A DNA stretch of 64,000 nucleotides, taken from the NCBI RefSeq assembly GCF_001614315.2, contig NZ_LVEG02000011.1:1-64000 (forward strand), read 5' to 3'. Source of the DNA: Halofilum ochraceum (GTDB lineage Bacteria; Pseudomonadota; Gammaproteobacteria; XJ16; Halofilaceae). Below, piece after piece: positions 1-64,000 of this stretch. Numbering within the stretch: position 1 is the first letter of the stretch; every line of letters starts with the position of its first letter. Position numbers and translations under genes: made by a program. The notes beneath the pieces are model-generated. The model ran no database searches. It worked only from the letters and a program-made list of their open reading frames with translations, and was not told the origin of the DNA.

Positions 1-73
1 GGCCCCAGGGGGCCTGCGTCGGGTCGGCGATAATGGATTCGTTGATAATGGCTTCTGGAACAGCAGCGTTCAT
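1..73 (-). CDS. ahcY: Adenosylhomocysteinase, N-terminal fragment (cut by window edge)
   Basis: Only the first 24 codons are in the window (ATG at 73-71). They end in a Trp-Gly that matches the start of the conserved region of S-adenosylhomocysteine hydrolase, where WGR is typical. The enzyme splits SAH to adenosine and homocysteine, closing the methyl cycle that metK opens. The identity rests mainly on context: the gene follows metK on the same strand and has an SAH riboswitch in its leader. A purine-rich ribosome site (ACGGAGA) lies about 7 nt before the ATG. Confidence 0.8.
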   Translation of the reverse strand, partial: MNAAVPEAIINESIIADPTQAPWG

Positions 74-97
74 CGTGGGTCTTTCTCCGTATTTCGA

Positions 98-176
98 CGA
101 GCGCCGTTGGAACATGGGCCGGTACCCGAGCCTGGCGGTTCGCGCGGGGCGAAGGCCGTTGCAGCGCTCCTCGGGT
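98..176 (-). promoter_or_regulatory. SAH riboswitch (ahcY leader)
   Basis: On the minus strand the leader contains the hallmark blocks of the SAH aptamer. GAGGAGCGCTGCAACGG lies at 172-156, CAGGCTCGG at 134-126, and AACGGCGCTC at 108-99. ACCCGAG (176-170) pairs with CTCGGGT (130-124). GAGCGC pairs with GCGCTC as the downstream pseudoknot arm. Known members turn the gene on when SAH accumulates. It sits 25 nt before the ahcY start codon, after metK, so it can control ahcY separately from metK. Confidence 0.9.
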
Positions 177-187
177 CCGGTTGCTGC

Positions 188-215
188 GATCCGGACGGGC
201 ATTGCCGTCCGGATC
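188..215 (-). terminator. Perfect hairpin between metK and the SAH riboswitch
   Basis: GATCCGGACGG and CCGTCCGGATC form a perfect 11-bp stem with a 6-nt loop, 47 nt past the metK stop. No run of U follows on the minus strand, so it is either a weak or Rho-assisted terminator or an mRNA-stabilising stem. Its place between metK and the riboswitch suggests a boundary between metK and ahcY transcription. That is inference. Confidence 0.35.
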
Positions 216-262
216 CTTTGTGGCGACGGCGACGTTCAGACGTCCCCTGTCGCCTGTTCGGT

Positions 263-1441
263 TCAGGCCGTGGCCGGGATGTCGGCGGCCTCGCGCAGGA
301 CGGCCGCCTTGTCCGTGTGCTCCCAGGGCAGATCCACGTCCTCGCGGCCGAAATGCCCGTAGGTCGCCGTCTGCGCGTAGATCGGGTGACGCAGATCCAG
401 CATCTTGATCAGGCCGTACGGGCGCAGATCGAAGTGCTCGCGCACCAGCGCCTCGATGCGCCGGTCGTCGATGGCGCCCGTGCCAAAGGTATCGACACTG
501 ACCGAGGTCGGCTCGGCCACGCCGATGGCATACGAGACCTGGATCTCGCAGCGCTCGGCGAGACCCGCCGCCACGATGTTCTTGGCCACGTAGCGCCCGG
601 CGTAGGTTGCCGAGCGGTCCACCTTGGACGGGTCCTTGCCCGACATCGCGCCGCCGCCGTGGCGTGCCATGCCGCCGTACGTGTCGACGATGATCTTGCG
701 GCCCGTGAGGCCGCAGTCGCCCACCGGACCGCCGATGACGAAGCTGCCGGTCGGGTTGATGTGAATCTTCTCCGCCGGCGTCGAGGCCAGCCACTCCGCG
801 GGCAGGGTGGGCTTGATGATGTGCTCCATCACCGCCTCGTGCAGGTCCTTCTGCGAGATGTCTTCACTGTGCTGCGTCGAGAGGACCACCGCGTCGATGC
901 CCACCGGGCGCCCCTCGCGGTAGCGGAACGTGATCTGGCTCTTGGCGTCCGGGCGCAGCCAGTCGAGCTCGCCCGATTTGCGCACCTCGGACTGGCGCCG
1001 CACGAGCCGATGGGCGTAGGTGATCGGCGCCGGCATCAGGACGTCCGTCTCGTTCGAGGCGTAGCCGAACATCAGGCCCTGGTCGCCCGCGCCCTGGTCC
1101 TCGGGCTTGGCGCGGTTGACGCCCTGGGCGATGTCGGGCGACTGCTTGCCGATGGCGTTGAGGACCGCGCAGGTGTTGCCGTCGAAGCCCATGTCGGAAC
1201 TCGTGTAGCCGACATCGCGCACGGTCTGGCGCACGACCTCTTCCAGGTCGACCCAGGCGGTGGTCGTCACCTCACCGGCGACCAGTACCATCCCGGTCTT
1301 GATCAGGGTCTCGCAGGCGACCTTGCCGTGCGGATCCTGGCGGATGATCTCATCGAGTACGCGGTCCGAGATCTGGTCCGCGATCTTGTCCGGATGGCCT
1401 TCCGAAACCGATTCCGAGGTAAACAGGTAGTCGCTGCTCAT
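263..1441 (-). CDS. metK: S-adenosylmethionine synthetase
   Basis: Makes S-adenosylmethionine from methionine and ATP in the cytosol. The 392-residue length is normal. Family signatures are present: GHPDK at residues 15-19, [12 protein letters not shown] at 117-128 and the glycine-rich [10 protein letters not shown] loop at 261-270. The ATG at 1441 is preceded by an AGGAAGAG ribosome site. It is followed by a hairpin, the SAH riboswitch and ahcY, so SAM synthesis and SAH removal are linked. The 116-nt gap upstream separates it from dnaG. Confidence 0.98.
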
Positions 1442-1557
1442 GGTCTCAAACTCTTCCTGGTCGGGCCGGCGCGTGGACCGGTGCGGGAGTTGCTGTCAAA
1501 CGCAAAGATCAGCCGCGCATTGTCAAGTGTCCGGCGGGTTGTGTCCAGCCGGCGGCC

Positions 1558-3315
1558 TCAACGCGCGCTCATCAGCGTCTGCAGTTCCCGCTTCTCGTCG
1601 GCGCTCAGTGTGCGTTCCCGGGCCGCTTCGAGCAGGGCGCCGCGGCGGGCGCGACGAACCTGTTCGCCCAGGCGCTCGAGCGTATCGTCGAACTCGCGCG
1701 CCAGGGCCTGATCGCGGTCGCTCTCGGCGTCGGTGGCGAAGGGCCAGGACGCCAGTCGCTCCAGGTGCTTCTGCTCCGAGGTGTCGCGATACGCCTCGAT
1801 GAGGCGGGCGGTGGTGACATCGGGCGTGGCCCGGATGCGTTCGCGCAGATCGGCCAGCAGTCGGCTGCCGGGTTGATCGGCAGCGAGCGCTGGATGGTCA
1901 TCCGGCAGGCGTTCGGCGAGTCGCGGGTTCTGAATGAGCAGACCGATCGCGGTACGCATCGGGGTCATGCGGATGCCGCTGGCCGCGCGTCGCCGGGGTC
2001 CTTCGCTTCGTTCCGGGGCGCGCTTCGATCCGGCGTCGCCGGTCATGTCGGCCCGCAGCCGTTCCGGCGACAGACCGACCTGTGCCGCCAGGCGGTCGAT
2101 GAGGAGGTCGTGATACACGCCCGCGGGCATGGTCTTCAGCAGGGGGGCCGCTTCGGATGCCAACTGGGCGCGGCCGCCGACGCTGGTGGTGTCGATCCCG
2201 GCGCGTAGCCGTTCGATCAGGAAATCGGCCAGCGGTTTGGCCTGCGCGAGGCGGTCCTCGAAGGCCGCGCGGCCCTCGGCCCGGACCATGCTGTCCGGGT
2301 CTTCCCCTTCGGGCAGGAACAGGAATCGCGCCTCGCGGCCGTCGGTCAGCACGGGCAGCGTGTGGGTCATGGCGCGCCAGGCCGCCTGCCGTCCCGCTTC
2401 ATCGCCGTCGAAACAGAACACGATCTCGCGCGTGACGGAGAACAGGCGCTCGGCATGGGCCTGGCCCGTCGACGTACCGAGGGTGGCGACCGCGTAATCG
2501 ATGCCGTGCTCGGCGAGCACGATGACATCCATGTAGCCCTCGACGACGACCAGCCGTTCGGGGTCGCGGCGCGCGCGGCGCGCCTCGTAAAGGCCGTACA
2601 GCTCCCGCCCCTTGTGGAATACCGGCGTTTCGGGAGAATTCAGGTACTTGGGCGTGCCGTCGTCGAGGACCCGGCCACCGAAGGCGATCGTACGCCCGCG
2701 GCGGTCCCGGATCGGATACATGACCCGGCCGCGAAAGCGGTCATAGGTGCGGTTGGCATCGTTGCGGTTGACCAGCCCCGCGCGCAGCAGATCGTCCAGC
2801 GAGCCCGCGTTGGCCTCGTCGATCAGGTGACTCCAGCCCGGTGGGGCGTAGCCGAGGCCGAAGCGTTTCGCCGTGGCACCGGAGATACCGCGCTGGCGCA
2901 GGTACTCGATGGCCTCGTTGGCCTGGCGGAGTTGGCCCTGGTAGAACCGGTCGGCGGCGGCGAGTGCCGCATAGAGCCGCTCGAGCCCTTCGTCCTCGCC
3001 GGCGCGTCCGCCGCCGCTGCGCGGCACCTCGATACCGAGTTCGGAGGCGAGGGTTTCCACGGCCTCGACGAACTCCACCCGGTCGTACTCCATGACGAAC
3101 CCGAGCGCTGAACCGCCCGCCCCGCAGCCGAAACAGTAGTAGAACTGCTTCGTCGGGCTGACCGTGAACGAGGGCGTCTTCTCCTCGTGGAAGGGGCAGC
3201 AGGCGACATGATTGCTGCCCTGTTTCTTCAGGGGGACGCGAGCGTCCACCACGTCGACGATATCGACGCGGGCAAGCAGGTCATCGATGAACGACTGCGG
3301 GATGCGACCCGCCAT
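1558..3315 (-). CDS. dnaG: DNA primase
   Basis: Synthesises RNA primers for replication and binds DnaB helicase through its C-terminus. Length is 585 residues, typical for the family. The N-terminal CHC2 zinc finger is visible (C40-x2-H43 and C61-x2-C64), followed by the primase catalytic core and a TOPRIM region with the acidic VVVEGYMDV and FCFDGDEAG segments. In most gammaproteobacteria it lies in rpsU-(yqeY)-dnaG-rpoD. Here rpsU-yqeY are 13 kb away on the same strand and rpoD does not follow; metK does. A GGGG stretch 6 nt before the ATG is the likely ribosome site. Confidence 0.97.
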   Translation of the reverse strand: MAGRIPQSFIDDLLARVDIVDVVDARVPLKKQGSNHVACCPFHEEKTPSFTVSPTKQFYYCFGCGAGGSALGFVMEYDRVEFVEAVETLASELGIEVPRSGGGRAGEDEGLERLYAALAAADRFYQGQLRQANEAIEYLRQRGISGATAKRFGLGYAPPGWSHLIDEANAGSLDDLLRAGLVNRNDANRTYDRFRGRVMYPIRDRRGRTIAFGGRVLDDGTPKYLNSPETPVFHKGRELYGLYEARRARRDPERLVVVEGYMDVIVLAEHGIDYAVATLGTSTGQAHAERLFSVTREIVFCFDGDEAGRQAAWRAMTHTLPVLTDGREARFLFLPEGEDPDSMVRAEGRAAFEDRLAQAKPLADFLIERLRAGIDTTSVGGRAQLASEAAPLLKTMPAGVYHDLLIDRLAAQVGLSPERLRADMTGDAGSKRAPERSEGPRRRAASGIRMTPMRTAIGLLIQNPRLAERLPDDHPALAADQPGSRLLADLRERIRATPDVTTARLIEAYRDTSEQKHLERLASWPFATDAESDRDQALAREFDDTLERLGEQVRRARRGALLEAARERTLSADEKRELQTLMSAR

Positions 3316-3416
3316 GGTGACCCCGGTTCTGGAGAAAGGAGAAGGCCGTGCCGCAGTGTACTGCCGCGCGTACCCAACAGGCCACAGGCAGGCGCCGCGC
3401 GGTCACGGGGTTCGGG

Positions 3417-4283
3417 TCAGTCGCCGAACCGCTGGTTCAGCAGGCCCGCGGCGGCCGCTTCGATCGCGCGGGGCAGGCCTTCACCGGCTTCCGCGATCCG
3501 ATCGAGATCGTCGTCATCGAGGGGCAGTTCACTCTCCAGCCCGGCAGCGCGCAGTCGCTGTTCGATATAGGGGCCGATCCGCTGGCGTTGCATGGGCCGA
3601 ACGGCGGTGGCCACGATCCGTCCCGCGTCGAGCTGGCGCGACTGCAGGTTGGCGACACGCAGCTCGAAACGGGAGGAGGCGGCGAGCAGGATCCGGAAAC
3701 GACCGCCGAGGGCCGTCTTGAGGCTGTCGTGCGCGGCCAGCAGGTGATTCAGTTCCTCGTCGCCCAGGGCGTCGGCATCATCGATAACGAGCACGGCCGG
3801 ACACCCGTCCGCGACCACCGAGCGCAGTTGTCGGGCGAGTTCGCGGAAGCACTCGCTGAGGTCCTCCGGGACCGGCCGCACCAGTACCCGGAGCATATCG
3901 ATGATCGTGCGCTCCGCCGTCAGGGAAGACGCACCGCGAACGACGAAGAAGTGGTAATCGGCGGCATGCTGGGTCATCAACTGGATCAGGAGCGAGGTCT
4001 TGCCGGATCCGGCCTCCCCCTTGAGCAGGGGCACCATTTCGCCGCTGCGAAGCTGATCCGCCAGCGCGTTGACCTGCATCTCTACCGCATGATCGACGAA
4101 CAGCGCGTCGGGCGCGGTCTGTTCGGGGAACGGCTGGCGATCGAGGCCGAGGGCGAACCGGGCACCCGCGTCGAGTGTCCGGTCGCCGTCGGCTGCGGCC
4201 TCCGCGAGGTCGAGGGTGTCACCCTCTCCCGGGAGCAGGCGCGCCACGAGGTCGCGCAGGGAACGGCCGGTACCCGCGGTCAT
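3417..4283 (-). CDS. DamX/ExeA-like AAA ATPase without SPOR domain
   Basis: A 288-residue ATPase with Walker A GEAGSGKTS near residue 92 and Walker B VLVIDDAD near residue 166, as in the N-terminal AAA part of DamX and in the ExeA/MshM secretion ATPases. It occupies the damX position right after aroB, with which it shares an ATGA stop/start overlap. E. coli DamX is a membrane protein with a peptidoglycan-binding SPOR domain. This protein has neither a predicted membrane segment nor a SPOR tail and stops after the ATPase. It may serve pilus secretin assembly rather than division; that is inference from context. Confidence 0.8.
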   Translation of the reverse strand: MTAGTGRSLRDLVARLLPGEGDTLDLAEAAADGDRTLDAGARFALGLDRQPFPEQTAPDALFVDHAVEMQVNALADQLRSGEMVPLLKGEAGSGKTSLLIQLMTQHAADYHFFVVRGASSLTAERTIIDMLRVLVRPVPEDLSECFRELARQLRSVVADGCPAVLVIDDADALGDEELNHLLAAHDSLKTALGGRFRILLAASSRFELRVANLQSRQLDAGRIVATAVRPMQRQRIGPYIEQRLRAAGLESELPLDDDDLDRIAEAGEGLPRAIEAAAAGLLNQRFGD

Positions 4284-5386
4284 GCTTCTGGTGCCCCCGC
4301 GTCCGTGGGCGTGCCGAGCTCGACCGCGAGCGCCTCCGGGGCATAGTCGTCGACAACGCGGGCGGCGCCGATCGCGTCCATAAGAACCAGGCGGATCTTC
4401 CCGTGACGCGCCTTCTTGTCGCCAGCCATCAGTTCAAGCATACGCGGACCTTCGATCGGTGGTGGCTCCGTCGGCAGGCCCGCGGCGCGAAAGATCGACT
4501 CGGTCCGCTGGCGTGCGTCCGTCGCCAGCATCCCCAGGCGTTCCGATACCCGGGCGGCCATGCACATGCCGGCGGCGATCGCTTCGCCGTGGAGCCACGA
4601 GTCGTAGCCCGTGGCGGTCTCGATCGCGTGGCCGAATGTATGGCCGAGGTTCAGCAGCGCGCGTCGATCCTGTTCGTATTCGTCCGCCGCAACGATCGCC
4701 GCCTTGTTGCGGCAGGACTGCTCGATCGCATGCCGGAGTGCAGCGGGATCGCGGGTCAGCAGTGACGCGATCGCCTGCTCGAGCCACTCGAAAAAGGGGC
4801 GGTCCGCGATCAGTCCGTACTTGATCACCTCCGCAAGTCCGGCGCGCAGCTGGCGGTCGTCAAGCGTATCCAGGGTGGCCGTGTCGGCGATCACGCAGCG
4901 GGGCTGGTGGAAGGCGCCGATCATGTTCTTGCCGCGCGGGTGGTTTACGCCGGTCTTGCCGCCGACCGAAGAGTCCACCTGGGCGAGCAGGGTGGTCGGC
5001 ACCTGTATGAACGGGATACCACGCTGGTAAATCGCGGCGGCGAAACCGGCCATATCGCCGACTACGCCGCCGCCGAGGGCGACGACCGTGGACTGGCGGT
5101 CACACCGGTTGTCCACTGCGGTGTCGAGCACGCGCTGGAGTACCTCGAGATTCTTGAAACGCTCACCATCGGGCAGTACACACTCATGGATCCGTGTTTC
5201 CCGGCCCAGAGCCTTGCGCAGACGGGCCAGCCACAGCGGCGCAACCGTCTCGTTGGTGACGACGATCACGCTCTCGCCTTCGATCCGGTCGGCGAGTGAA
5301 TCTTCCGTCAGGATATCGCGGCCGATCCGGATCGGATAACGCCTCGATCCGAGCTCGACGTCGACGGTGGTAAGGTTCATGCGCAT
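4280..5386 (-). CDS. aroB: 3-dehydroquinate synthase
   Basis: Second step of the shikimate pathway, converting DAHP to 3-dehydroquinate with NAD and a divalent metal. 368 residues, standard length. The NAD-binding GGGVVGDMAGFAA loop, the DSSVGGKTGVNHP segment and the metal-ligand region GHTFGHAIE are all present. A second ATG in frame lies at 5380 and may be the true start; neither has a strong ribosome site. It is 101 nt downstream of aroK and overlaps the following ATPase gene by 4 nt, which is the classic aroK-aroB-damX order. Confidence 0.97.
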   Translation of the reverse strand: MRMNLTTVDVELGSRRYPIRIGRDILTEDSLADRIEGESVIVVTNETVAPLWLARLRKALGRETRIHECVLPDGERFKNLEVLQRVLDTAVDNRCDRQSTVVALGGGVVGDMAGFAAAIYQRGIPFIQVPTTLLAQVDSSVGGKTGVNHPRGKNMIGAFHQPRCVIADTATLDTLDDRQLRAGLAEVIKYGLIADRPFFEWLEQAIASLLTRDPAALRHAIEQSCRNKAAIVAADEYEQDRRALLNLGHTFGHAIETATGYDSWLHGEAIAAGMCMAARVSERLGMLATDARQRTESIFRAAGLPTEPPPIEGPRMLELMAGDKKARHGKIRLVLMDAIGAARVVDDYAPEALAVELGTPTDAGAPEA

Positions 5387-5487
5387 GTCCGCTCAGAGAG
5401 TGACCGAATCCGCCGCATCGCCCGCTGGGCTGCGTCCGGCCGGCAATGACGCCATCACCGGGATCGCAGTGGTGAGCCCGGGTCGGT

Positions 5488-6024
5488 TCAGTCTTCGTGC
5501 GTTTGGATCCGCTGCAGCAGTCGATCGGCTGTCACTGCACTGCGGCGACCGTCGGTATCGATCACGAGCGCGGCGGCCGCCCGGTACAGCGGATCCCGCT
5601 CCCGTTGAAGGCGTTCCAGTGTAGCGCGCCGATCGCCGGCCTGCAGCAGGGGGCGGCGCTGGTCGTTGCGGGTGCGTCGCAGCTGTTCATCGACCGTCGT
5701 GGCCAGGTAGACCGTGAACCCGCGCGTCGAAAGGTGTTCCCGGTTCTCGGGGTCGAGCACCGCGCCGCCGCCGGTCGCGAGCACGATGCCGTCGCGCTGG
5801 GTCAGCTCATCGATCATGGCCCGTTCCCGTTGGCGGAATCCGGCCTCGCCCTCGAAATCGAAAATCGTCGGGATATCAACGCCTGAGCGCACCTCGATCT
5901 CCCGGTCGGAGTCCAGGAAATCGAGGCCCATGCGCCGTGCCAGCAGGCGGCCGATCGTGCTCTTGCCGGCCCCCATCGGGCCGACGAGGAATACGCGCCC
6001 GGGAGAGGAAGCGGAATCCGTCAC
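5488..6024 (-). CDS. aroK: Shikimate kinase
   Basis: Phosphorylates shikimate at the 3-hydroxyl with ATP. 178 residues with Walker A GPMGAGKS at 15-22, the DSD substrate-binding segment near residue 38, and the ATGGGAVL shikimate loop. RRPLL marks the lid region. It begins only 7 nt after the pilQ stop, so it is co-transcribed with the pilus assembly genes, as in many gammaproteobacteria. Confidence 0.97.
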   Translation of the reverse strand: MTDSASSPGRVFLVGPMGAGKSTIGRLLARRMGLDFLDSDREIEVRSGVDIPTIFDFEGEAGFRQRERAMIDELTQRDGIVLATGGGAVLDPENREHLSTRGFTVYLATTVDEQLRRTRNDQRRPLLQAGDRRATLERLQRERDPLYRAAAALVIDTDGRRSAVTADRLLQRIQTHED

Positions 6025-6031
6025 GCCGTAA

Positions 6032-8200
6032 TCAGTAATCGAGGTCGGCCTGACCCTTTACGATCTTAGGCGTAACGAACACCAGCAGTTCGCTCTTGTC
6101 GTTCTCGCGTATGGTCGACTTGAACAGTCGGCCGACCACCGGGAGATCGCTGAAGAACGGAACCCGATTGACGCTGTTGTTCTTGTCCTGCTCATAAATC
6201 CCGCCCAGGACGACCGTCTCGCCATTGTCGACCAGCACCTGCGTCTGCAGCTCCCGGGTATCGACCGACGGCACGTTGGCGAAGATCTGGCCGACCGAGT
6301 CGCGCGTGATCGCCAGGTCCATGATTACCCGATCATCCGGCGTAATCTGCGGGGTTACCGTCAGTGACAGCACGGCCTTTTTGAAGGACACGCTGGTAGC
6401 GCCACTCGAACTCGCTTCCTGATAGGGGATTTCGACACCCTGTTCGATGACCGCTTCCGACTGGTTCGCTGTAATCACCCTCGGCGTAGATATGATCTCG
6501 CCGCGCCCTTCGGCCTGCATCGCCGACAGTTCCAGTTCCAATAGACTGCCGAAAGGCAGCTCGGCCAATGCCAGCCCGATCGAGCCCGCGGGATTGGTCA
6601 CCGGGAGATTGACGTTGTAGTCACCCGTGACGGGGGTCGGATTATTGCTGATCGCGTTGCCGCTCGCGGGCGGCACCGTGCCGGAGACAGCGGCCCGCTC
6701 ATTGGTCGAGCTCCCGCTGACACCAAAGCGCACGCCCAGTTCGCGGTTGAAATCGTCGTTCGCCACCACGATGCGGGACTCGATCAGGACCTGGCGAACC
6801 GGTACGTCGAGGCGCGACACGAGCTGCCGGGCCTGCTCGAGATTGCGCGAGGTGTCGCGCACGAGCAGCGTGTTGGTGCGTTGATCCACGGTCACGCTGG
6901 CGCGGTCCGAGAGCAGGCTCGTGCCTTCGGACTGCATGATGGACGCGAGGTCCGCGGCCTTCGCGTAGTTGACCTGGATATATTCGGTCCGCAGTGGCGC
7001 AAGCTCCTGCTTCTGCTGCTCCGCCTGAAGCTCCTGTTGTTCGCGCTGGGCAATCTCCTGCTGCGGCGCGATGAAGATCACATTGCCGTTACGCCGCTGC
7101 GCGAGCCCCTCCGTCTGCAGGATAATATCCAGGGCCTGGTCCCACGGCACATTCTTCAGGCGCAGCGTCAGGGTCCCGCCGACGCTGTCACTCACCACGA
7201 CGTTCAGGCCGGTGAAATCGGCGAGCAGCTGCAGGACCGAGCGGACCTCGATGTCCTGGAAATTCAGGGAGAGCCGTTCACCCGTATACTCCGGCTTCTC
7301 CTCTTCACGCTCAGCGATCTCTTCCTCGGTAAGCGGTTTCAGTTCGACCGTGAGGCTCTTGTCCGATTGATAGGCGAGCTGCTCGTAGTCTTCGGTGCGG
7401 GGGATAATGCGGATCCGTCCGTTTTCGCCGCGCTGCATGATGTCGACGTACTGCACGGGTGTGGCGAAGTCCAGCACGTCGAGACGCCTGCGGAGCTTTT
7501 CGGGAATCCGGGTTCCGGGGAGTTCGACGACGATCTCGCCGCCCTCACGGTTGATATTCACCGGCACCTCGGGGTTGCTCAGATCCACCACGATCCGGCC
7601 CTGACCTTCTTCGCCGCGGCGGAAATTGACGTCTTCGATGCCTTTGCCGGTCGCCGAGCCGCTGGCGCCCGTATCACCGAACGGCTCGCCTGATGTCCCG
7701 CCAGTGTCCGCGGAGGCCGTGGTCGTGGTGCCGCCGCCGTCGCCGGCGGTCGCTGTTCCGCCCTGATCGCGGCCACCAATGGTGATCACGATATTGCTGC
7801 CCTCCGTGCGCGTCTGGTAGCGGGGCATCTCGGAGAGGTTGAGCACCACGCGCGTCCGACCCTTGGACTCGGCGATATTGATGGAATCGGTGACACCCGT
7901 GTCGACCGCGATGGAGCGTTTGCCGGTCCGGTTACGGGTGTCCGGCAGATCAAGGGCGATCCGGGCGGGCTCCTGGATGCTGAACGTGCGTGGGTTCGCG
8001 ACCGGTTGATCGAGTTCGAGTCGCATTTCCAGCCGGTTGCCGGGGAGTACGGAATAATCGATGGCGCGCAGGCTGTTGCCGGTTCCGGACTCTCCCTCTT
8101 CGGCCGGGGCGCCGATCGGGGCCAGCGCCAGCAGTGCCAGTGGCAGAAGCCACAGCATGCGTGGCCGGGTAGAGCGTGCGCGGCGACGAAACTCGATCAT
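6032..8200 (-). CDS. pilQ: Type IV pilus secretin
   Basis: Outer-membrane channel through which the type IV pilus leaves the cell. 722 residues: N-terminal signal peptide (about 1-33), two AMIN-type domains that bind peptidoglycan, a Ser/Gly/Thr-rich linker near 150-190, the N0/N1 secretin domains, and the C-terminal secretin barrel ending in the conserved VNRVPFFSDLPVVGRLFK region. GGAGAAGG immediately upstream supports the ATG at 8200, although a Met at residue 15 is closer to the hydrophobic core of the signal. It follows pilP by 16 nt and precedes aroK. Confidence 0.97.
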   Translation of the reverse strand: MIEFRRRARSTRPRMLWLLPLALLALAPIGAPAEEGESGTGNSLRAIDYSVLPGNRLEMRLELDQPVANPRTFSIQEPARIALDLPDTRNRTGKRSIAVDTGVTDSINIAESKGRTRVVLNLSEMPRYQTRTEGSNIVITIGGRDQGGTATAGDGGGTTTTASADTGGTSGEPFGDTGASGSATGKGIEDVNFRRGEEGQGRIVVDLSNPEVPVNINREGGEIVVELPGTRIPEKLRRRLDVLDFATPVQYVDIMQRGENGRIRIIPRTEDYEQLAYQSDKSLTVELKPLTEEEIAEREEEKPEYTGERLSLNFQDIEVRSVLQLLADFTGLNVVVSDSVGGTLTLRLKNVPWDQALDIILQTEGLAQRRNGNVIFIAPQQEIAQREQQELQAEQQKQELAPLRTEYIQVNYAKAADLASIMQSEGTSLLSDRASVTVDQRTNTLLVRDTSRNLEQARQLVSRLDVPVRQVLIESRIVVANDDFNRELGVRFGVSGSSTNERAAVSGTVPPASGNAISNNPTPVTGDYNVNLPVTNPAGSIGLALAELPFGSLLELELSAMQAEGRGEIISTPRVITANQSEAVIEQGVEIPYQEASSSGATSVSFKKAVLSLTVTPQITPDDRVIMDLAITRDSVGQIFANVPSVDTRELQTQVLVDNGETVVLGGIYEQDKNNSVNRVPFFSDLPVVGRLFKSTIRENDKSELLVFVTPKIVKGQADLDY

Positions 8201-8216
8201 GGCCTTCTCCGGGATT

Positions 8217-8765
8217 CTATTCTTCGCCGAGGCTCAGCGCGGCCTCGCGTTCCATCCAGTCGCCCTGACCGTCGGGTACGATCTCGAGCACTTCGATTCT
8301 TTCGGCCGAGAGTTCCGTGATACGGCCATAATTCTGCCCCAGGTAATTGCCCTCCTGGACGCGATGAATCACGCCTTCCGGGGATTTGACGAGGCCCCAC
8401 TCCTGATCGCCCTGGCCGAGGGTGCCCACCATTTCGAGACTGTCTAGCGGGAACTGTTCCAGTGGTTCCTTGGGGCGCGACGTGTCCGGCGCGAGACCGG
8501 AGTCCGATTCCGTCGCGGCCTGTTCCTCCGCAGTCATCCCGAACCCTTCCGACGGCCGGAACGGATCGCGCAGCTCGGTCGGATCGTAGGTGAAGCTCTC
8601 GTAGGGCTCGAACTCGGGGATTTCTTCGATCTGGCCGCCGGGGCGCTGCTTGGTTTCTTCGACATACTCGCGCAGATCCGACATGTCGTCGGAACAGCCG
8701 GCGAGCACGAGCAGCGTCAGCAATGGCAGCCATCGGGTCCGTGTCGAGCGCAGTGCCGGATTCAA
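8217..8765 (-). CDS. pilP: Type IV pilus assembly lipoprotein
   Basis: Inner-membrane lipoprotein linking the PilMNO platform to PilQ. 182 residues with a lipoprotein signal whose lipobox LAGC ends at about residue 24. The later ELRDPFRP segment and the C-terminal GLVKSPEGVIHRV beta domain are typical of PilP. Its start codon overlaps the pilO stop (ATGA), indicating translational coupling. Confidence 0.95.
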   Translation of the reverse strand: MNPALRSTRTRWLPLLTLLVLAGCSDDMSDLREYVEETKQRPGGQIEEIPEFEPYESFTYDPTELRDPFRPSEGFGMTAEEQAATESDSGLAPDTSRPKEPLEQFPLDSLEMVGTLGQGDQEWGLVKSPEGVIHRVQEGNYLGQNYGRITELSAERIEVLEIVPDGQGDWMEREAALSLGEE

Positions 8766-9400
8766 TTTCCGTTCCCCCCGCCACCTTCTTCCAGATACCG
8801 GTAGGTCTTGGCCTGGAGTTCCATCGAGAGGTCGACGTTCTCGCCGGTACCGTTGGCATTACCCGAAGGCTTGATCGCGATATCGTGCAGCGTAACGATC
8901 CGTGGCAGCGAGGCGAGGCCCGACACGAAGTTGCCGAATTCATGGTATGTGCCGGCGACGCGCAGTTTGATCGGATACTCCGCGTAGAACTCCTGCTGCC
9001 GCTCGTTTCCCGGTTCGAAGTACTTGACCTCCAGCCCCGCAGCGACGGAAGTCTGCGACAGATCGACCAGCAGGCTTTCCATGTCGGTCTCGTCGGGGAG
9101 TTGGCGCAGCATGGCGCCGAATGACTCCTCCATCTGCGCCAGCTGCTTCTTATAGGCCTCGAGATTCGCCGCGCGGCTCTGCTTTTCCTCGAAGGTCTCC
9201 CGCAGTTCCTGCTCCGTGCGCTCCGCTTTTTCGAGCGTCTCGAACTGCGGCCGCACGACGAACCAGCCGATCGCGCCCAGTATCGCGATTACCAGGGCCA
9301 GGATCACCGCGATCTGCACGGGCTTGGGGGCGGTGCCGATCTTGCGCAGGTCCTGGACATCCAGGTTGTTGAGCTTCTGGATCGCCTCACCGACGTCCAT
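8762..9400 (-). CDS. pilO: Type IV pilus inner-membrane platform protein
   Basis: Bitopic inner-membrane protein that heterodimerises with PilN in the pilus alignment complex. 212 residues: short cytoplasmic N-terminus, one membrane helix at about residues 30-50, a periplasmic coiled coil (roughly 55-110, rich in Glu/Gln/Lys) and a ferredoxin-like C-terminal domain. The start overlaps the pilN stop by one base (TGATG). Confidence 0.95.
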   Translation of the reverse strand: MDVGEAIQKLNNLDVQDLRKIGTAPKPVQIAVILALVIAILGAIGWFVVRPQFETLEKAERTEQELRETFEEKQSRAANLEAYKKQLAQMEESFGAMLRQLPDETDMESLLVDLSQTSVAAGLEVKYFEPGNERQQEFYAEYPIKLRVAGTYHEFGNFVSGLASLPRIVTLHDIAIKPSGNANGTGENVDLSMELQAKTYRYLEEGGGGNGN

Positions 9401-9972
9401 CAGGAACTACCCCCGTCGCCATTGTCATCCTCCGCGTCCGGGACAGTCTGCGCGAGATTCAGCGTGAAGCGGCTGATCTGGTCATCGTCTTCGGACTGGA
9501 TGATCTGGAGTTCCGGATCGGTCAGCCAGGGCGAGGCGTCCAGTCGACGCATGTAGGACGATACGCGCGCGTTCGATTCGGCGCGGCCATTGACGCTGAG
9601 TTTGTCGCCTTTCTGCGTGACCTGCGTCAGGTATACGCCGTCGGGCAGCGTGTCGGCGATCTCGAAGAACAGATGAACGATCTGCGGCCGCCGCTGCTGC
9701 AGGCGCTGGATTACGTTCATGCGCGCGACCAGCTGACGCCGGGTAGATTCGAGTTCCTCGATCTGCTCGATCTCTTCCTGCAGGACCGCGATCTGCTCCT
9801 CGAGATAGTCGTTGCGCTCGCGCTGGTAGTCGATCATGCCGTTGACGTGATACCAGGCGTAACCGCCGACCGCGACCGCGAAGAGGGCGGCCAGAACCGC
9901 CTGGCGGGCGAACTCCTGGGTGAGCTGGCGGCGGCGTTCTTCGCGCCAGGGGAGGAGGTTGATGCGGGCCAT
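9400..9972 (-). CDS. pilN: Type IV pilus assembly protein PilN
   Basis: Inner-membrane partner of PilO. Its first residues, MARINLLPWREERR, hold the INLLPWR motif that binds PilM on the cytoplasmic face. One membrane helix (about 22-42) is followed by a coiled coil and a periplasmic domain, 190 residues in all. It starts 1 nt after the pilM stop and is coupled to pilO. Confidence 0.96.
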   Translation of the reverse strand: MARINLLPWREERRRQLTQEFARQAVLAALFAVAVGGYAWYHVNGMIDYQRERNDYLEEQIAVLQEEIEQIEELESTRRQLVARMNVIQRLQQRRPQIVHLFFEIADTLPDGVYLTQVTQKGDKLSVNGRAESNARVSSYMRRLDASPWLTDPELQIIQSEDDDQISRFTLNLAQTVPDAEDDNGDGGSS

Positions 9973-9973
9973 G

Positions 9974-11035
9974 TCAGTCGAACCCCCGCACGGCCAGGCC
10001 GAAGGCGATCATCAGTGATGGTGCATCGGTCATCAGTCGCTGGCGATTGATGCGGGAGCCGAGCGCCACCTGCTGGAACGGGTTCGCGACCACGGTGGGC
10101 GTGCCGATATGCGCCTCGATGAATTCGTCGATGCCGTCGATCGCCGCGCAGCCGCCGCAGAGCAGGATCTGGTCGACATTCTCGAAATCGCTCGATGAGA
10201 AGAAAAACTGCAGAAACCGACTGACCTGCTGGGCCATCGTGTTCTTGAACGGCTCCAGGACTTCCGGCTCGTAGTTGTCGGGCAAGCCGCCCTGTTTCTT
10301 TACGCGGCCCGCATCTTCATAAGAGAGCCCGTAACGCCGCATGATCTCTTCGGTGAGCTGCTTCCCGCCGAACGGCTGCTCGCGGGTGTACACGAGTTCG
10401 CGGTCATTGATCACGTTGAGGCTGGTGACCGTCGCACCGACATCAATCACCGCGACCGTGCGGTCGATGCCGCCATCCGGCAGCATTTCCGGCAGCGCCT
10501 GACACGCGTGCTCGATCGTGTACGGCTCGACGTCCACGGCCTTCGCCGTCAGGCCCGCCAGCGCGACCGCGGAGGAGCGCATCTCGACGTTCTCGCTCTT
10601 CGAGGCCGCGAGCAGTACGTCGACCGTTTCCGTATTGTCCTCGCTGGGGCCGAGCACTTCGAAGTCGAGATTGATCTCCTCCAGCGGGTAGGGAATATAC
10701 TGTTCCGCCTCGATCTGGATCTGGGCCTCCATGTCCTCCTCGCCGAGCGTGGCGGGCATGGTGATCACCTTGGTGATGACCGCCGAGCCCGGAACGGCGA
10801 CCGCCGCGTCCTTGACCCGCGTGCCGGCCTTCTTCACGGCATTGCGGACCGCCTCGCCGACCGCCTCGACGTCCTGGATGACCTTCTCGGCAACGGCCTC
10901 GGAGGGAAGCGGCTCGACCGCGTGACTATCGACGCGGAAGCCGCTGCCGGTCCGGCTCAGTTCAAGCAGCTTGACCGAGGTCGAGCTGATGTCGATGCCG
11001 AGAATCGGTGATTGTCTGGATTTGAAAAGGAACAA
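9974..11035 (-). CDS. pilM: Type IV pilus actin-like ATPase PilM
   Basis: Cytoplasmic actin-fold protein that binds the PilN tail. 353 residues with LGIDISSTSVKLLEL at the N-terminus (phosphate-1 motif), VAVIDVGATVTSLNVI (phosphate-2 motif) and LLCGGCAAIDGI (adenosine motif). The start codon is TTG at 11035; no ATG or GTG lies at a sensible position and the ribosome site is weak (CCGGAC). First gene of pilMNOPQ, divergent from mrcA. Confidence 0.95.
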   Translation of the reverse strand: MFLFKSRQSPILGIDISSTSVKLLELSRTGSGFRVDSHAVEPLPSEAVAEKVIQDVEAVGEAVRNAVKKAGTRVKDAAVAVPGSAVITKVITMPATLGEEDMEAQIQIEAEQYIPYPLEEINLDFEVLGPSEDNTETVDVLLAASKSENVEMRSSAVALAGLTAKAVDVEPYTIEHACQALPEMLPDGGIDRTVAVIDVGATVTSLNVINDRELVYTREQPFGGKQLTEEIMRRYGLSYEDAGRVKKQGGLPDNYEPEVLEPFKNTMAQQVSRFLQFFFSSSDFENVDQILLCGGCAAIDGIDEFIEAHIGTPTVVANPFQQVALGSRINRQRLMTDAPSLMIAFGLAVRGFD

Positions 11036-11074
11036 TGGGTTGTCCGGTTATTCTCGTCCATTGATTTGGCAATG

Positions 11075-11104
11075 ATAGTAAGTCGGTTTAATTCTTGATC
11101 GCAA
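11075..11104 (-). promoter_or_regulatory. Candidate sigma70 promoter for pilMNOPQ-aroKB
   Basis: On the minus strand TTGCGA (11104-11099) and TACTAT (11080-11075) are 18 nt apart in an unusually AT-rich stretch of the divergent pilM-mrcA gap. The predicted transcript would start about 35 nt before pilM. It is a consensus match only (4/6 and 4/6). Confidence 0.35.
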
Positions 11105-11249
11105 CTTTTTCAAATTACTACATTATCCGGGATTCAATGTCCAGCGACCCGGTCACGGTTTTGTCACCCCGCCTTACGGCCCCGTCCGCCCGCACCCCGA
11201 ATCCGCCCGGTCCGTCGGTCGGCCCGTGCGATGCACCGTGTCGTTCCTT

Positions 11250-11255
11250 TATACT
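11250..11255 (+). promoter_or_regulatory. Candidate -10 box for mrcA
   Basis: TATACT lies 46 nt before the mrcA ATG in an otherwise GC-rich stretch. No good -35 is visible 16-18 nt upstream, so the promoter may depend on an activator or be weak. Confidence 0.3.
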
Positions 11256-11301
11256 CGGCCCGCCCCGTCGCCGCCGACGACTCTAGCACGTCCGAGATTA
11301 C

Positions 11302-13908
11302 ATGACCGCGCGTTCCCGATTCTTCTTGCGCCTCGCCAAATGGCTCACCGCAATGGCATTTGCCGGCTTCACGGCCGGTGCGCTGCTGCTGGGCGGCCTG
11401 TACCTCTATCTGTCGCCGCGACTGCCCGACATCGATCAGTTGCGCGATGTCCAGTTGCAGGAACCGTTGCGCGTTTATACGCGCGACGCCGAGCTCCTCG
11501 CCGTATACGGCACGCAGCGCCGTATCCCGCTGGAGATCGAGGCGATCCCCGAGCCCGTGCGCAACGCGTTCATCGCCGCCGAGGACGACCGGTTCTACGA
11601 GCACCCGGGCGTCGACTGGATGGGCATCGTCCGTGCGGCGTGGAATCTGGTCCTGACGGGCGAGAAGACGCAGGGCGGCAGCACCATCACCATGCAGGTC
11701 GCGCGCAACTTCTTCCTCTCGCGTGAGCGGACATACCTGCGCAAGATCAACGAAATCTTCCTCGCCCTCAAGATCGAGCGCGAGATCTCCAAGGACGAGG
11801 TCCTTGAGCTGTACCTGAACAAGATCTACCTCGGCAAGCGGGCCTATGGGGTCGCCGCCGCCGCTCAGGTCTATTACGGCAAGGACGTGGACGAACTCAC
11901 GGTCGCGGAGATGGCGATGATCGCCGGTCTGCCCAAGGCGCCGTCGACCTTCAACCCGATCGCCAACCCCGAGCGGGCGCGGCAGCGCCGCGACTATGTG
12001 CTTGGCCGCATGCGGGCGAACGACATGCTCGATGAGGCCGAATACGAGCGCGCGCTGCGGACCTCCGTGACGGCGACGACCCACAGCGCCCCGCTGGCGG
12101 TGGACGCACCCTATGTGGGCGAGATGGCGCGCCTCGAGGCCGTGCAGCGCTTCGGCGAGGACGTCTACACCGGCGGTTATCGCGTCTACACCAGCGTCGA
12201 CGCGTCGCGTCAGCGAGCGGCGCAGGATGCGCTCCATACCGCGCTGCTCGATTATGAGCGGCGGCGGGGCTACACCGGACCCATCGGCACCCTGGAGAAT
12301 GACCGGCTGCCGGGGCCGGAGGAACTGCAGGCGCGCCTGGGCGCCGCCGCACGCGGTGCCCTCGGCGATGTTGCCGAGGGCCTGCCGATCGATGACGGTC
12401 GTATGGGCCCGGTCGAACTCGACCGGGAACTGGCGGACAGGGGTGCTGCGGGACCGCTTGAACCGGCCGTGGTGTTGGCGGTGTCCGGGGAGGATGCGAC
12501 CGTCTACCGCCGGGAAGGCGGGCTCGGGCGGATCCCGTGGGACGGTCTCAAGTGGGCCGCGCCGCGCCGTGAGAACGGCGGCACGGGTTCATCCCCGGAG
12601 AAGCCGGCGGATGTGCTCGCGGTCGGGGATATCGTGCGCGTAATGGAGCGTGACGGTACCTTGCGCCTCGCCGAGAAACCGGATGTCCAGGGCGCGCTGG
12701 TGGCGCTGGATCCGCAGGACGGGGGGATCCGCGCGCTGGTTGGAGGCTTCTCGTTCGAGGGGAGCAAGTTTAATCGCGTTACTCAGAGTCGCCGGCAGCC
12801 GGGTTCCGCCTTCAAGCCGTTCATCTACTCGGCGGCACTCAATGACGGGTTCACGCCGGCCACGCTCGTCAACGACGCGCCCGTGGTGTTCGATGATCCG
12901 GCGCTTGAAGATACCTGGCGTCCGGAAAACTACAGCGGCCGCGTGTTCGGGCCGACCCGTCTGCGCGAAGGACTGGTCTATTCGCGCAATCTGGTCTCGA
13001 TCCGGGTTCTCCTGTCGATCGGAATCCCGTACGCCATCGATTACGTCCAGCGCTTCGGCTTCCCGGAAGAGCAGTTGCCGCGGGATCTGACTCTGGCCCT
13101 CGGCAGCGCAGCGCTGTCGCCGCTGCAGGTGGCGACCGGTTACGCGGTATTCGCGAATATGGGGTTCCGCATCGAGCCCTATCTCGTGACGCGCATGGCG
13201 ACGAGCGACGGCGAGGTCGTCTACCGGGCGAATCCGGCGCGCGCCTGTCTCGAGCCCTGTGAAGCGCGTGAGGAAGCCGAGGAGCGCGCCGAGCGCGAAA
13301 CCGAGGCGGCCGGCGAGCCAGAAGGCAAGTCGCTCGATGAGCAGGATCGGCCCACGGAACTCGACGCGGTGGGCGTGCCCGACCGCAACGTGGAGCCCGG
13401 GCCTCGTTTCGCCGAGCGTGTGATCCCCGTGCAGAACGCCTACATGGTGCGCAGTTTCCTGCGCGACGTCGCACGTCGTGGTACCGCTCGCGGCACGCGC
13501 GTGCTCGGCCGCGACGATATCGCCGGCAAGACCGGCACGACCGACGATCAGCTCGACGCCTGGTTCTCCGGGTTCAACAGTTCACTGGTCGCGACCGGCT
13601 GGGTCGGCTATGACGAGATGAAGTCGCTCGGGGCACGCGAAACCGGTGCCCGTGCCGCGCTGCCGATGTGGATCGATTTCATGCGCACGGCGCTGAAGGG
13701 AACGCCGGAAACATGGCCCGAGTTGCCGTCGGACATGGTCACCGTGCGTATTGATCCCGAAACGGGCGAGTATGCAGGCGCGGGCTCGCAGGGTGCCGTT
13801 TTCGAGATCTTCCGCAGCGACAATGCCCCCGAGCCGCCGCCCGAGGGGACCACCAGCAACGGTACCGGCTCTGGCGACGGCGGCAACGGCGAGGACCCGC
13901 TGTTCTGA
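11302..13908 (+). CDS. mrcA: Penicillin-binding protein 1A
   Basis: Bifunctional class A PBP that polymerises glycan strands and cross-links peptidoglycan in the periplasm. 868 residues. An N-terminal membrane anchor (about 13-35) is followed by a glycosyltransferase domain with EDDRFYEHPGVDW and GGSTITMQVARNFF. An OB-like insert spans about 310-440. The transpeptidase domain has the catalytic SAFK (after RQPG), the YSRN triad and KTGTT. A Glu/Arg-rich insertion of about 40 residues follows the catalytic SxN region, and the tail is Gly/Ser/Pro-rich. Divergence from pilMNOPQ is the usual arrangement. Confidence 0.97.
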   Translation: MTARSRFFLRLAKWLTAMAFAGFTAGALLLGGLYLYLSPRLPDIDQLRDVQLQEPLRVYTRDAELLAVYGTQRRIPLEIEAIPEPVRNAFIAAEDDRFYEHPGVDWMGIVRAAWNLVLTGEKTQGGSTITMQVARNFFLSRERTYLRKINEIFLALKIEREISKDEVLELYLNKIYLGKRAYGVAAAAQVYYGKDVDELTVAEMAMIAGLPKAPSTFNPIANPERARQRRDYVLGRMRANDMLDEAEYERALRTSVTATTHSAPLAVDAPYVGEMARLEAVQRFGEDVYTGGYRVYTSVDASRQRAAQDALHTALLDYERRRGYTGPIGTLENDRLPGPEELQARLGAAARGALGDVAEGLPIDDGRMGPVELDRELADRGAAGPLEPAVVLAVSGEDATVYRREGGLGRIPWDGLKWAAPRRENGGTGSSPEKPADVLAVGDIVRVMERDGTLRLAEKPDVQGALVALDPQDGGIRALVGGFSFEGSKFNRVTQSRRQPGSAFKPFIYSAALNDGFTPATLVNDAPVVFDDPALEDTWRPENYSGRVFGPTRLREGLVYSRNLVSIRVLLSIGIPYAIDYVQRFGFPEEQLPRDLTLALGSAALSPLQVATGYAVFANMGFRIEPYLVTRMATSDGEVVYRANPARACLEPCEAREEAEERAERETEAAGEPEGKSLDEQDRPTELDAVGVPDRNVEPGPRFAERVIPVQNAYMVRSFLRDVARRGTARGTRVLGRDDIAGKTGTTDDQLDAWFSGFNSSLVATGWVGYDEMKSLGARETGARAALPMWIDFMRTALKGTPETWPELPSDMVTVRIDPETGEYAGAGSQGAVFEIFRSDNAPEPPPEGTTSNGTGSGDGGNGEDPLF

Positions 13909-13933
13909 AGCCTTTGAGGGCTGGAGGTGCGGT

Positions 13934-14623
13934 ATGACGCGAGCGCGGCGGCGTGGTCAGGGACGCACCCAGGGCGCGCCACGTGGGGCCCTGGCGCAGC
14001 AGCGCGCGGAGGTCGCCCGTGTGGCTGCCCGCCTGATGGCGGAAGAGGGCGTCCATGGTTTTTCCGAGGCCAAGGCGCGGGCAGCTGACCAGCTTGGCAT
14101 CCAGGGCCGGCAGGCGCTGCCCCGCAACGACGAGGTAGAGTCAGAGATCCGGGCCTGGCAGGCGCTGTTCCAGGCGGACGAGCAGCCAGTCTGGCTTGCG
14201 CGGATGCGCCGCACGGCACTTGACGCCATGGATCTGCTGACGGACTTCACCCCGCATCTCGCCGGCTCCGTGCTGCGCGGAACGGCGCCACAGGATGCCG
14301 AGGTCACGCTGCACCTGTTCACGGAGCCCCCGGAACGGGTCGCCACCTTCCTGCTCGATCGCGGTATCCCCTGGGAACTCGACGCCTGGGTGGGTCGCTT
14401 CGGTCGTGGCGAGGTGGAACTGCCGATGTACCGCATCATGCCGGGCGGCCAGCCCGTGCGCCTGATCGTCTTCCCGATCGAAGGCCCCCGCGAGGCCCCG
14501 CGTTCCCCCGTCGACGGCAAACCCATGGCCCGCGCCAACCGCGCGCGGGTGGCCGAGCTGCTCGCTGCGGAAGACCCGGAAAATCGTGAGGAACCACGAA
14601 TGAACACGAATGGACACGAATAG
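13934..14623 (+). CDS. Conserved hypothetical protein (function not recognised)
   Basis: 229 residues, probably cytosolic. GGAGG 6 nt upstream fixes the ATG at 13934; the same frame stays open further 5' inside mrcA. The N-terminus is very basic (Arg/Gly/Gln-rich), followed by a helical region (ARLMAEEGV...) and an alpha/beta region with acidic and aromatic residues. I cannot assign a family with confidence. The natural C-terminus seems to be near RVAELLAAED. The final ten or so residues, ending NTNGHE, are encoded by repeat element A, which also provides the stop. Confidence 0.75.
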   Translation: MTRARRRGQGRTQGAPRGALAQQRAEVARVAARLMAEEGVHGFSEAKARAADQLGIQGRQALPRNDEVESEIRAWQALFQADEQPVWLARMRRTALDAMDLLTDFTPHLAGSVLRGTAPQDAEVTLHLFTEPPERVATFLLDRGIPWELDAWVGRFGRGEVELPMYRIMPGGQPVRLIVFPIEGPREAPRSPVDGKPMARANRARVAELLAAEDPENREEPRMNTNGHE

Positions 14624-14934
14624 TTCGGTCCGGAAATGGGATGCTTCTGGAGCTTCGCTGGCGTCGGGTTGGCATCCGACGGCGCGCATGCAGGGTTACG
14701 AGCGGAGTGCTGCAAAGGTGGGAATAATTACTACCTGACTGAGTTTCGCCGGCCACCATTGGGGGCAATAGCCGCCCTGGGGCGGATCGTATAGGCGTTA
14801 ACCACCTGCCGAAGGTCTAACCCAACCCCAGCAAGCCATTCGTGTTTATTGCTCGGCGCATCCATGCGCCTCGCCCCTTCGGGGCTGGCGCGATGATTCG
14901 CTCCCGGCGAATCATTCGTGTTCATTCGTGGTTC
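14591..14934. repeat. Inverted-repeat element A (CACGAATG family)
   Basis: Left arm 14591-14626 (GAACCACGAATGAACACGAA followed by one further decamer) and right arm 14913-14934 are inverted copies, about 340 bp apart, filling the gap between the convergent hypothetical gene and hemE. Both genes end inside the arms. The 98-bp right-hand module (14837-14934) carries three small hairpins and is shared with element B. The central 14630-14836 has no recognisable gene. Confidence 0.85.
14837..14934 (-). repeat. Three-hairpin module, copy 1
   Basis: Read on the minus strand, three small palindromes follow the repeat edge in order: GATTCGCCGGGAGCGAATC, GCCCCGAAGGGGC and GGCGCATGGATGCGCC. Then comes AATAAACACGAATG. 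It aligns over about 86 bp with 30831-30928 (the plus strand there) with only scattered substitutions. It overlaps the 3' end of hemE. Confidence 0.8.
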
Positions 14935-15991
14935 TATCAGCCGTACTCCAGCCCTTGACCGTCTCCACCATCGCAGCGACGTGCTCGGGGTCGATGGCGG
15001 GATGGACGCCGTGGCCCAGGTTGAAGACGTGGCCGGGGGCGTCGCCCGCGCGGGTGAGGACGTGGTGGGTTTCGCGGGCAATGGTGTCGGGGGAGGCGTA
15101 CAGCACGCAGGGGTCGAGATTCCCCTGCAGGGCGACCCGGTCGCCCACGCGCCGGCGCGCATCGCCGATATCGGTCGTCCAGTCGAGGCCGAGGGCGTCG
15201 GCGCCGGTGGCCGCCATGTCCTCGAGCCACTGGCCGCCGTTTTTCGTGAACAGGATTACCGGTACCGGGCGCCCATCGGATGCTCGGGTCAGGCCGGACA
15301 CGATTCGCTGCATGTACGCTAGGGAGAAGCTGCGGTATGCCTCGGGCGAGAGGGCGCCGCCCCAGGTGTCGAAGATCTGCACGGCCTGCGCGCCGGCGGC
15401 AATCTGGGCATTCAGATACGCGGTCGTGGCGTCCGCGAGTACGTCGAGCACACGGTGCAGGAGGTCGGGGCGGTCGTAGAGCATCGCCTTGATGGTGGCG
15501 AAGTCCTTGGAACTGCCACCCTCGATCATGTAGGTCGCCAGCGTCCACGGGCTCCCCGCGAAGCCGATCAACGGCACCCGGCCGTCCAGCGCCTCGCGGG
15601 TCTGCCGCAGCGCGGCCATCACGTAGCCGAGCTCGATCTCCGGGTCGGGGGCCGCGAGGCGTTCGACATCGCGTTCGCTGCGCACGGGATCGCTGAAGCG
15701 CGGCCCTTCGCCGGAAACGAAATGCAGCCCCAGTCCCATCGCGTGCGGGATGGTGAGGATATCGGAGAAAATGATCGCGGCGTCGAGCCCGAACCGGTCG
15801 ATCGGCTGGAGGGTGACCTCGCAGGCCATGTCGGGGTTCTGGCACAGGGTCAGGAAGTCCCCGGCACGCTCGCGCACGGCGCGGTATTCCGGCAGGTAGC
15901 GTCCCGCCTGGCGCATGATCCAGACCGGCGGCCGGTCGACGGGTTCGCGCGCGAGTGCGCGCAGCAGGCGGTCGTTCCGCAGCTCGGTCAT
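14912..15991 (-). CDS. hemE: Uroporphyrinogen decarboxylase
   Basis: Decarboxylates uroporphyrinogen III to coproporphyrinogen III in heme synthesis. 359 residues. The substrate-binding [16 protein letters not shown] signature is at about 22-37, followed by [10 protein letters not shown] and a [16 protein letters not shown] segment. [13 protein letters not shown] lies near the end. The last six residues (TTNEHE) and the TGA come from the inverted repeat of element A, so the natural C-terminal tail has been replaced. It is 40 nt downstream of yqeY on the same strand. Confidence 0.97.
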
Positions 15992-16031
15992 GGTGTGGTC
16001 GCGATGGGTGGCGGGTACGCCCCGGCCGGGG

Positions 16032-16484
16032 TCAGCCGAGGCGGGCTTTTACTCGGGCGCTCACGGCGCTCATGTCGGCTCGCCCCTGTACGCGGGGTTT
16101 GAGCTCCGCCATGACGCGTCCCATGTCCTTGATCGAGGCGGCACCGGTTTCCGCCACCGCCTCGTCGATCATGTGATCGAGGTCAGCGTCACTGAGCGGC
16201 TCCGGCAGATACTCGGCGATCACCGCCAGCTCGGACTCTTCCTGCTCGACGAGGTCGGTGCGGTCGGCTTGCGAGTATTGCGCGATCGATTCGCGATGGC
16301 GCTTGGCCATCCGGTCCAGCACCTCGAGGACCTGATCGTCGCCGAGTTCGGTCTGGTCGTCGATCTCACGCTGGCGAATGGCCGCGTGCATCATGCGCAG
16401 CGTGCCAAGGCGGGCCTTGTCGCCGCCCTTCATCGCCGCCTTGATGTCGCCGGTCAGCCGTTCCTTGAGCGAAGTGGCGGACAC
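16032..16484 (-). CDS. yqeY: GatB/YqeY domain protein
   Basis: 150-residue helical protein related to the tail domain of GatB, the Asp/Glu-tRNA amidotransferase subunit. Its role in bacteria is not firmly known, but it may bind tRNA. The family's DxxxAMKxGDKxRLxTLRM region is present near the N-terminus ([19 protein letters not shown]), as is the C-terminal [19 protein letters not shown] block. It starts 11 nt after rpsU, as in the classic rpsU-yqeY-dnaG order, although dnaG is elsewhere. Confidence 0.93.
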
Positions 16485-16495
16485 GCCAGCCGCCC

Positions 16496-16711
16496 TCAGT
16501 AAAGGCGAACGCGGCGCTGGGCTTCCTTCGCCAGCTTCTTCTGGTGCCGTTTGATGGCGGCCGCACGCTTGCGCTTGCGCTCCGCGGTCGGCTTTTCGTA
16601 ATACTCGCGGCGGCGCGTCTCTGTCAGAATACCCGCCTTCTCGCAGGAACGCTTGAAGCGCCGCAGTGCGACCTCAAAGGGTTCGTTGTCGCGTACACGT
16701 ACCGATGGCAT
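16496..16711 (-). CDS. rpsU: 30S ribosomal protein S21
   Basis: Small basic ribosomal protein of the 30S subunit, 71 residues. It begins [20 protein letters not shown] and carries the conserved [19 protein letters not shown] segment and a Lys/Arg-rich tail. First gene of rpsU-yqeY-hemE on the minus strand, divergent from tsaD. Confidence 0.98.
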
Positions 16712-16784
16712 GGATCCGGATCACCCCTTCAACCAAATGGTGCCCATGGATCGGACGGCAGACCCGTCCGGGCGTAAGCTGTCA

Positions 16785-16812
16785 ATGATACCACGCTGGA
16801 GCGCGGAAACAA
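16785..16812 (-). promoter_or_regulatory. Candidate rpsU promoter
   Basis: On the minus strand TTGTTT (16812-16807) and TATCAT (16790-16785) are 16 nt apart, about 70 nt before the rpsU ATG. It is a moderate consensus match, with no other evidence. Confidence 0.3.
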
Positions 16813-16887
16813 TGCAGGTGAATGGCGATCGATGCGCGCGCGCTGTCCCGGGGCCTTCATCGCCGCTTGGGCGGCGGGGCTGATCCG

Positions 16888-17907
16888 GTGCGCGTACTCG
16901 GTATCGAGACTTCATGCGACGAGACCGGGCTGGCGGTGTACGACAGCGCGCACGGCCTGCTGGCGCATGTGCTCCACAGTCAGGCCTCCGTGCACGCCGA
17001 TTTCGGCGGCGTCGTCCCGGAGCTCGCGTCGCGCGACCATATCCAGCGTCTGCTGCCGCTGACGCGCCGGGTGCTGGCAGAGGCCGGTCTGGAGGAGGCG
17101 GCCATCGACGGTGTCGCCTACACGGCGGGGCCCGGTCTGGTGGGCGCCCTGCTGACCGGGGCCGCCTTCGCGCAGGGGTATGCCTGGGCGCGGGGCCTGC
17201 CCGCGATCGGCGTCCATCACATGGAGGGTCACCTGCTGGCGCCCATGCTCGAGCCCGAGACGCCGGACTGGCCGTTTCTCGCCCTGCTGGTCTCGGGCGG
17301 ACACACCCAACTGGTCGCAGTCGATGGGCCAGGCGCATACCGTCTGTTGGGTGATACGGTCGACGACGCCGCCGGCGAGGCCTTCGACAAGACCGCGCAG
17401 CTGCTGGGCCTCGGCTATCCCGGTGGGCCGGCGGTCGCGGAGGCGGCGCGCAATGGCCGCGAAGGCGCGTTCCGGTTCCCGCGGCCAATGACCGACCGGC
17501 CGGGTCTCGACTTCTCGTTCAGTGGCCTCAAGACCGCGGCCAGGCTCGCCCTCGAGCGCAGCGACGCGGGTGCCGAGGCGCGTGCGGATATCGCGCTCGC
17601 GTTCGAGCAGGCCGTCGTCGATACGCTCGTGATCAAGTGTCGGCGCGCGGCCGATGCCACGGGCCTTCGGCGCCTGGTGATCGCGGGGGGCGTCGGTGCC
17701 AACAGCCGATTGCGGGAGACGCTGGCCGAGCGTCTGGCGGACGTGGAACGGTTTTTCCCGCGCCTCGATTTCTGCACGGACAATGGGGCGATGATCGCCT
17801 ATGCGGGTGCGATGCGGCTGCTGGCCGGTGAACGCACGCCACAGCGTGTGGGTGCCCGGGCCCGCTGGCCGCTCACGGAGCTCGAACCGCCCGGGGTGGT
17901 GGCCTGA
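16888..17907 (+). CDS. tsaD: tRNA threonylcarbamoyladenosine transferase subunit
   Basis: Transfers the threonylcarbamoyl group onto A37 of ANN-decoding tRNAs, working with TsaB and TsaE. I place the start at the GTG at 16888, giving 339 residues beginning [14 protein letters not shown], where the family normally starts; an open frame extends 22 codons further upstream. HMEGH provides the metal-binding histidines, and SGGHTQL and [11 protein letters not shown] are family signatures. Opposite rpsU, as in E. coli. Confidence 0.97.
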
Positions 17908-17912
17908 TGGCT

Positions 17913-18530
17913 TCAGCGTTTCCCGAGCAGGTCGCGGATGTTGGCGCGGTGGCGCCAGAACAGCAGAACCGAGACGGCGGCGGCCACGAGGACGAGCGGC
18001 GGCTGGTGCGTGGTGACGCCGACATAGACGGGAGCCAGGGCAAAGGCCGTGAGGGCGGCGGCCGCCGATATCCGGATGAGCGCCCAGGCAATGCCCCAGG
18101 TCGCCACGGTCAGCAGCCCGGCAACCGGAGTGGCGACAAGCAGCGCGCCCAGCGCCGTGGCCACGCCTTTGCCGCCACGGAAGCCGAAGAACACCGGATA
18201 CAGATGGCCGAGGAATGCGGTCGCCCCGGCCAGTGCCTGCACCAGCGGTTCGGCGTCCAGGGTCCGGGCAAAGGCGACCGCGAGCGCACCCTTGGCGACA
18301 TCCCCGGCGAGCGTGAGCACGGCGGCATCCCGCCCCGCGAGGCGCAGCACGTTGGTTGCTCCGGGGTTGCCCGAGCCGCCGGTACGTGGATCGGTACGCC
18401 CCATCAGCCGGCAGCAGATGATCGCGGAGGAGAGCGACCCGAGCAGGTAGCCACAGATCAGCAGGACGGCGAGCGACAGGGCGTCGGCGGGCAAGGCGGG
18501 CGCTCCGGGGTGCGGGAAGTGGTGCGCCAT
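17913..18530 (-). CDS. plsY: Glycerol-3-phosphate acyltransferase
   Basis: Inner-membrane enzyme acylating glycerol-3-phosphate from acyl-phosphate, the first step of phospholipid synthesis. 205 residues from the ATG at 18530, with about five hydrophobic segments. Conserved loops GSGNPGATN, GHLYPVFFGFRGGKGVAT and FWRHRANIRDLL identify PlsY. It converges on tsaD with a 5-nt gap and diverges from bioH. No strong ribosome site is seen. Confidence 0.95.
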   Translation of the reverse strand: MAHHFPHPGAPALPADALSLAVLLICGYLLGSLSSAIICCRLMGRTDPRTGGSGNPGATNVLRLAGRDAAVLTLAGDVAKGALAVAFARTLDAEPLVQALAGATAFLGHLYPVFFGFRGGKGVATALGALLVATPVAGLLTVATWGIAWALIRISAAAALTAFALAPVYVGVTTHQPPLVLVAAAVSVLLFWRHRANIRDLLGKR

Positions 18531-18580
18531 TCTAGCGTCGACCGTCGGCGCCGTCCCGTCGCCGTGCTCATCGCCTCGTG

Positions 18581-19330
18581 ATGAGTGCGGACGGGCATAC
18601 GCCGCTGGTGCTTCTCCATGGCTGGGGTATGGGCCCGGAGGTCTTCGCCGATTGGCGTCCGTGGCTGGAGCCGCGTCGCGAGGTTCGCTGTCCGGCCTGG
18701 TCCAGGCGCCTTGAGCCATCCGGCAGCAGCCATCCCGGTGAGCCCCTTGCCGCGACCGCCGCGTCTGTCGCAGATGGCGTGGATGGTCCCGCGCACTGGG
18801 TCGGCTGGTCGCTGGGCGGCCTGATCGCCCTCGCCGCCGCCCGGGTGAGGCCCGCGGCCGTCGGTCGTGTGACCCTGATCGCGGCGACCCCGCGCATGTC
18901 GGCCGCCCCCGGCTGGCCCGGAATCGATCCACTCGAACTGGAGCGATTCCGGTGCGAACTCGAGCGCGAGCCCATGGCGACGCACGACCGGTTCCTGACG
19001 CTCCAGGTCCGCGGAAGCGAGGGGGCGAGGTCCGTGTTGCGAACGCTGCGCCGCGCTGTCGCCACCGATGGCCTGCCTTCCATGGAGGTCCTGCTGTCCG
19101 GCCTCGACCGGCTGCTGCAATCCGATCTGCGATCCGATCTCGACGCGTTATCATGTCCGGTGGACGCCGTCCTCGGGGGCTGCGACGCGCTGGTGCCGCC
19201 CGCCGTGGCCACATGTCTCGAGGCGCTGGACGTGCCCGCACGGGTCATCCCCGGTGCGGGACACGCGCCGTTCATCTCGCACCCGAGCGTCGTGACCGAC
19301 GCTGTACTGGATACTGGAGTAACGTCTTGA
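18581..19330 (+). CDS. bioH: Pimeloyl-ACP methyl ester carboxylesterase
   Basis: Alpha/beta hydrolase that removes the methyl group from pimeloyl-ACP methyl ester at the end of pimelate synthesis for biotin. 249 residues from the ATG at 18581 (a GTG lies directly before it). The oxyanion region LLHGWGMGPEVF, the nucleophile elbow GWSLGG, a catalytic Asp in GGCDALVP and His in GAGHAPF are visible. Its TGA overlaps the TTG start of bioC. Confidence 0.9.
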   Translation: MSADGHTPLVLLHGWGMGPEVFADWRPWLEPRREVRCPAWSRRLEPSGSSHPGEPLAATAASVADGVDGPAHWVGWSLGGLIALAAARVRPAAVGRVTLIAATPRMSAAPGWPGIDPLELERFRCELEREPMATHDRFLTLQVRGSEGARSVLRTLRRAVATDGLPSMEVLLSGLDRLLQSDLRSDLDALSCPVDAVLGGCDALVPPAVATCLEALDVPARVIPGAGHAPFISHPSVVTDAVLDTGVTS

Positions 19331-20232
19331 CCGAGCCGCACGCCGAATCGCTCGACCCGAGGGCGGTGCGGCGCGCCTTCGAGCGCGCTGCTGCTACGTA
19401 CGACGACGCGGCGGATCTGCAGCGCGAGACCGCTGACGAATTGCTCGATCGCCTCGCCGCCGTGAAGATCGAGCCGGAGCGCGTGGTCGATCTCGGCTGC
19501 GGCACCGGCCATGCGCTGCAGGGCCTGCAGAAGCTGTATCGCGGTGCCGAGGTGATCGGCGTCGATTTCTCGCATGCGATGGCGGCCCGTGCGCGCTCCC
19601 GGCCCCGTGGGAGTGCGCGCCTGCGCCGGCGTCCGCTGGCGATCTGTGCAGACATGGAGAGCCTGCCGCTGGCGGACGCGAGCGTCGACGTCGTGTTTTC
19701 GAGCCTGGCGTTTCAATGGGCCCGTGATCCGGTCGCGCTGTTCGGCGAGGTTCGCCGTGTGCTGCGCCCGGACGGCGCGTTCATGTTCGCGAGCTTCGGC
19801 CCGGATACCCTGTTCGAGCTGCGCGCCGCCTGGGCGGAAATCGACGACCGCGTGCATGTCAGCCAGTTTCCCGATATGCACGATATCGGCGATGCGATGC
19901 TCGGGGCCGGTCTGGTCGATCCGGTCATGGACGTCGATCGCCAGCGAAGGGCCTACGAAGATCTGCCGACGCTCATGCGCTCGATCAAGGCGATCGGCGC
20001 GCAGAACGCCGCGCATGGCCGCCCGCGCGGCCTGACCGGCCCGGGCGTGCTGCGCCGCCTCGAGAGCGCCTATCCCGACCGTACCGGCGACGGGCGGCCG
20101 ATGGCCTCGTGGGAACTGGTGTATGGTCATGCGTGGGGCGCGCAGATTCCGCGTCCCGGCTCGGGTACCGCACAGGAATTTCACATCCCGCTCGAATCGA
20201 TCGGGCGTGCCCGTACGAACCGGGGAGATTGA
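19327..20232 (+). CDS. bioC: Malonyl-ACP O-methyltransferase
   Basis: SAM-dependent methyltransferase that caps malonyl-ACP so fatty acid synthesis can build pimelate. 301 residues. The start is TTG at 19327, overlapping the bioH stop, with GGAG 7 nt upstream. The SAM site VVDLGCGTGHAL is near residue 58, followed by VIGVDFSHAMA. VDVVFSSLAFQW is typical of BioC. bioB, bioF and bioD are not in this window, so the usual bio operon is split. Confidence 0.93.
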   Translation: MTEPHAESLDPRAVRRAFERAAATYDDAADLQRETADELLDRLAAVKIEPERVVDLGCGTGHALQGLQKLYRGAEVIGVDFSHAMAARARSRPRGSARLRRRPLAICADMESLPLADASVDVVFSSLAFQWARDPVALFGEVRRVLRPDGAFMFASFGPDTLFELRAAWAEIDDRVHVSQFPDMHDIGDAMLGAGLVDPVMDVDRQRRAYEDLPTLMRSIKAIGAQNAAHGRPRGLTGPGVLRRLESAYPDRTGDGRPMASWELVYGHAWGAQIPRPGSGTAQEFHIPLESIGRARTNRGD

Positions 20233-20257
20233 GCGGGACAGGGGCATGCGCTAGCAT
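20229..20257 (+). promoter_or_regulatory. Candidate promoter of the cox operon
   Basis: TTGAGC (20229-20234) and TAGCAT (20252-20257) are 17 nt apart, starting at the bioC stop and about 165 nt before coxB. Four of six bases match in each box. The leader of about 160 nt that follows is GC-rich and holds no gene I can support. Confidence 0.3.
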
Positions 20258-20424
20258 TCCCCGCTGGACGAGCGTGGCCCGCCGCGCATCGCGACCGCAA
20301 GACGACTGTCCGGACGCTGTCCGGGGACCGGATTCCGGGTCGCGAGCGATAAGGCCGGGGCCGGAATCCCGCCGCGCCGGCCGGTGCAGTGCCGGATCTG
20401 ACGAATACGCTGGAGAACCTGGAT

Positions 20425-21258
20425 ATGCGGCCATTCACCACGAGGGCAGCCGCTTGCATCGGCATCCTGTTCGGCGCGACCGGAACGGCGCACGCCGACT
20501 GGGCGGTGAACATGCCCCGGGGCGTCACGCCCATCAGCCGCGATGTGTACGACCTGCACATGCTGATCTTCTGGATCTGCGTGATCATCGGCGTGTTCGT
20601 TTTCGGTCTGATCTTCTGGTCGATCCTGCGCCACCGCAAGTCGCGCGGCGCGGTCGCCTCGCAGTTCCATGAGAGCACGACGGCCGAGATCGCCTGGACC
20701 ATCGTGCCGTTCCTGATCCTCGTCGGCATGTCCGTCCCGGCCGCGAAGACGCTGGTCGATATGGAGGACAGTTCCGGCTCCGATCTGACGATCACCGTGA
20801 CCGGCTATCAGTGGATGTGGCATTACGAATACGTCGGCGAGGACGTCGAGTTCTACAGCAAACTGTCGACGCCGCGGACCGCGATCGCGAATATCGATGA
20901 GAAGGACGAGGACTATCTGCTGGCGGTGGACAACCGTCTGGTCGTGCCGGTCGGCAAAAAGATCCGCTTCCAGCACACCTCGGACGACGTGATCCACTCG
21001 TGGTGGGTCCCGGAGCTGTCAGTGAAAAAGGACGCGATTCCGGGGTACGTCAACACGAATTGGGCCCGCATCGATGAACCCGGCGTCTACCGCGGCAAAT
21101 GCGCCGAGCTCTGCGGCCGCGGTCACGGCTTTATGCCGGTAGTGGTCGAGGCGCTGCCGCAGGATGAGTTCCAGCAGTGGCTTGAAGAGAAGAAATCCGG
21201 GCAGCAGGCGGCCGCCGGTCAAGGCGCCGACAGCGTCGCCAGCGTGAGCGGGCAGTAA
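20425..21258 (+). CDS. coxB: Cytochrome c oxidase subunit II
   Basis: Carries the CuA centre that takes electrons from cytochrome c. 277 residues from the ATG at 20425, where a signal peptide begins; an upstream GTG would add 12 residues. Two membrane helices (about 43-68 and 85-107) are followed by the aromatic QWMWHYEY. The CuA ligands are H191, C226, C230, H234 and M237. The protein ends soon after, with no fused cytochrome c domain. First gene of the oxidase cluster. Confidence 0.97.
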   Translation: MRPFTTRAAACIGILFGATGTAHADWAVNMPRGVTPISRDVYDLHMLIFWICVIIGVFVFGLIFWSILRHRKSRGAVASQFHESTTAEIAWTIVPFLILVGMSVPAAKTLVDMEDSSGSDLTITVTGYQWMWHYEYVGEDVEFYSKLSTPRTAIANIDEKDEDYLLAVDNRLVVPVGKKIRFQHTSDDVIHSWWVPELSVKKDAIPGYVNTNWARIDEPGVYRGKCAELCGRGHGFMPVVVEALPQDEFQQWLEEKKSGQQAAAGQGADSVASVSGQ

Positions 21259-21298
21259 ACATCCCGGGCCGGCCGAGCCGGTCCACCAGGAGTCGATC

Positions 21299-22879
21299 AT
21301 GAGCGCAGTCATCCACGACACCGACCACCACGACGACCACGGTCCGGCCTACGGCTGGAAGCGCTGGCTGTTCACGACCAACCACAAGGACATCGGTACC
21401 CTGTACCTGTTCTTCTCCCTGGCCATGTTCTTCGTGGGCGGGCTGATGGCCCTGGTGATCCGCACCGAGCTGTTCCAGCCCGGTCTGCAGATCGTCGACC
21501 CGCATTTCTTCAACCAGATGACGTCGATGCACGCGCTGGTGATGATCTTCGGCGCCGTCATGCCGGCGTTCGTCGGCCTGGCGAACTGGCTGGTGCCGAT
21601 GATGGTGGGCGCCCCGGACATGGCGCTGCCGCGGATGAACAATTGGTCCTTCTGGATCCTGCCGTTCGGATTCACGCTGCTGCTGCTCACGCTGTTCCTG
21701 CCGGGTGGTGCGCCCGCCGCCGGCTGGACGCTGTACCCGCCGCTCTCGCTGCAGACCGGTGCGGCGTTCCCGTTCGCGATCTTCGCGATTCACATGCTGG
21801 GCATCTCTTCGGTGATGGGCGCGATCAACATTATCGCCACCATCTTCAACCTGCGCGCGCCCGGCATGACGCTCATGAAGATGCCGCTGTTCGTCTGGAC
21901 CTGGCTGATCACCGCCTACCTGCTGATCGCCGTGATGCCGGTGCTGGCCGGGGCCGTGACGATGCTGCTGACGGATAAATTCTTCGGCACGACCTTCTTC
22001 AGCGCGACCGGCGGCGGCGACCCGGTGATGTACCAGCACATCTTCTGGTTCTTCGGGCACCCCGAGGTCTACATCATGATCCTGCCGGCGTTCGGGATCA
22101 TCTCGCAGATCATCCCGACGTTCTCGCGCAAGCCGCTGTTCGGCTATAGCTCGATGGTCTACGCGACCGCCTCGATCGCGTTCCTTTCGTTCATCGTCTG
22201 GGCGCACCACATGTTCACCGTGGGCATGCCGCTGGCCGGCCAGCTGTTCTTCATGTTCTCGACCATGCTGATCGCGGTCCCCACCGGCGTGAAGGTCTTC
22301 AACTGGATCGCGACCATGTGGCGCGGCTCGCTCACCTTCGAGACGCCGATGCTGTTCGCGATCGCCTTCGTGATTCTGTTCACGATCGGTGGATTCTCCG
22401 GGCTGATGCTCGCGATCACCCCGGCCGATATCCAGTACCACGACACCTACTTCGTGGTGGCGCATTTCCACTACGTACTGGTCCCGGGCGCCGTCTTCGC
22501 GATCATCGCAGCCGCCTACTACTGGATGCCGAAGTGGACCGGCCACATGTATGACGAGAAACTCGGCAAGTGGCATTTCTGGCTGTCGACGATCTTCGTC
22601 AACGTGCTGTTCTTCCCGCAGCATTTCGTCGGCCTCGCGGGCATGCCGCGCCGGATCCCGGACTACTCGCTGCAGTTCATCGAGTTCAACCAGATCTCGA
22701 CCATCGGCGCGTTCGGTTTCGGCTTCTCACAGCTGCTGTTCCTGTACCTCGTAATCAAGTGTGTCCGGGGCGGCGAGAAGGCGACCTCGCAGGTGTGGGA
22801 GGGCGCCCAGGGGCTCGAGTGGACGCTGCCGTCGCCGGCGCCGTATCACTCGTTCGAGACCCAGCCCGAGGTAAAATGA
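21299..22879 (+). CDS. coxA: Cytochrome c oxidase subunit I
   Basis: Catalytic heme-copper subunit of an aa3-type oxidase, 526 residues, about 12 membrane helices. MTSMHALVMIFGAVMPAF carries a heme a ligand. WFFGHPEVYIMILPAFG contains the CuB histidine-tyrosine pair, and VWAHHMFTVGMP two further CuB histidines. HDTYFVVAHFHYVL holds the heme a3 and second heme a ligands. It follows coxB by 40 nt. Confidence 0.98.
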   Translation: MSAVIHDTDHHDDHGPAYGWKRWLFTTNHKDIGTLYLFFSLAMFFVGGLMALVIRTELFQPGLQIVDPHFFNQMTSMHALVMIFGAVMPAFVGLANWLVPMMVGAPDMALPRMNNWSFWILPFGFTLLLLTLFLPGGAPAAGWTLYPPLSLQTGAAFPFAIFAIHMLGISSVMGAINIIATIFNLRAPGMTLMKMPLFVWTWLITAYLLIAVMPVLAGAVTMLLTDKFFGTTFFSATGGGDPVMYQHIFWFFGHPEVYIMILPAFGIISQIIPTFSRKPLFGYSSMVYATASIAFLSFIVWAHHMFTVGMPLAGQLFFMFSTMLIAVPTGVKVFNWIATMWRGSLTFETPMLFAIAFVILFTIGGFSGLMLAITPADIQYHDTYFVVAHFHYVLVPGAVFAIIAAAYYWMPKWTGHMYDEKLGKWHFWLSTIFVNVLFFPQHFVGLAGMPRRIPDYSLQFIEFNQISTIGAFGFGFSQLLFLYLVIKCVRGGEKATSQVWEGAQGLEWTLPSPAPYHSFETQPEVK

Positions 22880-22890
22880 CGCGCGGTCGC

Positions 22891-22914
22891 CGCGCGGGCC
22901 GATTGGCCCGCGCG
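22891..22914 (+). other. Strong hairpin in the coxA-downstream gap
   Basis: CGCGCGGGCC and GGCCCGCGCG form a perfect 10-bp stem around GATT, 11 nt after the coxA stop and 20 nt before the next start codon. No U-run follows. It may stabilise coxA mRNA or limit read-through into coxC. Confidence 0.5.
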
Positions 22915-22934
22915 CCGGCGGGAGACCACGACGG

Positions 22935-23063
22935 ATGACACGTACAGGACCGACCGACGACCAGGCACGCCGCCGCGGCATCATTCGCACTGCCGCGCTG
23001 CTGGCGTTGCTCGCACTCGGTTTCTATGTCGCGTTCATCCTGGTTACCGCTGCCAGCAACTGA
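22935..23063 (+). CDS. 42-residue membrane protein in the cox operon
   Basis: A short frame with ATG at 22935. A basic head (Arg13-Arg15) is followed by one membrane helix of about 20 residues (LLALLALGFYVAFILV) and a short polar end. It resembles in size and place the 'cytochrome oxidase small assembly protein' found next to ctaG in betaproteobacterial cox operons. Here it stands exactly where ctaG (cox11) would be, and no CtaG globular domain follows. The start has only a weak ribosome site. Identification rests on position and topology. Confidence 0.6.
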   Translation: MTRTGPTDDQARRRGIIRTAALLALLALGFYVAFILVTAASN

Positions 23064-23108
23064 CGGAGACGCCGATCCATTGATCGGTGCCATGAGGGGA
23101 CAACGACA

Positions 23109-23984
23109 ATGACAGAAGCGGCTTCCGGCCCCGGTCACTACTACGTACCGCACGAGACCCACTGGCCGATCATCGGATCGATCGGGCTGTTCGCGCTGGT
23201 GGGCGGCTTTGCGATGTATCTCAGCGACATGCCGTTCGGTGGGACCATATCCATCCTTGGCCTCATCGCGACGCTGTACATGATGTACGGCTGGTTCGGG
23301 ACGGTGATCGGCGAATCCGAGAAGGGCGTGTACCACGACTGGGAGGATCGCTCGTTCCGCATGGGGATGGGCTGGTTCATCTTCTCCGAGGTCATGTTCT
23401 TCGCCGCCTTCTTCGGCGCCCTGTTCTACGCCCGTGTGTATTCGATTCCGTGGCTCGGCGGCGAGGGCACCGGCGCAGCCACCCATACCGTCCTCCACGA
23501 CGCCTTCACCGCCGCCTGGCCGACCAATGGGCCGGCAGCGGTGGGGGGCGCATTCGAGACCGTGGGTGCGTGGGGCATCCCCGCGCTCAATACCGCGATC
23601 CTGCTGACCTCGGGGGTTACGATCACGTTTGCCCATTGGGCGCTGAAACAGGAGAAACGCGCGTCGCTCATCCTGTGGATGACCGCGACCTGGGTGCTCG
23701 GCGCGATCTTCGTTGGCTTCCAGGCGTACGAGTACGGGCATGCATGGAACGATCTAAACCTGACGCTCAACAGCGGCGTCTACGGGTCGACCTTCTACAT
23801 GCTGACCGGTTTCCACGGATTCCACGTCACGCTCGGCGCGATCATGCTTATCGTGATCACCCTGCGCTGCATGAAGGGACATTTCACGCCGCGCCACCAT
23901 TTCGGCTTCGAAGCGGTCGCATGGTACTGGCACTTCGTCGACGTGGTCTGGCTGGGACTGTTCTTCTTCGTGTACTGGCTCTGA
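23109..23984 (+). CDS. coxC: Cytochrome c oxidase subunit III
   Basis: Seven-helix membrane subunit that stabilises subunit I, 291 residues. FRMGMGWFIFSEVMFFAAFFGALFY, the LLTSGVTITFAHWAL helix, and the C-terminal FHGFHVTLG and WYWHFVDVVWLGLFFFVYWL segments are typical. Starts 45 nt after the small membrane protein and ends before a clear terminator. Confidence 0.97.
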   Translation: MTEAASGPGHYYVPHETHWPIIGSIGLFALVGGFAMYLSDMPFGGTISILGLIATLYMMYGWFGTVIGESEKGVYHDWEDRSFRMGMGWFIFSEVMFFAAFFGALFYARVYSIPWLGGEGTGAATHTVLHDAFTAAWPTNGPAAVGGAFETVGAWGIPALNTAILLTSGVTITFAHWALKQEKRASLILWMTATWVLGAIFVGFQAYEYGHAWNDLNLTLNSGVYGSTFYMLTGFHGFHVTLGAIMLIVITLRCMKGHFTPRHHFGFEAVAWYWHFVDVVWLGLFFFVYWL

Positions 23985-24009
23985 GCCGGACGGAGCGCGC
24001 GGTCACCTA

Positions 24010-24039
24010 AAGGCGCTGGCCGCGGGTCAGCGCCTTTTT
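24010..24039 (+). terminator. Intrinsic terminator after coxC
   Basis: AGGCGCTG and CAGCGCCT pair around a 9-nt loop and run straight into five T residues. It ends the coxB-coxA-orf-coxC transcript. Confidence 0.85.
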
Positions 24040-24138
24040 CGTGTGCGTTGATCGGAGGCGGACCAGGGTAGCCCGTTCTCAGCGGCCCAGCGCGTTGGGG
24101 CGCGATGGGGGTCGGGCCTTCCGAGAATCAGACGTCCC

Positions 24139-24351
24139 TCAACCGCGGTGTACGGCATTGGGCTCGATCAGCCCCATCCAGCCGGCGAGAAGCAGCAGCA
24201 GGAACGCCGTGACCGAGAGGCCGATCCGCCATGTCAGGGCGCGCGCGGTTCGATCCGAATCCGAGGAATCGCGCATCAGGAATACAAGGCCGGAGGCCAG
24301 GCTGCCGACGATGAGCAGCAGCAGGATCACCAGCAGGATTTTCGTGGCCAT
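24139..24351 (-). CDS. DUF2909 twin-helix membrane protein
   Basis: 70 residues with two hydrophobic helices (about 4-25 and 44-63) around a short loop with SSDSDR. Small proteins of this type lie opposite the cox genes, between coxC and SURF1, in Pseudomonas and relatives. That position is conserved here. The role is unknown but presumably connected to oxidase biogenesis. Confidence 0.8.
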   Translation of the reverse strand: MATKILLVILLLLIVGSLASGLVFLMRDSSDSDRTARALTWRIGLSVTAFLLLLLAGWMGLIEPNAVHRG

Positions 24352-24437
24352 GATCGGGGCTCCCGCCGTGGATTGCGCATGAACCGCCTATTGTACCGTG
24401 GCCGCGGCGCCCATGGCGCGCGCGGATCGAGCCCCCG

Positions 24438-25157
24438 GTGTTGAGCGGTCGACCGGCCTGGTTGCCGTGGATCGCCGCCGGGCTGGCCATCGCCCTGTTT
24501 TCGGGGCTCGGCGTCTGGCAGTTGCAGCGGGCGGCGGAGAAACGTGCGGTGATCGCCTCACTGGAGGATGACGGTCAGCCCGCGCTGGAGCGCCTGCCCG
24601 GGACACCGGGCGCGCTGCGTGAAGCGGCCCGGCGCGAAGTGCAGATCCAGGGGCGGTACGAGGGCGAGCGGCAGTTCCTTCTGGATAACCGCATCCTCGA
24701 GGGGCGGCCCGGTTTCGACGTACTGACGCCGCTGGTGCTCGAAGACGGCCGCCGCGTGCTCGTGGACCGGGGCTGGGTGGCGGCCGGCCCCGGTCGGGAG
24801 CCGGTGGAGCGCGTCGGGATTGCGGTCGATGGCCCGGTCACGGTGGAAGGCCGACTCTGGCTGCCGGAGTCCGGGATCGCATTGGGCGATGCCGTGACCC
24901 CCGGTGAGGGGTGGCCGCGGCTTGTGACGCGTATCGATTTCGGGGCCCTCGAGGCAGCGCTGGGCCGGGACCTCGTCCCGGCGGTGATCCGGGCGGATGG
25001 CGACGCGGACTGGTTGTTCCGTCCGCGCGATCTGCAGCCGCCGTTCGGGCCGATGCGCCATTATGGTTACGCGTTCCAGTGGTTTGCCCTCGCCCTCACG
25101 GTTCTGGCGGTGGCCTGCATCCTGGAATGGCGCCGACGACGAAAGGACAAGCAATGA
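24438..25157 (+). CDS. SURF1-family oxidase assembly protein
   Basis: Helps heme A insertion into subunit I. 239 residues starting with GTG at 24438. Two membrane helices lie at the ends (about 10-27 and 207-228), with a periplasmic domain between. GVWQLQRAAEKR, RYEGERQFLLDNR and VLVDRGWV are SURF1 signatures, as is the late FRPRDLQPPFGPMRHYGYAFQWFAL motif. It overlaps the next gene by an ATGA. Confidence 0.92.
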   Translation: MLSGRPAWLPWIAAGLAIALFSGLGVWQLQRAAEKRAVIASLEDDGQPALERLPGTPGALREAARREVQIQGRYEGERQFLLDNRILEGRPGFDVLTPLVLEDGRRVLVDRGWVAAGPGREPVERVGIAVDGPVTVEGRLWLPESGIALGDAVTPGEGWPRLVTRIDFGALEAALGRDLVPAVIRADGDADWLFRPRDLQPPFGPMRHYGYAFQWFALALTVLAVACILEWRRRRKDKQ

Positions 25158-25750
25158 ATGCGACAACGGAATCCCGCCGCAAGGGCCGCAGGACCCTGAT
25201 CGGCCTCTTTGCGCTGTTCCTTGCGCCATTGCTGTTCGCGATGGCGTGGTATGCGTTCGCGCCGGCATATACGCCACCGGCCACGCCGAACGGAACGCTG
25301 ATCGATCCCGCCCAGCCGCTCGAGCCATTCCGGCTGGAGTCGGGGGCGGGCGAGACACTGACGCTCGAAGGGCTCCGTGGGCAGTGGTACCTCGTGCACT
25401 TCGTGCCGGACCGCTGTGATGCGGCCTGCCGCGAGCGTCTGTACGAGACCCGTCAGGTCCGCGATGCCCTCGGCGAAGACCGTTCGCGTGTGCGGCGCCT
25501 GGTCGTGGCCGGAGCGGGTCGCGCGACGCCCGGTTTGGCCGATGTCCTCGAGGAACACCCACGGCTGCTGGTCATGCGGGGCGACGGCCGCGGTGAGTTC
25601 GGCCGCCAGTTCCCGGCCGAGCGCAGCGCCGACACCGTCTTCGTCGTCGATCCGCTCGGCAACCTGATGATGCGCTTTGAGCCCGGCATACCCCCCGGGG
25701 ATATGCTCAAGGATCTGGAAAAACTCCTGAAGCTCTCACGGATCGGCTGA
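25154..25750 (+). CDS. SCO-like thioredoxin-fold protein of the oxidase cluster
   Basis: 198 residues: an N-terminal membrane anchor (about 13-36) and a periplasmic thioredoxin-like domain. C88 and C92 (RCDAAC, a Cx3C) match the copper-binding cysteines of Sco proteins, and VFVVDPLGNLMMRF resembles their C-terminal strand. It sits in the place of the Pseudomonas hypothetical between SURF1 and ctaA. Likely role: copper delivery or thiol reduction for CuA. No second, canonical sco gene follows ctaB. Confidence 0.75.
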   Translation: MNATTESRRKGRRTLIGLFALFLAPLLFAMAWYAFAPAYTPPATPNGTLIDPAQPLEPFRLESGAGETLTLEGLRGQWYLVHFVPDRCDAACRERLYETRQVRDALGEDRSRVRRLVVAGAGRATPGLADVLEEHPRLLVMRGDGRGEFGRQFPAERSADTVFVVDPLGNLMMRFEPGIPPGDMLKDLEKLLKLSRIG

Positions 25751-26758
25751 ATGGCGCGTGACACCCTCATGTTCCGCCTTGGTTGCGCGGCGACGCTGCT
25801 GACCCTCTGCGTGGTCGTCCTCGGCGCCTGGGTGCGTCTGTCGGATGCCGGGCTCGGGTGTCCGGACTGGCCGGGATGTTATGGCCACCTGGACGTACCG
25901 CGCGTCGAGGCGGAGGTCGATGCCGCCAACCAGGTGTGGCCGGAAAGGCCGGTCGATACGGCCAAGGCCTGGAAAGAGATGGTGCACCGCTATGTCGCGG
26001 GTGCGCTCGGCCTGCTGATCGCCGTGATCGCGGCGGTGGCGCTTCGGCGCCGGCGTCAGGGGGTCCCGGTCGGTCTCCCGCTCGCGCTCGTCGGGCTGGT
26101 GATTTTTCAGGCCCTGCTCGGCATGTGGACGGTGACGCTCCTGCTCAAGCCGCTGATCGTGCTGGCCCACCTGCTCGGGGGGCTGACCGTGCTGGCGCTG
26201 CTGGCCTGGCTGACGCTCGCGCATGCACCGCGATTGCCCGCGATGCCCCATCCACGCTGGCTGCGGCGGTTTGCCGTTTTCGCGTTGCTGGTGCTCGGCG
26301 TCCAGATCATGCTCGGGGGCTGGACGAGCACCAATTACGCCGCGCTGGCATGTCCGGACCTGCCGACCTGCCAGGGCGAGTGGTGGCCCGAGACTGATTT
26401 CGACAGCGCATTCGTTCCCTGGCACGGGCTCGGCATCGATTATGAGGGCGGAATCCTGGATGGACCGGCCCGCACCGCCATCCACCTCACGCATCGGCTG
26501 GGGGCTATCGTCGCGGCGCTGGTGATCGGCGCGCTGGCGCTCGCGTGCATGCATCCGGCCCGCCCAACGGCCCTGCGTCGGGCGGGCGGTGTTCTCGCGT
26601 TGCTCCTGACCCTGCAGATCGGGCTCGGCCTCGCGAACGTCGCGTGGCTGCTTCCACTGTCCGTGGCGACCGCCCATAATGGCGGCGCTGCCCTTCTGCT
26701 GCTGGCGCTGGTCGCGCTCCTGCATGCATTCACGAGAGCGTCTCCCGATGCGCGGTGA
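25751..26758 (+). CDS. ctaA: Heme A synthase
   Basis: Oxidises the methyl group of heme O to make heme A. 335 residues, eight membrane helices. GAWVRLSDAGLGCPDWPGCYG at the N-terminus and the repeated TSTNYAALACPDLPTCQGEWWP hold the cysteine pairs. Histidine ligands lie in VHRYVAG, LAHLLGG, HLTHRLGA and ATAHNGGA. The ATG abuts the previous stop, implying co-translation. Confidence 0.95.
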   Translation: MARDTLMFRLGCAATLLTLCVVVLGAWVRLSDAGLGCPDWPGCYGHLDVPRVEAEVDAANQVWPERPVDTAKAWKEMVHRYVAGALGLLIAVIAAVALRRRRQGVPVGLPLALVGLVIFQALLGMWTVTLLLKPLIVLAHLLGGLTVLALLAWLTLAHAPRLPAMPHPRWLRRFAVFALLVLGVQIMLGGWTSTNYAALACPDLPTCQGEWWPETDFDSAFVPWHGLGIDYEGGILDGPARTAIHLTHRLGAIVAALVIGALALACMHPARPTALRRAGGVLALLLTLQIGLGLANVAWLLPLSVATAHNGGAALLLLALVALLHAFTRASPDAR

Positions 26759-27680
26759 TTCCACGATGGCGAACGCGCTTCCGAAAACCGGCCTGATCCC
26801 TGGCAACTGGCGTCCATACTACGAGCTCTGCAAGCCGAAGGTCGTCGCGCTGCTGGTCTTCACGGCGATCGTGGGCATGCTGCTGGCCGTGCCGGGAATG
26901 GTGCCGATCCAGCCCTTCGTGCTCGGTACGCTCGGGATCGGGCTCGCGTCGGCCGCCGCCGCGGCGCTCAACCATGTCGTCGATCGCGAGGCCGATGCGC
27001 GCATGAAGCGCACCGACCGGCGGCCGCTGCCGTCGGGCGCGCTCGATATCCGTCGCAGTGTCGCGTTCGCCGCTGTACTCGCGGCGCTGGCGATGTTCAT
27101 CCTGGCTGCCGGCGTCAACGTGCTCACCGCGGTGCTGACGTTCGGCTCGATGATCGGCTACGCCGTGGTCTACACGCTCTGGCTCAAGCGCGCGACGCCG
27201 CAGAATATCGTGATCGGCGGGGCCGCCGGGGCCATGCCGCCCGTACTGGGCTGGACGGCGATTACCGGGGAGATCCATGCCCATGCCCTGCTGCTGTTCC
27301 TGATCGTATTCATCTGGACACCGCCGCATTTCTGGGCGCTTGCGCTGCACAAACGCGACGAGTACGCCTCGGTCGATATCCCGATGCTGCCCGTGACGCA
27401 TGGGGTCGAACTCACGCGGCTGCACATCTGGCTCTACACCGTCCTGCTGTTCGTCGTGACACTGCTGCCCTATCTCGTCGGCATGGCCGGGCTCGTCTAT
27501 CTCGCCGGCGCGGTCGGCTTCGGCGCCCGGTTTCTGCAGCATGCATGGCGGCTATGGCGCCATAATGAGGCGGGTCAGGCGATCCGGACCTTCCTGTTCT
27601 CGATCACCTATCTGATGGGGCTGTTCGGCGCCTTGATGATCGATCACTACCTGCCGCTGGTGCTGCAACTCCTCGATTGA
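26748..27680 (+). CDS. ctaB: Protoheme IX farnesyltransferase (heme O synthase)
   Basis: UbiA-type membrane prenyltransferase converting heme B to heme O for CtaA. About 310 residues from the ATG at 26748 (overlapping ctaA by 11 nt); the ATG at 26766, shortly after the ctaA stop, is an equally good start. YYELCKPKVV, NHVVDREADARMKRTDRRPLP (first Asp-rich motif) and HFWALALHKRDEYASVDIPMLP (second) are diagnostic. Confidence 0.95.
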   Translation: MRGDSTMANALPKTGLIPGNWRPYYELCKPKVVALLVFTAIVGMLLAVPGMVPIQPFVLGTLGIGLASAAAAALNHVVDREADARMKRTDRRPLPSGALDIRRSVAFAAVLAALAMFILAAGVNVLTAVLTFGSMIGYAVVYTLWLKRATPQNIVIGGAAGAMPPVLGWTAITGEIHAHALLLFLIVFIWTPPHFWALALHKRDEYASVDIPMLPVTHGVELTRLHIWLYTVLLFVVTLLPYLVGMAGLVYLAGAVGFGARFLQHAWRLWRHNEAGQAIRTFLFSITYLMGLFGALMIDHYLPLVLQLLD

Positions 27681-27952
27681 CCCCGGGCTCCGTGCCGGGA
27701 CGCTCCCGCGTCGGTGTCGCCGGCAGTAGAGAGCCGCTTGCAGGGTCGGGAGTGGATCGCGCAGCGGGCGCGGGATCCTGTGATGCGTTTCACGGGCGTG
27801 CAAGGGGAGGACCACGTATGCTGTCACGTGGTCGGCCGGTGCGACCCGCCCCGACCCCTCGTGGGCGTGGAACGCAGACTCGCCGGCCCGACGATGGATA
27901 TGGCAGCGGCGGCTGTGCAGCGTCCGCAATCGTGTCCGACAGGAGCTTATTC
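27681..27952 (+). other. Non-coding stretch, possible small RNA
   Basis: No convincing protein is seen over 385 bp between ctaB and rpoH. GACCACGT/ACGTGGTC (27810-27833) form a perfect 8-bp hairpin. It lies midway between short complementary blocks AGCCGC (near 27733) and GCGGCT (near 27910), and the stretch ends in an intrinsic terminator. The overall outline, a long imperfect rod about 180 nt long, is what a 6S-like RNA would give, but I see no conserved 6S sequence block. This is a weak call. Confidence 0.25.
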
Positions 27953-27980
27953 GACCCGGCCAGGCGCCGGGTCTTCTTTT
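27953..27980 (+). terminator. Intrinsic terminator upstream of rpoH 3' end
   Basis: GACCCGG and CCGGGTC pair around a 7-nt loop, followed by TTCTTTT on the plus strand. It lies 270 nt past ctaB, unusually far for a simple operon end, so it may finish a separate transcript. Confidence 0.75.
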
Positions 27981-28012
27981 GTCAGCGGGATGCGCCTGTA
28001 GGCGGGCACGCA

Positions 28013-28034
28013 CCGCCCGGCGGGTGCCGGGCGG
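28013..28034 (-). terminator. Hairpin after rpoH
   Basis: A perfect 9-bp GC stem (CCGCCCGGC with GCCGGGCGG, 4-nt loop) begins about 30 nt after the rpoH stop. There is no U-run on the minus strand, so termination efficiency is uncertain. Confidence 0.45.
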
Positions 28035-28065
28035 CGATGCAGCGCAGCGTCGTAACGCGTCGAGG

Positions 28066-28929
28066 TTACGCGTCCAGCGTGATGGAGCGCCGGATCTTCT
28101 TCATCGCGTTCGATTCGAGCTGACGGATCCGCTCCGCGGATACGCCATAGTGATCCGCGAGTTCCTGCAGGGTCGTCCGATTCTCGTCCAGCCAGCGCTG
28201 CCGCAGGATGTCCCGGCTGCGCTCATCCAGATCGGCGAGCGCGCCCTGCAGCTGCTCGTGCTCGTGTTCGACCATATCCGCGCGCTCGGCCGAAGCCGCC
28301 GGATCGGAATCGTTCTGCTCCAGCCAGGAGGAGGGCGAGAATTGTTCGTCCTCGTCGGCATCGACCGGGGCGTCGAACGGCGTATCCTGGCCGGCCAGCC
28401 GGGATTCCATCTCCATCACGGTCTTCGGTTCCACGCCGAGGTCATGGGCGACGTTCTCGACCTCTTCCTGCGTGAACCAGCCGAGGCGGTTCTTCGCCGA
28501 GCGCAGCTTGAAGAACAGCTTACGCTGCGCCTTCGTGGAGGCCACCTTCACGATCCGCCAGTTGCGGATCACGTATTCGTGGATCTCCGCGCGGATCCAG
28601 TGGACGGCGAAGGAGATCAGGCGCACGCCCACGTCGGGATCGAAGCGCTTGACCGCCTTCATGAGGCCGATATTGCCTTCCTGGATCAGGTCGGCCATTG
28701 GCAGACCATACCCCTGATAGCCGCGCGCGATGTGAACCACGAAGCGGAGCTGCGACATGATCAGGCGCTGTGCCGCCTGCAGGTCATCGTGGTCGCGCAG
28801 CTCATGTGCGAGCCGCTGTTCCTCTTCGAAGTCGAGCACGGGGAGATTGTTGACCGCGTGGATATACGCGTTCAGGTCCCCGGTGACGGCCGGAAGATGT
28901 TGCGACGGTTTCAGCAGCGCTGTGCTCAT
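28066..28929 (-). CDS. rpoH: Heat-shock sigma factor RpoH (sigma 32)
   Basis: Directs RNA polymerase to chaperone and protease genes. 287 residues from the ATG at 28929; the frame is open 13 codons further but the family starts here. Region 2 [21 protein letters not shown], the RpoH box QRKLFFKLR, and region 4 with [15 protein letters not shown] are present. GGAG lies about 12 nt upstream. A TAAAAT -10 box (28964-28959) precedes it with a poor -35. It is next to ftsX, as in E. coli ftsYEX-rpoH. Confidence 0.96.
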
Positions 28930-29103
28930 GTACTGTTCCACTCCTGCGACTCTGCGTAATTTTAGCACTCACGTCATGGGACTGCTAAATGCGGCCGAAG
29001 TTCCCCGCGCGGAGCACGGGGCAATGCACCAACAGGAAGCTTTGGGGGCGGTGAAACGCTTTTTCAACCCCGTGAGCGCTATTGCCCTGCCCGGAAATCG
29101 GCC

Positions 29104-30138
29104 TCACCCGGGTTCGATGGCGCGCAGATGCCGGCCGACCGCGAGCCACGAGCCGAGCAGGCCCAACGCCACGCCGGCCCCCAGCAGGCCCAGGCTCTCC
29201 AGTCCGCCAAGACCGCTCAGGCGGAAACCGCTGCCGTAGGCGGAGGCCAGTCGGGCCGTCGGTCCCGCGAGCAGCATCCCGGTCAGCGCGAGCAGCAGCC
29301 ACGCGGCGACGGCGCCCAGCAGGCCGAACCAGAGCCCGCCATAGAGGAACGGCCGCCGGATAAAGGCGTCGCTCGCCCCGATCAGTTTCGTGACTTCGAT
29401 CTCCTGGCGCCGGTTGAGGATGTCGAGCCGGATCGTATTCCCCACGATCAGCAGCACGCCCGCTGCCAGTAATACCGCGAACAGTCCGACGCCCCGTTCG
29501 ATAAGGTCCAGCAGCGCGTAGAGGCGCTCTACCCACTCGAGATCGACCTGTATGCGGTCGACGCCGTCAATATCGTCGAGGGTCGTGGCGAGGCTTCCGA
29601 GCGCCGAGGCCGAGCGTGGCGTGCCGGCCGCCGGCTCGATCACGACGACCGCCGGCAGCGGATTGCCGTCGAGTGCCGAAAGCGCATCCTCGAATCCCGC
29701 GAGGGAGCGGAATTCCGCCAACGCTTCATCGGGGGAGATACGCTCCAGGACGCGGACCGACTCCCGCCCGGCGATCGTTTCGGTCGCGCGTTCGACCGCG
29801 GCCGCCTCGAGCCCGGGTTCGAGATAGACGGAGATGCGGGCGCCCGCATCCCAGCCGGCGGTCGCCCGCTCGACATTCTGCAGGAGCATCCACAGGGAAG
29901 CGGGGAGCGCGAGGGCGATCGCGATCACGGCCGCCGTCATGCCGTTGGCGACGGGGTTGCGCCACATACGGCCAAGACTGCCGAGCGCGGCGCGGGCGTG
30001 TTCCTGCAACCACGCGGACGGCCGCGCGAGCTGTCGCCCGCGTGTCCGCGGGCGCGATCCCCTTGTGTCCCTTTTGCCCTTCGCCGGGGTCTTCCTGGGC
30101 GGGGCCGGCCGGGCCGCTCGGCGGGTGTTACGCGCCAT
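29104..30138 (-). CDS. ftsX: Cell division protein FtsX
   Basis: Membrane partner of FtsE that relays ATP hydrolysis to periplasmic amidase activators. 344 residues from the ATG at 30138, overlapping ftsE by 11 nt. A long basic Pro/Arg tail (about 1-60) precedes the first helix. A periplasmic loop and three C-terminal helices follow (near 205-230, 255-275, 315-335). EIEVTKLIGASDAFIRRPFLYGG is the FtsX signature. Confidence 0.94.
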   Translation of the reverse strand: MARNTRRAARPAPPRKTPAKGKRDTRGSRPRTRGRQLARPSAWLQEHARAALGSLGRMWRNPVANGMTAAVIAIALALPASLWMLLQNVERATAGWDAGARISVYLEPGLEAAAVERATETIAGRESVRVLERISPDEALAEFRSLAGFEDALSALDGNPLPAVVVIEPAAGTPRSASALGSLATTLDDIDGVDRIQVDLEWVERLYALLDLIERGVGLFAVLLAAGVLLIVGNTIRLDILNRRQEIEVTKLIGASDAFIRRPFLYGGLWFGLLGAVAAWLLLALTGMLLAGPTARLASAYGSGFRLSGLGGLESLGLLGAGVALGLLGSWLAVGRHLRAIEPG

Positions 30139-30811
30139 GCGCCCTCCCGTGGAAGTCGTCGCGGGAGAGCGCGCCCCCCTCAAGGGACAGGACCGGCAGC
30201 CCGAATGCCTCCGTCAGTGCGATGTCATGAGTCGCCACCAGCACCGTCACGCCCACGTGATTGAATTGAACGAACAGGTCCATGATCTCGCGAGAGAGCG
30301 CGGGGTCCAGGTTACCGGTCGGCTCGTCGGCGAGCAGCAGACGCGGGCGGTGGACCACCGCGCGTGCAATCCCCACCCGCTGCTGCTCGCCGCCGGAGAG
30401 CGTGATCGGCATCTGCTTTTCCTTGTCGAGCAGGCCGACCTTATCCAGCGCGGCGTGCACGCGCCGTGCGAGTTCACCCGAGCGGTATCCGGCGATCACC
30501 AGCGGCAGCGCGACGTTGTCGAAAACGGTGCGATCGTAGAGCAGGTGGTGGTCCTGGAAGACGATGCCCATCTGCCGGCGCAGCCAGGGCACGCGCCGGC
30601 GCGGCAGCGTGGAGAGATTGACGTTGCCGACCAGCAGCGTACCGCGGGTCGCACGCTCGATCCGCGCGATCAGCTTCAGCAGCGTCGACTTGCCGGCCCC
30701 GGAATGCCCCGTGAGAAACGCCATTTCCCCGTCGGGCAGATCCATCGAAAGACCCGACAACGCCTCCTTCCGGCCAGGGTAGCGCTTGCTGACGTTATCG
30801 AACCGGATCAT
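30128..30811 (-). CDS. ftsE: Cell division ATP-binding protein FtsE
   Basis: ABC ATPase of the FtsEX complex, 227 residues from the ATG at 30811. Walker [11 protein letters not shown]-loop [14 protein letters not shown] signature [14 protein letters not shown] and Walker [14 protein letters not shown] are intact. Repeat element B begins 20 nt upstream of the start, so any ribosome site and part of the leader are squeezed between element and gene. The visible site (GGTG) is weak. Confidence 0.96.
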
Positions 30812-30830
30812 GAAGCACACCAGGGGAAGG

Positions 30831-31122
30831 GAACCACGAAAGATTCGCCGGGAGCGAATCTTCGCGCCAGCCCCAAACGGGGCAGGCGCATGGATGCGCC
30901 TGCCAATAAACACGAATGAACACGAATGTAAGGCAGGGCGTATGAGGAAGTGGACACGCCCTGCGAACCGACTCCTTCGGTTTCGCGCGCAAACACCTGG
31001 CAATTGGCGGGCCGCTGCGGGTCTTCATCGGGGCGATCCGGCAATGGACGTGCCACACATACGCCACGTCCCGAAGTATTCACCCGCCGACATTCGTGTT
31101 CATTCGTGTTCATTCGTGGTTC
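30831..31122. repeat. Inverted-repeat element B (CACGAATG family) inside ftsYEX
   Basis: Left module 30831-30928 holds the same three small hairpins as element A and ends in CACGAATGAACACGAATG. The right arm 31091-31122 has three tandem decamers (CATTCGTGTT). The element occupies almost the whole 312-nt gap between ftsY and ftsE, genes that are normally nearly contiguous. The centre (30930-31090) shows no gene. Confidence 0.85.
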
Positions 31123-31123
31123 T

Positions 31124-32176
31124 TCACCCGCGACTCCCCGAACCCACCGCTGCGCCCGTGTCCTGCCCCAGCAGCGCGTCGACGAAGGCCTCGGGTTCGA
31201 ACGGGCGCAGGTCTTCGGGTTTTTCGCCGACGCCGATGAAGCGGATTGGCAGACCGGTCTCCTGGACGATGGCGAAGGCGATGCCGCCCTTGGCGGTGCC
31301 GTCGAGTTTTGTGATGGCGAGCCCGGTGACGTCGACCGCAGCGCCGAACTGGCGCGCCTGGACGAGTGCGTTCTGGCCCGAGCCGCCATCCAGCACCAGC
31401 AGCGTCTCGTGCGGGGCGGTTTCGTCGAAGCGCGCGATCACGCGCCGGACCTTGCGCAGTTCCTCCATCAGGTTCGATTGCGTGTGCAGGCGCCCCGCCG
31501 TGTCCGCGAGTACGATCTCGATGCCGCGCGAGCGCGCATGCGCGAGGGCGTCATGGATCACGGCCGCCGAATCCGATCCGGTCTTCTGCGCGATTACTGG
31601 GACACCGACGCGCTCGCCCCACTGCTGGAGCTGTTCCACCGCCGCCGCGCGGAACGTATCGCCGGCGGCGAGCGCGACCGAATGCCCAGCGGCCTGCAGG
31701 CGTTGCGCCAGTTTGCCGATCGTGGTCGTCTTGCCCGAGCCGTTCACGCCGACCACGAGCATCACCCACGGCTGCCCGGGCGGCGGTTCCGGCGGCTCGG
31801 ACTCGCGCGGCACGAGCATGTCGATCAGCGTGCGCCGCAGGATGTCGCGCACCTCGGACGCTGTCTTCGCGCGCTTGGCTTCGCGGCGCAGCGTGTCCAG
31901 GATGGACTGGGTCGCGTCGATGCCGGTATCGGCGAGCAGCAGCTCCTCCTCGATCTGCTCGAGCAGTTCGTCGTCGAGGGCGCGCCCGCCGAACAGCGCG
32001 CGCAGACCGGCCCCCATGCGACTGCGCGTCTTTTCCAGACCCGCTTCGAGGCGGGGCTGCTCGTCCTGCTCGGCGACCGCGTCCGGCGCCGTTGCCGCCG
32101 TATCGTCGACGGGCGCCTCGTCCGCGGGCGATTTGGGTTCTTTCTTTTTACCCTTGAACAGGCCGAACAGGCGCAT
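31124..32176 (-). CDS. ftsY: Signal recognition particle receptor FtsY
   Basis: GTPase that docks SRP-ribosome complexes at the membrane. 350 residues from the ATG at 32176 (MRLFGLFKGKKK), giving the usual amphipathic start. The acidic A region is short. The NG domain has GVNGSGKTTTIGKLA (G1), AAGDTFRAAAVEQL, VLADTAGRL (G3) and TKLDGTAKGG (G4). The TGA lies one base beyond element B, so the stop is native. Confidence 0.97.
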   Translation of the reverse strand: MRLFGLFKGKKKEPKSPADEAPVDDTAATAPDAVAEQDEQPRLEAGLEKTRSRMGAGLRALFGGRALDDELLEQIEEELLLADTGIDATQSILDTLRREAKRAKTASEVRDILRRTLIDMLVPRESEPPEPPPGQPWVMLVVGVNGSGKTTTIGKLAQRLQAAGHSVALAAGDTFRAAAVEQLQQWGERVGVPVIAQKTGSDSAAVIHDALAHARSRGIEIVLADTAGRLHTQSNLMEELRKVRRVIARFDETAPHETLLVLDGGSGQNALVQARQFGAAVDVTGLAITKLDGTAKGGIAFAIVQETGLPIRFIGVGEKPEDLRPFEPEAFVDALLGQDTGAAVGSGSRG

Positions 32177-32332
32177 GACGGGAAACTCGCAGGGTGCGGT
32201 AGGGGGCGACGCGCCGCTGCGCGTGCGCATGACAACGTGTTCATGATGCGGTCACGCTGCGTTCACGCAGCTGCCGCCAACCTTGGCGAAAGCGGTATGC
32301 TACCAGCCGCCCGCCAACCGGGGAATAAACCG

Positions 32333-33739
32333 ATGGGTCGTATCCTCAAGCTTCTGTCCGCACTGCTGTTGCTGGTGCCGGCGTTGGCCGTCGGCGCCGA
32401 CGATGGTCCGGCGGAAATCCATGAGTATCGTCTCGACAACGGGATGAAGGTGCTCGTGCGCACCGACCGCCGGGCGCCGGTCGTCGTCTCGCAGGTCTGG
32501 TACCGGGTCGGGAGTGTCGATGAGCACCGCGGCATCACCGGGGTGTCGCATGCGCTCGAGCACATGATGTTCAAGGGGACCGAAAACTACGGTCCCGGCG
32601 AGATGTCCAACATTATCGCGCGCCATGGCGGCTCCGAGAATGCCTTCACCAGCCATGATTACACCGCTTATTACCAGCAGATCGCCGCCGAACATCTCGA
32701 TCTGATGCTGCAGCTCGAGGCGGATCGGATGACCAACCTGACGCTCCCCGCCGAGGAGTTTCAGCAGGAGATCCGGGTCGTGCAGGAAGAGCGCCGCCAA
32801 CGCGTCGAGGACCAGCCGCGCTCGCTGACCTGGGAGCGTCTGCGAGCCGCCGCCTTCCCGTCGTCGCCCCAACGCTCGCCCATCATCGGCTGGCGCGCCG
32901 ACCTCGAGTCGATGACGCTCTCGGACCTCGAGACGTGGTACCGCAAGTGGTATTCGCCGAACAATGCGGCGCTCGTGGTCGTTGGCGATATCGAGCCCGA
33001 GCGGGTGCGCGAGCTGGCGGAGAAACATTTCGGCGACCGCGAGTCGGTCGAGCTGCCGCGACGGCCTGCGCCTTCGGAGATCGAGCCGCGGGGCGAGACC
33101 CGCCTCAAGGTCCATGCGCCGGCGAAGCTGCCGTATCTGGCCATGGGCTGGCGCGTGCCGGCACTCGGGAGTCTGGACAGCCCCGATGATATTTATGCGC
33201 TGGACGTGCTGGCGGGCGTCCTCGATGGCGGGCGCAGCGCGCGCATCGAGCGCAACATCGTGCGTGGCCAGCAGGTGGCCTCGGGTGCGGGGGCCAGTTA
33301 TTCGCCGCTTGGCCGTATGGACGAGACGCTTTTCAGCGTTGGCGGAACGCCCGCATCCGATCGCGAGATCGGGGAACTGGAATCCGCGCTGCGCGAGGAG
33401 ATCGAGCGTCTCAAGGACGGGACGATCGACGCGGACGAGCTCGAGCGCGTGAAGACCAACGTGCGCGCGAGCGATGTCTTCCAGCGTGATTCGATGTTCT
33501 ACCAGGCGATGCGCATGGGCATGCTCGAGATGACCGGCGTCGGTCAGGACGCCTGGGACGCCTACCAGCAGGGCGTGGAACAGGTGACGACAGAGGACGT
33601 CCACCGGGTCGCCCGTGAGTATCTTACGGATCAACGCTTGACCGTCGCCGAACTCGTCCCCGAAGGGGTCGATGGGGCCGGTCGGCCGGCGGATGGTGGC
33701 GCGGGCCCGATTGGAGGTGAAGATGCAGTCGCGCAGTAG
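32333..33739 (+). CDS. M16 family zinc metalloprotease (catalytic subunit)
   Basis: 468 residues with a signal peptide (about 1-22), so periplasmic. The inverted zinc motif HALEH is at 73-77, with the downstream Glu in the ENAFTSHDYTAYYQ region. GGGGA 8 nt upstream marks the ATG. It overlaps the next, catalytically dead M16 gene by 17 nt. Such PqqF/YmxG-like pairs form heterodimers. Substrate unknown. Confidence 0.93.
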   Translation: MGRILKLLSALLLLVPALAVGADDGPAEIHEYRLDNGMKVLVRTDRRAPVVVSQVWYRVGSVDEHRGITGVSHALEHMMFKGTENYGPGEMSNIIARHGGSENAFTSHDYTAYYQQIAAEHLDLMLQLEADRMTNLTLPAEEFQQEIRVVQEERRQRVEDQPRSLTWERLRAAAFPSSPQRSPIIGWRADLESMTLSDLETWYRKWYSPNNAALVVVGDIEPERVRELAEKHFGDRESVELPRRPAPSEIEPRGETRLKVHAPAKLPYLAMGWRVPALGSLDSPDDIYALDVLAGVLDGGRSARIERNIVRGQQVASGAGASYSPLGRMDETLFSVGGTPASDREIGELESALREEIERLKDGTIDADELERVKTNVRASDVFQRDSMFYQAMRMGMLEMTGVGQDAWDAYQQGVEQVTTEDVHRVAREYLTDQRLTVAELVPEGVDGAGRPADGGAGPIGGEDAVAQ

Positions 33740-35087
33740 ATTCCCCCGCATGCACGCTGCCATCGCGCTGGCGCTGATGCTGGCGCCGGCCGCGGCACTG
33801 GCGGCGCCGGAGATCGAGCAGTGGACTACTGACAACGGCGCGCGGGTCATGTTCGTGCGCGCGCCGGAGATCCCGATGGTCGATGCCCGCGTCACTTTCG
33901 ATGCCGGCAGCGCGCGTGACGGTGATCAACCCGGCATGGCCCGCCTGACCAGCAATCTGCTCATGTCCGGAACCGACGAGCGTGATACCGACGCCGTCGC
34001 CCGCGCACTGGAGCGCGAAGGCGCCGAGGTCTCGACCGGCTCAGCCCGCGACATGGCCTGGGTCAAGCTGCGCTCGCTCAGTGAGGCGGAGCACCTGGAT
34101 CCGGTCGCCGGGCTCGTCGGCGAGTTGCTGTCGCGCCCGGCGTTTCCGCAGGACGAACTGGCGCGGCTGGTCGAACAGCAGCTCACCGGCCTGCGCGAAC
34201 AGGAACAGTCGCCGGGCGGGATCGCCGACAGTCTCTTTCGAGAGGCCATTTACGGGGATCACCCCTATGGCCAGGATCCGCTCGGGACCCGGGAGTCGCT
34301 CAAGGCCATCGATCGCGATGCCGTCCGGGACTTCCATGATCGGTACTACGTGGGGGCCAATGCCAATATCGCGATCGTCGGCGATATCGATCGCGCGCGG
34401 GCGAAAACGCTCGCGCGTACGCTGGTTGGCGATCTGCCCGCTGGCGAGAGCGCACCGGCCTTGCCGCCGGTGCCGGAGCTCGAGGAAGACCGGACGATCG
34501 AGGAGCCATTCCCCTCGACCCAGGCGCACGTGAAGATCGGCCGCCCGGGCGTTGCACGGGGCTATGAGCACTGGCCCGCGCTCTACGTGGCGAACCATGT
34601 CCTCGGGGGCGGTGGCTTCACTTCCCGGCTCTACGACGAGGTCCGCTCAAAGCGGGGCCTCGTTTATGGCGTCTACAGCTACTTCAGCCCGATGCAACAG
34701 GCTGGCCCGTTCCGGATCCAGCTGCAGACGCGTGGCGATCAGGTCGATGAGGCCCTCGACGTGGTCCGTGACGTCTTCAATGAGTTCCATTCGAGAGGGC
34801 CGTCCGCCGACGAGGTCGAGGATTCGATTCTCAATATCACCGGCGGCTTCCCGCTGCAGGTCGACTCGAACGACGATATCACCGGCTATCTGGCGATGAT
34901 GGGGTTCTACGGCCTGCCGGTCGATTACCTCGAACGTTTCCCCGAACAGGTCCGGGACGTCGATGCGGACAGCGCGCATGCGGCCTTCCTCGACGCGCTC
35001 GGGCAGCGCCCCCGCGTAACCGTCATCGTCGGTGGTGACCGCGCGCGCGATGGCGGGGATGCGGGCGATGGCGCGGCAGCGCAGTAA
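33723..35087 (+). CDS. M16 family peptidase-like protein (non-catalytic partner)
   Basis: 454 residues from the ATG at 33723, with GGAGG just upstream. Signal peptide about 1-27. The position of the HxxEH motif reads GMARLTSNLLMSGT, so zinc is not bound. The C-terminal half retains the GGGGFTSRLYDEVRSKRGLVYGV block of the substrate-binding M16 subunit. Together with the preceding gene it should form an active heterodimer. Confidence 0.92.
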   Translation: MQSRSRFPRMHAAIALALMLAPAAALAAPEIEQWTTDNGARVMFVRAPEIPMVDARVTFDAGSARDGDQPGMARLTSNLLMSGTDERDTDAVARALEREGAEVSTGSARDMAWVKLRSLSEAEHLDPVAGLVGELLSRPAFPQDELARLVEQQLTGLREQEQSPGGIADSLFREAIYGDHPYGQDPLGTRESLKAIDRDAVRDFHDRYYVGANANIAIVGDIDRARAKTLARTLVGDLPAGESAPALPPVPELEEDRTIEEPFPSTQAHVKIGRPGVARGYEHWPALYVANHVLGGGGFTSRLYDEVRSKRGLVYGVYSYFSPMQQAGPFRIQLQTRGDQVDEALDVVRDVFNEFHSRGPSADEVEDSILNITGGFPLQVDSNDDITGYLAMMGFYGLPVDYLERFPEQVRDVDADSAHAAFLDALGQRPRVTVIVGGDRARDGGDAGDGAAAQ

Positions 35088-35637
35088 CGCGGTGCGCATC
35101 ATCGGTGGCGCCTGGCGCGGGCGGCGGATCCATTTCCCCGGCGCGCCCGGGCTGCGTCCGACCGCCGACCGCCGCCGCGAGACCCTGTTCAACTGGCTCG
35201 CGTTCGATCTGGAAGGGGCCCGCTGTCTCGATCTGTTCGCCGGCTCCGGTGCGCTCGGGTTCGAGGCCGCGTCGCGCGGCGCCGCTGAGGTCGTGATGGT
35301 GGAGGCATCGCGCGAGGTCGCCGCGGCGCTCGCCGCGACCCGCGATCAGTTCGGCACCGACGCCGTGCAGGTCGTGCATGCGCAGATGGCCCGTTACCTC
35401 AACCGGGCACCGCAGCGGTTCGACGTCGTGTTCCTCGATCCGCCCTTCGCACAGCCACGGCTCGCCGAGGATGCGTGCCGGCGTCTGGCCGAGGGTGGAT
35501 GGCTTGCGCCCGGAGCCCATATCTACCTGGAAGTGGCCGCGCACGCGGACCGGCCCGTGATTCCCGTCGACTGGGAGGTTGACCGTGAGAAGACCGGCGG
35601 AGACGCGCACGCATTGCTGTATTCGGCGCCTGCATGA
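35068..35637 (+). CDS. rsmD: 16S rRNA (guanine966-N2)-methyltransferase
   Basis: Methylates G966 of 16S rRNA during 30S assembly. 189 residues from the ATG at 35068, one of four in-frame candidates at 35032-35068; this one best fits the family start VRIIGGAWRGRRI. The SAM site is CLDLFAGSGALGFEA and the catalytic motif is VVFLDPPFAQP (DPPF). It overlaps the M16 gene by 20 nt. In E. coli it lies beside ftsY, which is close by here too. Confidence 0.94.
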   Translation: MARQRSNAVRIIGGAWRGRRIHFPGAPGLRPTADRRRETLFNWLAFDLEGARCLDLFAGSGALGFEAASRGAAEVVMVEASREVAAALAATRDQFGTDAVQVVHAQMARYLNRAPQRFDVVFLDPPFAQPRLAEDACRRLAEGGWLAPGAHIYLEVAAHADRPVIPVDWEVDREKTGGDAHALLYSAPA

Positions 35638-35645
35638 GCTGTTTC

Positions 35646-35676
35646 TGTAGAAATTATTCGCGTATAATTCTCTACA
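35646..35676 (+). promoter_or_regulatory. Promoter/operator of the Xre-RES pair
   Basis: A dyad TGTAGA-AATTAT-(6 nt)-ATAATT-C-TCTACA surrounds a perfect TATAAT -10 box (35663-35668), 28 nt before the antitoxin ATG. It is the most AT-rich patch of the region. Antitoxins of this type usually repress their own promoter at such a dyad, so it is the likely Xre operator. Confidence 0.65.
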
Positions 35677-35695
35677 TGAAACAGGAGATCTCCCC

Positions 35696-36079
35696 ATGAA
35701 TCGCCCGGCTGCCCGTTCCGTTGACCGGCCCGAGCGGCGTGACGTGCTGAGCAAGGCCGTCGTTCGCAGCGCGGAGCGGCTGGGTCTCAGCGGTCGCGAG
35801 CTGGCGGCCGCACTCGGCCTCAGCCCGGCCAGCGTGTCGCGGCTGATGCGCGGCGACTACACCCTCGATCCGAAGCACAAGTCCTGGGAACTGGCCACAC
35901 TGCTGGTCCGCCTCGTCCGGGGTCTGGATACGATCACCGCCGACGATGAGCAGGCCGCCCGCGCCTGGTTCGATCACTACAACGAGCACCTGCAGGCCGT
36001 TCCGCGCGAGCATGTCGCGAGCGTGGAGGGGCTGGTGGATACCCTGGCTTATGTGGACGCCTTCCGCGCTCGCATCTGA
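35696..36079 (+). CDS. Xre-type antitoxin of a RES-Xre toxin-antitoxin pair
   Basis: 127 residues. A helix-turn-helix domain is visible at about 32-55 (LSGRELAAALGLSPASVSRL). The C-terminal region (about 66-127) ends in PREHVASVEGLVDTLAYVDAFRARI, the DUF2384-type toxin-binding tail. GGAG 7-10 nt upstream marks the ATG. It should neutralise the RES toxin and repress the shared promoter at the dyad just upstream. Confidence 0.88.
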   Translation: MNRPAARSVDRPERRDVLSKAVVRSAERLGLSGRELAAALGLSPASVSRLMRGDYTLDPKHKSWELATLLVRLVRGLDTITADDEQAARAWFDHYNEHLQAVPREHVASVEGLVDTLAYVDAFRARI

Positions 36080-36089
36080 GGCGCGGCCG

Positions 36090-36794
36090 TTGCGCGGCGA
36101 CTGCTGGCGTGCAGTCGAGGACCAGCACAGCGCGACCACCCGCCGCCTGACCGATACCGTCGCGGAACAGGAACTGCTGGAGGATATCCTCGAGGAGTCC
36201 AAGCCGCCGGTTCCGGAGCCCTGTGCAGGTCTGCATTATCTGCTGCAGACACCGTTCCGGTATGGTGCGCCGCCACCGAACGGCTCCCGTTTCCGGGCGC
36301 GTGGCGACCGACGGGGCGTGTTCTACGCCTCGGTCGACATCCCGGCGGCCATGGCCGAACTGGCGTTCTGGCGCCTGATGTTCTTCGAGGCTTCGTCCGC
36401 GGGTGTTACCCCGCGCAATGCCGCCGTCCTTACCGTATTCTCCGTGCCGTATGACACGCGAACCGGGCTGGACCTGACGCGGCCGCCGCTCGACCACGAT
36501 CAGCAACTGTGGACGGCACCGACGGATTACTCGGCGACCCAGGCCCTCGCGGAGAGTGCCCGAGAGGCGGGCGTCGAGGTCCTGCGTTACACGTCCGTAC
36601 GCGATCCGCGAGGGCGCACGAATATCGCGATTCTCGGGTGCGAGGCCTTCGCGCGCCGCGACCCTGCCCGCCAGCAGACCTGGCGGCTGTGGGTCGACGT
36701 CAATGGTGTGGAGACCCGCAGAGCCGTGGGTGATGAGCCCGCGCTGGTATTCCGGCGCGCGGATTTTGCCCACGACCCGCGCCTCGCGGACTGA
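36090..36794 (+). CDS. RES-domain toxin
   Basis: RES toxins break down NAD+. About 234 residues starting at TTG 36090, with GAGG 8 nt upstream; an ATG at 36051 overlapping the antitoxin would add 13. The start CWRAVEDQH and the GLHYLLQTPFRY region match the family. The R-Y-E set appears in GSRFRARGDRRGVFYASVD and AMAELAFWRLMFFE, and the late NIAILGCEAF segment is also typical. The protein seems intact, so the system should be functional. Confidence 0.82.
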   Translation: MRGDCWRAVEDQHSATTRRLTDTVAEQELLEDILEESKPPVPEPCAGLHYLLQTPFRYGAPPPNGSRFRARGDRRGVFYASVDIPAAMAELAFWRLMFFEASSAGVTPRNAAVLTVFSVPYDTRTGLDLTRPPLDHDQQLWTAPTDYSATQALAESAREAGVEVLRYTSVRDPRGRTNIAILGCEAFARRDPARQQTWRLWVDVNGVETRRAVGDEPALVFRRADFAHDPRLAD

Positions 36795-36936
36795 TCGCGG
36801 CCGGGATGTCGACGGCCGGTCGACGCGGTACCATTGCCTGCGCCGGCGCCATGGTCGGGATCCGCCGCCCGCCGGACAGCCGGTGATCCCGCGCGGGGCA
36901 CTGGTCGGCATCGGATGACAATGGAGCATCGCGCCG

Positions 36937-39075
36937 ATGGCACCATCCGGCGAACCCCCCGTCGATCGTCCTGACTCCTGGAGTGAGCCCGTACGCCCAC
37001 GCGGCTCCTCTTACGGGCGGGCTGGCGCGCGCTGGATGGTCGATCCGGAGGCCATCTGGCGCCCCGATGCAAGCGGGCGTAACGGCCCTGCGTCGTATGC
37101 CGTACTGATCACCGATGGCCGGATTGCCGAGGGTGCGTGGCCGCGCATACGGACGGCCGATGCCGGATTCGCGCGCATGACGGGGTATACGGCCGAGGCC
37201 GTGGATGGCGTGGCGTTTGGTGCGCTTGCGGGGCCGGCCACCGATCAGGCGCGGCTGCGCAACGCGTTCGAGCGACTGGCGGTCGGACAGCCCGATGCCG
37301 GGGCGACGGTTCAGTACCGGCGTGACGGCACGCCGTTCGGCATGGCCTGGCGTGTCGACCCCGTTCGCATCGACGCCCTGGGCATCATGCACTGGATCTG
37401 GGTCCTGCACGAAATCGATGTCGATCGGGCCGCCGCCGAGGGCGATCATGCCGCGCCCCGGGACGCGGCGATCTTCGTCGCCACCGCGCCCACGTCCGCG
37501 GATGGCGAGGACCGTATCGTGCATATCAACGACGGCTTCACCGCGCTGACCGGCTACGGCGCTGACGAATTGTCTGGACTCGGCCCAGGGTTCCTCCAGG
37601 GCGACGGTGGTCCGATGGGGGAACGCGAACGCCTGCGACGCGCATTGGCGGGCGGCTGGCCCTGTCGTGTCGAGCTGCTGAATTACACCCGCGCCGGCCG
37701 TCCGTTCTGGAACGCCATGGATCTTTTGCCGTTCCGGAATGCTCCGGGCGAGGTCGTCTACTGGCTCGGGCTGTCGCACGATGTCACCGAAGACCGAGAC
37801 CGTGAACAGCGCCGCTACGAGGCGGCCTATTACGACGATCTCACGGGGCTGCCGAACCGGGCGCTTGCGCAGGCCCGCATCGAGCGGGCCATTCGCACCG
37901 CGCACCGCAATCGCGGCAGGGTCGCGCTGCTGTATATCGACCTGGACGGGTTCGACGCGCAGCGCCCGCATTTTTCTCGGCCGGAGCTGAACGACTGTCT
38001 GAGCCGCCTGGCGACTCGCTTCGCCGACGCGACAAGGGACTCCGATACGCTCGCCTACGTCGGCGGCGATGAATTCCTGGTGGTGGCCGAGGATATCGCC
38101 ACCGAGGCCGACAGCCGTGACATCGCCGAACGGCTTTGCGCCGTGGCGGCCCGACCGATTCGCCTCGGCGCGGGGCGCGAATGCATTGGCGCGAGTGTCG
38201 GGATCAGCATCTACCCCGATCATGGCGGCGATTCGGAGCAACTGCTGCAGCGCGCCGATGCGGCGCTGGTCCAGGCGCGCTACGACGACGAATCGATCGG
38301 GGTGTACAGCCCCGCGCGCATGGGCGCGCGCCTGGAAAGGCTGTGCTCGGACGACACGCTGCGCGGCGCAATCCGGCGCGACGAATTCGCGGTCGCGCTG
38401 CAGCCGGTGGTGGGGCTCGCCAGTGGTCAGGTCGTCGCGCATGAAGCCCTTGCGCGCTGGCATCATCCGCGCGAAGGCTGGATTCCGCCCGCCGATTTCC
38501 TCCCGCTCGCGTTCGAGCGCGGTTGTGCGGCCCTGATCAGCGAACGCGTGCAGACGCTGGCGTTCGCGGCGCTCGCGCTATGGTGGACCGTCCTCCCGGA
38601 GCCGCGCCCACGGGCCGTGCTCAATGTCGATTACGCGGAACTCGTGGCGGGTCGATTCGCCGCCGGTCTGCTCGATCGCCTGGCGGCAGAAGATCTACCG
38701 CCCAGCGCCGTGGAACTCGATCTGCGCGCGGCCCTGCTGCGCCGCGCCACCGACACCGAGCTCGATGAATTGCGGCGGCTTCATTCCGCCGGCGTCACGT
38801 TGGCCCTGGATGCCTGTCAGCACCCGGATGACGTAACCCCCTTGCTTGCCCGGCTGCCAGTGGAATGGATCAAGCTCGCCGGCCCGCTGGTCCGCGACGT
38901 CCATCTCGACCCGACCCGGCGTGATCTCGCGAATCGATTGGTCACGCTGGCGACCGAGAATGGTCTATCCGTGTCCGCAGTAGCGGTCGAGACCGCGGAG
39001 GAGGCGGAATACCTCCACGGGATCGGCTGCTTCGCGGCGCAGGGGCATCATTTCGGTCGCCCCGAAATCATCTGA
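36937..39075 (+). CDS. PAS-PAS-GGDEF-EAL protein with altered active sites
   Basis: 712 residues, no membrane segment. Two PAS-like sensor domains (about 50-160 and 175-290) precede a GGDEF domain (295-455) and an EAL domain (475-710). GGDEF (376-380) and the RDSD inhibitory site (367-370) are intact, but the nucleotide-binding FKxINDxxGH block reads FDAQRPHFSR (339-348). In the EAL domain E503, N563, E593, D625, K646 and Q702 remain. The second Asp of DDFG is Ala626 and the Glu of AEGVET is Val682. It is probably a c-di-GMP or GTP sensor rather than a full enzyme. GGAG lies 10 nt before the ATG. Confidence 0.9.
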   Translation: MAPSGEPPVDRPDSWSEPVRPRGSSYGRAGARWMVDPEAIWRPDASGRNGPASYAVLITDGRIAEGAWPRIRTADAGFARMTGYTAEAVDGVAFGALAGPATDQARLRNAFERLAVGQPDAGATVQYRRDGTPFGMAWRVDPVRIDALGIMHWIWVLHEIDVDRAAAEGDHAAPRDAAIFVATAPTSADGEDRIVHINDGFTALTGYGADELSGLGPGFLQGDGGPMGERERLRRALAGGWPCRVELLNYTRAGRPFWNAMDLLPFRNAPGEVVYWLGLSHDVTEDRDREQRRYEAAYYDDLTGLPNRALAQARIERAIRTAHRNRGRVALLYIDLDGFDAQRPHFSRPELNDCLSRLATRFADATRDSDTLAYVGGDEFLVVAEDIATEADSRDIAERLCAVAARPIRLGAGRECIGASVGISIYPDHGGDSEQLLQRADAALVQARYDDESIGVYSPARMGARLERLCSDDTLRGAIRRDEFAVALQPVVGLASGQVVAHEALARWHHPREGWIPPADFLPLAFERGCAALISERVQTLAFAALALWWTVLPEPRPRAVLNVDYAELVAGRFAAGLLDRLAAEDLPPSAVELDLRAALLRRATDTELDELRRLHSAGVTLALDACQHPDDVTPLLARLPVEWIKLAGPLVRDVHLDPTRRDLANRLVTLATENGLSVSAVAVETAEEAEYLHGIGCFAAQGHHFGRPEII

Positions 39076-39323
39076 TCCCCCCGGAAGGCATGCCGCTGGT
39101 CCGGGCGGTTCCGCGCGTCCCCGCATTTCGCCGTTTTCCTCAGGCGTGAACCACGTCACGGAAAAAGGGGCGCTGGCCGACTATGGTTCGCCGACATAGG
39201 GTCGATCAGTCCGCCACCGGCGAGGCGACGACCCGCGCGGGGTGCGGCGCTGCACGGGCGCCGGCCCGGCCGTGCCCGCGGCACGGTGGCGCGCACCGAC
39301 GTGTCATGCCAGGAGGCGGATCC

Positions 39324-40673
39324 ATGGCTCAGGATAACGGGACCACCGGTGTACCGGTCGAACTGCTGCGGCCGGGCCTTTACGTACGCGAACTCGACCG
39401 TCCATGGGTGGAAACGCCCTTCCTGTTCCAGGGATTCCGGATCCTGGGGGCGGAGGAACTGGAGGCGCTCCGCGAGTATTGCCGGATCGTCATCATCGAT
39501 GACGAGCGCTCCGACGAGAAGGCCCTTGCAGCCGTCCGCCGCGAGGTCGTGAAACAGGGCCATGCGCTGGCGGAGGAACAGTCCGGGCCGGCCGAGGCGC
39601 AGCCCGCGAAAGCCACGCGACCAACCCCGAAGCGCCCGTCGGAGCGGGCACGCCGCCGCAGTGTGGGTGTCCTGTTCGCCGAGGCCCAGAATCCGGACCG
39701 CAAGCGTTTCTCGACCCTTGTGCAGGCCGCCAGCGCGGTCCGCGGGGATGCGCAGGCAGCCGCTAGCGATGCCCTGATCCGTGCACGCGACGGACGCATG
39801 GTGGATGTCGCGCGGATCGAGACCACGGTCGACGAGTTGACCGATCTCGTGATCGAGGATCCGACCGCTTCGCTGTGGCTCACCCGGATGCGCGAACGGG
39901 ACGAGGCGATGGCCGTTCACGCCGTGAACACCACGGTGCTGGCGCTGACCCTGGGCGCCCACCTTGGAATCGAGCGCCGTGGACTGCGCCGGCTTGCGCT
40001 CGGCGCGCTCCTGCACGACGTCGGCAAGACGACGTTGCCGCGTGAGCTGCTCGAGAAGCCCGACGCGCTGACTGGACCGGAACTGGCGCGCGCGCGCGAG
40101 TATCCGCAGGCCGGTTATGAACTGGTGGCCGAAAGCGGCCAGGTTCACACCGAGTCGCTGGAGGTGATCCGCCTGCACCGCGAACGCTGGGACGGCGGTG
40201 GCTACCCGCGGGGTCTGCGCGGCGAAATGATCCCGCGCAAGGCGCTGATCGTCGGCCTCGCCGATGCCTACGACACGATGACCTCCAGGCGGCCGTGGGC
40301 GGAGGCCGTGGCGCCCGACAAGGCGCTGCATGAGCTGTACGCCAACGCCGCGCAGGAATTCAGCGTGGATCTGGTGCAGGAGTTTATCCGCTGCATGGGC
40401 ATATTCCCGGTGGGCAGCGTGGTCGAGCTCGACAACGGCGCGCGCGGGATCGTGGTCGGGGCACGCCCGGGCGGCGGTCTGTGGCCGACCATCCTCATGG
40501 TCCGCACGCCGGACGGCGAGCCCTACCGCAAACGCCTGCTGGTCAATCTCGGTGCCGAGGTACGTCGCTCGCGCGAAGACGGCCCCCGCCGCATCGCGCG
40601 CTCGATCGACGCGTCCGCCTCGGGGATCGATGTGTCGCGGCTGGTCGCGCGCGAGTTCGGCCTGGCGGCCTGA
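39324..40673 (+). CDS. HD-GYP protein with lost metal ligands
   Basis: 449 residues from the ATG at 39324 (AGGAGG 7 nt upstream). An N-terminal DUF3391 domain (about 1-60) and an Ala/Pro/Arg-rich linker (80-112) precede an HD-GYP domain. HDVGK is at 231-235. The expected HP motif reads YP (Y260), and HHE reads HRE (285-287) in HRERWDGGGYP. Two usual iron ligands are therefore missing, so cyclic-di-GMP hydrolysis is doubtful. It is a paralogue of the gene at 41571, which has all residues. Confidence 0.9.
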   Translation: MAQDNGTTGVPVELLRPGLYVRELDRPWVETPFLFQGFRILGAEELEALREYCRIVIIDDERSDEKALAAVRREVVKQGHALAEEQSGPAEAQPAKATRPTPKRPSERARRRSVGVLFAEAQNPDRKRFSTLVQAASAVRGDAQAAASDALIRARDGRMVDVARIETTVDELTDLVIEDPTASLWLTRMRERDEAMAVHAVNTTVLALTLGAHLGIERRGLRRLALGALLHDVGKTTLPRELLEKPDALTGPELARAREYPQAGYELVAESGQVHTESLEVIRLHRERWDGGGYPRGLRGEMIPRKALIVGLADAYDTMTSRRPWAEAVAPDKALHELYANAAQEFSVDLVQEFIRCMGIFPVGSVVELDNGARGIVVGARPGGGLWPTILMVRTPDGEPYRKRLLVNLGAEVRRSREDGPRRIARSIDASASGIDVSRLVAREFGLAA

Positions 40674-40685
40674 GCGCGGAGACCG

Positions 40686-41393
40686 TCAGCCCGGGATCCG
40701 CTCGCCCGCATGGTCGTACAGGCCACCGCTGGCGTCGGCGCCGAGACCATCCAGGACCTCGAGCAGGCGCCTTGTGGATTCAGTCGGCGTGAGCAGATCG
40801 CTGCCGTCGCCCGAATACCATGGTGCGGACAGGCGCGTGTCGACCGTTCCCGGCTGCAATCCAACGCACACCACGTGCGGTTGGCGCCAGCGCATCTCGA
40901 GTGCCGCCGTGCGAACGATCTGATTCAGTGCCGCCTTCGATGCACGATAGCTGATCCAGCCGCCGTGGCGGTTGTCCTCGATCGAGCCCACGCGCGCTGA
41001 GAGCGTTGCGAAAATGCCGCGCTGGCGTCGCGGCAGCAGCGGGCCGAGGTGCTTGAGCAGCAGCGCCGGCCCGGTCGCGTTAACGGCGAACAGCCGGGCC
41101 ATAATCTGCGGGTCGAGTTCCGCCAGGCGTTTCTCGGGGCGCCGGCCATCCAGGCTCAGCGCACCGGTGGCATCGATCATCAGATGAACGGTGGGGGCAG
41201 TCCCCTGCAACCATGTCGCCGCATCGGCGACACTCTGCTCGTCGGTAATGTCGACGGGTGGTTCGGAGCGTCGGTGGAGCCCGAGCACCCGGGCGCAGCG
41301 CGGGTCCCCCCGCAGGTGGTCGATAAACGCCGAACCGATGCCGCCGGAGGCACCAATCACCACGGCGGTGTAACCGTTTTCAAGTGAATCCAT
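40686..41393 (-). CDS. Short-chain dehydrogenase (C-factor-like)
   Basis: 235 residues with the NAD(P)-binding GASGGIG near residue 15, a Ser in TLSARVGS and the YRASK active-site pair. The length and the NATGPALLLKHLGPLL segment fit the CsgA/C-factor-type SDRs. It lies between the two HD-GYP genes on the opposite strand and converges on the first with a 12-nt gap. Substrate unknown. Confidence 0.88.
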   Translation of the reverse strand: MDSLENGYTAVVIGASGGIGSAFIDHLRGDPRCARVLGLHRRSEPPVDITDEQSVADAATWLQGTAPTVHLMIDATGALSLDGRRPEKRLAELDPQIMARLFAVNATGPALLLKHLGPLLPRRQRGIFATLSARVGSIEDNRHGGWISYRASKAALNQIVRTAALEMRWRQPHVVCVGLQPGTVDTRLSAPWYSGDGSDLLTPTESTRRLLEVLDGLGADASGGLYDHAGERIPG

Positions 41394-41570
41394 TGGCAGT
41401 ATCCGTCGGGTGTCCGCGAAGTGTCGGGGGCTGCATTGCCTGATACGGTGCCGCCGGCGTTACGGATTCAGGCGCCCGGGCCCTCGTGCTATACCCGTGC
41501 CCGGCACCGCGCTATTGTCATGTGGAGCCGGCACGGCTGAACAAGGCCCTTGAGGGGCGGATAGAGCAAT

Positions 41571-42857
41571 ATGGTCGACGTCAAACATCTTCGCGGCATT
41601 CCGGTAGAGCAACTCCGTTACGGCCTCTACGTCGTCGAGCCGGACCGTCCGTGGACCGAAATCCCGCTGATGTTCCAGGGTTTCGAGATATCGACCGATG
41701 AGGAACTGGAGGTCCTGCGATCGTATTGCGAGCAGGTCTATGTTGATCCGGATCGCTGCAGCGCGGACGCACTCGAGGCGCTCGACCGTCCAGCCGCGGA
41801 TCAGGAGGTCGGTCTGTCCACGCCGCGGCCGGAGACGGATACCGCCAATGCCTTCGGTAACGAGCGCTATCCGGATACCGCCCGCTTTGAGCGCCTGCTT
41901 CGCCGCGCGTGGGAGAGCCGCGCGCAGACCCGTCGTTTCGTCGAGGCCGTGTTCCAGGGGCTGGATGGTGGCGATTTCCCGGATGTCCGCGAGGGCCGGG
42001 TTGCCGTCGCCGATCTGCTGCAGACGGTGGCGGGGAATCCCGGCGCCGCGGTCTGGCTTTCCAACCTCGACGAACGGGATGCGCCCACCTCGGTCCACTC
42101 GATCAACGTCTGCATCCTCGCCCTGACGTTCGGTGCCCATCTCGGACTCGAGCGTGAGGAGCTTGAACGCATCGGCCTCGGTGCGCTGCTGCATGATACG
42201 GGGAAACTCTTCATGCCGCCCGCGATCCGGGACAAGACCGATGCGCTGACGGATGCGGAGTGGGACATCGCGCGCCGTCACCCGCAGGATGGGTACGATA
42301 TCCTGCTCGAGAAGGGCGAATTCCCCTCCGAGGTGCTCGATATCGTCCGCCTGCATCATGAGCGTCTGGACGGCAGCGGTTACCCCTCCGGGCGTGCGGG
42401 TGTGGAATTGCCGCTGCATGTGCGGGTCGTGGCCCTGGCCAATGCCTATGACTCGCTGACCAGCGAACGCCCCTACCGCGCCGCGATGGCCGCCGACAAG
42501 GCGCTGCAGCAGCTCTACAACGGCGCCGGCGGGACCTTTGGCGACCGCCTGGTGCAGGAATTCATCCGCTGTGTCGGCATCTATCCGGCCGGCAGCCTCG
42601 TCGAACTCGACAATGGCGCGGCCGGCGTGGTGCTCGGGTCGCGCCCGGACGCCCGCATCCAGCCGACGGTCCTGCTCGTGCGTACGCCGGATGGCGAGTA
42701 CTACCGCAAGCGGGTGGTCCTGAATCTCGCCGCCGAGGTCGGGAGTGAAGGCCCGGCGCCCGCCCGTCATATCCGGCGGGCGCTCAATCCCTCGGAGGAG
42801 GACATCGACGTCGCGGGGATCGTGGCGATCGAGTTCGGCCTCGACGCGGCAGGCTGA
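41571..42857 (+). CDS. HD-GYP cyclic-di-GMP phosphodiesterase
   Basis: 428 residues, DUF3391 at the N-terminus (about 1-65) and an HD-GYP domain with all key residues: HDTGK at 208-212, the RRHPQDGYD histidine (H237) and HHERLDGSGYP at 262-272. Expected to hydrolyse c-di-GMP to pGpG/GMP. Closely related to the protein at 39324 in domain order, start and C-terminal tail, so a duplication is likely. Confidence 0.93.
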   Translation: MVDVKHLRGIPVEQLRYGLYVVEPDRPWTEIPLMFQGFEISTDEELEVLRSYCEQVYVDPDRCSADALEALDRPAADQEVGLSTPRPETDTANAFGNERYPDTARFERLLRRAWESRAQTRRFVEAVFQGLDGGDFPDVREGRVAVADLLQTVAGNPGAAVWLSNLDERDAPTSVHSINVCILALTFGAHLGLEREELERIGLGALLHDTGKLFMPPAIRDKTDALTDAEWDIARRHPQDGYDILLEKGEFPSEVLDIVRLHHERLDGSGYPSGRAGVELPLHVRVVALANAYDSLTSERPYRAAMAADKALQQLYNGAGGTFGDRLVQEFIRCVGIYPAGSLVELDNGAAGVVLGSRPDARIQPTVLLVRTPDGEYYRKRVVLNLAAEVGSEGPAPARHIRRALNPSEEDIDVAGIVAIEFGLDAAG

Positions 42858-42896
42858 AACGGCGGTACATACCCGGGTGCCGGCGCCGCCCGCCAA

Positions 42897-43847
42897 TCAG
42901 TCGCGGTCGACCTGCTCCACCAGATGTTCGGCCGCGAACAGGTCGAGATGCGCCCCGCCGCCGTTCTTGAACAGGGTGATTTCCGTATCGTCCCCGCGGC
43001 CGGACTGACGGCCGCCGCAGAGTTCGAACAGGTCGGCAATGATGTCCGATTCCTCGATCACGCCGTCCGTGATCGGGTGGAACAGGTCGCCGGCCGCATC
43101 GACGGTGCTCGCGCGGAAATCGACGAACAGCCGGGCCCGCCGCACGCAGTCGTCGTCGCTCTCGCGCATGGACGGGTTGAACGACCCGACCAGATCCAGA
43201 TGTTGCCCCGGTTGCAGCAGCTGGCCCTTGATCAGGGGCTCCATGGTCCCGGTAGCGCAGCAGATGATGTCCGCCTCCGGGATCGCGTCGGCGATCGAAT
43301 CGACCGCCTCCGCGTCGATTTCCTCCGCCCGCAATGCCTCGACCAGGCTGTCGCGGTGGTGGGGGGTACGATTCCAGACCAGCACGCGGCGCAGCGACGG
43401 GCGCGCCGCCTGGTGCGCCGCAATCAGGTGCGGGGCGAGCGCCCCGGCGCCCACCATCAGCAGCGTCCCGGAATCCGAACGTGACAGCAGCCGACTGCCG
43501 AGTGCCGAATCGGCTGCCGTCTTGCGCAGGGTCAGGGCGGTGCCGTCGATATTCGCCTTTGGCTCGCCGGTGTCGCCGTCAAACAGCTGGTAGCTCGCAT
43601 GGATCGTGGGCCGGCCGGCGTCCGCGTTGCGCGGGATGACTGTGGCCATCTTCACGCCCATCACGCGCCCGGGGAACCAGGCCGGCAGCACCAGAAACGC
43701 CTCGCCTTGATGAACCCCGTGGTCCGGGGCCTGCATCAGGGTCCGGTCCATCCATGGCGGGCTGTCGCGATGCGCCCGTTCCAGGGCCTCGATCAGACCG
43801 GGGTAGTGCAGTCGCTCGTGCACCGTTTCCGCGTCGATTACATGCAT
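42897..43847 (-). CDS. Ornithine cyclodeaminase / mu-crystallin family protein
   Basis: 316 residues from the ATG at 43847. The NAD(P)-binding region LLMVGAGALAPHLIAAH is near residue 130, and the substrate-side GVKMATVIPRNADAGRPTIHASYQLFD matches the family. Members are NAD(P)-dependent cyclodeaminases, ketimine reductases or amino-acid dehydrogenases, so the substrate cannot be set from sequence. It follows the aldehyde dehydrogenase by 102 nt on the same strand and is likely part of that operon. Confidence 0.85.
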   Translation of the reverse strand: MHVIDAETVHERLHYPGLIEALERAHRDSPPWMDRTLMQAPDHGVHQGEAFLVLPAWFPGRVMGVKMATVIPRNADAGRPTIHASYQLFDGDTGEPKANIDGTALTLRKTAADSALGSRLLSRSDSGTLLMVGAGALAPHLIAAHQAARPSLRRVLVWNRTPHHRDSLVEALRAEEIDAEAVDSIADAIPEADIICCATGTMEPLIKGQLLQPGQHLDLVGSFNPSMRESDDDCVRRARLFVDFRASTVDAAGDLFHPITDGVIEESDIIADLFELCGGRQSGRGDDTEITLFKNGGGAHLDLFAAEHLVEQVDRD

Positions 43848-43949
43848 GGAGCCGTCCCGGCGGGTTGCAATATCGGGGCCGCTACGGTAGCAGGCCTCGC
43901 GCGGCCCCGCGATTCGGCGGGACGGCTGCATGCCGGGGGCGAAGGCCCG

Positions 43950-45401
43950 TTACCCGCCGAGGCGGATCGCGACGTTCTTGGTCTGCAGGTAGTTGTCCAG
44001 CGCCTCCAGGCCTTTCTCGCGGCCGTAGCCGGACTGCCGCGTACCGCCGAACGGCGTCTCGACGCCGCCGGCGAACCATTCGTTGACGAACACCTGGCCG
44101 GCGACGAGTTGCTGCGAGGTCTTCATCGCCCGATCGAGGTCACGCGTGAATACGCCGGCGACCAGCCCGTAGTCGGTCCCGTTTGCGATCTCGATCGCCT
44201 CTTCGTCGCTCCCGAACTTCATCAGCGAAAGCGCTGGCCCGAAGACCTCCTCGCGGGCGATGTCCATATCGGGGTGAACATCGGTAAACACCGTTGGCTG
44301 CATGAACCAGCCCGCGCGGTCGATGCGGCGACCGCCCGTGACGGCGGTGGCGCCGGCATCGATCCCCGACCGGCAAAGCCGCTCGACGCGCTCACGCTGG
44401 CCCGACGAGATCAGCGGCGTGAGGTCCGGATTCTCCAGCCCATGCCCCACGCTGAGTCCTTCGGCCAGCTGCACGGCGCGCTCGACCAGTTCGTCATGGA
44501 TGGATTCATGCACCAGCAGGCGCGACATCGCGGAGCAGACCTGGCCGGCGTTGAAGAAGATGCCGCTGCGGATACTCGCCAGCACCGTGTCGAGATCGGC
44601 ATCCGCGTGCACGATGCCCGCCGATTTGCCGCCGAGCTCCATCACGCAGGGCACGATGCGATCAGCGGCCGCGTGCAGGATCGAGCGCCCGGTCGGCACC
44701 GAACCGGTGAACACGATCTGGTTGACCAGCGGATGCTGGACCAGCGCGGCACCGGCCTCGTCGCCCCAGCCGGTGATGATGTTGACCGCGCCCTCGGGCG
44801 CGCCGCCCCGCTCGCAGGCCACGCCGAGCAGAAGCGCGGCGAGCGGGGTCAGTTCCGGGGTCTTGATGACGACGGTATTGCCGGTGGCGAGCGCCGCCGC
44901 CAGCGAGCGGGACGCCAGCGCGACCGGGAAGTTCCAGGGCACGATCTGCGCCGAGACGCCGAGCGGCTCACGCACCGTCCAGTCGACATAGCCGTCGCCG
45001 AGCGGGATCGAGCGGCCCTCGATTTTGTCCGCCATGCCGCCGTAGTACTCGAAATAGCGCGCGGCCTCCTCGAACTCGTGCCGGGCGTCGTCCAGTGCCT
45101 TGCCCGACTCCCGGCACAGGATCTCCGCGCCCTGGTCGGTGACCTGGCGGATCTCCGCGGCGATACGGAACATCATCTCCAGACGCTTCTCCGGGCGCGG
45201 TCCGGTCAGCGCCCGCGAGCGGTGGCAGTCGGCCGCGGCGCGCACGGCGCGGTCGACGTCGTCCCGGCCTGCCAGGGCGACCTCGGCGATGGTCTCGCCG
45301 GTCCCGGGATCCTCGACCCCGAGCCGGCGGTCCGCGTCCACCCAGTGGCCGCCGATGAAGCTCTGCCAGACGGGGTCGATGTTTTCCGCGGGTTCCGTCA
45401 T
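43950..45401 (-). CDS. NAD(P)-dependent aldehyde dehydrogenase
   Basis: 483 residues from the ATG at 45401, with GGAGG about 10 nt upstream; the ATG overlaps the stop of the Rieske oxygenase (ATGA). The active-site Glu in VMELGGKSAG and Cys in NAGQVCSAMSR are present, as are the cofactor-binding VPWNFPVALASRSLAAALATGNTVV segment and late EEVFGP. The translational coupling suggests it oxidises an aldehyde produced by the oxygenase, for example betaine aldehyde. That is inference. Confidence 0.93.
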   Translation of the reverse strand: MTEPAENIDPVWQSFIGGHWVDADRRLGVEDPGTGETIAEVALAGRDDVDRAVRAAADCHRSRALTGPRPEKRLEMMFRIAAEIRQVTDQGAEILCRESGKALDDARHEFEEAARYFEYYGGMADKIEGRSIPLGDGYVDWTVREPLGVSAQIVPWNFPVALASRSLAAALATGNTVVIKTPELTPLAALLLGVACERGGAPEGAVNIITGWGDEAGAALVQHPLVNQIVFTGSVPTGRSILHAAADRIVPCVMELGGKSAGIVHADADLDTVLASIRSGIFFNAGQVCSAMSRLLVHESIHDELVERAVQLAEGLSVGHGLENPDLTPLISSGQRERVERLCRSGIDAGATAVTGGRRIDRAGWFMQPTVFTDVHPDMDIAREEVFGPALSLMKFGSDEEAIEIANGTDYGLVAGVFTRDLDRAMKTSQQLVAGQVFVNEWFAGGVETPFGGTRQSGYGREKGLEALDNYLQTKNVAIRLGG

Positions 45402-46633
45402 ACGGATGCCGCCTCCCGGGGCGTTTCGGTCCGGTGGGCGCCGTCGCCGATCAGCCGGCGGGCGACCCACTGGTGGAAATGGTGGGTCGGGATGTCCTGC
45501 ACCGGCGAGAATACCCCGCCCTTGTAGCCCGGCGAGGCGCGACCGCGCTGCATCCCCTCAACCATCGTCACATCCTCTTCGAACACCGTTTTCCACGCCT
45601 GCAACTGCGATTCACGCGCGGCGGCATGCTCGTCGTCCACGGCCGCATCGCCGACGTAGCTGATCCGCAGGTGCTCGCGCGTATGGTGCTCGGAGAGCGG
45701 TTCGAGCAGGACCACGAAAAAGTGATCCGCCTGCAGGCCGAGCAACGCGTTCGGATAGAGCGACAGGTATTCGGCTTCCTGCTCGCGCTCTTTCGGCCAC
45801 TGCGAGAACTTCGGCATGGTGATGCCGGCGACCTCGGCCAGATTGTAGACGCGCGTGCCCTGCCCGGCGAACGACTCGCCGTCCTCGTCCAGCACGATGT
45901 AGTGGTCCTCCAGCCGCGAGTAGCTGTTGAGCGCCGGATGGACCCAGGGCAGGTGGTAGGACTCGCAGTAGTTCTCGACCGCCAGCTTCCAGTTCGACTG
46001 CACGTCGAGGGTCAGCTGGCCATCCCCCGCGGCCGGGCGCAGTTCTTCCGGGCCCGTGCGGCCCCAGAAGCTCTCCCAGCGCTTCATGACCGGCTCGATG
46101 TACGCCTCGAACGATTCCGCCTGCCCGTCCAGATTGACGAAGATGATGTCGCACCACACGGCCGAGCGGACGGCCTTGAGACCGTGCTGGCTCTTGTCGA
46201 AACCCTCGCAGGAGTGGCAGTTCATGCCGCCGATATGCGGCGTGCCCTTGAGCGTGCCGTCGAGTCCGTAATGCCAGGAGTGGTACGGGCAGCGCAGGCC
46301 CGCCTCGACCTTCATGGGCTGATCGACCAGCTGACGCCCGCGGTGGCTGCAGACATTGTGAAAGACCCGGACCTGGCCCTGGCGGTCACGCAGCGTGATC
46401 AGCGGGATGCCCAGCAGATGGGTCGGGTGGACCTCGCCGTTCTCCTGGATGTCGCTGGCGAACCCGAGGGCGGTCCAGGTCCGCGCGAACACCTGCTCGC
46501 GTTCCGTGCGCAGGAATTCCGGGTCGGTATAGACGCTGTTCGGCAATCCGTTGGCGTGTGCGGTATCGCGGAGTACGTTCTCGATCCCCTCGGGGATGGC
46601 GCCTTTCTGTGCGGTGTTGAACGGATCAGACAT
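45398..46633 (-). CDS. Rieske non-heme iron oxygenase, alpha subunit
   Basis: 411 residues. Rieske 2Fe-2S ligands are C95-x-H97 and C115-x2-H118 (CSHRG...CPYHSW). The mononuclear iron histidines are H227 and H232 in ENYCESYHLPWVHP. This layout fits the oxygenases that act on quaternary amines (choline monooxygenase, carnitine CntA, glycine betaine GbcA), though ring-hydroxylating types share it. No reductase gene is adjacent. A GGAGGT ribosome site is 6 nt before the ATG. The LysR gene is divergent. Confidence 0.9.
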   Translation of the reverse strand: MSDPFNTAQKGAIPEGIENVLRDTAHANGLPNSVYTDPEFLRTEREQVFARTWTALGFASDIQENGEVHPTHLLGIPLITLRDRQGQVRVFHNVCSHRGRQLVDQPMKVEAGLRCPYHSWHYGLDGTLKGTPHIGGMNCHSCEGFDKSQHGLKAVRSAVWCDIIFVNLDGQAESFEAYIEPVMKRWESFWGRTGPEELRPAAGDGQLTLDVQSNWKLAVENYCESYHLPWVHPALNSYSRLEDHYIVLDEDGESFAGQGTRVYNLAEVAGITMPKFSQWPKEREQEAEYLSLYPNALLGLQADHFFVVLLEPLSEHHTREHLRISYVGDAAVDDEHAAARESQLQAWKTVFEEDVTMVEGMQRGRASPGYKGGVFSPVQDIPTHHFHQWVARRLIGDGAHRTETPREAASV

Positions 46634-46677
46634 GACGGACCTCCATGCGCTTCAGGCCCGGTTCGCGAACCGGTGTG

Positions 46678-46723
46678 ATTAATGACTTTAGCTAATGTAG
46701 GGTCCGCACAAGACCATGTACAA
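46678..46723 (-). promoter_or_regulatory. Rieske operon promoter with LysR-type binding dyad
   Basis: On the minus strand TTGTAC (46723-46718) and TACATT (46699-46694) are 18 nt apart. ATTA-N11-TAAT (46678-46696) is a perfect T-N11-A dyad of the kind LysR proteins bind, and it overlaps the -10 box. It lies 45-63 nt upstream of the Rieske start and 63-81 nt upstream of the divergent lysR start. Confidence 0.5.
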
Positions 46724-46758
46724 TCGAAAGTTTCTCAGTAGGGGTATGCGAAAAGATC

Positions 46759-47679
46759 ATGCCTGATCGTCCCGGACCATTGCCGCCGCTGCAGAACCTG
46801 CGCGCCTTCGAGGCCGCCGCGCGGCTGGAGAGTTTCACCGCGGCCGCGCGCGAACTCTGCCTGACCCAGGGCGCGGTCAGTCGCCAGATCCGCACGCTGG
46901 AGGAACGTCTGCGGGTGTCGCTGTTCGATCGCGGCGACCGCGGCGTGCGCCTGACCGCGGCCGGGCGCCGCTATTACGACGTGGTGGCCGATGCGCTGGG
47001 TGCCGTGGCCCGGGCGACGGCCGATCTCGTCGCGGACGGGGACGACACCACCGTGACCGTCGGTACCACCAGTGCCATCGCCTCGCTGTGGCTCATGCCG
47101 CGTCTGACCGGATTTCGACTGCGGGCGGCCGATCTCGACATCCGGGTCCTGGCGTCCGACCGCGATTTCGAGCGCAACAGCGACGAAGTGGACCTCGTCA
47201 TCGAATACGCACGGGATCCCCAGCAAGGCGAGGGCGTCTGGCGTCTGTTCGACGAAGAGATCTTTCCCGTATGCAGCCCCGACTACCTCGGCGGGCGGGC
47301 GACGCCCGAGCGCGCCGACCAACTCCCGCTCGAGACCCTGCTGGTGCTGGACGACGATCATCCCGACTGGATGGGCTGGACCGAATGGCTGCGCCGTGCC
47401 GGCGTCGAGGCCGGGCCGCTGCGCCACCCGATCCGCATAAACAGCTATCCGACCCTGCTCCAGGCCGCGGCGGCCGGTGAGGGGATCGCCCTCGGCTGGC
47501 GCCATCTGGTCGACGAGTTCCTCGCCGCCGGCACCCTAGTGCCGCTGCTGCCCGAGGCGATGACGGCCCCCGGGGCGTTCTACCTGCGCACGACCCGACC
47601 GGTCGCCGATGACAGTCCCCCTGGCCGGCTGCGGGACTGGTTTCTGGGCACGCATCTTCAGGGCCCGGTCGCATCCTGA
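46759..47679 (+). CDS. LysR-family transcriptional regulator (GcvA-like)
   Basis: 306 residues. N-terminal winged helix-turn-helix (about 10-65, ELCLTQGAVSRQIRTLEERL) begins with LPPLQNLRAFEAAARLESFTAAA, a GcvA-type start. A co-inducer domain follows. Divergent from the Rieske-ALDH-OCD operon with a suitable dyad in the gap, so it very likely controls that operon in response to its substrate. Confidence 0.9.
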   Translation: MPDRPGPLPPLQNLRAFEAAARLESFTAAARELCLTQGAVSRQIRTLEERLRVSLFDRGDRGVRLTAAGRRYYDVVADALGAVARATADLVADGDDTTVTVGTTSAIASLWLMPRLTGFRLRAADLDIRVLASDRDFERNSDEVDLVIEYARDPQQGEGVWRLFDEEIFPVCSPDYLGGRATPERADQLPLETLLVLDDDHPDWMGWTEWLRRAGVEAGPLRHPIRINSYPTLLQAAAAGEGIALGWRHLVDEFLAAGTLVPLLPEAMTAPGAFYLRTTRPVADDSPPGRLRDWFLGTHLQGPVAS

Positions 47680-47769
47680 TACCTTGTCCGGCCTGCGGCT
47701 TTCAGCGCCGCATTGCGGGCATGCGCGCCATGCGGCAATCTTGATACCGCCAACGACGGGAGATCACTC

Positions 47770-48267
47770 GTGGACGTAACCGCCGTATACCCCGGTACGT
47801 TCGATCCGATCACGCACGGCCATGCCGACGTGGCGGACCGCGCGAGCCGCATGTTTCACCGCGTGATCATTTCGGTCGCCGCGAACCCGGCCAAGCAGCC
47901 ATTCTTCTCGCTCGAAGAGCGCGTCTCTTTTGCCGAGGCCGTGTTCGCCGGCAGTCCGAATGTCGAGGTCCGCTCGTTCGACTCGCTGCTGGTCGATTAC
48001 GCACGCGAGCAGGGCGCCGGCGCGATCCTGCGCGGCCTGCGGGCGGTCTCGGATTTCGAATTCGAGGTGCAGCTTTCGGGCATGAACCGCCGGCTGGCGC
48101 CGGAGATCGAGACCGTATTCATCTCCGCCGCCCAGGAATACGGCTTCGTCTCCTCCAGCCTCGTCCGCGAAATCGCCTGCCTCGGCGGCGACATCACCGA
48201 ATTCGTCTCCCCCGCCGTAAAAGAGGCCCTCGATGCGCGGTTCAGGGCGAGTAAGAACCACGAATGA
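47770..48267 (+). CDS. coaD: Phosphopantetheine adenylyltransferase
   Basis: Adds AMP to 4'-phosphopantetheine in coenzyme A synthesis. 165 residues starting at GTG 47770, with GGGAGA 6-7 nt upstream. [10 protein letters not shown] (nucleotidyltransferase motif), [13 protein letters not shown] and the FVSSSLVRE motif are intact. The last three residues (NHE) and the TGA are in the left arm of repeat element C, so the native end is lost but all motifs are preserved. Confidence 0.97.
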
Positions 48268-48587
48268 ACACGAATGGACACGAATGGTTCCCGTGGCTCG
48301 GAAAGCGTGTCGGAGCTTCGCTGAGATCGCGGGGCATGTAGGCAAAAAGGCGGGAACCACAGATGGAAACGGATAGAAAAAACCGACATTCCAGCCGATC
48401 ATGCAGGTGTCGGACGTCCGTCAACTGCCCGCTCCCCTTCACTTCTTTCGGGTTCTATCTGTGTTGATCTGTGTCCATCTGTGGTTTCAGTAAAGAGTTA
48501 TCGGTGATTCCGTACCTTTCAGCGAAGCTCCAGAAACACACCCACCCCCGGGAAATATTCGTGTCCATTCGTGTTCATTCGTGGTTC
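48255..48587. repeat. Inverted-repeat element C (CACGAATG family) with nested inner repeat
   Basis: Left arm 48255-48290 (GAACCACGAATGAACACGAA followed by another decamer) and right arm 48557-48587 are inverted copies. A second, different inverted pair lies inside: GAACCACAGATGGAAACGG at 48354 and its partner ending TCCATCTGTGGTTTC at 48488. The element fills the gap between coaD and ggt; it ends coaD and seems to hold the ggt start codon. Confidence 0.85.
48354..48488. repeat. Inner inverted repeat of element C (CACAGATG type)
   Basis: Arms 48354-48380 and 48453-48488 pair imperfectly around about 70 nt. The arm is built like the outer CACGAATG repeat, with decamers of the CACAGAT(G/C)xx type, but differs in sequence. 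This makes the element a palindrome within a palindrome. Confidence 0.7.
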
Positions 48588-50327
48588 TCATTCCTTCCGC
48601 TTCCGCCTGTAAAAGCGTTCGTTTCGAGTGTTCTGCTCTGGTCTCTTCTCGCCGCGCCGGTGTTTGCGGGCGAGGAAGCCGAGCGGGGCTGGGGGATTGC
48701 GAGTGCGCATCCGTTGGCGACGGAGGCGGGCCGTGAGGTGCTGGAAGCGGGCGGTAATGCGTTCGATGCCGCCGTTGCCGTCAGTGCGGCGCTGGGGGTG
48801 GTGGAGCCGTATGGATCCGGCCTCGGGGGTGGCGGTTTCTGGTTGCTGCATGAGGCCGATGGCGATCGGGACGTGATGGTCGATGGCCGGGAGCGGGCGC
48901 CGCTCGCGGCGACGCGGACGATGTATCAGGACGAGGACGGGGAACTGATCGAGCGCGCCTCGATCGATGGCCCGCTCGCCGCGGGCATTCCCGGTCTGCC
49001 GGCGGCACTGGTGCACATCGCGCGCGACTACGGCGAACTGCCACTTGCACGGAGCCTCGCGCCCGCGATTCGTCTGGCGCGCGATGGCTACGAGATCGGT
49101 GAGCCGTATCGCACGATGGCGCGCTTCCGCCGCGACGTGCTGCAGCGCTCGCCGGCGGCCGCCGAGACGTTTCTCGAGGATGGCGAGGTGCCGCCGGCCG
49201 GCTATCGCTTGCGGCAGCCCGAGCTGGCGGCGACGCTGGAGCGTCTGGCGGATCAGGGCCGCTCCGGTTTTTACGATGGGCCGGTGGCCGAGAAACTGGT
49301 CCAGGGGGTACGCGCAGCCGGTGGCATCTGGAGCCGGCGCGATCTGCGTCAGTACCGCGTGCGTGAACGCACGCCGATCCGGGGGCAATATCGCGGCATG
49401 GAAATCGTCTCCGCGGCGCCGCCTTCATCCGGCGGCATAGCCCTGGTCGAGGCGCTCAATATCCTGGCCCCTTATGATCTTGCGGCGATGGATCCGGCGG
49501 AACGCGTGCATCTTGTGACCGAGGCGATGCGTCGTGCCTATCATGATCGTGCGCGCTATCTCGGTGACACCGATTACGTCGATGTGCCGATCGACCGGCT
49601 CACCGATCCCGATTACGCGGCCGGTCGGCGCGCCTCGATCCGCAGCGATCGCGCCACGCCGAGCGCAGACCTGCCCGGCGTCGGCGCGGAGCAGGGTGGG
49701 CGGGATACGACGCATTTTTCGGTCATCGGACCCGCCGGCAATCGCGTCGCCGCGACCCTGTCGATCAACTGGCCGTTCGGATCGGGCTTCATGCCGCCGG
49801 GCACCGGCGTCGTACTGAACGACGAAATGGACGACTTCGCCGCGAAACCCGGTGAGCCCAACGTCTACGGTCTCGTCCAGGGCGAGGCGAATGCCATCGA
49901 ACCGGGCAAGCGGATGCTCTCGAGCATGTCGCCGACCTTCCTGGAGTACGGCGACCGGGTCGCGGTTCTGGGAACGCCGGGCGGGAGCCGGATCATCTCG
50001 ATGGTCCTGCTCGCGGCGCTGGAGTTCCGCGCTGGCGGCGGACCGATGGCGATGGCGGAACGCCCGCGTTTTCACCACCAGTACCTGCCGGACGTCATCG
50101 AGTCCGAGCCGGGGGCATTCGACGATTCGCTCCGCGCGGCCCTGCGCGAGCGCGGTCATGAACTGGCGCCCCAAGACGACCCCTGGGGGGACCTGCAGGT
50201 GGTAACCGATGACGGCCGCGAAGTGCGTGGCGCCGCGGATCCCCGTGGCATCGGGGCAGTGGCGCGCGGGATCGTCTTGGAAGGCGCGAACGGCTCGCGT
50301 ATATTGAAGTCAATACCATCCGAATAA
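48561..50327 (+). CDS. ggt: Gamma-glutamyltransferase
   Basis: Periplasmic N-terminal-nucleophile hydrolase that cleaves and transfers gamma-glutamyl groups of glutathione. About 588 residues if translation starts at GTG 48561. No ATG, GTG or TTG occurs between there and the hydrophobic signal core (VSSVLLWSLLAAPVFA). That GTG is in the right arm of repeat element C, with GGGAAAT 6 nt upstream. The nucleophile is T383 in DTTHFSV, where the precursor would self-cleave. PPSSGGIALVE and MSSMSPTF are family signatures. Confidence 0.9.
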   Translation: MSIRVHSWFSFLPLPPVKAFVSSVLLWSLLAAPVFAGEEAERGWGIASAHPLATEAGREVLEAGGNAFDAAVAVSAALGVVEPYGSGLGGGGFWLLHEADGDRDVMVDGRERAPLAATRTMYQDEDGELIERASIDGPLAAGIPGLPAALVHIARDYGELPLARSLAPAIRLARDGYEIGEPYRTMARFRRDVLQRSPAAAETFLEDGEVPPAGYRLRQPELAATLERLADQGRSGFYDGPVAEKLVQGVRAAGGIWSRRDLRQYRVRERTPIRGQYRGMEIVSAAPPSSGGIALVEALNILAPYDLAAMDPAERVHLVTEAMRRAYHDRARYLGDTDYVDVPIDRLTDPDYAAGRRASIRSDRATPSADLPGVGAEQGGRDTTHFSVIGPAGNRVAATLSINWPFGSGFMPPGTGVVLNDEMDDFAAKPGEPNVYGLVQGEANAIEPGKRMLSSMSPTFLEYGDRVAVLGTPGGSRIISMVLLAALEFRAGGGPMAMAERPRFHHQYLPDVIESEPGAFDDSLRAALRERGHELAPQDDPWGDLQVVTDDGREVRGAADPRGIGAVARGIVLEGANGSRILKSIPSE

Positions 50328-50415
50328 CACGACTGGCGGCGTCATCGTGGCGCAGGCCGATCCGCTATCGGTTCGGGCTGGTGCCCGGACTGTTGGCACG
50401 GGGAGACGCGAAAGA

Positions 50416-51087
50416 ATGCCGAAAAATCACCCTCATCGACTGATTTCCCTGCTGTTCGGTGCCGCATTGCTGACCGCTCCGGTCGGCAACGCGATCGCCG
50501 CGGACGACGACGAACTCATCCGCCGGATTGCCGGTGAGGGCGGGATTTTCGATTTCACGAAGCTCGACGGTCAGGGTCAGCCACTCGCCGAACAGGATGC
50601 GGTATATACCGTCACCCCCTGGTCCTGCGTGCGGGATAACGTCACCGGTCTGATGTGGGAGGTGAAGACGGCCGATGGCGGGCTGCGCGACCAGAACAAT
50701 ACCTATACCTGGCATAACCCCGATTCCGACGAGAACGGCGGGGCCCCGGGCCCGGGCGACGGCGGCGAGTGCAGCGGCTCCGCCTGCGGCACCCATGCCT
50801 ACGTCCAGGCCGTGAACGAACAGGGCCTGTGCGGCGCAACCGACTGGCGCATGCCGACGCGGTCCGAACTGCGCACGATCGTGGACTATCAGGCCAGTTT
50901 CCCCGCGATCCAGACCGCCTACTTCCCGAACACCGTGGCTACCTCGTTCTGGAGTTCCGAGCCCAACGCGAACTACCCGAACTTTGCCTGGCACACCGAC
51001 TTCAAGTTCGGTCTCGCGAGCTATTACTACTTCAAATCCGGCCCGAAAGCGGTCCGCCTCGTCCGCGACGTGGATGACGGCGAGTAA
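50416..51087 (+). CDS. DUF1566 (Lcl C-terminal domain) exported protein
   Basis: 223 residues from the ATG at 50416; signal peptide about 1-29. The mature part carries the DUF1566 pattern DNVTGLMWEVKT, a Gly/Asp-rich loop with Cys pairs (ECSGSACG), then GATDWRMPTRSELRTIVDY, SFWSSEPN and KSGPKAVRLVRD. Such domains are found in surface lipoproteins and adhesins; the function here is unknown. It follows ggt by 88 nt and may be co-transcribed. Confidence 0.85.
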   Translation: MPKNHPHRLISLLFGAALLTAPVGNAIAADDDELIRRIAGEGGIFDFTKLDGQGQPLAEQDAVYTVTPWSCVRDNVTGLMWEVKTADGGLRDQNNTYTWHNPDSDENGGAPGPGDGGECSGSACGTHAYVQAVNEQGLCGATDWRMPTRSELRTIVDYQASFPAIQTAYFPNTVATSFWSSEPNANYPNFAWHTDFKFGLASYYYFKSGPKAVRLVRDVDDGE

Positions 51088-51108
51088 CCGACTCCCTTCG
51101 GCGGAGTT

Positions 51109-51409
51109 TTTCTCTCGCCAAGACGCCAAGCGCGCCAAGGAACATAAAGAAAATGCGATCTCACGCAGAGGCGCGGAGTTCGCAGAGAAAGAAAAAATAA
51201 TAAGGTGTAGGTCGGACTTCCAGTCCGACAGCAGTGGAGGCTCCGACGTGTCGGACTGGAAGTCCGACCTACACCCGTATCAGGGCTGCGTGCCGTTGGC
51301 TTCCGCTGGTTTTCGGACACGGAACACCATCCTTCTGCGGCTCTGCGTGAATCCGCCTTTGTCTTTCCTTTGCCGTCCCTTGGCGCGCTTGGCGTCTTGG
51401 CGAGAACCC
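51109..51409. repeat. Inverted-repeat element D (CGCCAAG family), three nested shells
   Basis: Outer arms 51109-51153 and 51363-51409 (CTCGCCAAGACGCCAAGCGC type). Second arms 51161-51189 and 51331-51351 (TCACGCAGAGGCGCGGAG / CTCTGCGTGA). Inner arms 51205-51230 and 51248-51274 (GTAGGTCGGACTTCCAGTCC and its inverse), each of which is itself a small palindrome. It lies between the convergent DUF1566 gene and mutM. Element F shares the outer and inner shells and some internal sequence. Confidence 0.85.
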
Positions 51410-51460
51410 TTCAGTAAAACGCCTCCACTGTCACAAGATTGAATCCGAGTGACACGGCAT

Positions 51461-52276
51461 TCAGGTCTGGCAGCGCGGGCAGTACACGGTCGCGCGCTGG
51501 CCAAGCCGGCGGGTGCGCAGGGTGGTGCCGCAGCGGCGGCAGGGCGCGCCGGCGCGGCCGTAGACGGCGAGTGAGATCCGGAAGTACCCGGGTGCGCCCG
51601 ATGCGCTGGTGAAGTCGCGCAGTGTGGTCCCGCCCTTCTCGATCGCTTCTGCGAGTACCCGTTTGATCGCCTGCGCGAGTGCCCGGTAGCGCGCCCGGCC
51701 GACCCGTCCGGCGGCACGGGCGGGGTGGATTCCCGCATCGAACAGGGCCTCGGCCGCGTAGATGTTGCCGACGCCCACGACGATCCGGCCGTCCATGATG
51801 AAATCCTTGACCGATCGGCGCCGGCCGCGGGAGCGCTCGTAGAGGTAATCGCCGTCGAAGGCCGTATCGAGCGGCTCCGGCCCGAGCCCCGCGAGCAGGG
51901 CGGGATCGGGCGCGTCGGCGTCGAACCAGAGCACCGAGCCGAAGCGCCGCGGATCCCGCAGCCGCAGACACGCATCCCCATCGAAAAGGATGTCCACATG
52001 GTCGTGAATGGCGGCCGGTGTGTCGGGTGGCACGACACGGAGGCTGCCCGACATCCCCAGGTGCAGCATCAACGTCCCGCGGGCCGTGCGCAGGAGGAGG
52101 TATTTGGCGCGGCGCTCCACCGCCGTCACCGTTGTGCCCGTCAGCGCGTCCAGCGCCGCGACCGGTACCGGCCAGCGCAGCCGCGGTTCGCGCACCGTGA
52201 CGCCCCGGATCGCGCGGCCCTCGATATGTGGCGCGATTCCGCGTCGGGTGGTCTCGACCTCGGGCAGTTCGGGCAT
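51461..52276 (-). CDS. mutM: Formamidopyrimidine-DNA glycosylase
   Basis: Removes 8-oxoguanine and opened purines from DNA. 271 residues. The N-terminus [13 protein letters not shown] places the catalytic proline and glutamate at positions 2 and 3. The helix-two-turn-helix [14 protein letters not shown] and the C-terminal zinc finger CRRCG...YCPRC are present. The start is set by the conserved N-terminus; the frame is open further upstream. It follows the DUF4340 gene by 49 nt. Confidence 0.97.
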
Positions 52277-52325
52277 GGGCTTTTGGTCTTTCTGGCAGTG
52301 GGGCCGCGCTACGGCGCGCTCCGCG

Positions 52326-53171
52326 TCAGGACGATTCAGCGTCCGGTTCGTTGGCCGGCGGGGCCAGCAGGCGCTGCGCGTCCCCGGCGCCGATCTCGAG
52401 CCCGTAGTCGGCGCCCGTGGGTACGAGGACCAGCGCCGGCTCGCGGGCGGCGATCCGCCACTCCATGATCGCGCCGTCGGTCGCGATCCGGATCCGCCCC
52501 AGATCGGCAGCGGGGGGATCGAGCACGAAACCACTGGCGCGCGCAGCCCGCCAGCGCGCCGCCCAGGCGCCGGCGTCACCGCTGCCCCGCATGAGGTCCC
52601 AGGCTTCCCCGTCGGCGCTCAAGCGTGCCTCGGCGCGCGGCGTGGCGATCCGTCGCGGCGAGGTCCCGGTGCCGAGTACGCCGGGGGCCGCCAGTCCGTC
52701 CAGGCCCCGTTTCATCAGGGGCCAGAACTGATCCGGCAGCAGGCAGAACCGGTCGCCCGTGCGCACGTAGCGGCGGCCGTCAGCGGCGCGATCGCCAAAC
52801 TCGACCGTCAAGGCGTCCGCCTGCATGCGCAGGTGCGGGTGCTTCAGCCCGAATTCGGCGGGGTCGTGTTCGGCCACTGGATAACAGCTTCGTGCCGGGG
52901 CCGTGAGCACCGTCAGCGCGGTCACGACGCGTCCGTCGCGGGCCGCGCGCTCGATCGGTTCGGTGACGTGCCAGCCGTCGCGCCGCCGCTCCAGCCGCAG
53001 CGATGCGCGTGCTTCGCGCGGGAATGCCAGTGTCAGCGTCTGGACATCGGCGGGCGTGAGTGTAGTGAGTGGCGGTGGTCCGCTGTCGGTTTGCCCGGCA
53101 AACCACGCGGCGCCGGCGCCGGCAACGATGGCGACGGCCAGGACGAGGTTCAGGGACCGGCGCAGACGCAA
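52326..53171 (-). CDS. DUF4340 domain protein linked to the GldG module
   Basis: 281 residues. The start is TTG at 53171, supported by GAGGAGA 8 nt upstream; no ATG is near. One membrane helix (about 8-25) anchors a periplasmic domain with the DUF4340 features ([28 protein letters not shown]). It sits 12 nt after the GldG-like gene. Its role in the ABC module is unknown; it may be an extracytoplasmic partner of GldG. Confidence 0.82.
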
Positions 53172-53183
53172 GAGCGATTCTCC

Positions 53184-54551
53184 TCAGCGCCGCCGCCGGC
53201 GCCAGCCGATCACCAGGCCGGTCGTGAGCAGCGCGAGCGGGAGGATCAGCAGGAAACCGAAACCGAGCACGATGACGGCCGTCCGCGAGAGATCGACCCG
53301 CGTATCCGGGGCGACATCGGGCGGGATGCTGATATGGGCGCGGTCGCCGACGAGCCAGTTGACGAGGCGCATGCCGAGGTCGAGATTGACGCCGTTGCCG
53401 ATGTACGCGTTCGAGAGGAAGTCGCCATCGCCGATGACGGCGAAGCGCTGCCCGCCGGTGGGTGGTTCGTCGCCTTCGGCCGGTGGTCCGCGGCGGCCGG
53501 CCCATCCGAGCGTGAGCGGGCCCCGGGTCTCACCGGCATCGCGATCGAAATCGATCTCCCCCTCGATCGGACCGGTCTCGGTCCAGCTCTGTTCGCGCGT
53601 GCGCAGGAGCGCGCTGTGGCGCCAGCCGCCGCTGGCGTTGGGTGTCAACGCGACCGCCTGCGGGAACAGGGACAACTGATCGAGCCCGTCGACGACGGGA
53701 TGGTCGCCATAGTCGCTGATCACCGCGAAGTCCGGCGTGTCCGTGCCGAAAAGCTGCGCCCCGGCGTCGACGACCACCCCTTCGTGGCGGCGTATACCCA
53801 GATCCTCGGCGAGCCCGTTGAGGCGATCGCCGTGCTCGGGCTCGGTCAGCCAAAGCAGATGGCCGCCTGCCTGGACGTACTGGCGGACGCGGGCGAGTTC
53901 GCCCGGCAGGTAGTCTGATTGTGGACTGGCGATGACCAGCAGATCGGTGTTGTCGGGGATATGCGGCATGCGCGCCAGCTGCAGCGTCTGGACCCGGAAA
54001 CCGCGCTCGCGCAGGCGCTCGCCGAAGCCCCCGAGATCCGCGTTGCCCTCGCCGTGCGGCTTGCGCTCGCCATGCCCTTCCAGGAACACGACCCAGCGTT
54101 CCGCATCGCGCGCGAGGCGGGCCAGGGCGCTGGTGATGCTTTGCTCGCTGATACGCTGCAGCCGTTCCTCACGGCCGCCGTGGCGCACGATCAGTTCGCC
54201 CCCCTGGCGAATGCCAAGCTCCCGGGCCAGGGCCGGGTTGGTCTCCGGATTCACGAACTCGAGCTTCACGTCGACGCCGGCGCGGCGATAGCGCTCGACC
54301 AGATCGCGGATGCTGCGCCGCGTGACCGGTTGTGGCCCGAGATACACGGTCATCTCGACCGGGCCTTCGACCAGTTCGATCACCTCATGGCTCTTCGTCG
54401 TCAGCGTATTGCGCGCGGTCTGGGTCCAGTCGGCGGTATAGCGCCAACTCTGCGCCAGCCAGGCGAGGATGCCGACGAACGCCAATACCAGCACCACGAA
54501 CAGCAGGTTCTGCAGACGCAGGCGGCGGCGGTTGCGGTGGTCCAGGCGCAT
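53184..54551 (-). CDS. GldG-like ABC-module membrane protein
   Basis: 455 residues: one membrane helix near 17-36, a large periplasmic region (NTLTTKSHEVIELVEGPVEMTVYLG, FLEGHGERKPHG, and later VIGDGDFLSNAYIGNG), and a C-terminal helix with an Arg-rich end. This is the GldG/ABC_transp_aux pattern. In Bacteroidetes GldG belongs to the gliding ABC complex. In proteobacteria similar proteins accompany GldA/GldF-type transporters of unknown cargo. Confidence 0.85.
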   Translation of the reverse strand: MRLDHRNRRRLRLQNLLFVVLVLAFVGILAWLAQSWRYTADWTQTARNTLTTKSHEVIELVEGPVEMTVYLGPQPVTRRSIRDLVERYRRAGVDVKLEFVNPETNPALARELGIRQGGELIVRHGGREERLQRISEQSITSALARLARDAERWVVFLEGHGERKPHGEGNADLGGFGERLRERGFRVQTLQLARMPHIPDNTDLLVIASPQSDYLPGELARVRQYVQAGGHLLWLTEPEHGDRLNGLAEDLGIRRHEGVVVDAGAQLFGTDTPDFAVISDYGDHPVVDGLDQLSLFPQAVALTPNASGGWRHSALLRTREQSWTETGPIEGEIDFDRDAGETRGPLTLGWAGRRGPPAEGDEPPTGGQRFAVIGDGDFLSNAYIGNGVNLDLGMRLVNWLVGDRAHISIPPDVAPDTRVDLSRTAVIVLGFGFLLILPLALLTTGLVIGWRRRRR

Positions 54552-54563
54552 CGATACTCCGGC

Positions 54564-55322
54564 TCAGCGCTGCAGGCGATCGTTGTCGAGCCGGCGGACC
54601 GCGAGGGTCACGAACAGCCCGGCGAAGAGGACGAAGAAGACGGCCGCGGCGCTGTCGAGCAACCCGGTCAGGAACGGGTCCAGATGGGTCGCCGGCGCGG
54701 GCCAGCCAAGCAGTGCGGACCACGGGGGGCCGAGTGTGCGACCCCATTCGCCGAGCAGCAGCAGGGCCAGCAGGATCCCGAGTGTCGCGGTTGCCGCGAT
54801 GGTCGGTTCGCGCGTGAGAGTCGAGAGCCACAGCCCGAGGGCGCCGGCGCCGGCGACAAAGAGGAAATGTCCCGTGATCGCCAGTGCCAGCGCCCCACCG
54901 TCCAGATCCGTGAACAGGGTCAGCGAGAGGGGCATCAGCGCGGTCAGGGCCACCATGGCCAGCAGCATCCCGAGCAGGCCGAGGAATTTGCCGGTGATGA
55001 TTTCCAGCGTCGATACCGGTGCGCCCAACAGCAGCGGCAGTGTGCCCTGACGGCGTTCGCCGGCGATCAACTGCATGGTCAGCAGAGGGATGGCGAACAC
55101 GTGGATCATCGCCGCCGCCCCGTACAGGCGTGGCACCAGAAAGGCGGTCACGCCCGGTCCGGCACCGGACTCGATCAGCTTCGGCTGCACCTGGAGATAG
55201 CTCTCGAGGTGGAGCAGGAAGATGAAACCGGTGACCAGCTGCGCGGCCGCCAGGACGACCCACGCGGTCGGCGAGCGGAACAGCCCGGCGAGTTCACGGC
55301 CGGCGATGGTGAGAATCGTCAT
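54564..55322 (-). CDS. ABC-2 type permease (GldF-like)
   Basis: 252 residues from the ATG at 55322, which overlaps the ATPase stop (ATGA). Six predicted membrane helices. FRSPTAWVVLAAAQLVTGF near the start and AGERRQGTLPLLLGAPVSTLEIITGKFLG after the second helix are typical of ABC-2 permeases. Works with the ATPase encoded just upstream. Confidence 0.9.
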   Translation of the reverse strand: MTILTIAGRELAGLFRSPTAWVVLAAAQLVTGFIFLLHLESYLQVQPKLIESGAGPGVTAFLVPRLYGAAAMIHVFAIPLLTMQLIAGERRQGTLPLLLGAPVSTLEIITGKFLGLLGMLLAMVALTALMPLSLTLFTDLDGGALALAITGHFLFVAGAGALGLWLSTLTREPTIAATATLGILLALLLLGEWGRTLGPPWSALLGWPAPATHLDPFLTGLLDSAAAVFFVLFAGLFVTLAVRRLDNDRLQR

Positions 55323-56266
55323 GCGTTCACCTCCGCCATGTCCGTGCTCGTGAGCTCGACGAACAACTGCTCCAGCGAAGCCCGGTCCGCCGTCATCTCG
55401 AGCAGCCCCCATTCGGCATGGACGGCGGTCTCGGCGAACCGCTCCGGTGCGTCGCGCTTCGGATCGAGCGTCAGCCGCAGGCGCCCCGGGGCGAGGTGCT
55501 CGACGCCGGTCACACCGTCGATCGCGCGCAGGTCGCCGTCTCTCGGGGCGCGGCGCAGGGTAACCGTGATCCGTTCGATGGCCGAATCGTCAGTGAATGC
55601 GCTCATGGGACCACCATGCAGAATGCGGCCCTGATGCATGATCGCGACCCGCGAGCACAGCGCCTGGACCTCCGGCAGGATGTGGGTCGAGAGGATGATC
55701 CCGTGCTCCCGGCCGAGATCGGCGATCAGGCCGCGGATGGCGCGGATCTGGATCGGATCGAGTCCGACCGTGGGTTCGTCCAGCACGATGGCCGCCGGGT
55801 CATGGACGATCGCCTGGGCAATCCCCACCCGCTGGCGGTAGCCCTTGGACAGATTCCCGATCGGGCGATGGGCGACCTCCGTGAGGCCGCACAGGGACAT
55901 CGCCCGGTCGGCCGCATCGTCGCGTCCCGCGCGCGGCACGCCATGCAGTGCGGCGGCAAAGGCGAGATATCCGCGCACGCTCATGTCCGGGTATAACGGC
56001 GGCTGTTCCGGCAGATAACCGAGTGCGCGTTTGGCGGTGCGGGGGGATTCGAGCAGATCGACGCCATCGATCGCGATGGCACCGGCGGTGGGCGCCAGCA
56101 CACCGCAGAGCATGTCCATGGTCGAGGTCTTGCCGGCACCGTTCTGCCCCAGCAGGCCGACGATCTCCCCGCGCTCGAGCCGCAGATCGACGGCATCCAC
56201 CGCGCGCAATGCCCCGTAGTCGCGGCACAGCCCGGTGGCGTCAATCAGTGGTGTGGTGTCCGGCAT
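55319..56266 (-). CDS. ABC transporter ATP-binding protein (GldA-like)
   Basis: 315 residues from the ATG at 56266. Walker A GQNGAGKTS, Q-loop GYLPEQPPLYPDMSV, signature LSKGYRQRVGIAQA and Walker B IVLDEPTVGLDP are intact, with an H-loop in STHILPE. A C-terminal domain of about 80 residues follows, as in ABC-2 ATPases. First gene of ATPase-permease-GldG-DUF4340, with mutM behind. Confidence 0.93.
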   Translation of the reverse strand: MPDTTPLIDATGLCRDYGALRAVDAVDLRLERGEIVGLLGQNGAGKTSTMDMLCGVLAPTAGAIAIDGVDLLESPRTAKRALGYLPEQPPLYPDMSVRGYLAFAAALHGVPRAGRDDAADRAMSLCGLTEVAHRPIGNLSKGYRQRVGIAQAIVHDPAAIVLDEPTVGLDPIQIRAIRGLIADLGREHGIILSTHILPEVQALCSRVAIMHQGRILHGGPMSAFTDDSAIERITVTLRRAPRDGDLRAIDGVTGVEHLAPGRLRLTLDPKRDAPERFAETAVHAEWGLLEMTADRASLEQLFVELTSTDMAEVNA

Positions 56267-56475
56267 CCTCGGTCCAACGGCGCCACGCGGCAGGTCCGCG
56301 ACGATAGACGTTCCGGGGTCGCGGCGGCAAGCGCCGGTGGCCGGCATCGTGAGCGGTTCCCGCCTCCATGGTATTATGCCGCCCGGCTCTGCGCGGGGGG
56401 GACTGCGCGGCCCACGCCCCGAATCCCGTATGGCTTGCTGCCCGATGGAACCCTGCTTTCATCCGTGAGGTATCG

Positions 56476-57672
56476 ATGAATCAATTACTGCGCCTTCTGG
56501 AGTCCGGACTGCTCGACCTGTCCATCGCGGGCTACGTGGCGGTCGTGCTGGTTTTGACCCATATCACCATTGTCGCGGTGACGATCTACCTGCATCGCTG
56601 CCAGGCTCATCGCTCGGTCGATCTGCACCCGGTCGTGTCCCATTTCTTCCGTTTCTGGCTGTGGCTGACCACGGGCATGCGGACCATCGAGTGGGTGGCG
56701 ATCCACCGCAAGCATCACGCGCACACGGAGACCGAAGCGGATCCGCACAGCCCCCATCAGGCCGGTATCTGGAAAGTCCTGCTGGAAGGTGCCGAGCTGT
56801 ATCGCGAAGAGGCGAAGGACCAGGAGACTCTGGAAAAGTACGGACACGGCACGCCCGACGACTGGATGGAGCGCAACGTATACGCGCGTTTCGAGATCGG
56901 CGGCATCGTACTGATGGGCCTGCTCGCGCTCACGCTGTTCGGCGTGCTCGGCATGACCGTCTGGGCGATCCAGATGATGTGGATTCCGCTCTGGGCGGCG
57001 GGCGTCATCAACGGGCTGGGTCATTACCTCGGTTACCGCAACTTCGAATCGGCCGACGGCTCCACTAACCTCTCGCCCCTCGGGCTCCTGATCGGCGGCG
57101 AGGAGATGCACAACAACCACCACGCGTTCCCGAGTTCGGCGAAGTTCTCGCAGCGCTGGTACGAGTTCGACGTCGGCTGGTTCTATCTGCGAATCCTGTC
57201 CGCACTCGGCTTGGCGAAGATCAAGCGGGTCGCGCCCAGCCCCACGGTCGATCCCGCCAAGACGACGGTCGATTTCGAGACCGTCAAAGCCGTCGTGATC
57301 GCGCGCATGCACGTCATGCGGACGTACGCCCGGAGCGTGACGCTGCCGGTCCTGAAGGCCGAACTCGAGCGCGTGGACGGCGGGACCCGTGCGCTGCTCA
57401 AACGCGCCAAGGGTGCCCTGATCCGTGACGAGTCACGGATGGACGCGCAGGCGAAGGCACGGCGTGACCGCGCGCTGCGCGCCAACGAGCGCCTGCACAC
57501 GGTGTACGAATACCGCCGCCGTCTACAGGAGCTGTTCGCCTCGAAGCGCGTGACCCAGGAGCAGCTGGTTCAGTCGCTGCAGGCCTGGTGCGCGAGCGCC
57601 GAACAGACCGGCATCCAGGCGCTGGAGGACTTCGCCTCGCACCTGCGCGGCTATCGTCTCAAGACGGACTGA
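56476..57672 (+). CDS. Fatty acid desaturase (DesA-like) with C-terminal extension
   Basis: Membrane di-iron enzyme introducing a double bond into acyl chains, adjusting membrane fluidity. 398 residues, GAGG 5 nt before the ATG. Histidine boxes: HRCQAH (40-45), HRKHH (77-81) and EEMHNNHH (209-216). Four membrane helices. After about residue 270 comes a charged, helical tail of roughly 125 residues rich in Arg, Lys, Glu and Ala, not part of the catalytic fold. The upstream 209-nt gap separates it from the divergent ABC module. Confidence 0.93.
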   Translation: MNQLLRLLESGLLDLSIAGYVAVVLVLTHITIVAVTIYLHRCQAHRSVDLHPVVSHFFRFWLWLTTGMRTIEWVAIHRKHHAHTETEADPHSPHQAGIWKVLLEGAELYREEAKDQETLEKYGHGTPDDWMERNVYARFEIGGIVLMGLLALTLFGVLGMTVWAIQMMWIPLWAAGVINGLGHYLGYRNFESADGSTNLSPLGLLIGGEEMHNNHHAFPSSAKFSQRWYEFDVGWFYLRILSALGLAKIKRVAPSPTVDPAKTTVDFETVKAVVIARMHVMRTYARSVTLPVLKAELERVDGGTRALLKRAKGALIRDESRMDAQAKARRDRALRANERLHTVYEYRRRLQELFASKRVTQEQLVQSLQAWCASAEQTGIQALEDFASHLRGYRLKTD

Positions 57673-57712
57673 TCCCCCGGATGGATGCGCTTTGGCGGAT
57701 GGGAAGGAAAAT

Positions 57713-57979
57713 CGGTTCTCGCCAAGACGCCAAGCGCACCAAGGGACGCAAAGAACCGCCACTGCGCAATACGGCAGCGAGTCTGTAGGAGCGAGCTTGC
57801 TCGCGATAGTGCCCGCACGGCAGCTGACTGCAAAATTGATCATCGGTGACCATCGTGGTTTCAGCCGACTCATCTGAACCCTTGGGCGCACTGCGGGCAC
57901 CATCGCGAGCAAGCTCGCTCCTACTGATTTGTCGATTCCTTTGCGTCCCTTGGCGCGCTTGGCGTCTTGGCGAGAACCG
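57713..57979. repeat. Inverted-repeat element E (CGCCAAG family) with REP-like core
   Basis: Outer arms 57713-57755 and 57935-57979 (GGTTCTCGCCAAGACGCC and inverse). Inner arms 57785-57816 and 57893-57924 begin GTAGGAGCGAGCTTGCTCGC, a sequence like a known Pseudomonas REP. Fills the gap between the convergent desaturase and glycosyltransferase genes. No gene is visible inside. Confidence 0.85.
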
Positions 57980-58005
57980 ATGTTCGCTCGGCAGGATTCC
58001 AGCGT

Positions 58006-59046
58006 TCAGATGTCGGCAGGCGCACCCGTCACGCCGGGAGTAAGCGCGTCTTTGACCGGCACGGTGTGTTCGAGGAAGAACCGCGCCGTAGCCCGCCAGT
58101 CGTTCGCTCGTGCCTGGGCGATACAGTCCGCTTCATCGAGGTCGAGGCAGTTGCGCGCCGCGCGGGCCAGATCCTCGTCCAGGTAACCGGTAACGCGCTG
58201 CTGCACCACGTCGATCGGTCCGGTCACCGGGTAGGCGGCGACGGGGGTGCCACACGCCATCGCTTCCAGCATCACCACGCCATAGGTATCCGTGCGCGAC
58301 GGAAAGACGAATACATCGGCACTGGCGAACCACGCCGCCAGATCACGGCCGTGGCAGTAGCCGGGGAATACCGCATCCGGCCAGGTGTTTTGCAGGCGCT
58401 CGCGGTCCGGACCGTCGCCAACGACCACCTTGGTGCCCGGGGTATCCATGGCGAGGAATGCCTCGATGTTTTTCTCGCGCGAGACGCGCCCCACGAACAG
58501 GTGAATTGGCCTCTTGAGATCCGTCTCGAACGCGGCGTCCGGGGAAAATACACGCGTATCGACACCGCGATTCCAGACGACCAGGTGGCCGAAACCGCGG
58601 CCAGAGAGTTCGCGCGCCATGCCCGCGGTGGGCACCAGCGTGGCCGCGGCGTCGCGGTGGAAGCGGCGCAGCAGCGCATATCCCCAGGAGAGGGGGATGA
58701 ACGGCAGGCGCGCCTGGACGTATTCGGGGAAGCGGGTATGGAATGACGTCGTGTGCCGCCAGCCCCTGCGGCGCAGGTGGCGTATGGCCGCGTGGCCCAG
58801 CGGGCCCTCGGTGACGACATGCACGCGCTCCGGGGCGAATCGGTCGAGGCGGCGCCGCAACGCCCGGGTGCCGAGCGCGAGCCGGATCTCCGGGTAACCG
58901 GGGCAGGGAATCGTGCGGAAGTCGCCGGGCTCGATCACGTCGACGCTGTGGCCTTCGCCACGCAGCCATTCGATGACCGCGGCCAGCGTCGTGACCACAC
59001 CGTTGACCTGCGGATACCACGCGTCGGTGATGATACTGAACCTCAT
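58006..59046 (-). CDS. Glycosyltransferase family 4 (MgtA-like)
   Basis: 346 residues from the ATG at 59046, which overlaps the upstream hydrolase stop (ATGA). FSIITDAWYPQVNGVVTTL at the start, TSFHTRFPEYV, GRVSREKNIEAFL (nucleotide-sugar binding) and PSRTDTYGVVMLEAMACGTPVAA (EX7E region) place it among GT4 mannosyl/glucosyl transferases that act on lipids. Acceptor unknown. Confidence 0.9.
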   Translation of the reverse strand: MRFSIITDAWYPQVNGVVTTLAAVIEWLRGEGHSVDVIEPGDFRTIPCPGYPEIRLALGTRALRRRLDRFAPERVHVVTEGPLGHAAIRHLRRRGWRHTTSFHTRFPEYVQARLPFIPLSWGYALLRRFHRDAAATLVPTAGMARELSGRGFGHLVVWNRGVDTRVFSPDAAFETDLKRPIHLFVGRVSREKNIEAFLAMDTPGTKVVVGDGPDRERLQNTWPDAVFPGYCHGRDLAAWFASADVFVFPSRTDTYGVVMLEAMACGTPVAAYPVTGPIDVVQQRVTGYLDEDLARAARNCLDLDEADCIAQARANDWRATARFFLEHTVPVKDALTPGVTGAPADI

Positions 59047-59921
59047 CCGCTGACGGCCCCGGCGTCGTGCTCCGTCGCGTGGTCGACCTGCAGCCATTGG
59101 CGGACCTCGATACGGCCGTCGAAATGCTCGACCAGGGCCGTGCATGATTCCACCCAGTCACCGCAGTTGTGGTAGGTGATCCCCTGGACCTCCCGGATCT
59201 CGGCGTGATGGATGTGGCCGCAGACCACGCCCTCGAAGCCGCGCCGGCGGCAGTCCCAGGCGACCGCGTTCTCGAATTCGAAGATGAAGTTCACCGCGCC
59301 CTTCACCTTGTGCTTCACATGCGCGGACAACGACCAGTAGCCGTAACCGAAGCGCTCGCGGAAGCGGTTGAACCAGCGGTTGAGCACCAGCAGCAGGGCA
59401 TAGCCCCGATCGCCGAGAAAGGCCAGCCAGCGATGTGCCTGCACGACGCCGTCGTATTGATCGCCGTGGATCACCAATAGGCGGCGGCCGTCAGCGGTTC
59501 GGTGCTCGACCTCGTCGCGTACCGAGATGTTGCCCAGTTCCAGGTCGGTGTACCGGCGCAGGAACTCGTCGTGGTTGCCCGTCACCACAATGACCCGGGC
59601 ACCGCGTTTGGCCTTGGTCAGGACCCGGCGGATCACGTTGGTGTGCGACTGCGGCCAGTAGATCCGGGATTTCAGGCGCCATCCATCGACGATGTCCCCG
59701 ACGAGGTACAGGGTTTCGCAGTCGTGCTGCTTGAGGAACGCGATCAGGGCGTCGGCACGGCAGCCCTTCGTGCCCAGATGGAGATCCGACAGCCAGATGG
59801 TGCGTACCCGCTCGCGGCCGCTGCCGGTGTTGTCAGCCGTTCCGGTCGATCGGGTTGATGCATCGACGGCATCCGGTTCCGAAAGGACTTCCCGCAGTAC
59901 GGTGTCGGCGGTGCTGTTCAT
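59043..59921 (-). CDS. LpxH-like calcineurin-type phosphoesterase
   Basis: 292 residues from the ATG at 59921. Metal-binding motifs SDLHLG, VGDIVDGW, GNHDEF, HGDQYD and GHIHHAE match the UDP-2,3-diacylglucosamine hydrolase family. A Ser/Thr/Asp-rich N-terminal region of about 40 residues is extra. Pairing and translational coupling with a GT4 glycosyltransferase is common and suggests glycolipid work; it may not be the housekeeping LpxH. Confidence 0.85.
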   Translation of the reverse strand: MNSTADTVLREVLSEPDAVDASTRSTGTADNTGSGRERVRTIWLSDLHLGTKGCRADALIAFLKQHDCETLYLVGDIVDGWRLKSRIYWPQSHTNVIRRVLTKAKRGARVIVVTGNHDEFLRRYTDLELGNISVRDEVEHRTADGRRLLVIHGDQYDGVVQAHRWLAFLGDRGYALLLVLNRWFNRFRERFGYGYWSLSAHVKHKVKGAVNFIFEFENAVAWDCRRRGFEGVVCGHIHHAEIREVQGITYHNCGDWVESCTALVEHFDGRIEVRQWLQVDHATEHDAGAVSG

Positions 59922-60079
59922 GGGACGCAGGGAAACAGCCGCCCTTGAAGCGTCGATGACACCGGCGTGAACTTTCGATGACAGTGCTGGTCGCACGGTT
60001 ATGAGGCGATGTCGCAGGCGATAAATGCGGCGTCGTGCGTGGAACGCAGGCACGGGCGCCGGTCGGCGTACCGTTTGAT

Positions 60080-60256
60080 TGTCGATGGTGCCCGCGTCAA
60101 GGCGCGGGAATAGGGAATCCGGAAGGCTATATGGCCCGGCCGGAGCTGCCCCCGCAACTGTATGCGGTGAGTTTCCCGTCTACGTGCCACTGGGATATCC
60201 CCGGGAAGGCGGACGGAAAGCGACGACCCGCGAGCCAGGAAACCTGCCATCGATCA
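60080..60256 (+). promoter_or_regulatory. Cobalamin (adenosylcobalamin) riboswitch
   Basis: The conserved core is plain: GGAATAGGGAATCCGG near 60106-60121, the B12 box GGAGCTGCCCCCGCAACTGT (60141-60160), GGTGAGTTTCCCG, GCCACTGGG, GGGAAGGCGG and CGCGAGCCAGGAAACCTGCC. CGATGG (60083-60088) and CCATCG (60247-60252) close P1. Members repress the gene below when B12 is plentiful. The 158 bp between the LpxH-like gene and the aptamer hold no gene. The 226 nt after it contain a CAACGGG/CCCGTTG hairpin but no clear terminator. Confidence 0.95.
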
Positions 60257-60482
60257 GGGGTGCCCAGGCGGGTATCCGGCAGTGCAAGTCCGAGCGGGCG
60301 GGGTGTCCCGGCGGCGTCTGCGCAGCGTGCAATGGCAATCGGCTCGGCCGGCGGCGCAACGGGACTCCAGCCCGTTGATCCGGTAGACCGGTAGGTCCGT
60401 CATTCGCAACACTGCGCTGTTCGACCCTTCTCTCCCGCAGCCCGCATCCGGGTCACAGGCAACGGGCGAGGAGTCCTGCATC

Positions 60483-61802
60483 ATGTCCAGTCAGTCCAAC
60501 GTCAATTACCAGCATTCGATCGACCAGAGCGATCGCAATGTCCCGATCAACCTGCGCCAGACCGGCGATCCCGGTATCCGCATGCTGATCTCCAACCGCG
60601 TGCGCAAGTCCGCCTACTGGCACCTTTCCGTCGAGGCGGGTTGCTGGCGCGCGACGGTCTACAACCGCATGTATCACCCGCGTGGCTACGTCCGTCCGGA
60701 AGACGGCGGCGCCATGGTCGAGTACCGCGCGCTCGTCAACGACGTCACGCTCTGGAACGTCGCGGTGGAGCGTCCCATTCGCGTGAAAGGCCCCGATGCC
60801 GAGGCCTTCTGCAACTATGTCTGTACGCGGGATATGACCCGTGTGCCTTCGATGAAGGGGCGCTACGTCATCCTCTGCGACGAGGAGGGCCATGTCCTCA
60901 ATGATCCGGTCATGCTCCGGCTCTCGCAGGACGAGTTCTGGTTCACGATCAGCGACTCCGATCTCGCGTATTGGTTCAAGGGCATCAACGTCGGCGCGCG
61001 CTACGACGTCACGATTGAGGAGATCGACGTCGCGCCGCTGCAGATCCAAGGCCCCAAGTCCGAGGACCTGATGGCCGATCTGGTCGGCGAGGGTGTGCGC
61101 GAAGTGCCGTATTACGGGCTCATGGCGGCACAGATCGACGGGGTGGACGTGATCATCTCGCAGACCGGGTTCTCCGGCGAGAAGGGGTATGAGGTCTACG
61201 CCTATGACTCCACGCTCAATGCCGAGGCGGTCTGGAACGCGATCCGCGCCGCCGGTGAGAAGCACAACCTGATGGTGATCGCGCCGGCCCATCATCGTCG
61301 GATCGCGGCCGGTATCCTGTCCTACGGCCAGGATCTCGATCACGAGACCAATCCCTTTCAGTGCAATCTCGGTCACATGGTGCCGAAGACCAAGGAGGCG
61401 GATTACATCGGCAAGCAGGCGCTGGAAGCCACGCGCGAGAAGGTGAATAACGGCAACCCGCCGTTCACGCACCAGCTCGTGGGGCTGAAGATCGAGGGCA
61501 AGCCGATCGAGGACTACGCACCGGATTTCTGGCTGGTCGGGCATGACGCCGACAGCGAGCCCTGCGGCTGGATCACCTCGCCCTGGTACTCGCCGGAGCT
61601 GAATACGAATATCGGGATGGCGTATGTTCCGGTCGAATCGGCGGCGCTGGGCACGGAGTTTGTCGCTTGGCTGCCCGAGGAGTACCAGCCGATGCCGGGG
61701 CATCCGGTCCCGGCGGTAGTCGCCGAGATGCCCTTCCGCGAGTCCGTGAACCCGAGCGCCCGCGAACGCGCCCGGGCCGAAGGCCGCGAATACGCCTATT
61801 GA
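60483..61802 (+). CDS. DmdA-like folate-dependent methyltransferase (GcvT family)
   Basis: 439 residues, GGAG 8 nt before the ATG. Related to glycine cleavage T-protein but closest in pattern to dimethylsulfoniopropionate demethylase DmdA: NRVRKSAYWHLSVEAG, ATVYNRMYHPRG, VTLWNVAVERPI, FTISDSDLAYWFKG, LQIQGPKSEDLM and GFSGEKGYEVYAYD. It is about 70 residues longer than DmdA, mostly at the N-terminus (about 32 residues) and C-terminus. No gcvH or gcvP is nearby, so it is not the glycine cleavage enzyme. It would move a methyl group from a substrate (DMSP or another) to tetrahydrofolate. It is the only gene downstream of the cobalamin riboswitch. Confidence 0.8.
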   Translation: MSSQSNVNYQHSIDQSDRNVPINLRQTGDPGIRMLISNRVRKSAYWHLSVEAGCWRATVYNRMYHPRGYVRPEDGGAMVEYRALVNDVTLWNVAVERPIRVKGPDAEAFCNYVCTRDMTRVPSMKGRYVILCDEEGHVLNDPVMLRLSQDEFWFTISDSDLAYWFKGINVGARYDVTIEEIDVAPLQIQGPKSEDLMADLVGEGVREVPYYGLMAAQIDGVDVIISQTGFSGEKGYEVYAYDSTLNAEAVWNAIRAAGEKHNLMVIAPAHHRRIAAGILSYGQDLDHETNPFQCNLGHMVPKTKEADYIGKQALEATREKVNNGNPPFTHQLVGLKIEGKPIEDYAPDFWLVGHDADSEPCGWITSPWYSPELNTNIGMAYVPVESAALGTEFVAWLPEEYQPMPGHPVPAVVAEMPFRESVNPSARERARAEGREYAY

Positions 61803-61814
61803 TGGGGTAAAACA

Positions 61815-61851
61815 CCGGTGGCCGTCCGCTTGCGGGCGGCCACCGGCTTTT
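61815..61851 (+). terminator. Intrinsic terminator after the DmdA-like gene
   Basis: CCGGTGGCC and GGCCACCGG pair, with further GC pairs inside, and are followed by CTTTTG, 12 nt past the stop. It makes the riboswitch-controlled unit monocistronic. Confidence 0.85.
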
Positions 61852-61876
61852 GTCGTTTGTCGGCTCAGTGCCAGTA

Positions 61877-62144
61877 GGGTTCTCGCCAAGGCGCTAAGGG
61901 CGCCAAGGGGCGCGAAGGAAATTCGGAGTCATGCGAAGAGAACCGTATCGGCCGTAGGTCGGACTTCCAGTCCGACAGATCGGAGGCTTCGGCGTGTCGG
62001 ACTGGAAGTCCGACCTACACTCGCTTCACGGCTGCGTGCCCTTCGTTTCCGCCCGTTTGCGGACACGGAATCCGATTACTCGCCATTTCCCGCCACTGTC
62101 TTCCTTCGCGTACCTTGGCGCCCTTCGCGCCTTGGCGAGAACCC
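61877..62144. repeat. Inverted-repeat element F (CGCCAAG family)
   Basis: Outer arms 61877-61921 and 62101-62144 (GGGTTCTCGCCAAGGCGC and inverse). Inner arms 61954-61978 and 61994-62020 carry GTAGGTCGGACTTCCAGTCC and its inverse, the same core as element D. The stretch after the inner arm (GGCTGCGTGCC...GCGGACACGGAA) also matches D. Lies between the DmdA-like gene and the convergent rpmG. Confidence 0.85.
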
Positions 62145-62224
62145 TTATCTGCACGGCGTCACCGATCCGAAGGTCGTTCGGTATTGCGACCGGGCCGCGG
62201 ACCAGCGGTCGTGACACATATCCA

Positions 62225-62255
62225 CAAAAAACCCGGCACAAGGCCGGGTTTTTTT
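62225..62255. terminator. Bidirectional intrinsic terminator
   Basis: ACCCGGC/GCCGGGT with a 5-nt loop, flanked by six A on one side and T residues on the other, works in both directions. It ends rpmB-rpmG on the minus strand and blocks any read-through from element F on the plus strand. Confidence 0.9.
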
Positions 62256-62290
62256 GATCGCTGTCCGCGCAGGCGGACGGGAGGCGAAGC

Positions 62291-62446
62291 TTACTTGAGC
62301 TTCGTCTCCTTGTAGGTAACGTGCTTGCGAACCACCGGGTCGAACTTCTTGATCGACATCTTGTCCGGCATGTTCCGCTTGTTCTTGGTCGTCGTGTAGA
62401 AGTGGCCGGTCCCGGCGCTCGACACCAGTTTGATTTTTTCGCGCAT
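62291..62446 (-). CDS. rpmG: 50S ribosomal protein L33
   Basis: 51 residues, [20 protein letters not shown] at the start and a Lys-rich end [11 protein letters not shown]. It lacks the zinc-binding cysteines, so it is the C-minus form. GAGGAGG-type ribosome site precedes the ATG. It lies 10 nt after rpmB, the universal arrangement. Confidence 0.98.
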
Positions 62447-62456
62447 GATGGCCTCC

Positions 62457-62693
62457 TCAGACCTTCTCGCCGCGGCTGCGCAGATCGGCCAGAACGGTAT
62501 CGATACCCTTCTTGTCGATGATGCGCATGCCCTTCGGGGACAGACGGAGCGTCACGTAACGCTGCTCGCTCTCGACCCAGAAGCGATGCTTGTGCAGGTT
62601 CGGCAGGAACCGGCGCTTGGTCTTGATATTCGAATGGGACACATGGTGGCCGGTGATCGGCCGCTTGCCCGTAACCTGACAGACGCGGGACAT
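62457..62693 (-). CDS. rpmB: 50S ribosomal protein L28
   Basis: 78 residues beginning [20 protein letters not shown], then [19 protein letters not shown], all typical of L28. First gene of rpmB-rpmG, transcribed from a good promoter just upstream. Confidence 0.98.
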
Positions 62694-62731
62694 CGGAAAC
62701 TCCGTTCGGTCCGTTTGACGCGAAGCCGCGC

Positions 62732-62760
62732 AATATAGCCGATTGGCCGCCCTGCGACAA
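62732..62760 (-). promoter_or_regulatory. rpmB-rpmG promoter
   Basis: TTGTCG (62760-62755) and TATATT (62737-62732) are 17 nt apart on the minus strand, 39 nt before the rpmB ATG. This is the best-matching sigma70-type promoter in the window. Confidence 0.6.
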
Positions 62761-62917
62761 GGGGTAGCGCCATTTCGAATCCGGCTGAATCGGTGGCGGA
62801 TGCGCGTTCGAACGGCATTCCGGATCGGCGGCCCGCGGGGTTGCCGGAATCGGCGCCCCAGGCTGGCCTGCAGCCCGTCCGGGGCAGTATAGTTACGCGC
62901 GCTGCGAAGGGGGGCAC

Positions 62918-63274
62918 ATGGGTACGGTATTCCTGCGCGACCTGCGGGTCGAGACCATCATCGGCATATTCGAGTGGGAGCGAACGACCCGCCAGGTCGT
63001 GAACATCGATCTCGAGATGGCCGCCGACATCGCGCGCGCCGCCGCGAGCGATTCGATCGAGGACGCGCTCGACTACAAGAGCATCTCCAAGCGGCTGATC
63101 GACTTCGTCAGTGCGAGTTCCTACCAGCTGGTCGAGACCCTCGCCGAGGAGATCGCGGGCATCGTGCGTGGGGAGTTCGGCGTGTCCTGGGTCAAGGTGA
63201 CCGTCTCCAAACCGGGCGCGATCCGTGGCGCTCGGGATGTCGGCGTCGTCATCGAGCGTGGCGAGCGGGGCTGA
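62918..63274 (+). CDS. folB: Dihydroneopterin aldolase
   Basis: Splits 7,8-dihydroneopterin to 6-hydroxymethyl-dihydropterin in folate synthesis. 118 residues, normal. [19 protein letters not shown] and [13 protein letters not shown] are family segments, with the catalytic Lys in [26 protein letters not shown] -10-like box (62888-62893) lies upstream with no clear -35. GGGG precedes the ATG. Confidence 0.96.
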
Positions 63275-63278
63275 CCTG

Positions 63279-63797
63279 GTGATCGAGCGCGTCTACATCT
63301 CCGTCGGCACCAACGTGGACCGCGAGCGCAATCTGCCCGGTGGCCTGCGCGCCCTGCGCGAACGCTTCGGCCCGCTGGCGGTATCCACGATCTACGAGTG
63401 CCCGGCGGTGGGCTTCGAGGGCGAAGATTTCTACAACTGTGTCGCCGCGTTCGACAGCGATGAACCCGTGCTCGACGTCTACGCGGCGCTGCACGGCATC
63501 GAGGACGCGTTCGGGCGCGATCGCAGCCAGCCGAAATTCTCGCCGCGAACGCTCGATCTCGATCTGCTCCTGTTCGGTTCAAGGATCCTGCGCGAAGGCA
63601 AGCTGGTGCTGCCCCGCCCGGAGATCGACCGCGTCGCGTTTGTCCTCGCCCCGCTGGCGGAACTCGCCGGCGATCTGGAACATCCCGTCCATGGCGACCC
63701 ACTGACGGCCCAATGGGCCCGTTTCGACGGCATCGGTGCCGATGACCTCCAGCCGGTCGCGCCTGACGGCCTGGTGCCGCCCGAGGTGGGCCGGTAG
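63279..63797 (+). CDS. folK: 2-amino-4-hydroxy-6-hydroxymethyldihydropteridine pyrophosphokinase
   Basis: Next folate step, pyrophosphorylating the FolB product. 172 residues from GTG 63279, 4 nt after the folB stop, with GCGGGG about 9 nt upstream. YISVGTNVDRERNL at the start and FSPRTLDLDLLLFG with PRPEIDRVAFVLAPLAELA are typical of HPPK. Confidence 0.94.
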   Translation: MIERVYISVGTNVDRERNLPGGLRALRERFGPLAVSTIYECPAVGFEGEDFYNCVAAFDSDEPVLDVYAALHGIEDAFGRDRSQPKFSPRTLDLDLLLFGSRILREGKLVLPRPEIDRVAFVLAPLAELAGDLEHPVHGDPLTAQWARFDGIGADDLQPVAPDGLVPPEVGR

Positions 63798-63812
63798 CGG
63801 CGGCCAGCCCCC

Positions 63813-64000
63813 TCAGAGGATGAGGCGCATCCGATAGCGCTCGATGACGACGCCGTCGCGCTCGACCCGTTCGACACCCGTCGATTCGAATCCACGCGCC
63901 TCGAAAAACGCCCTGGCCGCGCGGCTCGCCTCCGTGTACAGGCAAGTGGTACCGGCGCGCCGCGCACTCGCTTCGAGTTCATCGCAGATCGCGGACGCCC
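63813..64000 (-). CDS. GNAT-family acetyltransferase, C-terminal fragment (cut by window edge)
   Basis: The last 62 codons of a gene that enters from the right edge. LYTEASRAARAFFEARGFEST followed by the strand VIERYRMRLIL is the C-terminal acetyl-CoA-side part of a GNAT N-acetyltransferase. The substrate cannot be inferred. It converges on folK with a 15-nt gap. Confidence 0.75.
   Translation of the reverse strand, partial: ASAICDELEASARRAGTTCLYTEASRAARAFFEARGFESTGVERVERDGVVIERYRMRLIL

Follow-up and report, generated by a model that had tools for sequence, protein, structure and literature searches.

A distinct clade of putative quaternary-ammonium Rieske oxygenases, paired with an aldehyde dehydrogenase, in Halofilum ochraceum and its relatives

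The oxygenase of a small operon in Halofilum ochraceum appears, from its sequence and predicted structure, to belong to a distinct, strongly supported clade of group V (quaternary-ammonium) Rieske oxygenases. The conserved unit is the Rieske oxygenase with an aldehyde dehydrogenase (ALDH), usually accompanied by a LysR regulator, a reductase, a BCCT transporter and an N-demethylase-like flavoprotein. On balance we favour a pathway in which a betaine-type osmolyte is monooxygenated to an aldehyde, which is then oxidised to an N-methylated acid. Among open-licence papers, none was recognised that assigns a function to this clade.

Operon layout

The window is a 64,000-nt stretch of H. ochraceum DNA (NZ_LVEG02000011.1, positions 1–64,000; GCF_001614315.2). 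Its genome (G000) was compared with the two others of the genus, the sister genome G001 and G002. The features discussed are:

42897–43847, minus strand: OCD/mu-crystallin family protein, Delta1-pyrroline/piperideine-2-carboxylate reductase type (NF004793 over cut-off)
43950–45401, minus strand: ALDH, nearest to BADH (NCBIfam search); overlaps the Rieske stop at ATGA
45398–46633, minus strand: Rieske non-haem iron oxygenase alpha subunit, 411 aa (Pfam, tree, AF2 model)
46678–46696, no strand: ATTA-N11-TAAT palindrome (pattern search; not kept in the sister genome)
46717–46750, no strand: 34-nt block identical in G001 (sequence comparison)
46759–47679, plus strand: divergent LysR-type regulator, GcvA/choline-sulfate-regulator-like (NCBIfam scores)

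This layout agrees with the sequence-only reading, which had described Rieske and ALDH genes coupled at ATGA, an OCD-family gene after them (its start lies 102 bp past the ALDH stop), a divergent LysR gene and no reductase nearby; none was seen among the ORFs listed for 38.0–52.5 kb, which were read by eye. The 1-nt overlap of the Rieske and ALDH frames recurs at loci L111, L031, L159 and L184. The window operon has no linked flavoprotein, transporter or reductase, an observation that weighs against the favoured pathway. A rubredoxin-reductase relative (41%) is encoded elsewhere in the genome, outside the window (G000:C11:89794-90933).

The Rieske oxygenase

The protein scores over cut-off with the Pfam Ring_hydroxyl_A and Rieske models. 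Alignment A1 comprises 39 Rieske rows (L074 was removed for a stop codon, and the annotated records L180–L184 were left out), and 26 of these represent the clade in the tree. All 26 group together with support of 100/100, outside both the GbcA/Stc2 and the CntA groups; the sister group of the clade is not settled, and many outgroup rows are long-branched. Placement in a tree had been proposed beforehand, and the separation from CntA and GbcA/Stc2 was obtained, while a plant CMO sequence is missing from the tree, as are L180–L184. The best structural matches of the AF2 model (pLDDT 89.6) are CntA (Z 36.5) and Stc2 (Z 36.2), which are tied and lie ahead of ring hydroxylases (Z ≤34.0) by a modest margin of ~2. 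The likeness to quaternary-amine enzymes noticed earlier is thus borne out, and the grouping with ring-hydroxylating enzymes that would have spoken against it was not seen. An aromatic ring hydroxylase was ruled out by this structure rank and by the closest sequence families.

Tyr222 occupies the position of CntA Tyr203 and is invariant in A1 (39/39). An aromatic residue at CntA position 203 defines group Va, according to an excerpt of PMC7948474, and in this respect the protein agrees with CntA, CMO and OxyBAC. It resembles the carnitine monooxygenase CntA/YeaW in fold, in this cation–pi tyrosine, in its bridging Glu and in operon pairing with BCCT, LysR and ALDH genes. However, it is only ~26% identical to YeaW and falls in a separate clade. 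Tyr203 is the only one of seven CntA substrate contacts that is kept, Tyr225, Phe258, Asn270, Tyr295, Tyr315 and Phe319 all being replaced, and Ser/Ala and Leu stand in place of the Cys206–Cys209 pair. Carnitine monooxygenase proper was ruled out on the strength of these replacements. GbcA and Stc2 (group Vb) share the group V fold but have Asn at position 203, and the GbcA model gives the window protein 133 bits against a cut-off of 670. Plant choline monooxygenase (CMO2) has the same logic of a Rieske protein plus an ALDH, and the Tyr281 of its aromatic box is matched by Tyr222. The other two box residues, Tyr295 and Phe301, are replaced by Leu and Leu/Ile, at positions placed by spacing (+3 and +9 after the second Fe His) with no plant sequence aligned, and the bridging residue is Glu, not Asp.

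The aldehyde dehydrogenase

BADH is the nearest NCBIfam family of the ALDH, with scores below the cut-offs (422.6 of 668.6 and 398.8 of 593 bits). In 24/24 aligned operon ALDHs an Arg replaces a BetB Trp that we take to be part of the BetB trimethylammonium box; a second Trp is retained. This Arg aligns with an Arg of GabD and, by our reading of the alignment, would also correspond to SSADH Arg213. It is the only equivalent of the SSADH carboxylate contacts Arg213, Arg334 and Ser498, the others being Phe or Tyr, and Gly, so the operon ALDH does not carry the triad of succinate/malic semialdehyde dehydrogenases. The Glu in the motif NEW[FY] is as invariant as the Arg and could pair with it. This possible pairing, together with one carboxylate contact of three, weighs against the favoured pathway.

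Gene neighbourhoods in relatives

Linkage was counted at 53 non-SAR11 clade loci, including L074 and L180–L184; gene calls are approximate in high-GC loci, and shadow ORFs displaced real genes in some rows. At 24 of these loci an ALDH gene is found no more than 9 kb from the Rieske gene, and an OCD-family gene is linked at three, all in the window's genus. The conserved unit is therefore the Rieske–ALDH pair. A search for conserved neighbours, suggested from the window alone, thus recovers the two-gene association, whereas the three-gene unit it had described fails, and its conservation beyond the genus was ruled out. The 24 ALDH-linked loci include LysR (21), rubredoxin reductase (17) and BCCT (12) genes, and 18 carry an N-demethylase-like or amine-oxidase-like flavoprotein: DAO6 in 14, DMGDH8 in L159 and L184, DAO38 with sox genes in L031, and sox genes in L071. 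Annotated, named examples of such linkage are L181–L184. M24/DddP-like neighbours were also seen at clade loci.

Records of the clade come from SAR11, Halomonas, Roseobacter-type bacteria, Pseudomonas, Cupriavidus and Acinetobacter. In a separate set of 56 SAR11 loci, with gene labels partly assigned by eye, the next gene downstream resembles a betaine-homocysteine methyltransferase in 30, the next gene upstream resembles a transporter binding protein in 31, and 39 have a DMGDH-like gene no more than five genes away. The immediate betaine-gene neighbours in SAR11 would suit choline just as well, and a linked ALDH is missing in SAR11 and many other alphaproteobacterial members; both observations count against the favoured pathway. 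BetA scores over cut-off in the window genome and in 18/25 clade genomes, and a true GbcA is additionally encoded in 8/30.

The OCD-family gene

The OCD-family protein scores 345.7 bits with the P2C/Pip2C reductase model NF004793 (cut-off 322). A start at 43847 agrees with the family model; the ORF list has a longer form beginning at 43931, probably in error. A EutC/ectoine role was dropped (EutC, 101.7 of 471.65 bits). The gene was probably added at the level of the genus, its product acting on a cyclic imino acid. A true pathway step, in which it would reduce a cyclic imine formed from the Rieske/ALDH product, is rather improbable. The Rieske–ALDH–OCD operon is common to G000 and G001, and in G002 the OCD gene is still no more than ~5 kb from the Rieske gene even though the ALDH is on another contig. 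The Ldh_2 superfamily also includes imine reductases, and an Ldh_2-family gene is found nearby in L159 and L184. Against this, the linkage is confined to the three loci of the genus, and proline-racemase-family proteins elsewhere in 3/3 genus genomes offer an independent source of P2C; two of these resemble trans-3-hydroxyproline dehydratase, below cut-off. The amine or imine step once suspected from this gene thus survives as an amine step, now supported by the N-demethylase-like flavoproteins of relatives and no longer by the OCD-family gene.

The regulator and intergenic sites

The LysR protein scores below the cut-offs of both TIGR03418 (262.9 of 324.8) and GcvA (252.1 of 288). The perfect ATTA-N11-TAAT site reported upstream of the operon is present and is the only match in 64 kb (0.01 expected). 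However, G001, whose Rieske protein is 95% identical, carries ATCAGTATAAATCATTGCT in its place, and the site was ruled out as a conserved operator. Its claimed overlap with the operon's −10 was not confirmed either, no sigma-70-like promoter being found in 46600–46800. All 34 nt of 46717–46750 are the same in G001, with only a partial match in G002; by this comparison, the block would be the better candidate for the regulator's site.

Proposed pathway and alternatives

In the favoured pathway, Tyr222 would hold a betaine-type cation near the iron by a cation–pi contact, and the Rieske protein would oxidise a carbon of the non-methyl arm to give an aldehyde. The translationally coupled ALDH would convert this to the acid, which N-methyl-amine flavoproteins may then receive in relatives. 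Electrons would come from an unlinked reductase here and, in relatives, from a linked rubredoxin–rubredoxin reductase fusion or a PDR-type reductase; the LysR protein probably controls the operon. Support for this pathway comes from the separate clade, the invariant Tyr222, the CntA and Stc2 structural matches, the genes linked to the Rieske gene in SAR11 and other relatives, and the ALDH Arg. As for the substrate, a carboxylated (zwitterionic) betaine is a serious candidate at somewhat below even chances, one example being a cyclic compound like proline betaine whose ring would be opened to give a semialdehyde, and a compound that is neither such a betaine nor choline is a tentative alternative.

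Choline is an unlikely substrate. The operon would then encode a choline monooxygenase and betaine aldehyde dehydrogenase and would be the bacterial equivalent of the route known from plants, supplying glycine betaine for osmoprotection or catabolism. The match of Tyr222 to Tyr281 in the choline box of spinach CMO2 is consistent with this, as are the BADH-nearest ALDH, a LysR protein nearest to the choline-sulfate regulator and the glycine-betaine genes around the SAR11 gene. Passages of two papers point the same way: SAR11 is reported to be without BetA (PMC4744692), and a yeast CMO-like gene is required for growth with choline as nitrogen source (cited in PMC6157903). However, the Leu and Leu/Ile at the box positions are those of plant CMO1, for which choline is not considered a substrate, most clade genomes sampled have BetA, and the amine-oxidising flavoproteins follow directly, yet betaine is quaternary. 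The choline-to-betaine route suggested earlier is no longer the best fit, because the window genome has a canonical BetA and Arg replaces the BetB Trp in every aligned operon ALDH.

A CntA-like cleavage of an acyclic betaine or sulfonium compound (gamma-butyrobetaine, beta-alanine betaine or DMSP), with a tertiary amine or sulfide leaving and a carboxylated semialdehyde passing to the ALDH, is improbable. The layout does resemble the Acinetobacter carnitine operon, whose order is given in part of PMC11353897 as lysR, bcct, cntA, cntB and MSA-DH (with MDH in the system compared here). The ALDH Arg, of carboxylate-binding type, recalls MSA-DH Arg166 and SSADH Arg213, and the M24/DddP-like neighbours would fit. 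Unlike that operon, the window has a Rieske protein of another clade, a BADH-like ALDH and no linked CntB, and its relatives have flavoprotein partners. The loss of six of seven CntA contacts and of the Cys pair also argues against such cleavage, the linked partners included no recognised trimethylamine-oxidation gene (without a targeted search), and trimethylamine is not an expected substrate of the N-demethylase-like ones. Very improbable indeed is a GbcA-like glycine betaine demethylase: NF058607 is the best NCBIfam match of the Rieske protein and DMGDH-like neighbours occur, but a GbcA-type enzyme was ruled out by the low model score, the tree placement and Tyr in place of Asn at the group V switch, and the separate true GbcA of some clade genomes also stands against it.

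Significance

Betaines are major currencies of nitrogen and carbon in marine and saline environments, and SAR11 is an abundant ocean bacterium. The clade is widespread and highly conserved, and it probably acts on a salt-protecting, betaine-like nutrient. It is a long shot that the clade represents a Rieske enzyme of a new functional type, one that opens a cyclic betaine (e.g. converting proline betaine to N,N-dimethylglutamate semialdehyde) and whose product the ALDH and N-demethylating flavoproteins would take on to glutamate; SAR11 and other marine or halophilic bacteria would then have an osmolyte entry step that has gone unrecognised. Assigning a substrate to the clade would supply or revise an opening step of osmolyte degradation, and would help decide whether a true choline monooxygenase exists in bacteria.

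Gene layout and regulatory region

The four genes lie where the sequence-only reading had put them, and the overlap of the Rieske and aldehyde dehydrogenase (ALDH) genes at ATGA is likewise present.

45398-46633, minus strand, Rieske oxygenase
43950-45401, minus strand, ALDH
42897-43847, minus strand, OCD/mu-crystallin family protein (OCD), starting 102 bp past the ALDH stop
46759-47679, plus strand, LysR regulator

A one-base overlap of the Rieske and ALDH reading frames also occurs in four loci carrying relatives of these genes (L111, L031, L159 and L184). The sequence ATTA-N11-TAAT has a single match, at 46678-46696 (0.01 expected), and is missing in the sister genome G001 despite 95% Rieske identity. 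At 46717-46750, by contrast, 34 nt are unchanged in G001, and G002, a third genome of the genus, retains part of them. The proposed position of the ATTA-N11-TAAT site over the operon's -10 is unsupported because no sigma-70-like promoter occurs within 46600-46800, and, judged from these sequences, the operator claim is local to the window's genome or genus. The LysR protein is closest to the NCBIfam choline-sulfate regulator model, below its cut-off (262.9 of 324.8). By eye, two related tandem proteins (39183-40673 and 41571-42857) have the look of HD-GYP phosphodiesterases, near a PAS-GGDEF-EAL-like protein (36937-39075).

The Rieske oxygenase

The Pfam models Ring_hydroxyl_A and Rieske both match the protein, whose top NCBIfam match is glycine betaine monooxygenase (133 of 670 bits). 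In a tree of 53 Rieske proteins, all 26 rows of its clade group together at 100/100, with the GbcA/Stc2 group and CntA/YeaW falling outside; this tree has several long outgroup rows, leaves the sister group of the clade unsettled and omits plant choline monooxygenase (CMO). The nearest structures to the AlphaFold model (pLDDT 89.6) are CntA (Z 36.5) and Stc2 (Z 36.2), effectively a tie, with ring hydroxylases at 34.0 or below. The window protein belongs to a distinct and widely distributed clade of oxygenases of group V (quaternary-ammonium) type.

Across 39 clade proteins (45-95% identity to the window protein) the iron-site motif, including Tyr222, Glu224, His227, His232 and Asp354, is almost invariant, which argues for a single substrate common to the clade. 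Tyr222 maps to CntA Tyr203, the cation-pi residue described as distinguishing group Va from group Vb enzymes, which have Asn at this position (PMC7948474). Of the seven CntA substrate contacts tested, Tyr203 alone is retained in the clade, and the CntA Cys pair is replaced by Ser/Ala and Leu. Three aromatic positions have been proposed for spinach CMO2 (PMC6157903). With these located by their distance from the second iron His, the window protein has Leu at two of the three, as is described there for plant CMO1.

Gene neighborhoods and redox partners

At 53 loci outside SAR11, the partners found within 9 kb of the clade Rieske gene are LysR (33), ALDH (24), a rubredoxin-rubredoxin reductase fusion (18, e.g. 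L035:9226-10608), DAO flavoprotein (14), EutQ-like cupin (14), BCCT transporter (13) and OCD (3), all lower bounds since several loci stop short of 9 kb. The pattern agrees with the record annotations of L181 (Pseudomonas sp. MPC6), L182 (Oceanisphaera), L183 (Cupriavidus pauculus) and L184 (Phaeobacter inhibens). Many alphaproteobacterial clade members have none of these partners. The Rieske-ALDH-OCD unit read as one operon is local to the genome or genus.

If a partner, the fusion would be an unusual electron donor for this oxygenase class. The window genome holds a relative of the rubredoxin reductase domain (C11:89794-90933, 41%), a separate rubredoxin-like match (C12:10037-10201) and weak PDR-type matches (best 33%). 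Any of these could supply electrons to the Rieske protein; none is linked to its operon.

The OCD protein exceeds the NCBIfam cut-off for Delta1-pyrroline/piperideine-2-carboxylate reductase (345.7 vs 322). In G002 the Rieske and OCD genes lie within about 5 kb of each other; the ALDH gene (74%) is on a different contig, where a proline-racemase-family gene lies 3.2 kb away. This gene resembles trans-3-hydroxyproline dehydratase but scores under the cut-off (252 of 550). OCD may therefore have an independent role in Delta1-pyrroline-2-carboxylate reduction. Dehydratase-like proteins of this kind, below cut-off, occur at G002:C156:97210-98175 and, in the window's genome, at G000:C7:21809-22774, each adjoined by a PIG3-type oxidoreductase.

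Two further associations were observed. M24-family proteins resembling the DMSP lyase DddP adjoin the Rieske gene at L052:13624-14856 and L181:16216-17463, under the DddP cut-off (352 and 441 of 600, respectively). A ~560-aa protein without a Pfam match, paired with a DUF3726 protein, recurs near the clade Rieske gene in SAR11, Phaeobacter and Pseudomonas (L159:571-2906, L184:14556-16894, L181:1-1993 and SAR11 loci).

Substrate of the pathway

The main named rival substrate is choline, which is favored by the SAR11 gene context. Among 56 SAR11 loci, the Rieske gene has a betaine-homocysteine-methyltransferase-like gene directly downstream in 30 and a transporter binding-protein-like gene directly upstream in 31, while 39 loci have a dimethylglycine-dehydrogenase-like gene no more than five genes away; these labels were assigned partly by eye and from published SAR11 betaine genes (PMC3160333), with partial HMM support. 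BetA was reported as not found in SAR11 in a 2015 study (PMC4744692); here, 18 of the 25 genomes searched have a BetA over cut-off, the window's genome being one of these, and the five SAR11 genomes in the set have none. GbcA proper is over cut-off in 8 of 30 genomes, none from the window's genus. The region G000:C5:113000-133000 (L114, L117), probably a carnitine/choline catabolic island, encodes another Rieske protein, which is distant (28% identity) and reaches 142 of 670 bits against the GbcA model. Alongside it are L-carnitine dehydrogenase (445 over 414), BetA over cut-off, a thiolase-like gene, an OYE/DgcA-like flavoprotein and a PotABCD-like ABC transporter.

The closest NCBIfam family of the ALDH is betaine aldehyde dehydrogenase (422.6 of 668.6 bits), and the protein falls under every curated cut-off shown. 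All 24 operon ALDHs compared (the window and 23 loci) carry an Arg within WNFPxxxxxRSL, lined up with an Arg of E. coli GabD; the corresponding residue of BetB and PatD is Trp. In human SSADH, Arg213 is described as a substrate carboxylate binder conserved across all SSADHs (PMC11681614), and Arg166, Arg284 and Ser447 are described as binding carboxylate likewise in the carnitine pathway's malic semialdehyde dehydrogenase (PMC11353897); Arg213 and Arg166 were equated with the GabD residue by reading the motif by eye. Such an Arg suggests an aldehyde that bears a carboxylate, not betaine aldehyde, as the substrate. A counterargument is that neither the second carboxylate-binding Arg nor the Ser is conserved in the operon ALDHs, and that a Glu just as invariant (NEW[FY]) might partner the Arg.

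Of the 24 ALDH-bearing loci, 18 also encode a flavoprotein akin to enzymes that N-demethylate or oxidise amines; the exceptions are the window, L111, L043, L047, L048 and L050. Because such a flavoprotein often follows, a tertiary or secondary amine acid is more likely as the ALDH product than glycine betaine itself. Opening of a cyclic betaine at a C-N bond would give such an acid with both charges retained and, on chemical grounds, would also explain the Arg-bearing ALDH. These observations are consistent with a monooxygenase of group V type that would convert a betaine-type osmolyte to an aldehyde, to be taken on by the coupled ALDH. Pairing of a Rieske oxygenase with an ALDH for quaternary amines is already known from the carnitine operon, of which the clade described here would be a new variant.

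Follow-up and report, generated by a model that had tools for sequence, protein, structure and literature searches.

A cobalamin riboswitch in front of a putative B12-independent betaine demethylase gene in Halofilum ochraceum

Introduction

With few exceptions, cobalamin riboswitches turn their genes OFF in response to B12. One of the genes placed under such a switch, e.g. in mycobacteria, is metE, which encodes the B12-independent twin of the methionine synthase MetH. Glycine betaine has three methyl groups to lose during its catabolism. The second and the third leave via flavoenzymes as methylene-THF; methyl-THF, which is burnt via an MTHFR, arises only if the first methyl group of betaine is transferred directly.

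Among the enzymes of betaine demethylation, MtgC and MtgD were shown to be essential in Ruegeria pomeroyi (PMC12478193). The neighbour of metF in Candidatus Pelagibacter ubique, SAR11_1265, was described as an aminomethyltransferase whose substrate is unknown, and was once guessed to act on the second methyl group of DMSP, i.e. as MMPA demethylase (PMC3160333). In expression data SAR11_1265 co-varies with SAR11_1264, and sulfur limitation induces bhmT, not SAR11_1265 (PMC5069961). A report tying a B12 riboswitch to dmdA or to betaine demethylation was not found in the open-access literature.

Here we describe such a candidate pairing of switch and gene in the window, i.e. the whole 64,000-nucleotide stretch of Halofilum ochraceum DNA that was analysed.

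Results

The riboswitch and its single-gene unit

The unit consists of the following features, all given in window positions:

60069-60265, forward strand: cobalamin riboswitch aptamer (RF00174; Rfam cmscan, 120.9 bits, E = 8.9e-30)
60288-60308, forward strand: leader block GTCCGAGCGGGCGGGGTGYCC, 21 nt, directly 3' of the aptamer (three-genome alignment)
60468-60473, forward strand: ribosome-binding site GAGGAG, 9 nt 5' of the ATG (from the sequence)
60483-61802, forward strand: gene for a GcvT-superfamily methyltransferase, 439 aa, ATG start (Pfam GCV_T and GCV_T_C, NCBIfam, tree and orthologue contexts)
61815-61846, forward strand: intrinsic terminator ending the single-gene unit, a 14-pair stem with 12 G-C pairs followed by CTTTT (a consensus match only, of which 0.9 are expected in shuffles)

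The aptamer match, obtained by scanning the whole window with cmscan, spans the full length of the model (positions 1-189) and lies far above the gathering score of 31.5 bits, and the conserved riboswitch core (GCCACTG, AGCCAGGAAACCTGCC) is intact. The riboswitch of the original prediction was thereby confirmed, its start at 60080 falling about 11 nt inside the match, and the claim that a single gene precedes the terminator is supported as well. No other site in the stretch resembles a terminator. Upstream, the unit is bordered by a divergent metallophosphatase gene (59043-60053).

Aptamer and gene are retained at the same chromosomal place in both other genomes of the genus (116.5 and 112.2 bits). 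The more distant sister species shows the same gene order across the region, and its aptamer core can still be aligned while most of the remaining leader has diverged, a pattern that speaks for the switch being under selection. Taken together, these findings are far beyond chance. Between the 3' end of the aptamer and the start of the gene lies a gap of 217 nt. Within it the block at 60288-60308 is almost invariant across the genus and is a candidate part of the expression platform, its predicted pairing varying between the species. The ribosome-binding site is predicted to be mostly paired in the folded leader, via helices which are not conserved; folding of the leader and the genus alignment revealed no conserved helix masking it, the predicted pairing being species-specific, and the folding z-score of the leader is ~0. 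Furthermore, the terminator search yielded no terminator between aptamer and gene. Translational control by the leader is our guess.

Several other elements of the window were recorded. An inverted repeat (gtaggtcggacttccagtccgaca ... tgtcggactggaagtccgacctac, 61956-62022), which resembles a small repetitive element, follows the terminator and precedes the next genes. These are folB and folK of folate synthesis (62918-63797, same strand, collinear in the sister species), which probably form a unit separate from that of the riboswitch gene. At the opposite end of the window an SAH riboswitch (RF01057, 56.5 bits; 92-178, reverse strand) reads out of the window, its gene lying beyond the start of the contig. 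An ORF at 56368-57669 fuses a fatty acid desaturase domain (PF00487) to a C-terminal part resembling an ISL3 transposase (PF01610).

The 439-aa protein and its clade

GCV_T (3.8e-40) and GCV_T_C are the only domains that Pfam finds in the 439-aa protein; a corrinoid domain is absent. Its best NCBIfam model is that of DMSP demethylase (NF009133), for which it scores 263 bits where 410 would be required, a model on which the true DmdA proteins of two other gammaproteobacteria reach 448 and 517 bits. The gcvT models give 129-161 bits (cut-offs 236-300), the TMAO demethylase model also remains well below its cut-off, and all 27 clade members tested hit the same set of models as the window protein. 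In a maximum-likelihood tree the 35 clade members cluster together (SH-aLRT 96) in a group which is sister to DmdA and DmdA-like proteins and stands apart from the GcvT, SoxA and DMGDH relatives of the window genome itself.

Given its score and its separate clade, the protein is not DmdA. An identity as GcvT of the glycine cleavage system was dismissed as well, with the gcvT scores below their cut-offs; another GCV_T protein of this genome lies in two pieces, one at the end of contig C11 and one at the start of C12, with gcvH/gcvP-like genes after it. A link of the gene to B12 synthesis was likewise discarded, no such genes being neighbours and CbiC being absent from the genome. The protein belongs to no characterised family below the superfamily level, and the literature search turned up no experiment with a protein of this clade.

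Y128, D141, E237 and R273 are among the residues which are invariant across GcvT, DmdA and the clade, so that folate chemistry is to be expected. The predicted structure (mean pLDDT 68, moderate) finds DmdA (3tfh, E 1e-30) as its best match; at residues 55-78 and 268-299 the model is too weak for arguments on the substrate pocket. The folate-type GcvT-family enzyme that had been proposed is supported, with its folate-site residues kept. Its description as DmdA-like holds as regards the sister-clade relationship and fails as regards identity, and no placement with a GcvT linked to B12 synthesis was seen.

Orthologues and their gene neighbours

Relatives with 78-84% identity occur in Halomonas, Aquisalimonas and one Salinisphaeraceae MAG, and relatives with 56-70% identity in Alphaproteobacteria, Citricoccus, Grimontia and very many SAR11 genomes, the proteins at the SAR11 loci being 56-59% identical to the window protein. 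Evidently, SAR11_1265 is the SAR11 member of the clade, as indicated by the shared neighbourhood beside metF.

An MTHFR-like gene is found near the orthologue at all 46 SAR11 loci and at 9 of the 42 other loci; among the latter, dimethylglycine dehydrogenase (DMGDH, 12/42), sarcosine oxidase (5/42) and FTHFS (2/42) also occur. At two loci (L060 and L063) the gene, an MTHFR-like gene, DMGDH and SoxBDA follow each other in one direction. Two others (L059 and L062) combine the gene with an MTHFR-like gene and FTHFS, and at a further two (L044 and L049) it adjoins Sox genes. At L166 the order is gene, DUF5981 and MetF2, and L165 holds the gene and MetF2. The MetF2 proteins of these two loci are 66% and 59-75% identical to MetF2 of the mtg cluster of the window genome, in which the same DUF5981 gene as in L166 precedes MetF2; in both loci the enzyme occupies the place where MtgBCD-RamA would be.

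A dedicated MTHFR beside the orthologues implies that the product is methyl-THF, and the contexts with MTHFR-like genes, DMGDH and sarcosine oxidase point to the reaction glycine betaine + THF -> dimethylglycine + methyl-THF. The clade is thus best read, from its gene neighbourhoods, as catalysing the first step of glycine betaine demethylation. Against this reading, no betaine genes lie beside the gene in the genome of the window itself, and SAR11 already possesses BHMT. Furthermore, GbcB scores above its cut-off in nine of the 37 orthologue-bearing genomes outside the genus, namely in Grimontia and in eight Halomonas (of nine Halomonas genomes checked), where the clade gene is therefore probably not the only first step.

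The corrinoid betaine route and the B12 economy of the genome

An apparently complete corrinoid betaine system is encoded elsewhere in the genome (C1:574843-582922, locus L125). This mtg cluster comprises MtgB, MtgC, DUF1638, a PF13769 protein, DUF5981, MetF2, a methyl-THF:corrinoid methyltransferase (MtgD) and a RamA-like activase; GbdR comes after it and an OpuAC-type transporter (betaine-binding protein) lies upstream. The cluster is also found in L172 and L184, and the MtgC proteins of the two sister species are 100% and 89% identical to that of the window genome. A second MtgB (PF06253), on C16, gives 429.6 bits to PDB 9yce, 'glycine betaine methyltransferase'. GbcAB was considered as a B12-free route of the genome's own and was not supported, the GbcB-like protein reaching 437 bits (cut-off 500) and having no adjoining Rieske gene.

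MetH is present (2055 bits) and is the only methionine synthase found; a search of the genome for MetE-type proteins (PF01717), including core-MetE, gave no match. No CbiC/CobH was found in the window genome either, and the B12-related proteins are BtuB-, BtuF- and BtuC-like proteins, BtuR, BluB and a CobN-like protein. BtuB and the CobN-like gene each stand behind a cobalamin riboswitch, both being strong matches. With no CbiC and with its B12 import genes under riboswitches, the genome looks like that of a cell which imports its B12 and can become short of it. A weak fourth cobalamin riboswitch match (35.8 bits; L120:7459-7604, i.e. C2:37458-37603) has no obvious B12-related gene behind it and may be degenerate or false.

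Distribution of the switch and of both systems

In the genus, MtgC, MTTB proteins, the gene and the riboswitch are all present in three of three genomes. At relatives outside the genus no riboswitch was detected (23 loci searched by Rfam, the others by the core motif only), so the question of whether relatives keep it has a positive answer within the genus and a negative one beyond. MtgB and MtgC occur together in two of the 37 orthologue-bearing genomes outside the genus, Halomonas urumqiensis (G063) and G386, and these carry the gene without a riboswitch, which refutes the rule that both systems together mean a riboswitch.

MTTB was found in 21 of 369 gammaproteobacteria and is so rare that the lack of it in most genomes with the orthologue does not in itself amount to an anticorrelation. 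A general rule by which the orthologue excludes MTTB was dropped, as 4 of the 10 orthologue carriers in this gammaproteobacterial sample have MTTB, which is above chance. The genome of locus L059 (G076) contains MtgC without any MTTB protein, which fits the split methionine synthase of Phaeobacter.

Discussion

We consider it likely that the gene encodes a B12-independent betaine demethylase which is switched on when B12 is scarce and substitutes for MtgBCD in the way that MetE substitutes for MetH. The corrinoid-free enzyme would transfer one of the N-methyl groups of glycine betaine directly to THF, giving dimethylglycine and 5-methyl-THF. This would be the same net reaction as that of MtgB (betaine:corrinoid methyltransferase), MtgC (corrinoid protein) and MtgD (methylcorrinoid:THF methyltransferase), which use B12. 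With B12 present, the riboswitch would bind cobalamin and keep the gene off, and MtgBCD would do the work; with B12 scarce, the switch would free the gene, and the folate enzyme would replace the corrinoid route and let betaine catabolism continue. The scarce B12 would then be left for MetH, and MetF2 would oxidise the methyl-THF from either route.

The computation itself establishes the riboswitch, the single-gene unit, the clade, the gene contexts, the corrinoid route and the lack of MetE and CbiC. In this scheme substrate and reaction are inferred from the gene contexts, the OFF sign follows the usual behaviour of the riboswitch class by analogy, and the sparing of B12 is our inference as well. 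The corrinoid betaine cluster of the genome and the orthologues in betaine-oxidation clusters support the original prediction in its proposal that a B12-dependent (corrinoid) demethylation is replaced. With no B12 at all MetH should still be blocked, which we count against this reading.

The strongest competitor, though itself unlikely, keeps the same logic and changes the substrate to proline or hydroxyproline betaine, carnitine, DMSP or its product MMPA, the enzyme then replacing another corrinoid enzyme of the MTTB family in this genome. Four PF06253 matches are present in the genome, so that several corrinoid demethylations may exist. The sister clade is DmdA, and SAR11_1265 was once proposed as MMPA demethylase (PMC3160333). 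Furthermore, one genome (G256, locus L162) carries two adjacent GcvT-like genes near DMGDH, two enolase-superfamily genes and a Rieske oxygenase, a context in which the pathway or substrate may possibly be that of another betaine. Against this, genes of the glycine betaine series (DMGDH, SoxBDAG) and of the oxidation of THF-bound C1 units are present in most of the informative contexts, and SAR11_1265, unlike bhmT, is not induced by sulfur limitation (PMC5069961).

A further alternative, which we regard as improbable, treats the riboswitch as inherited baggage or gives it an unusual sign, and links the gene to B12 without any isozyme logic. Such a view would accommodate the restriction of the switch to one genus, the two other genomes that have both systems and no switch, and a leader with neither a terminator before the gene nor a conserved RBS-masking helix. 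Against it, the aptamer core is retained in all three species despite the divergence of other parts of the leader and is followed by a conserved block, and the genus possesses the B12-dependent MtgBCD and, as tested in the window genome, no CbiC. That the enzyme is made at low B12 mainly as a source of 5-methyl-THF for methionine or one-carbon metabolism, as the original prediction had also offered, is very unlikely: the product is probably methyl-THF, judging by the linked MTHFR-like genes, but these are best read as methyl-THF oxidisers, and with MetH and neither MetE nor core-MetE found, methyl-THF should be trapped and pile up when B12 is short.

Returning to the demethylation of glycine betaine as the preferred reading, we think it rather probable, with slightly less confidence than for the locus itself, that the SAR11_1265-type clade, which is widespread among halophiles and in SAR11, represents the first glycine betaine demethylase known to consist of a single protein, to be linked to folate and to work without B12, with a riboswitch in this genus arbitrating between it and MtgBCD. 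The novelty would lie in the activity of these enzymes and in the pairing of the two systems; the principle of the B12 switch is already known. A testable function would thereby be assigned to a clade of unknown role which is present in many genomes of SAR11, a group that ranks among the ocean's most abundant bacteria, and the supply of B12 would be linked to the turnover of betaine in saline waters.

Compared with its relatives by fold, the window protein shares with DmdA (PDB 3tfh) the structure and the sister-clade position and, by analogy, would share the direct methyl transfer to THF. It is 29-30% identical to DmdA and differs from it in an extra conserved segment (YHPRGYVRPEDGG) and in the conserved Trp46 and Trp55. 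SAR11_1265 of Candidatus Pelagibacter ubique has the same neighbour, metF, as the clade loci; unlike in the window genome, the riboswitch was not found at the SAR11 loci of the clade and MtgC is absent from SAR11.

Compared with systems of the same proposed function, the window enzyme would catalyse the same net reaction as MtgBCD of Ruegeria pomeroyi (PMC12478193) and Desulfitobacterium, with MetF2 downstream; MtgBCD is corrinoid-dependent and has several subunits, whereas the window enzyme is a single protein without a B12 domain. GbcAB and BHMT are likewise B12-independent first steps of betaine catabolism. The former is a Rieske oxygenase giving formaldehyde and the latter transfers the methyl group to homocysteine, and the window enzyme is unlike both; it would represent a fourth type of first step besides GbcAB, BHMT and MtgBCD. 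The likeness to the MetE riboswitch lies in a switch before a B12-independent enzyme which has a B12-dependent counterpart in the same genome. Reaction and fold are different, and here the pair would serve betaine demethylation, with a multi-protein corrinoid side (MtgBCD and RamA). If this holds, the MetE/MetH principle, in which a B12 riboswitch picks the B12-dependent or the B12-free enzyme, reaches into osmolyte catabolism.
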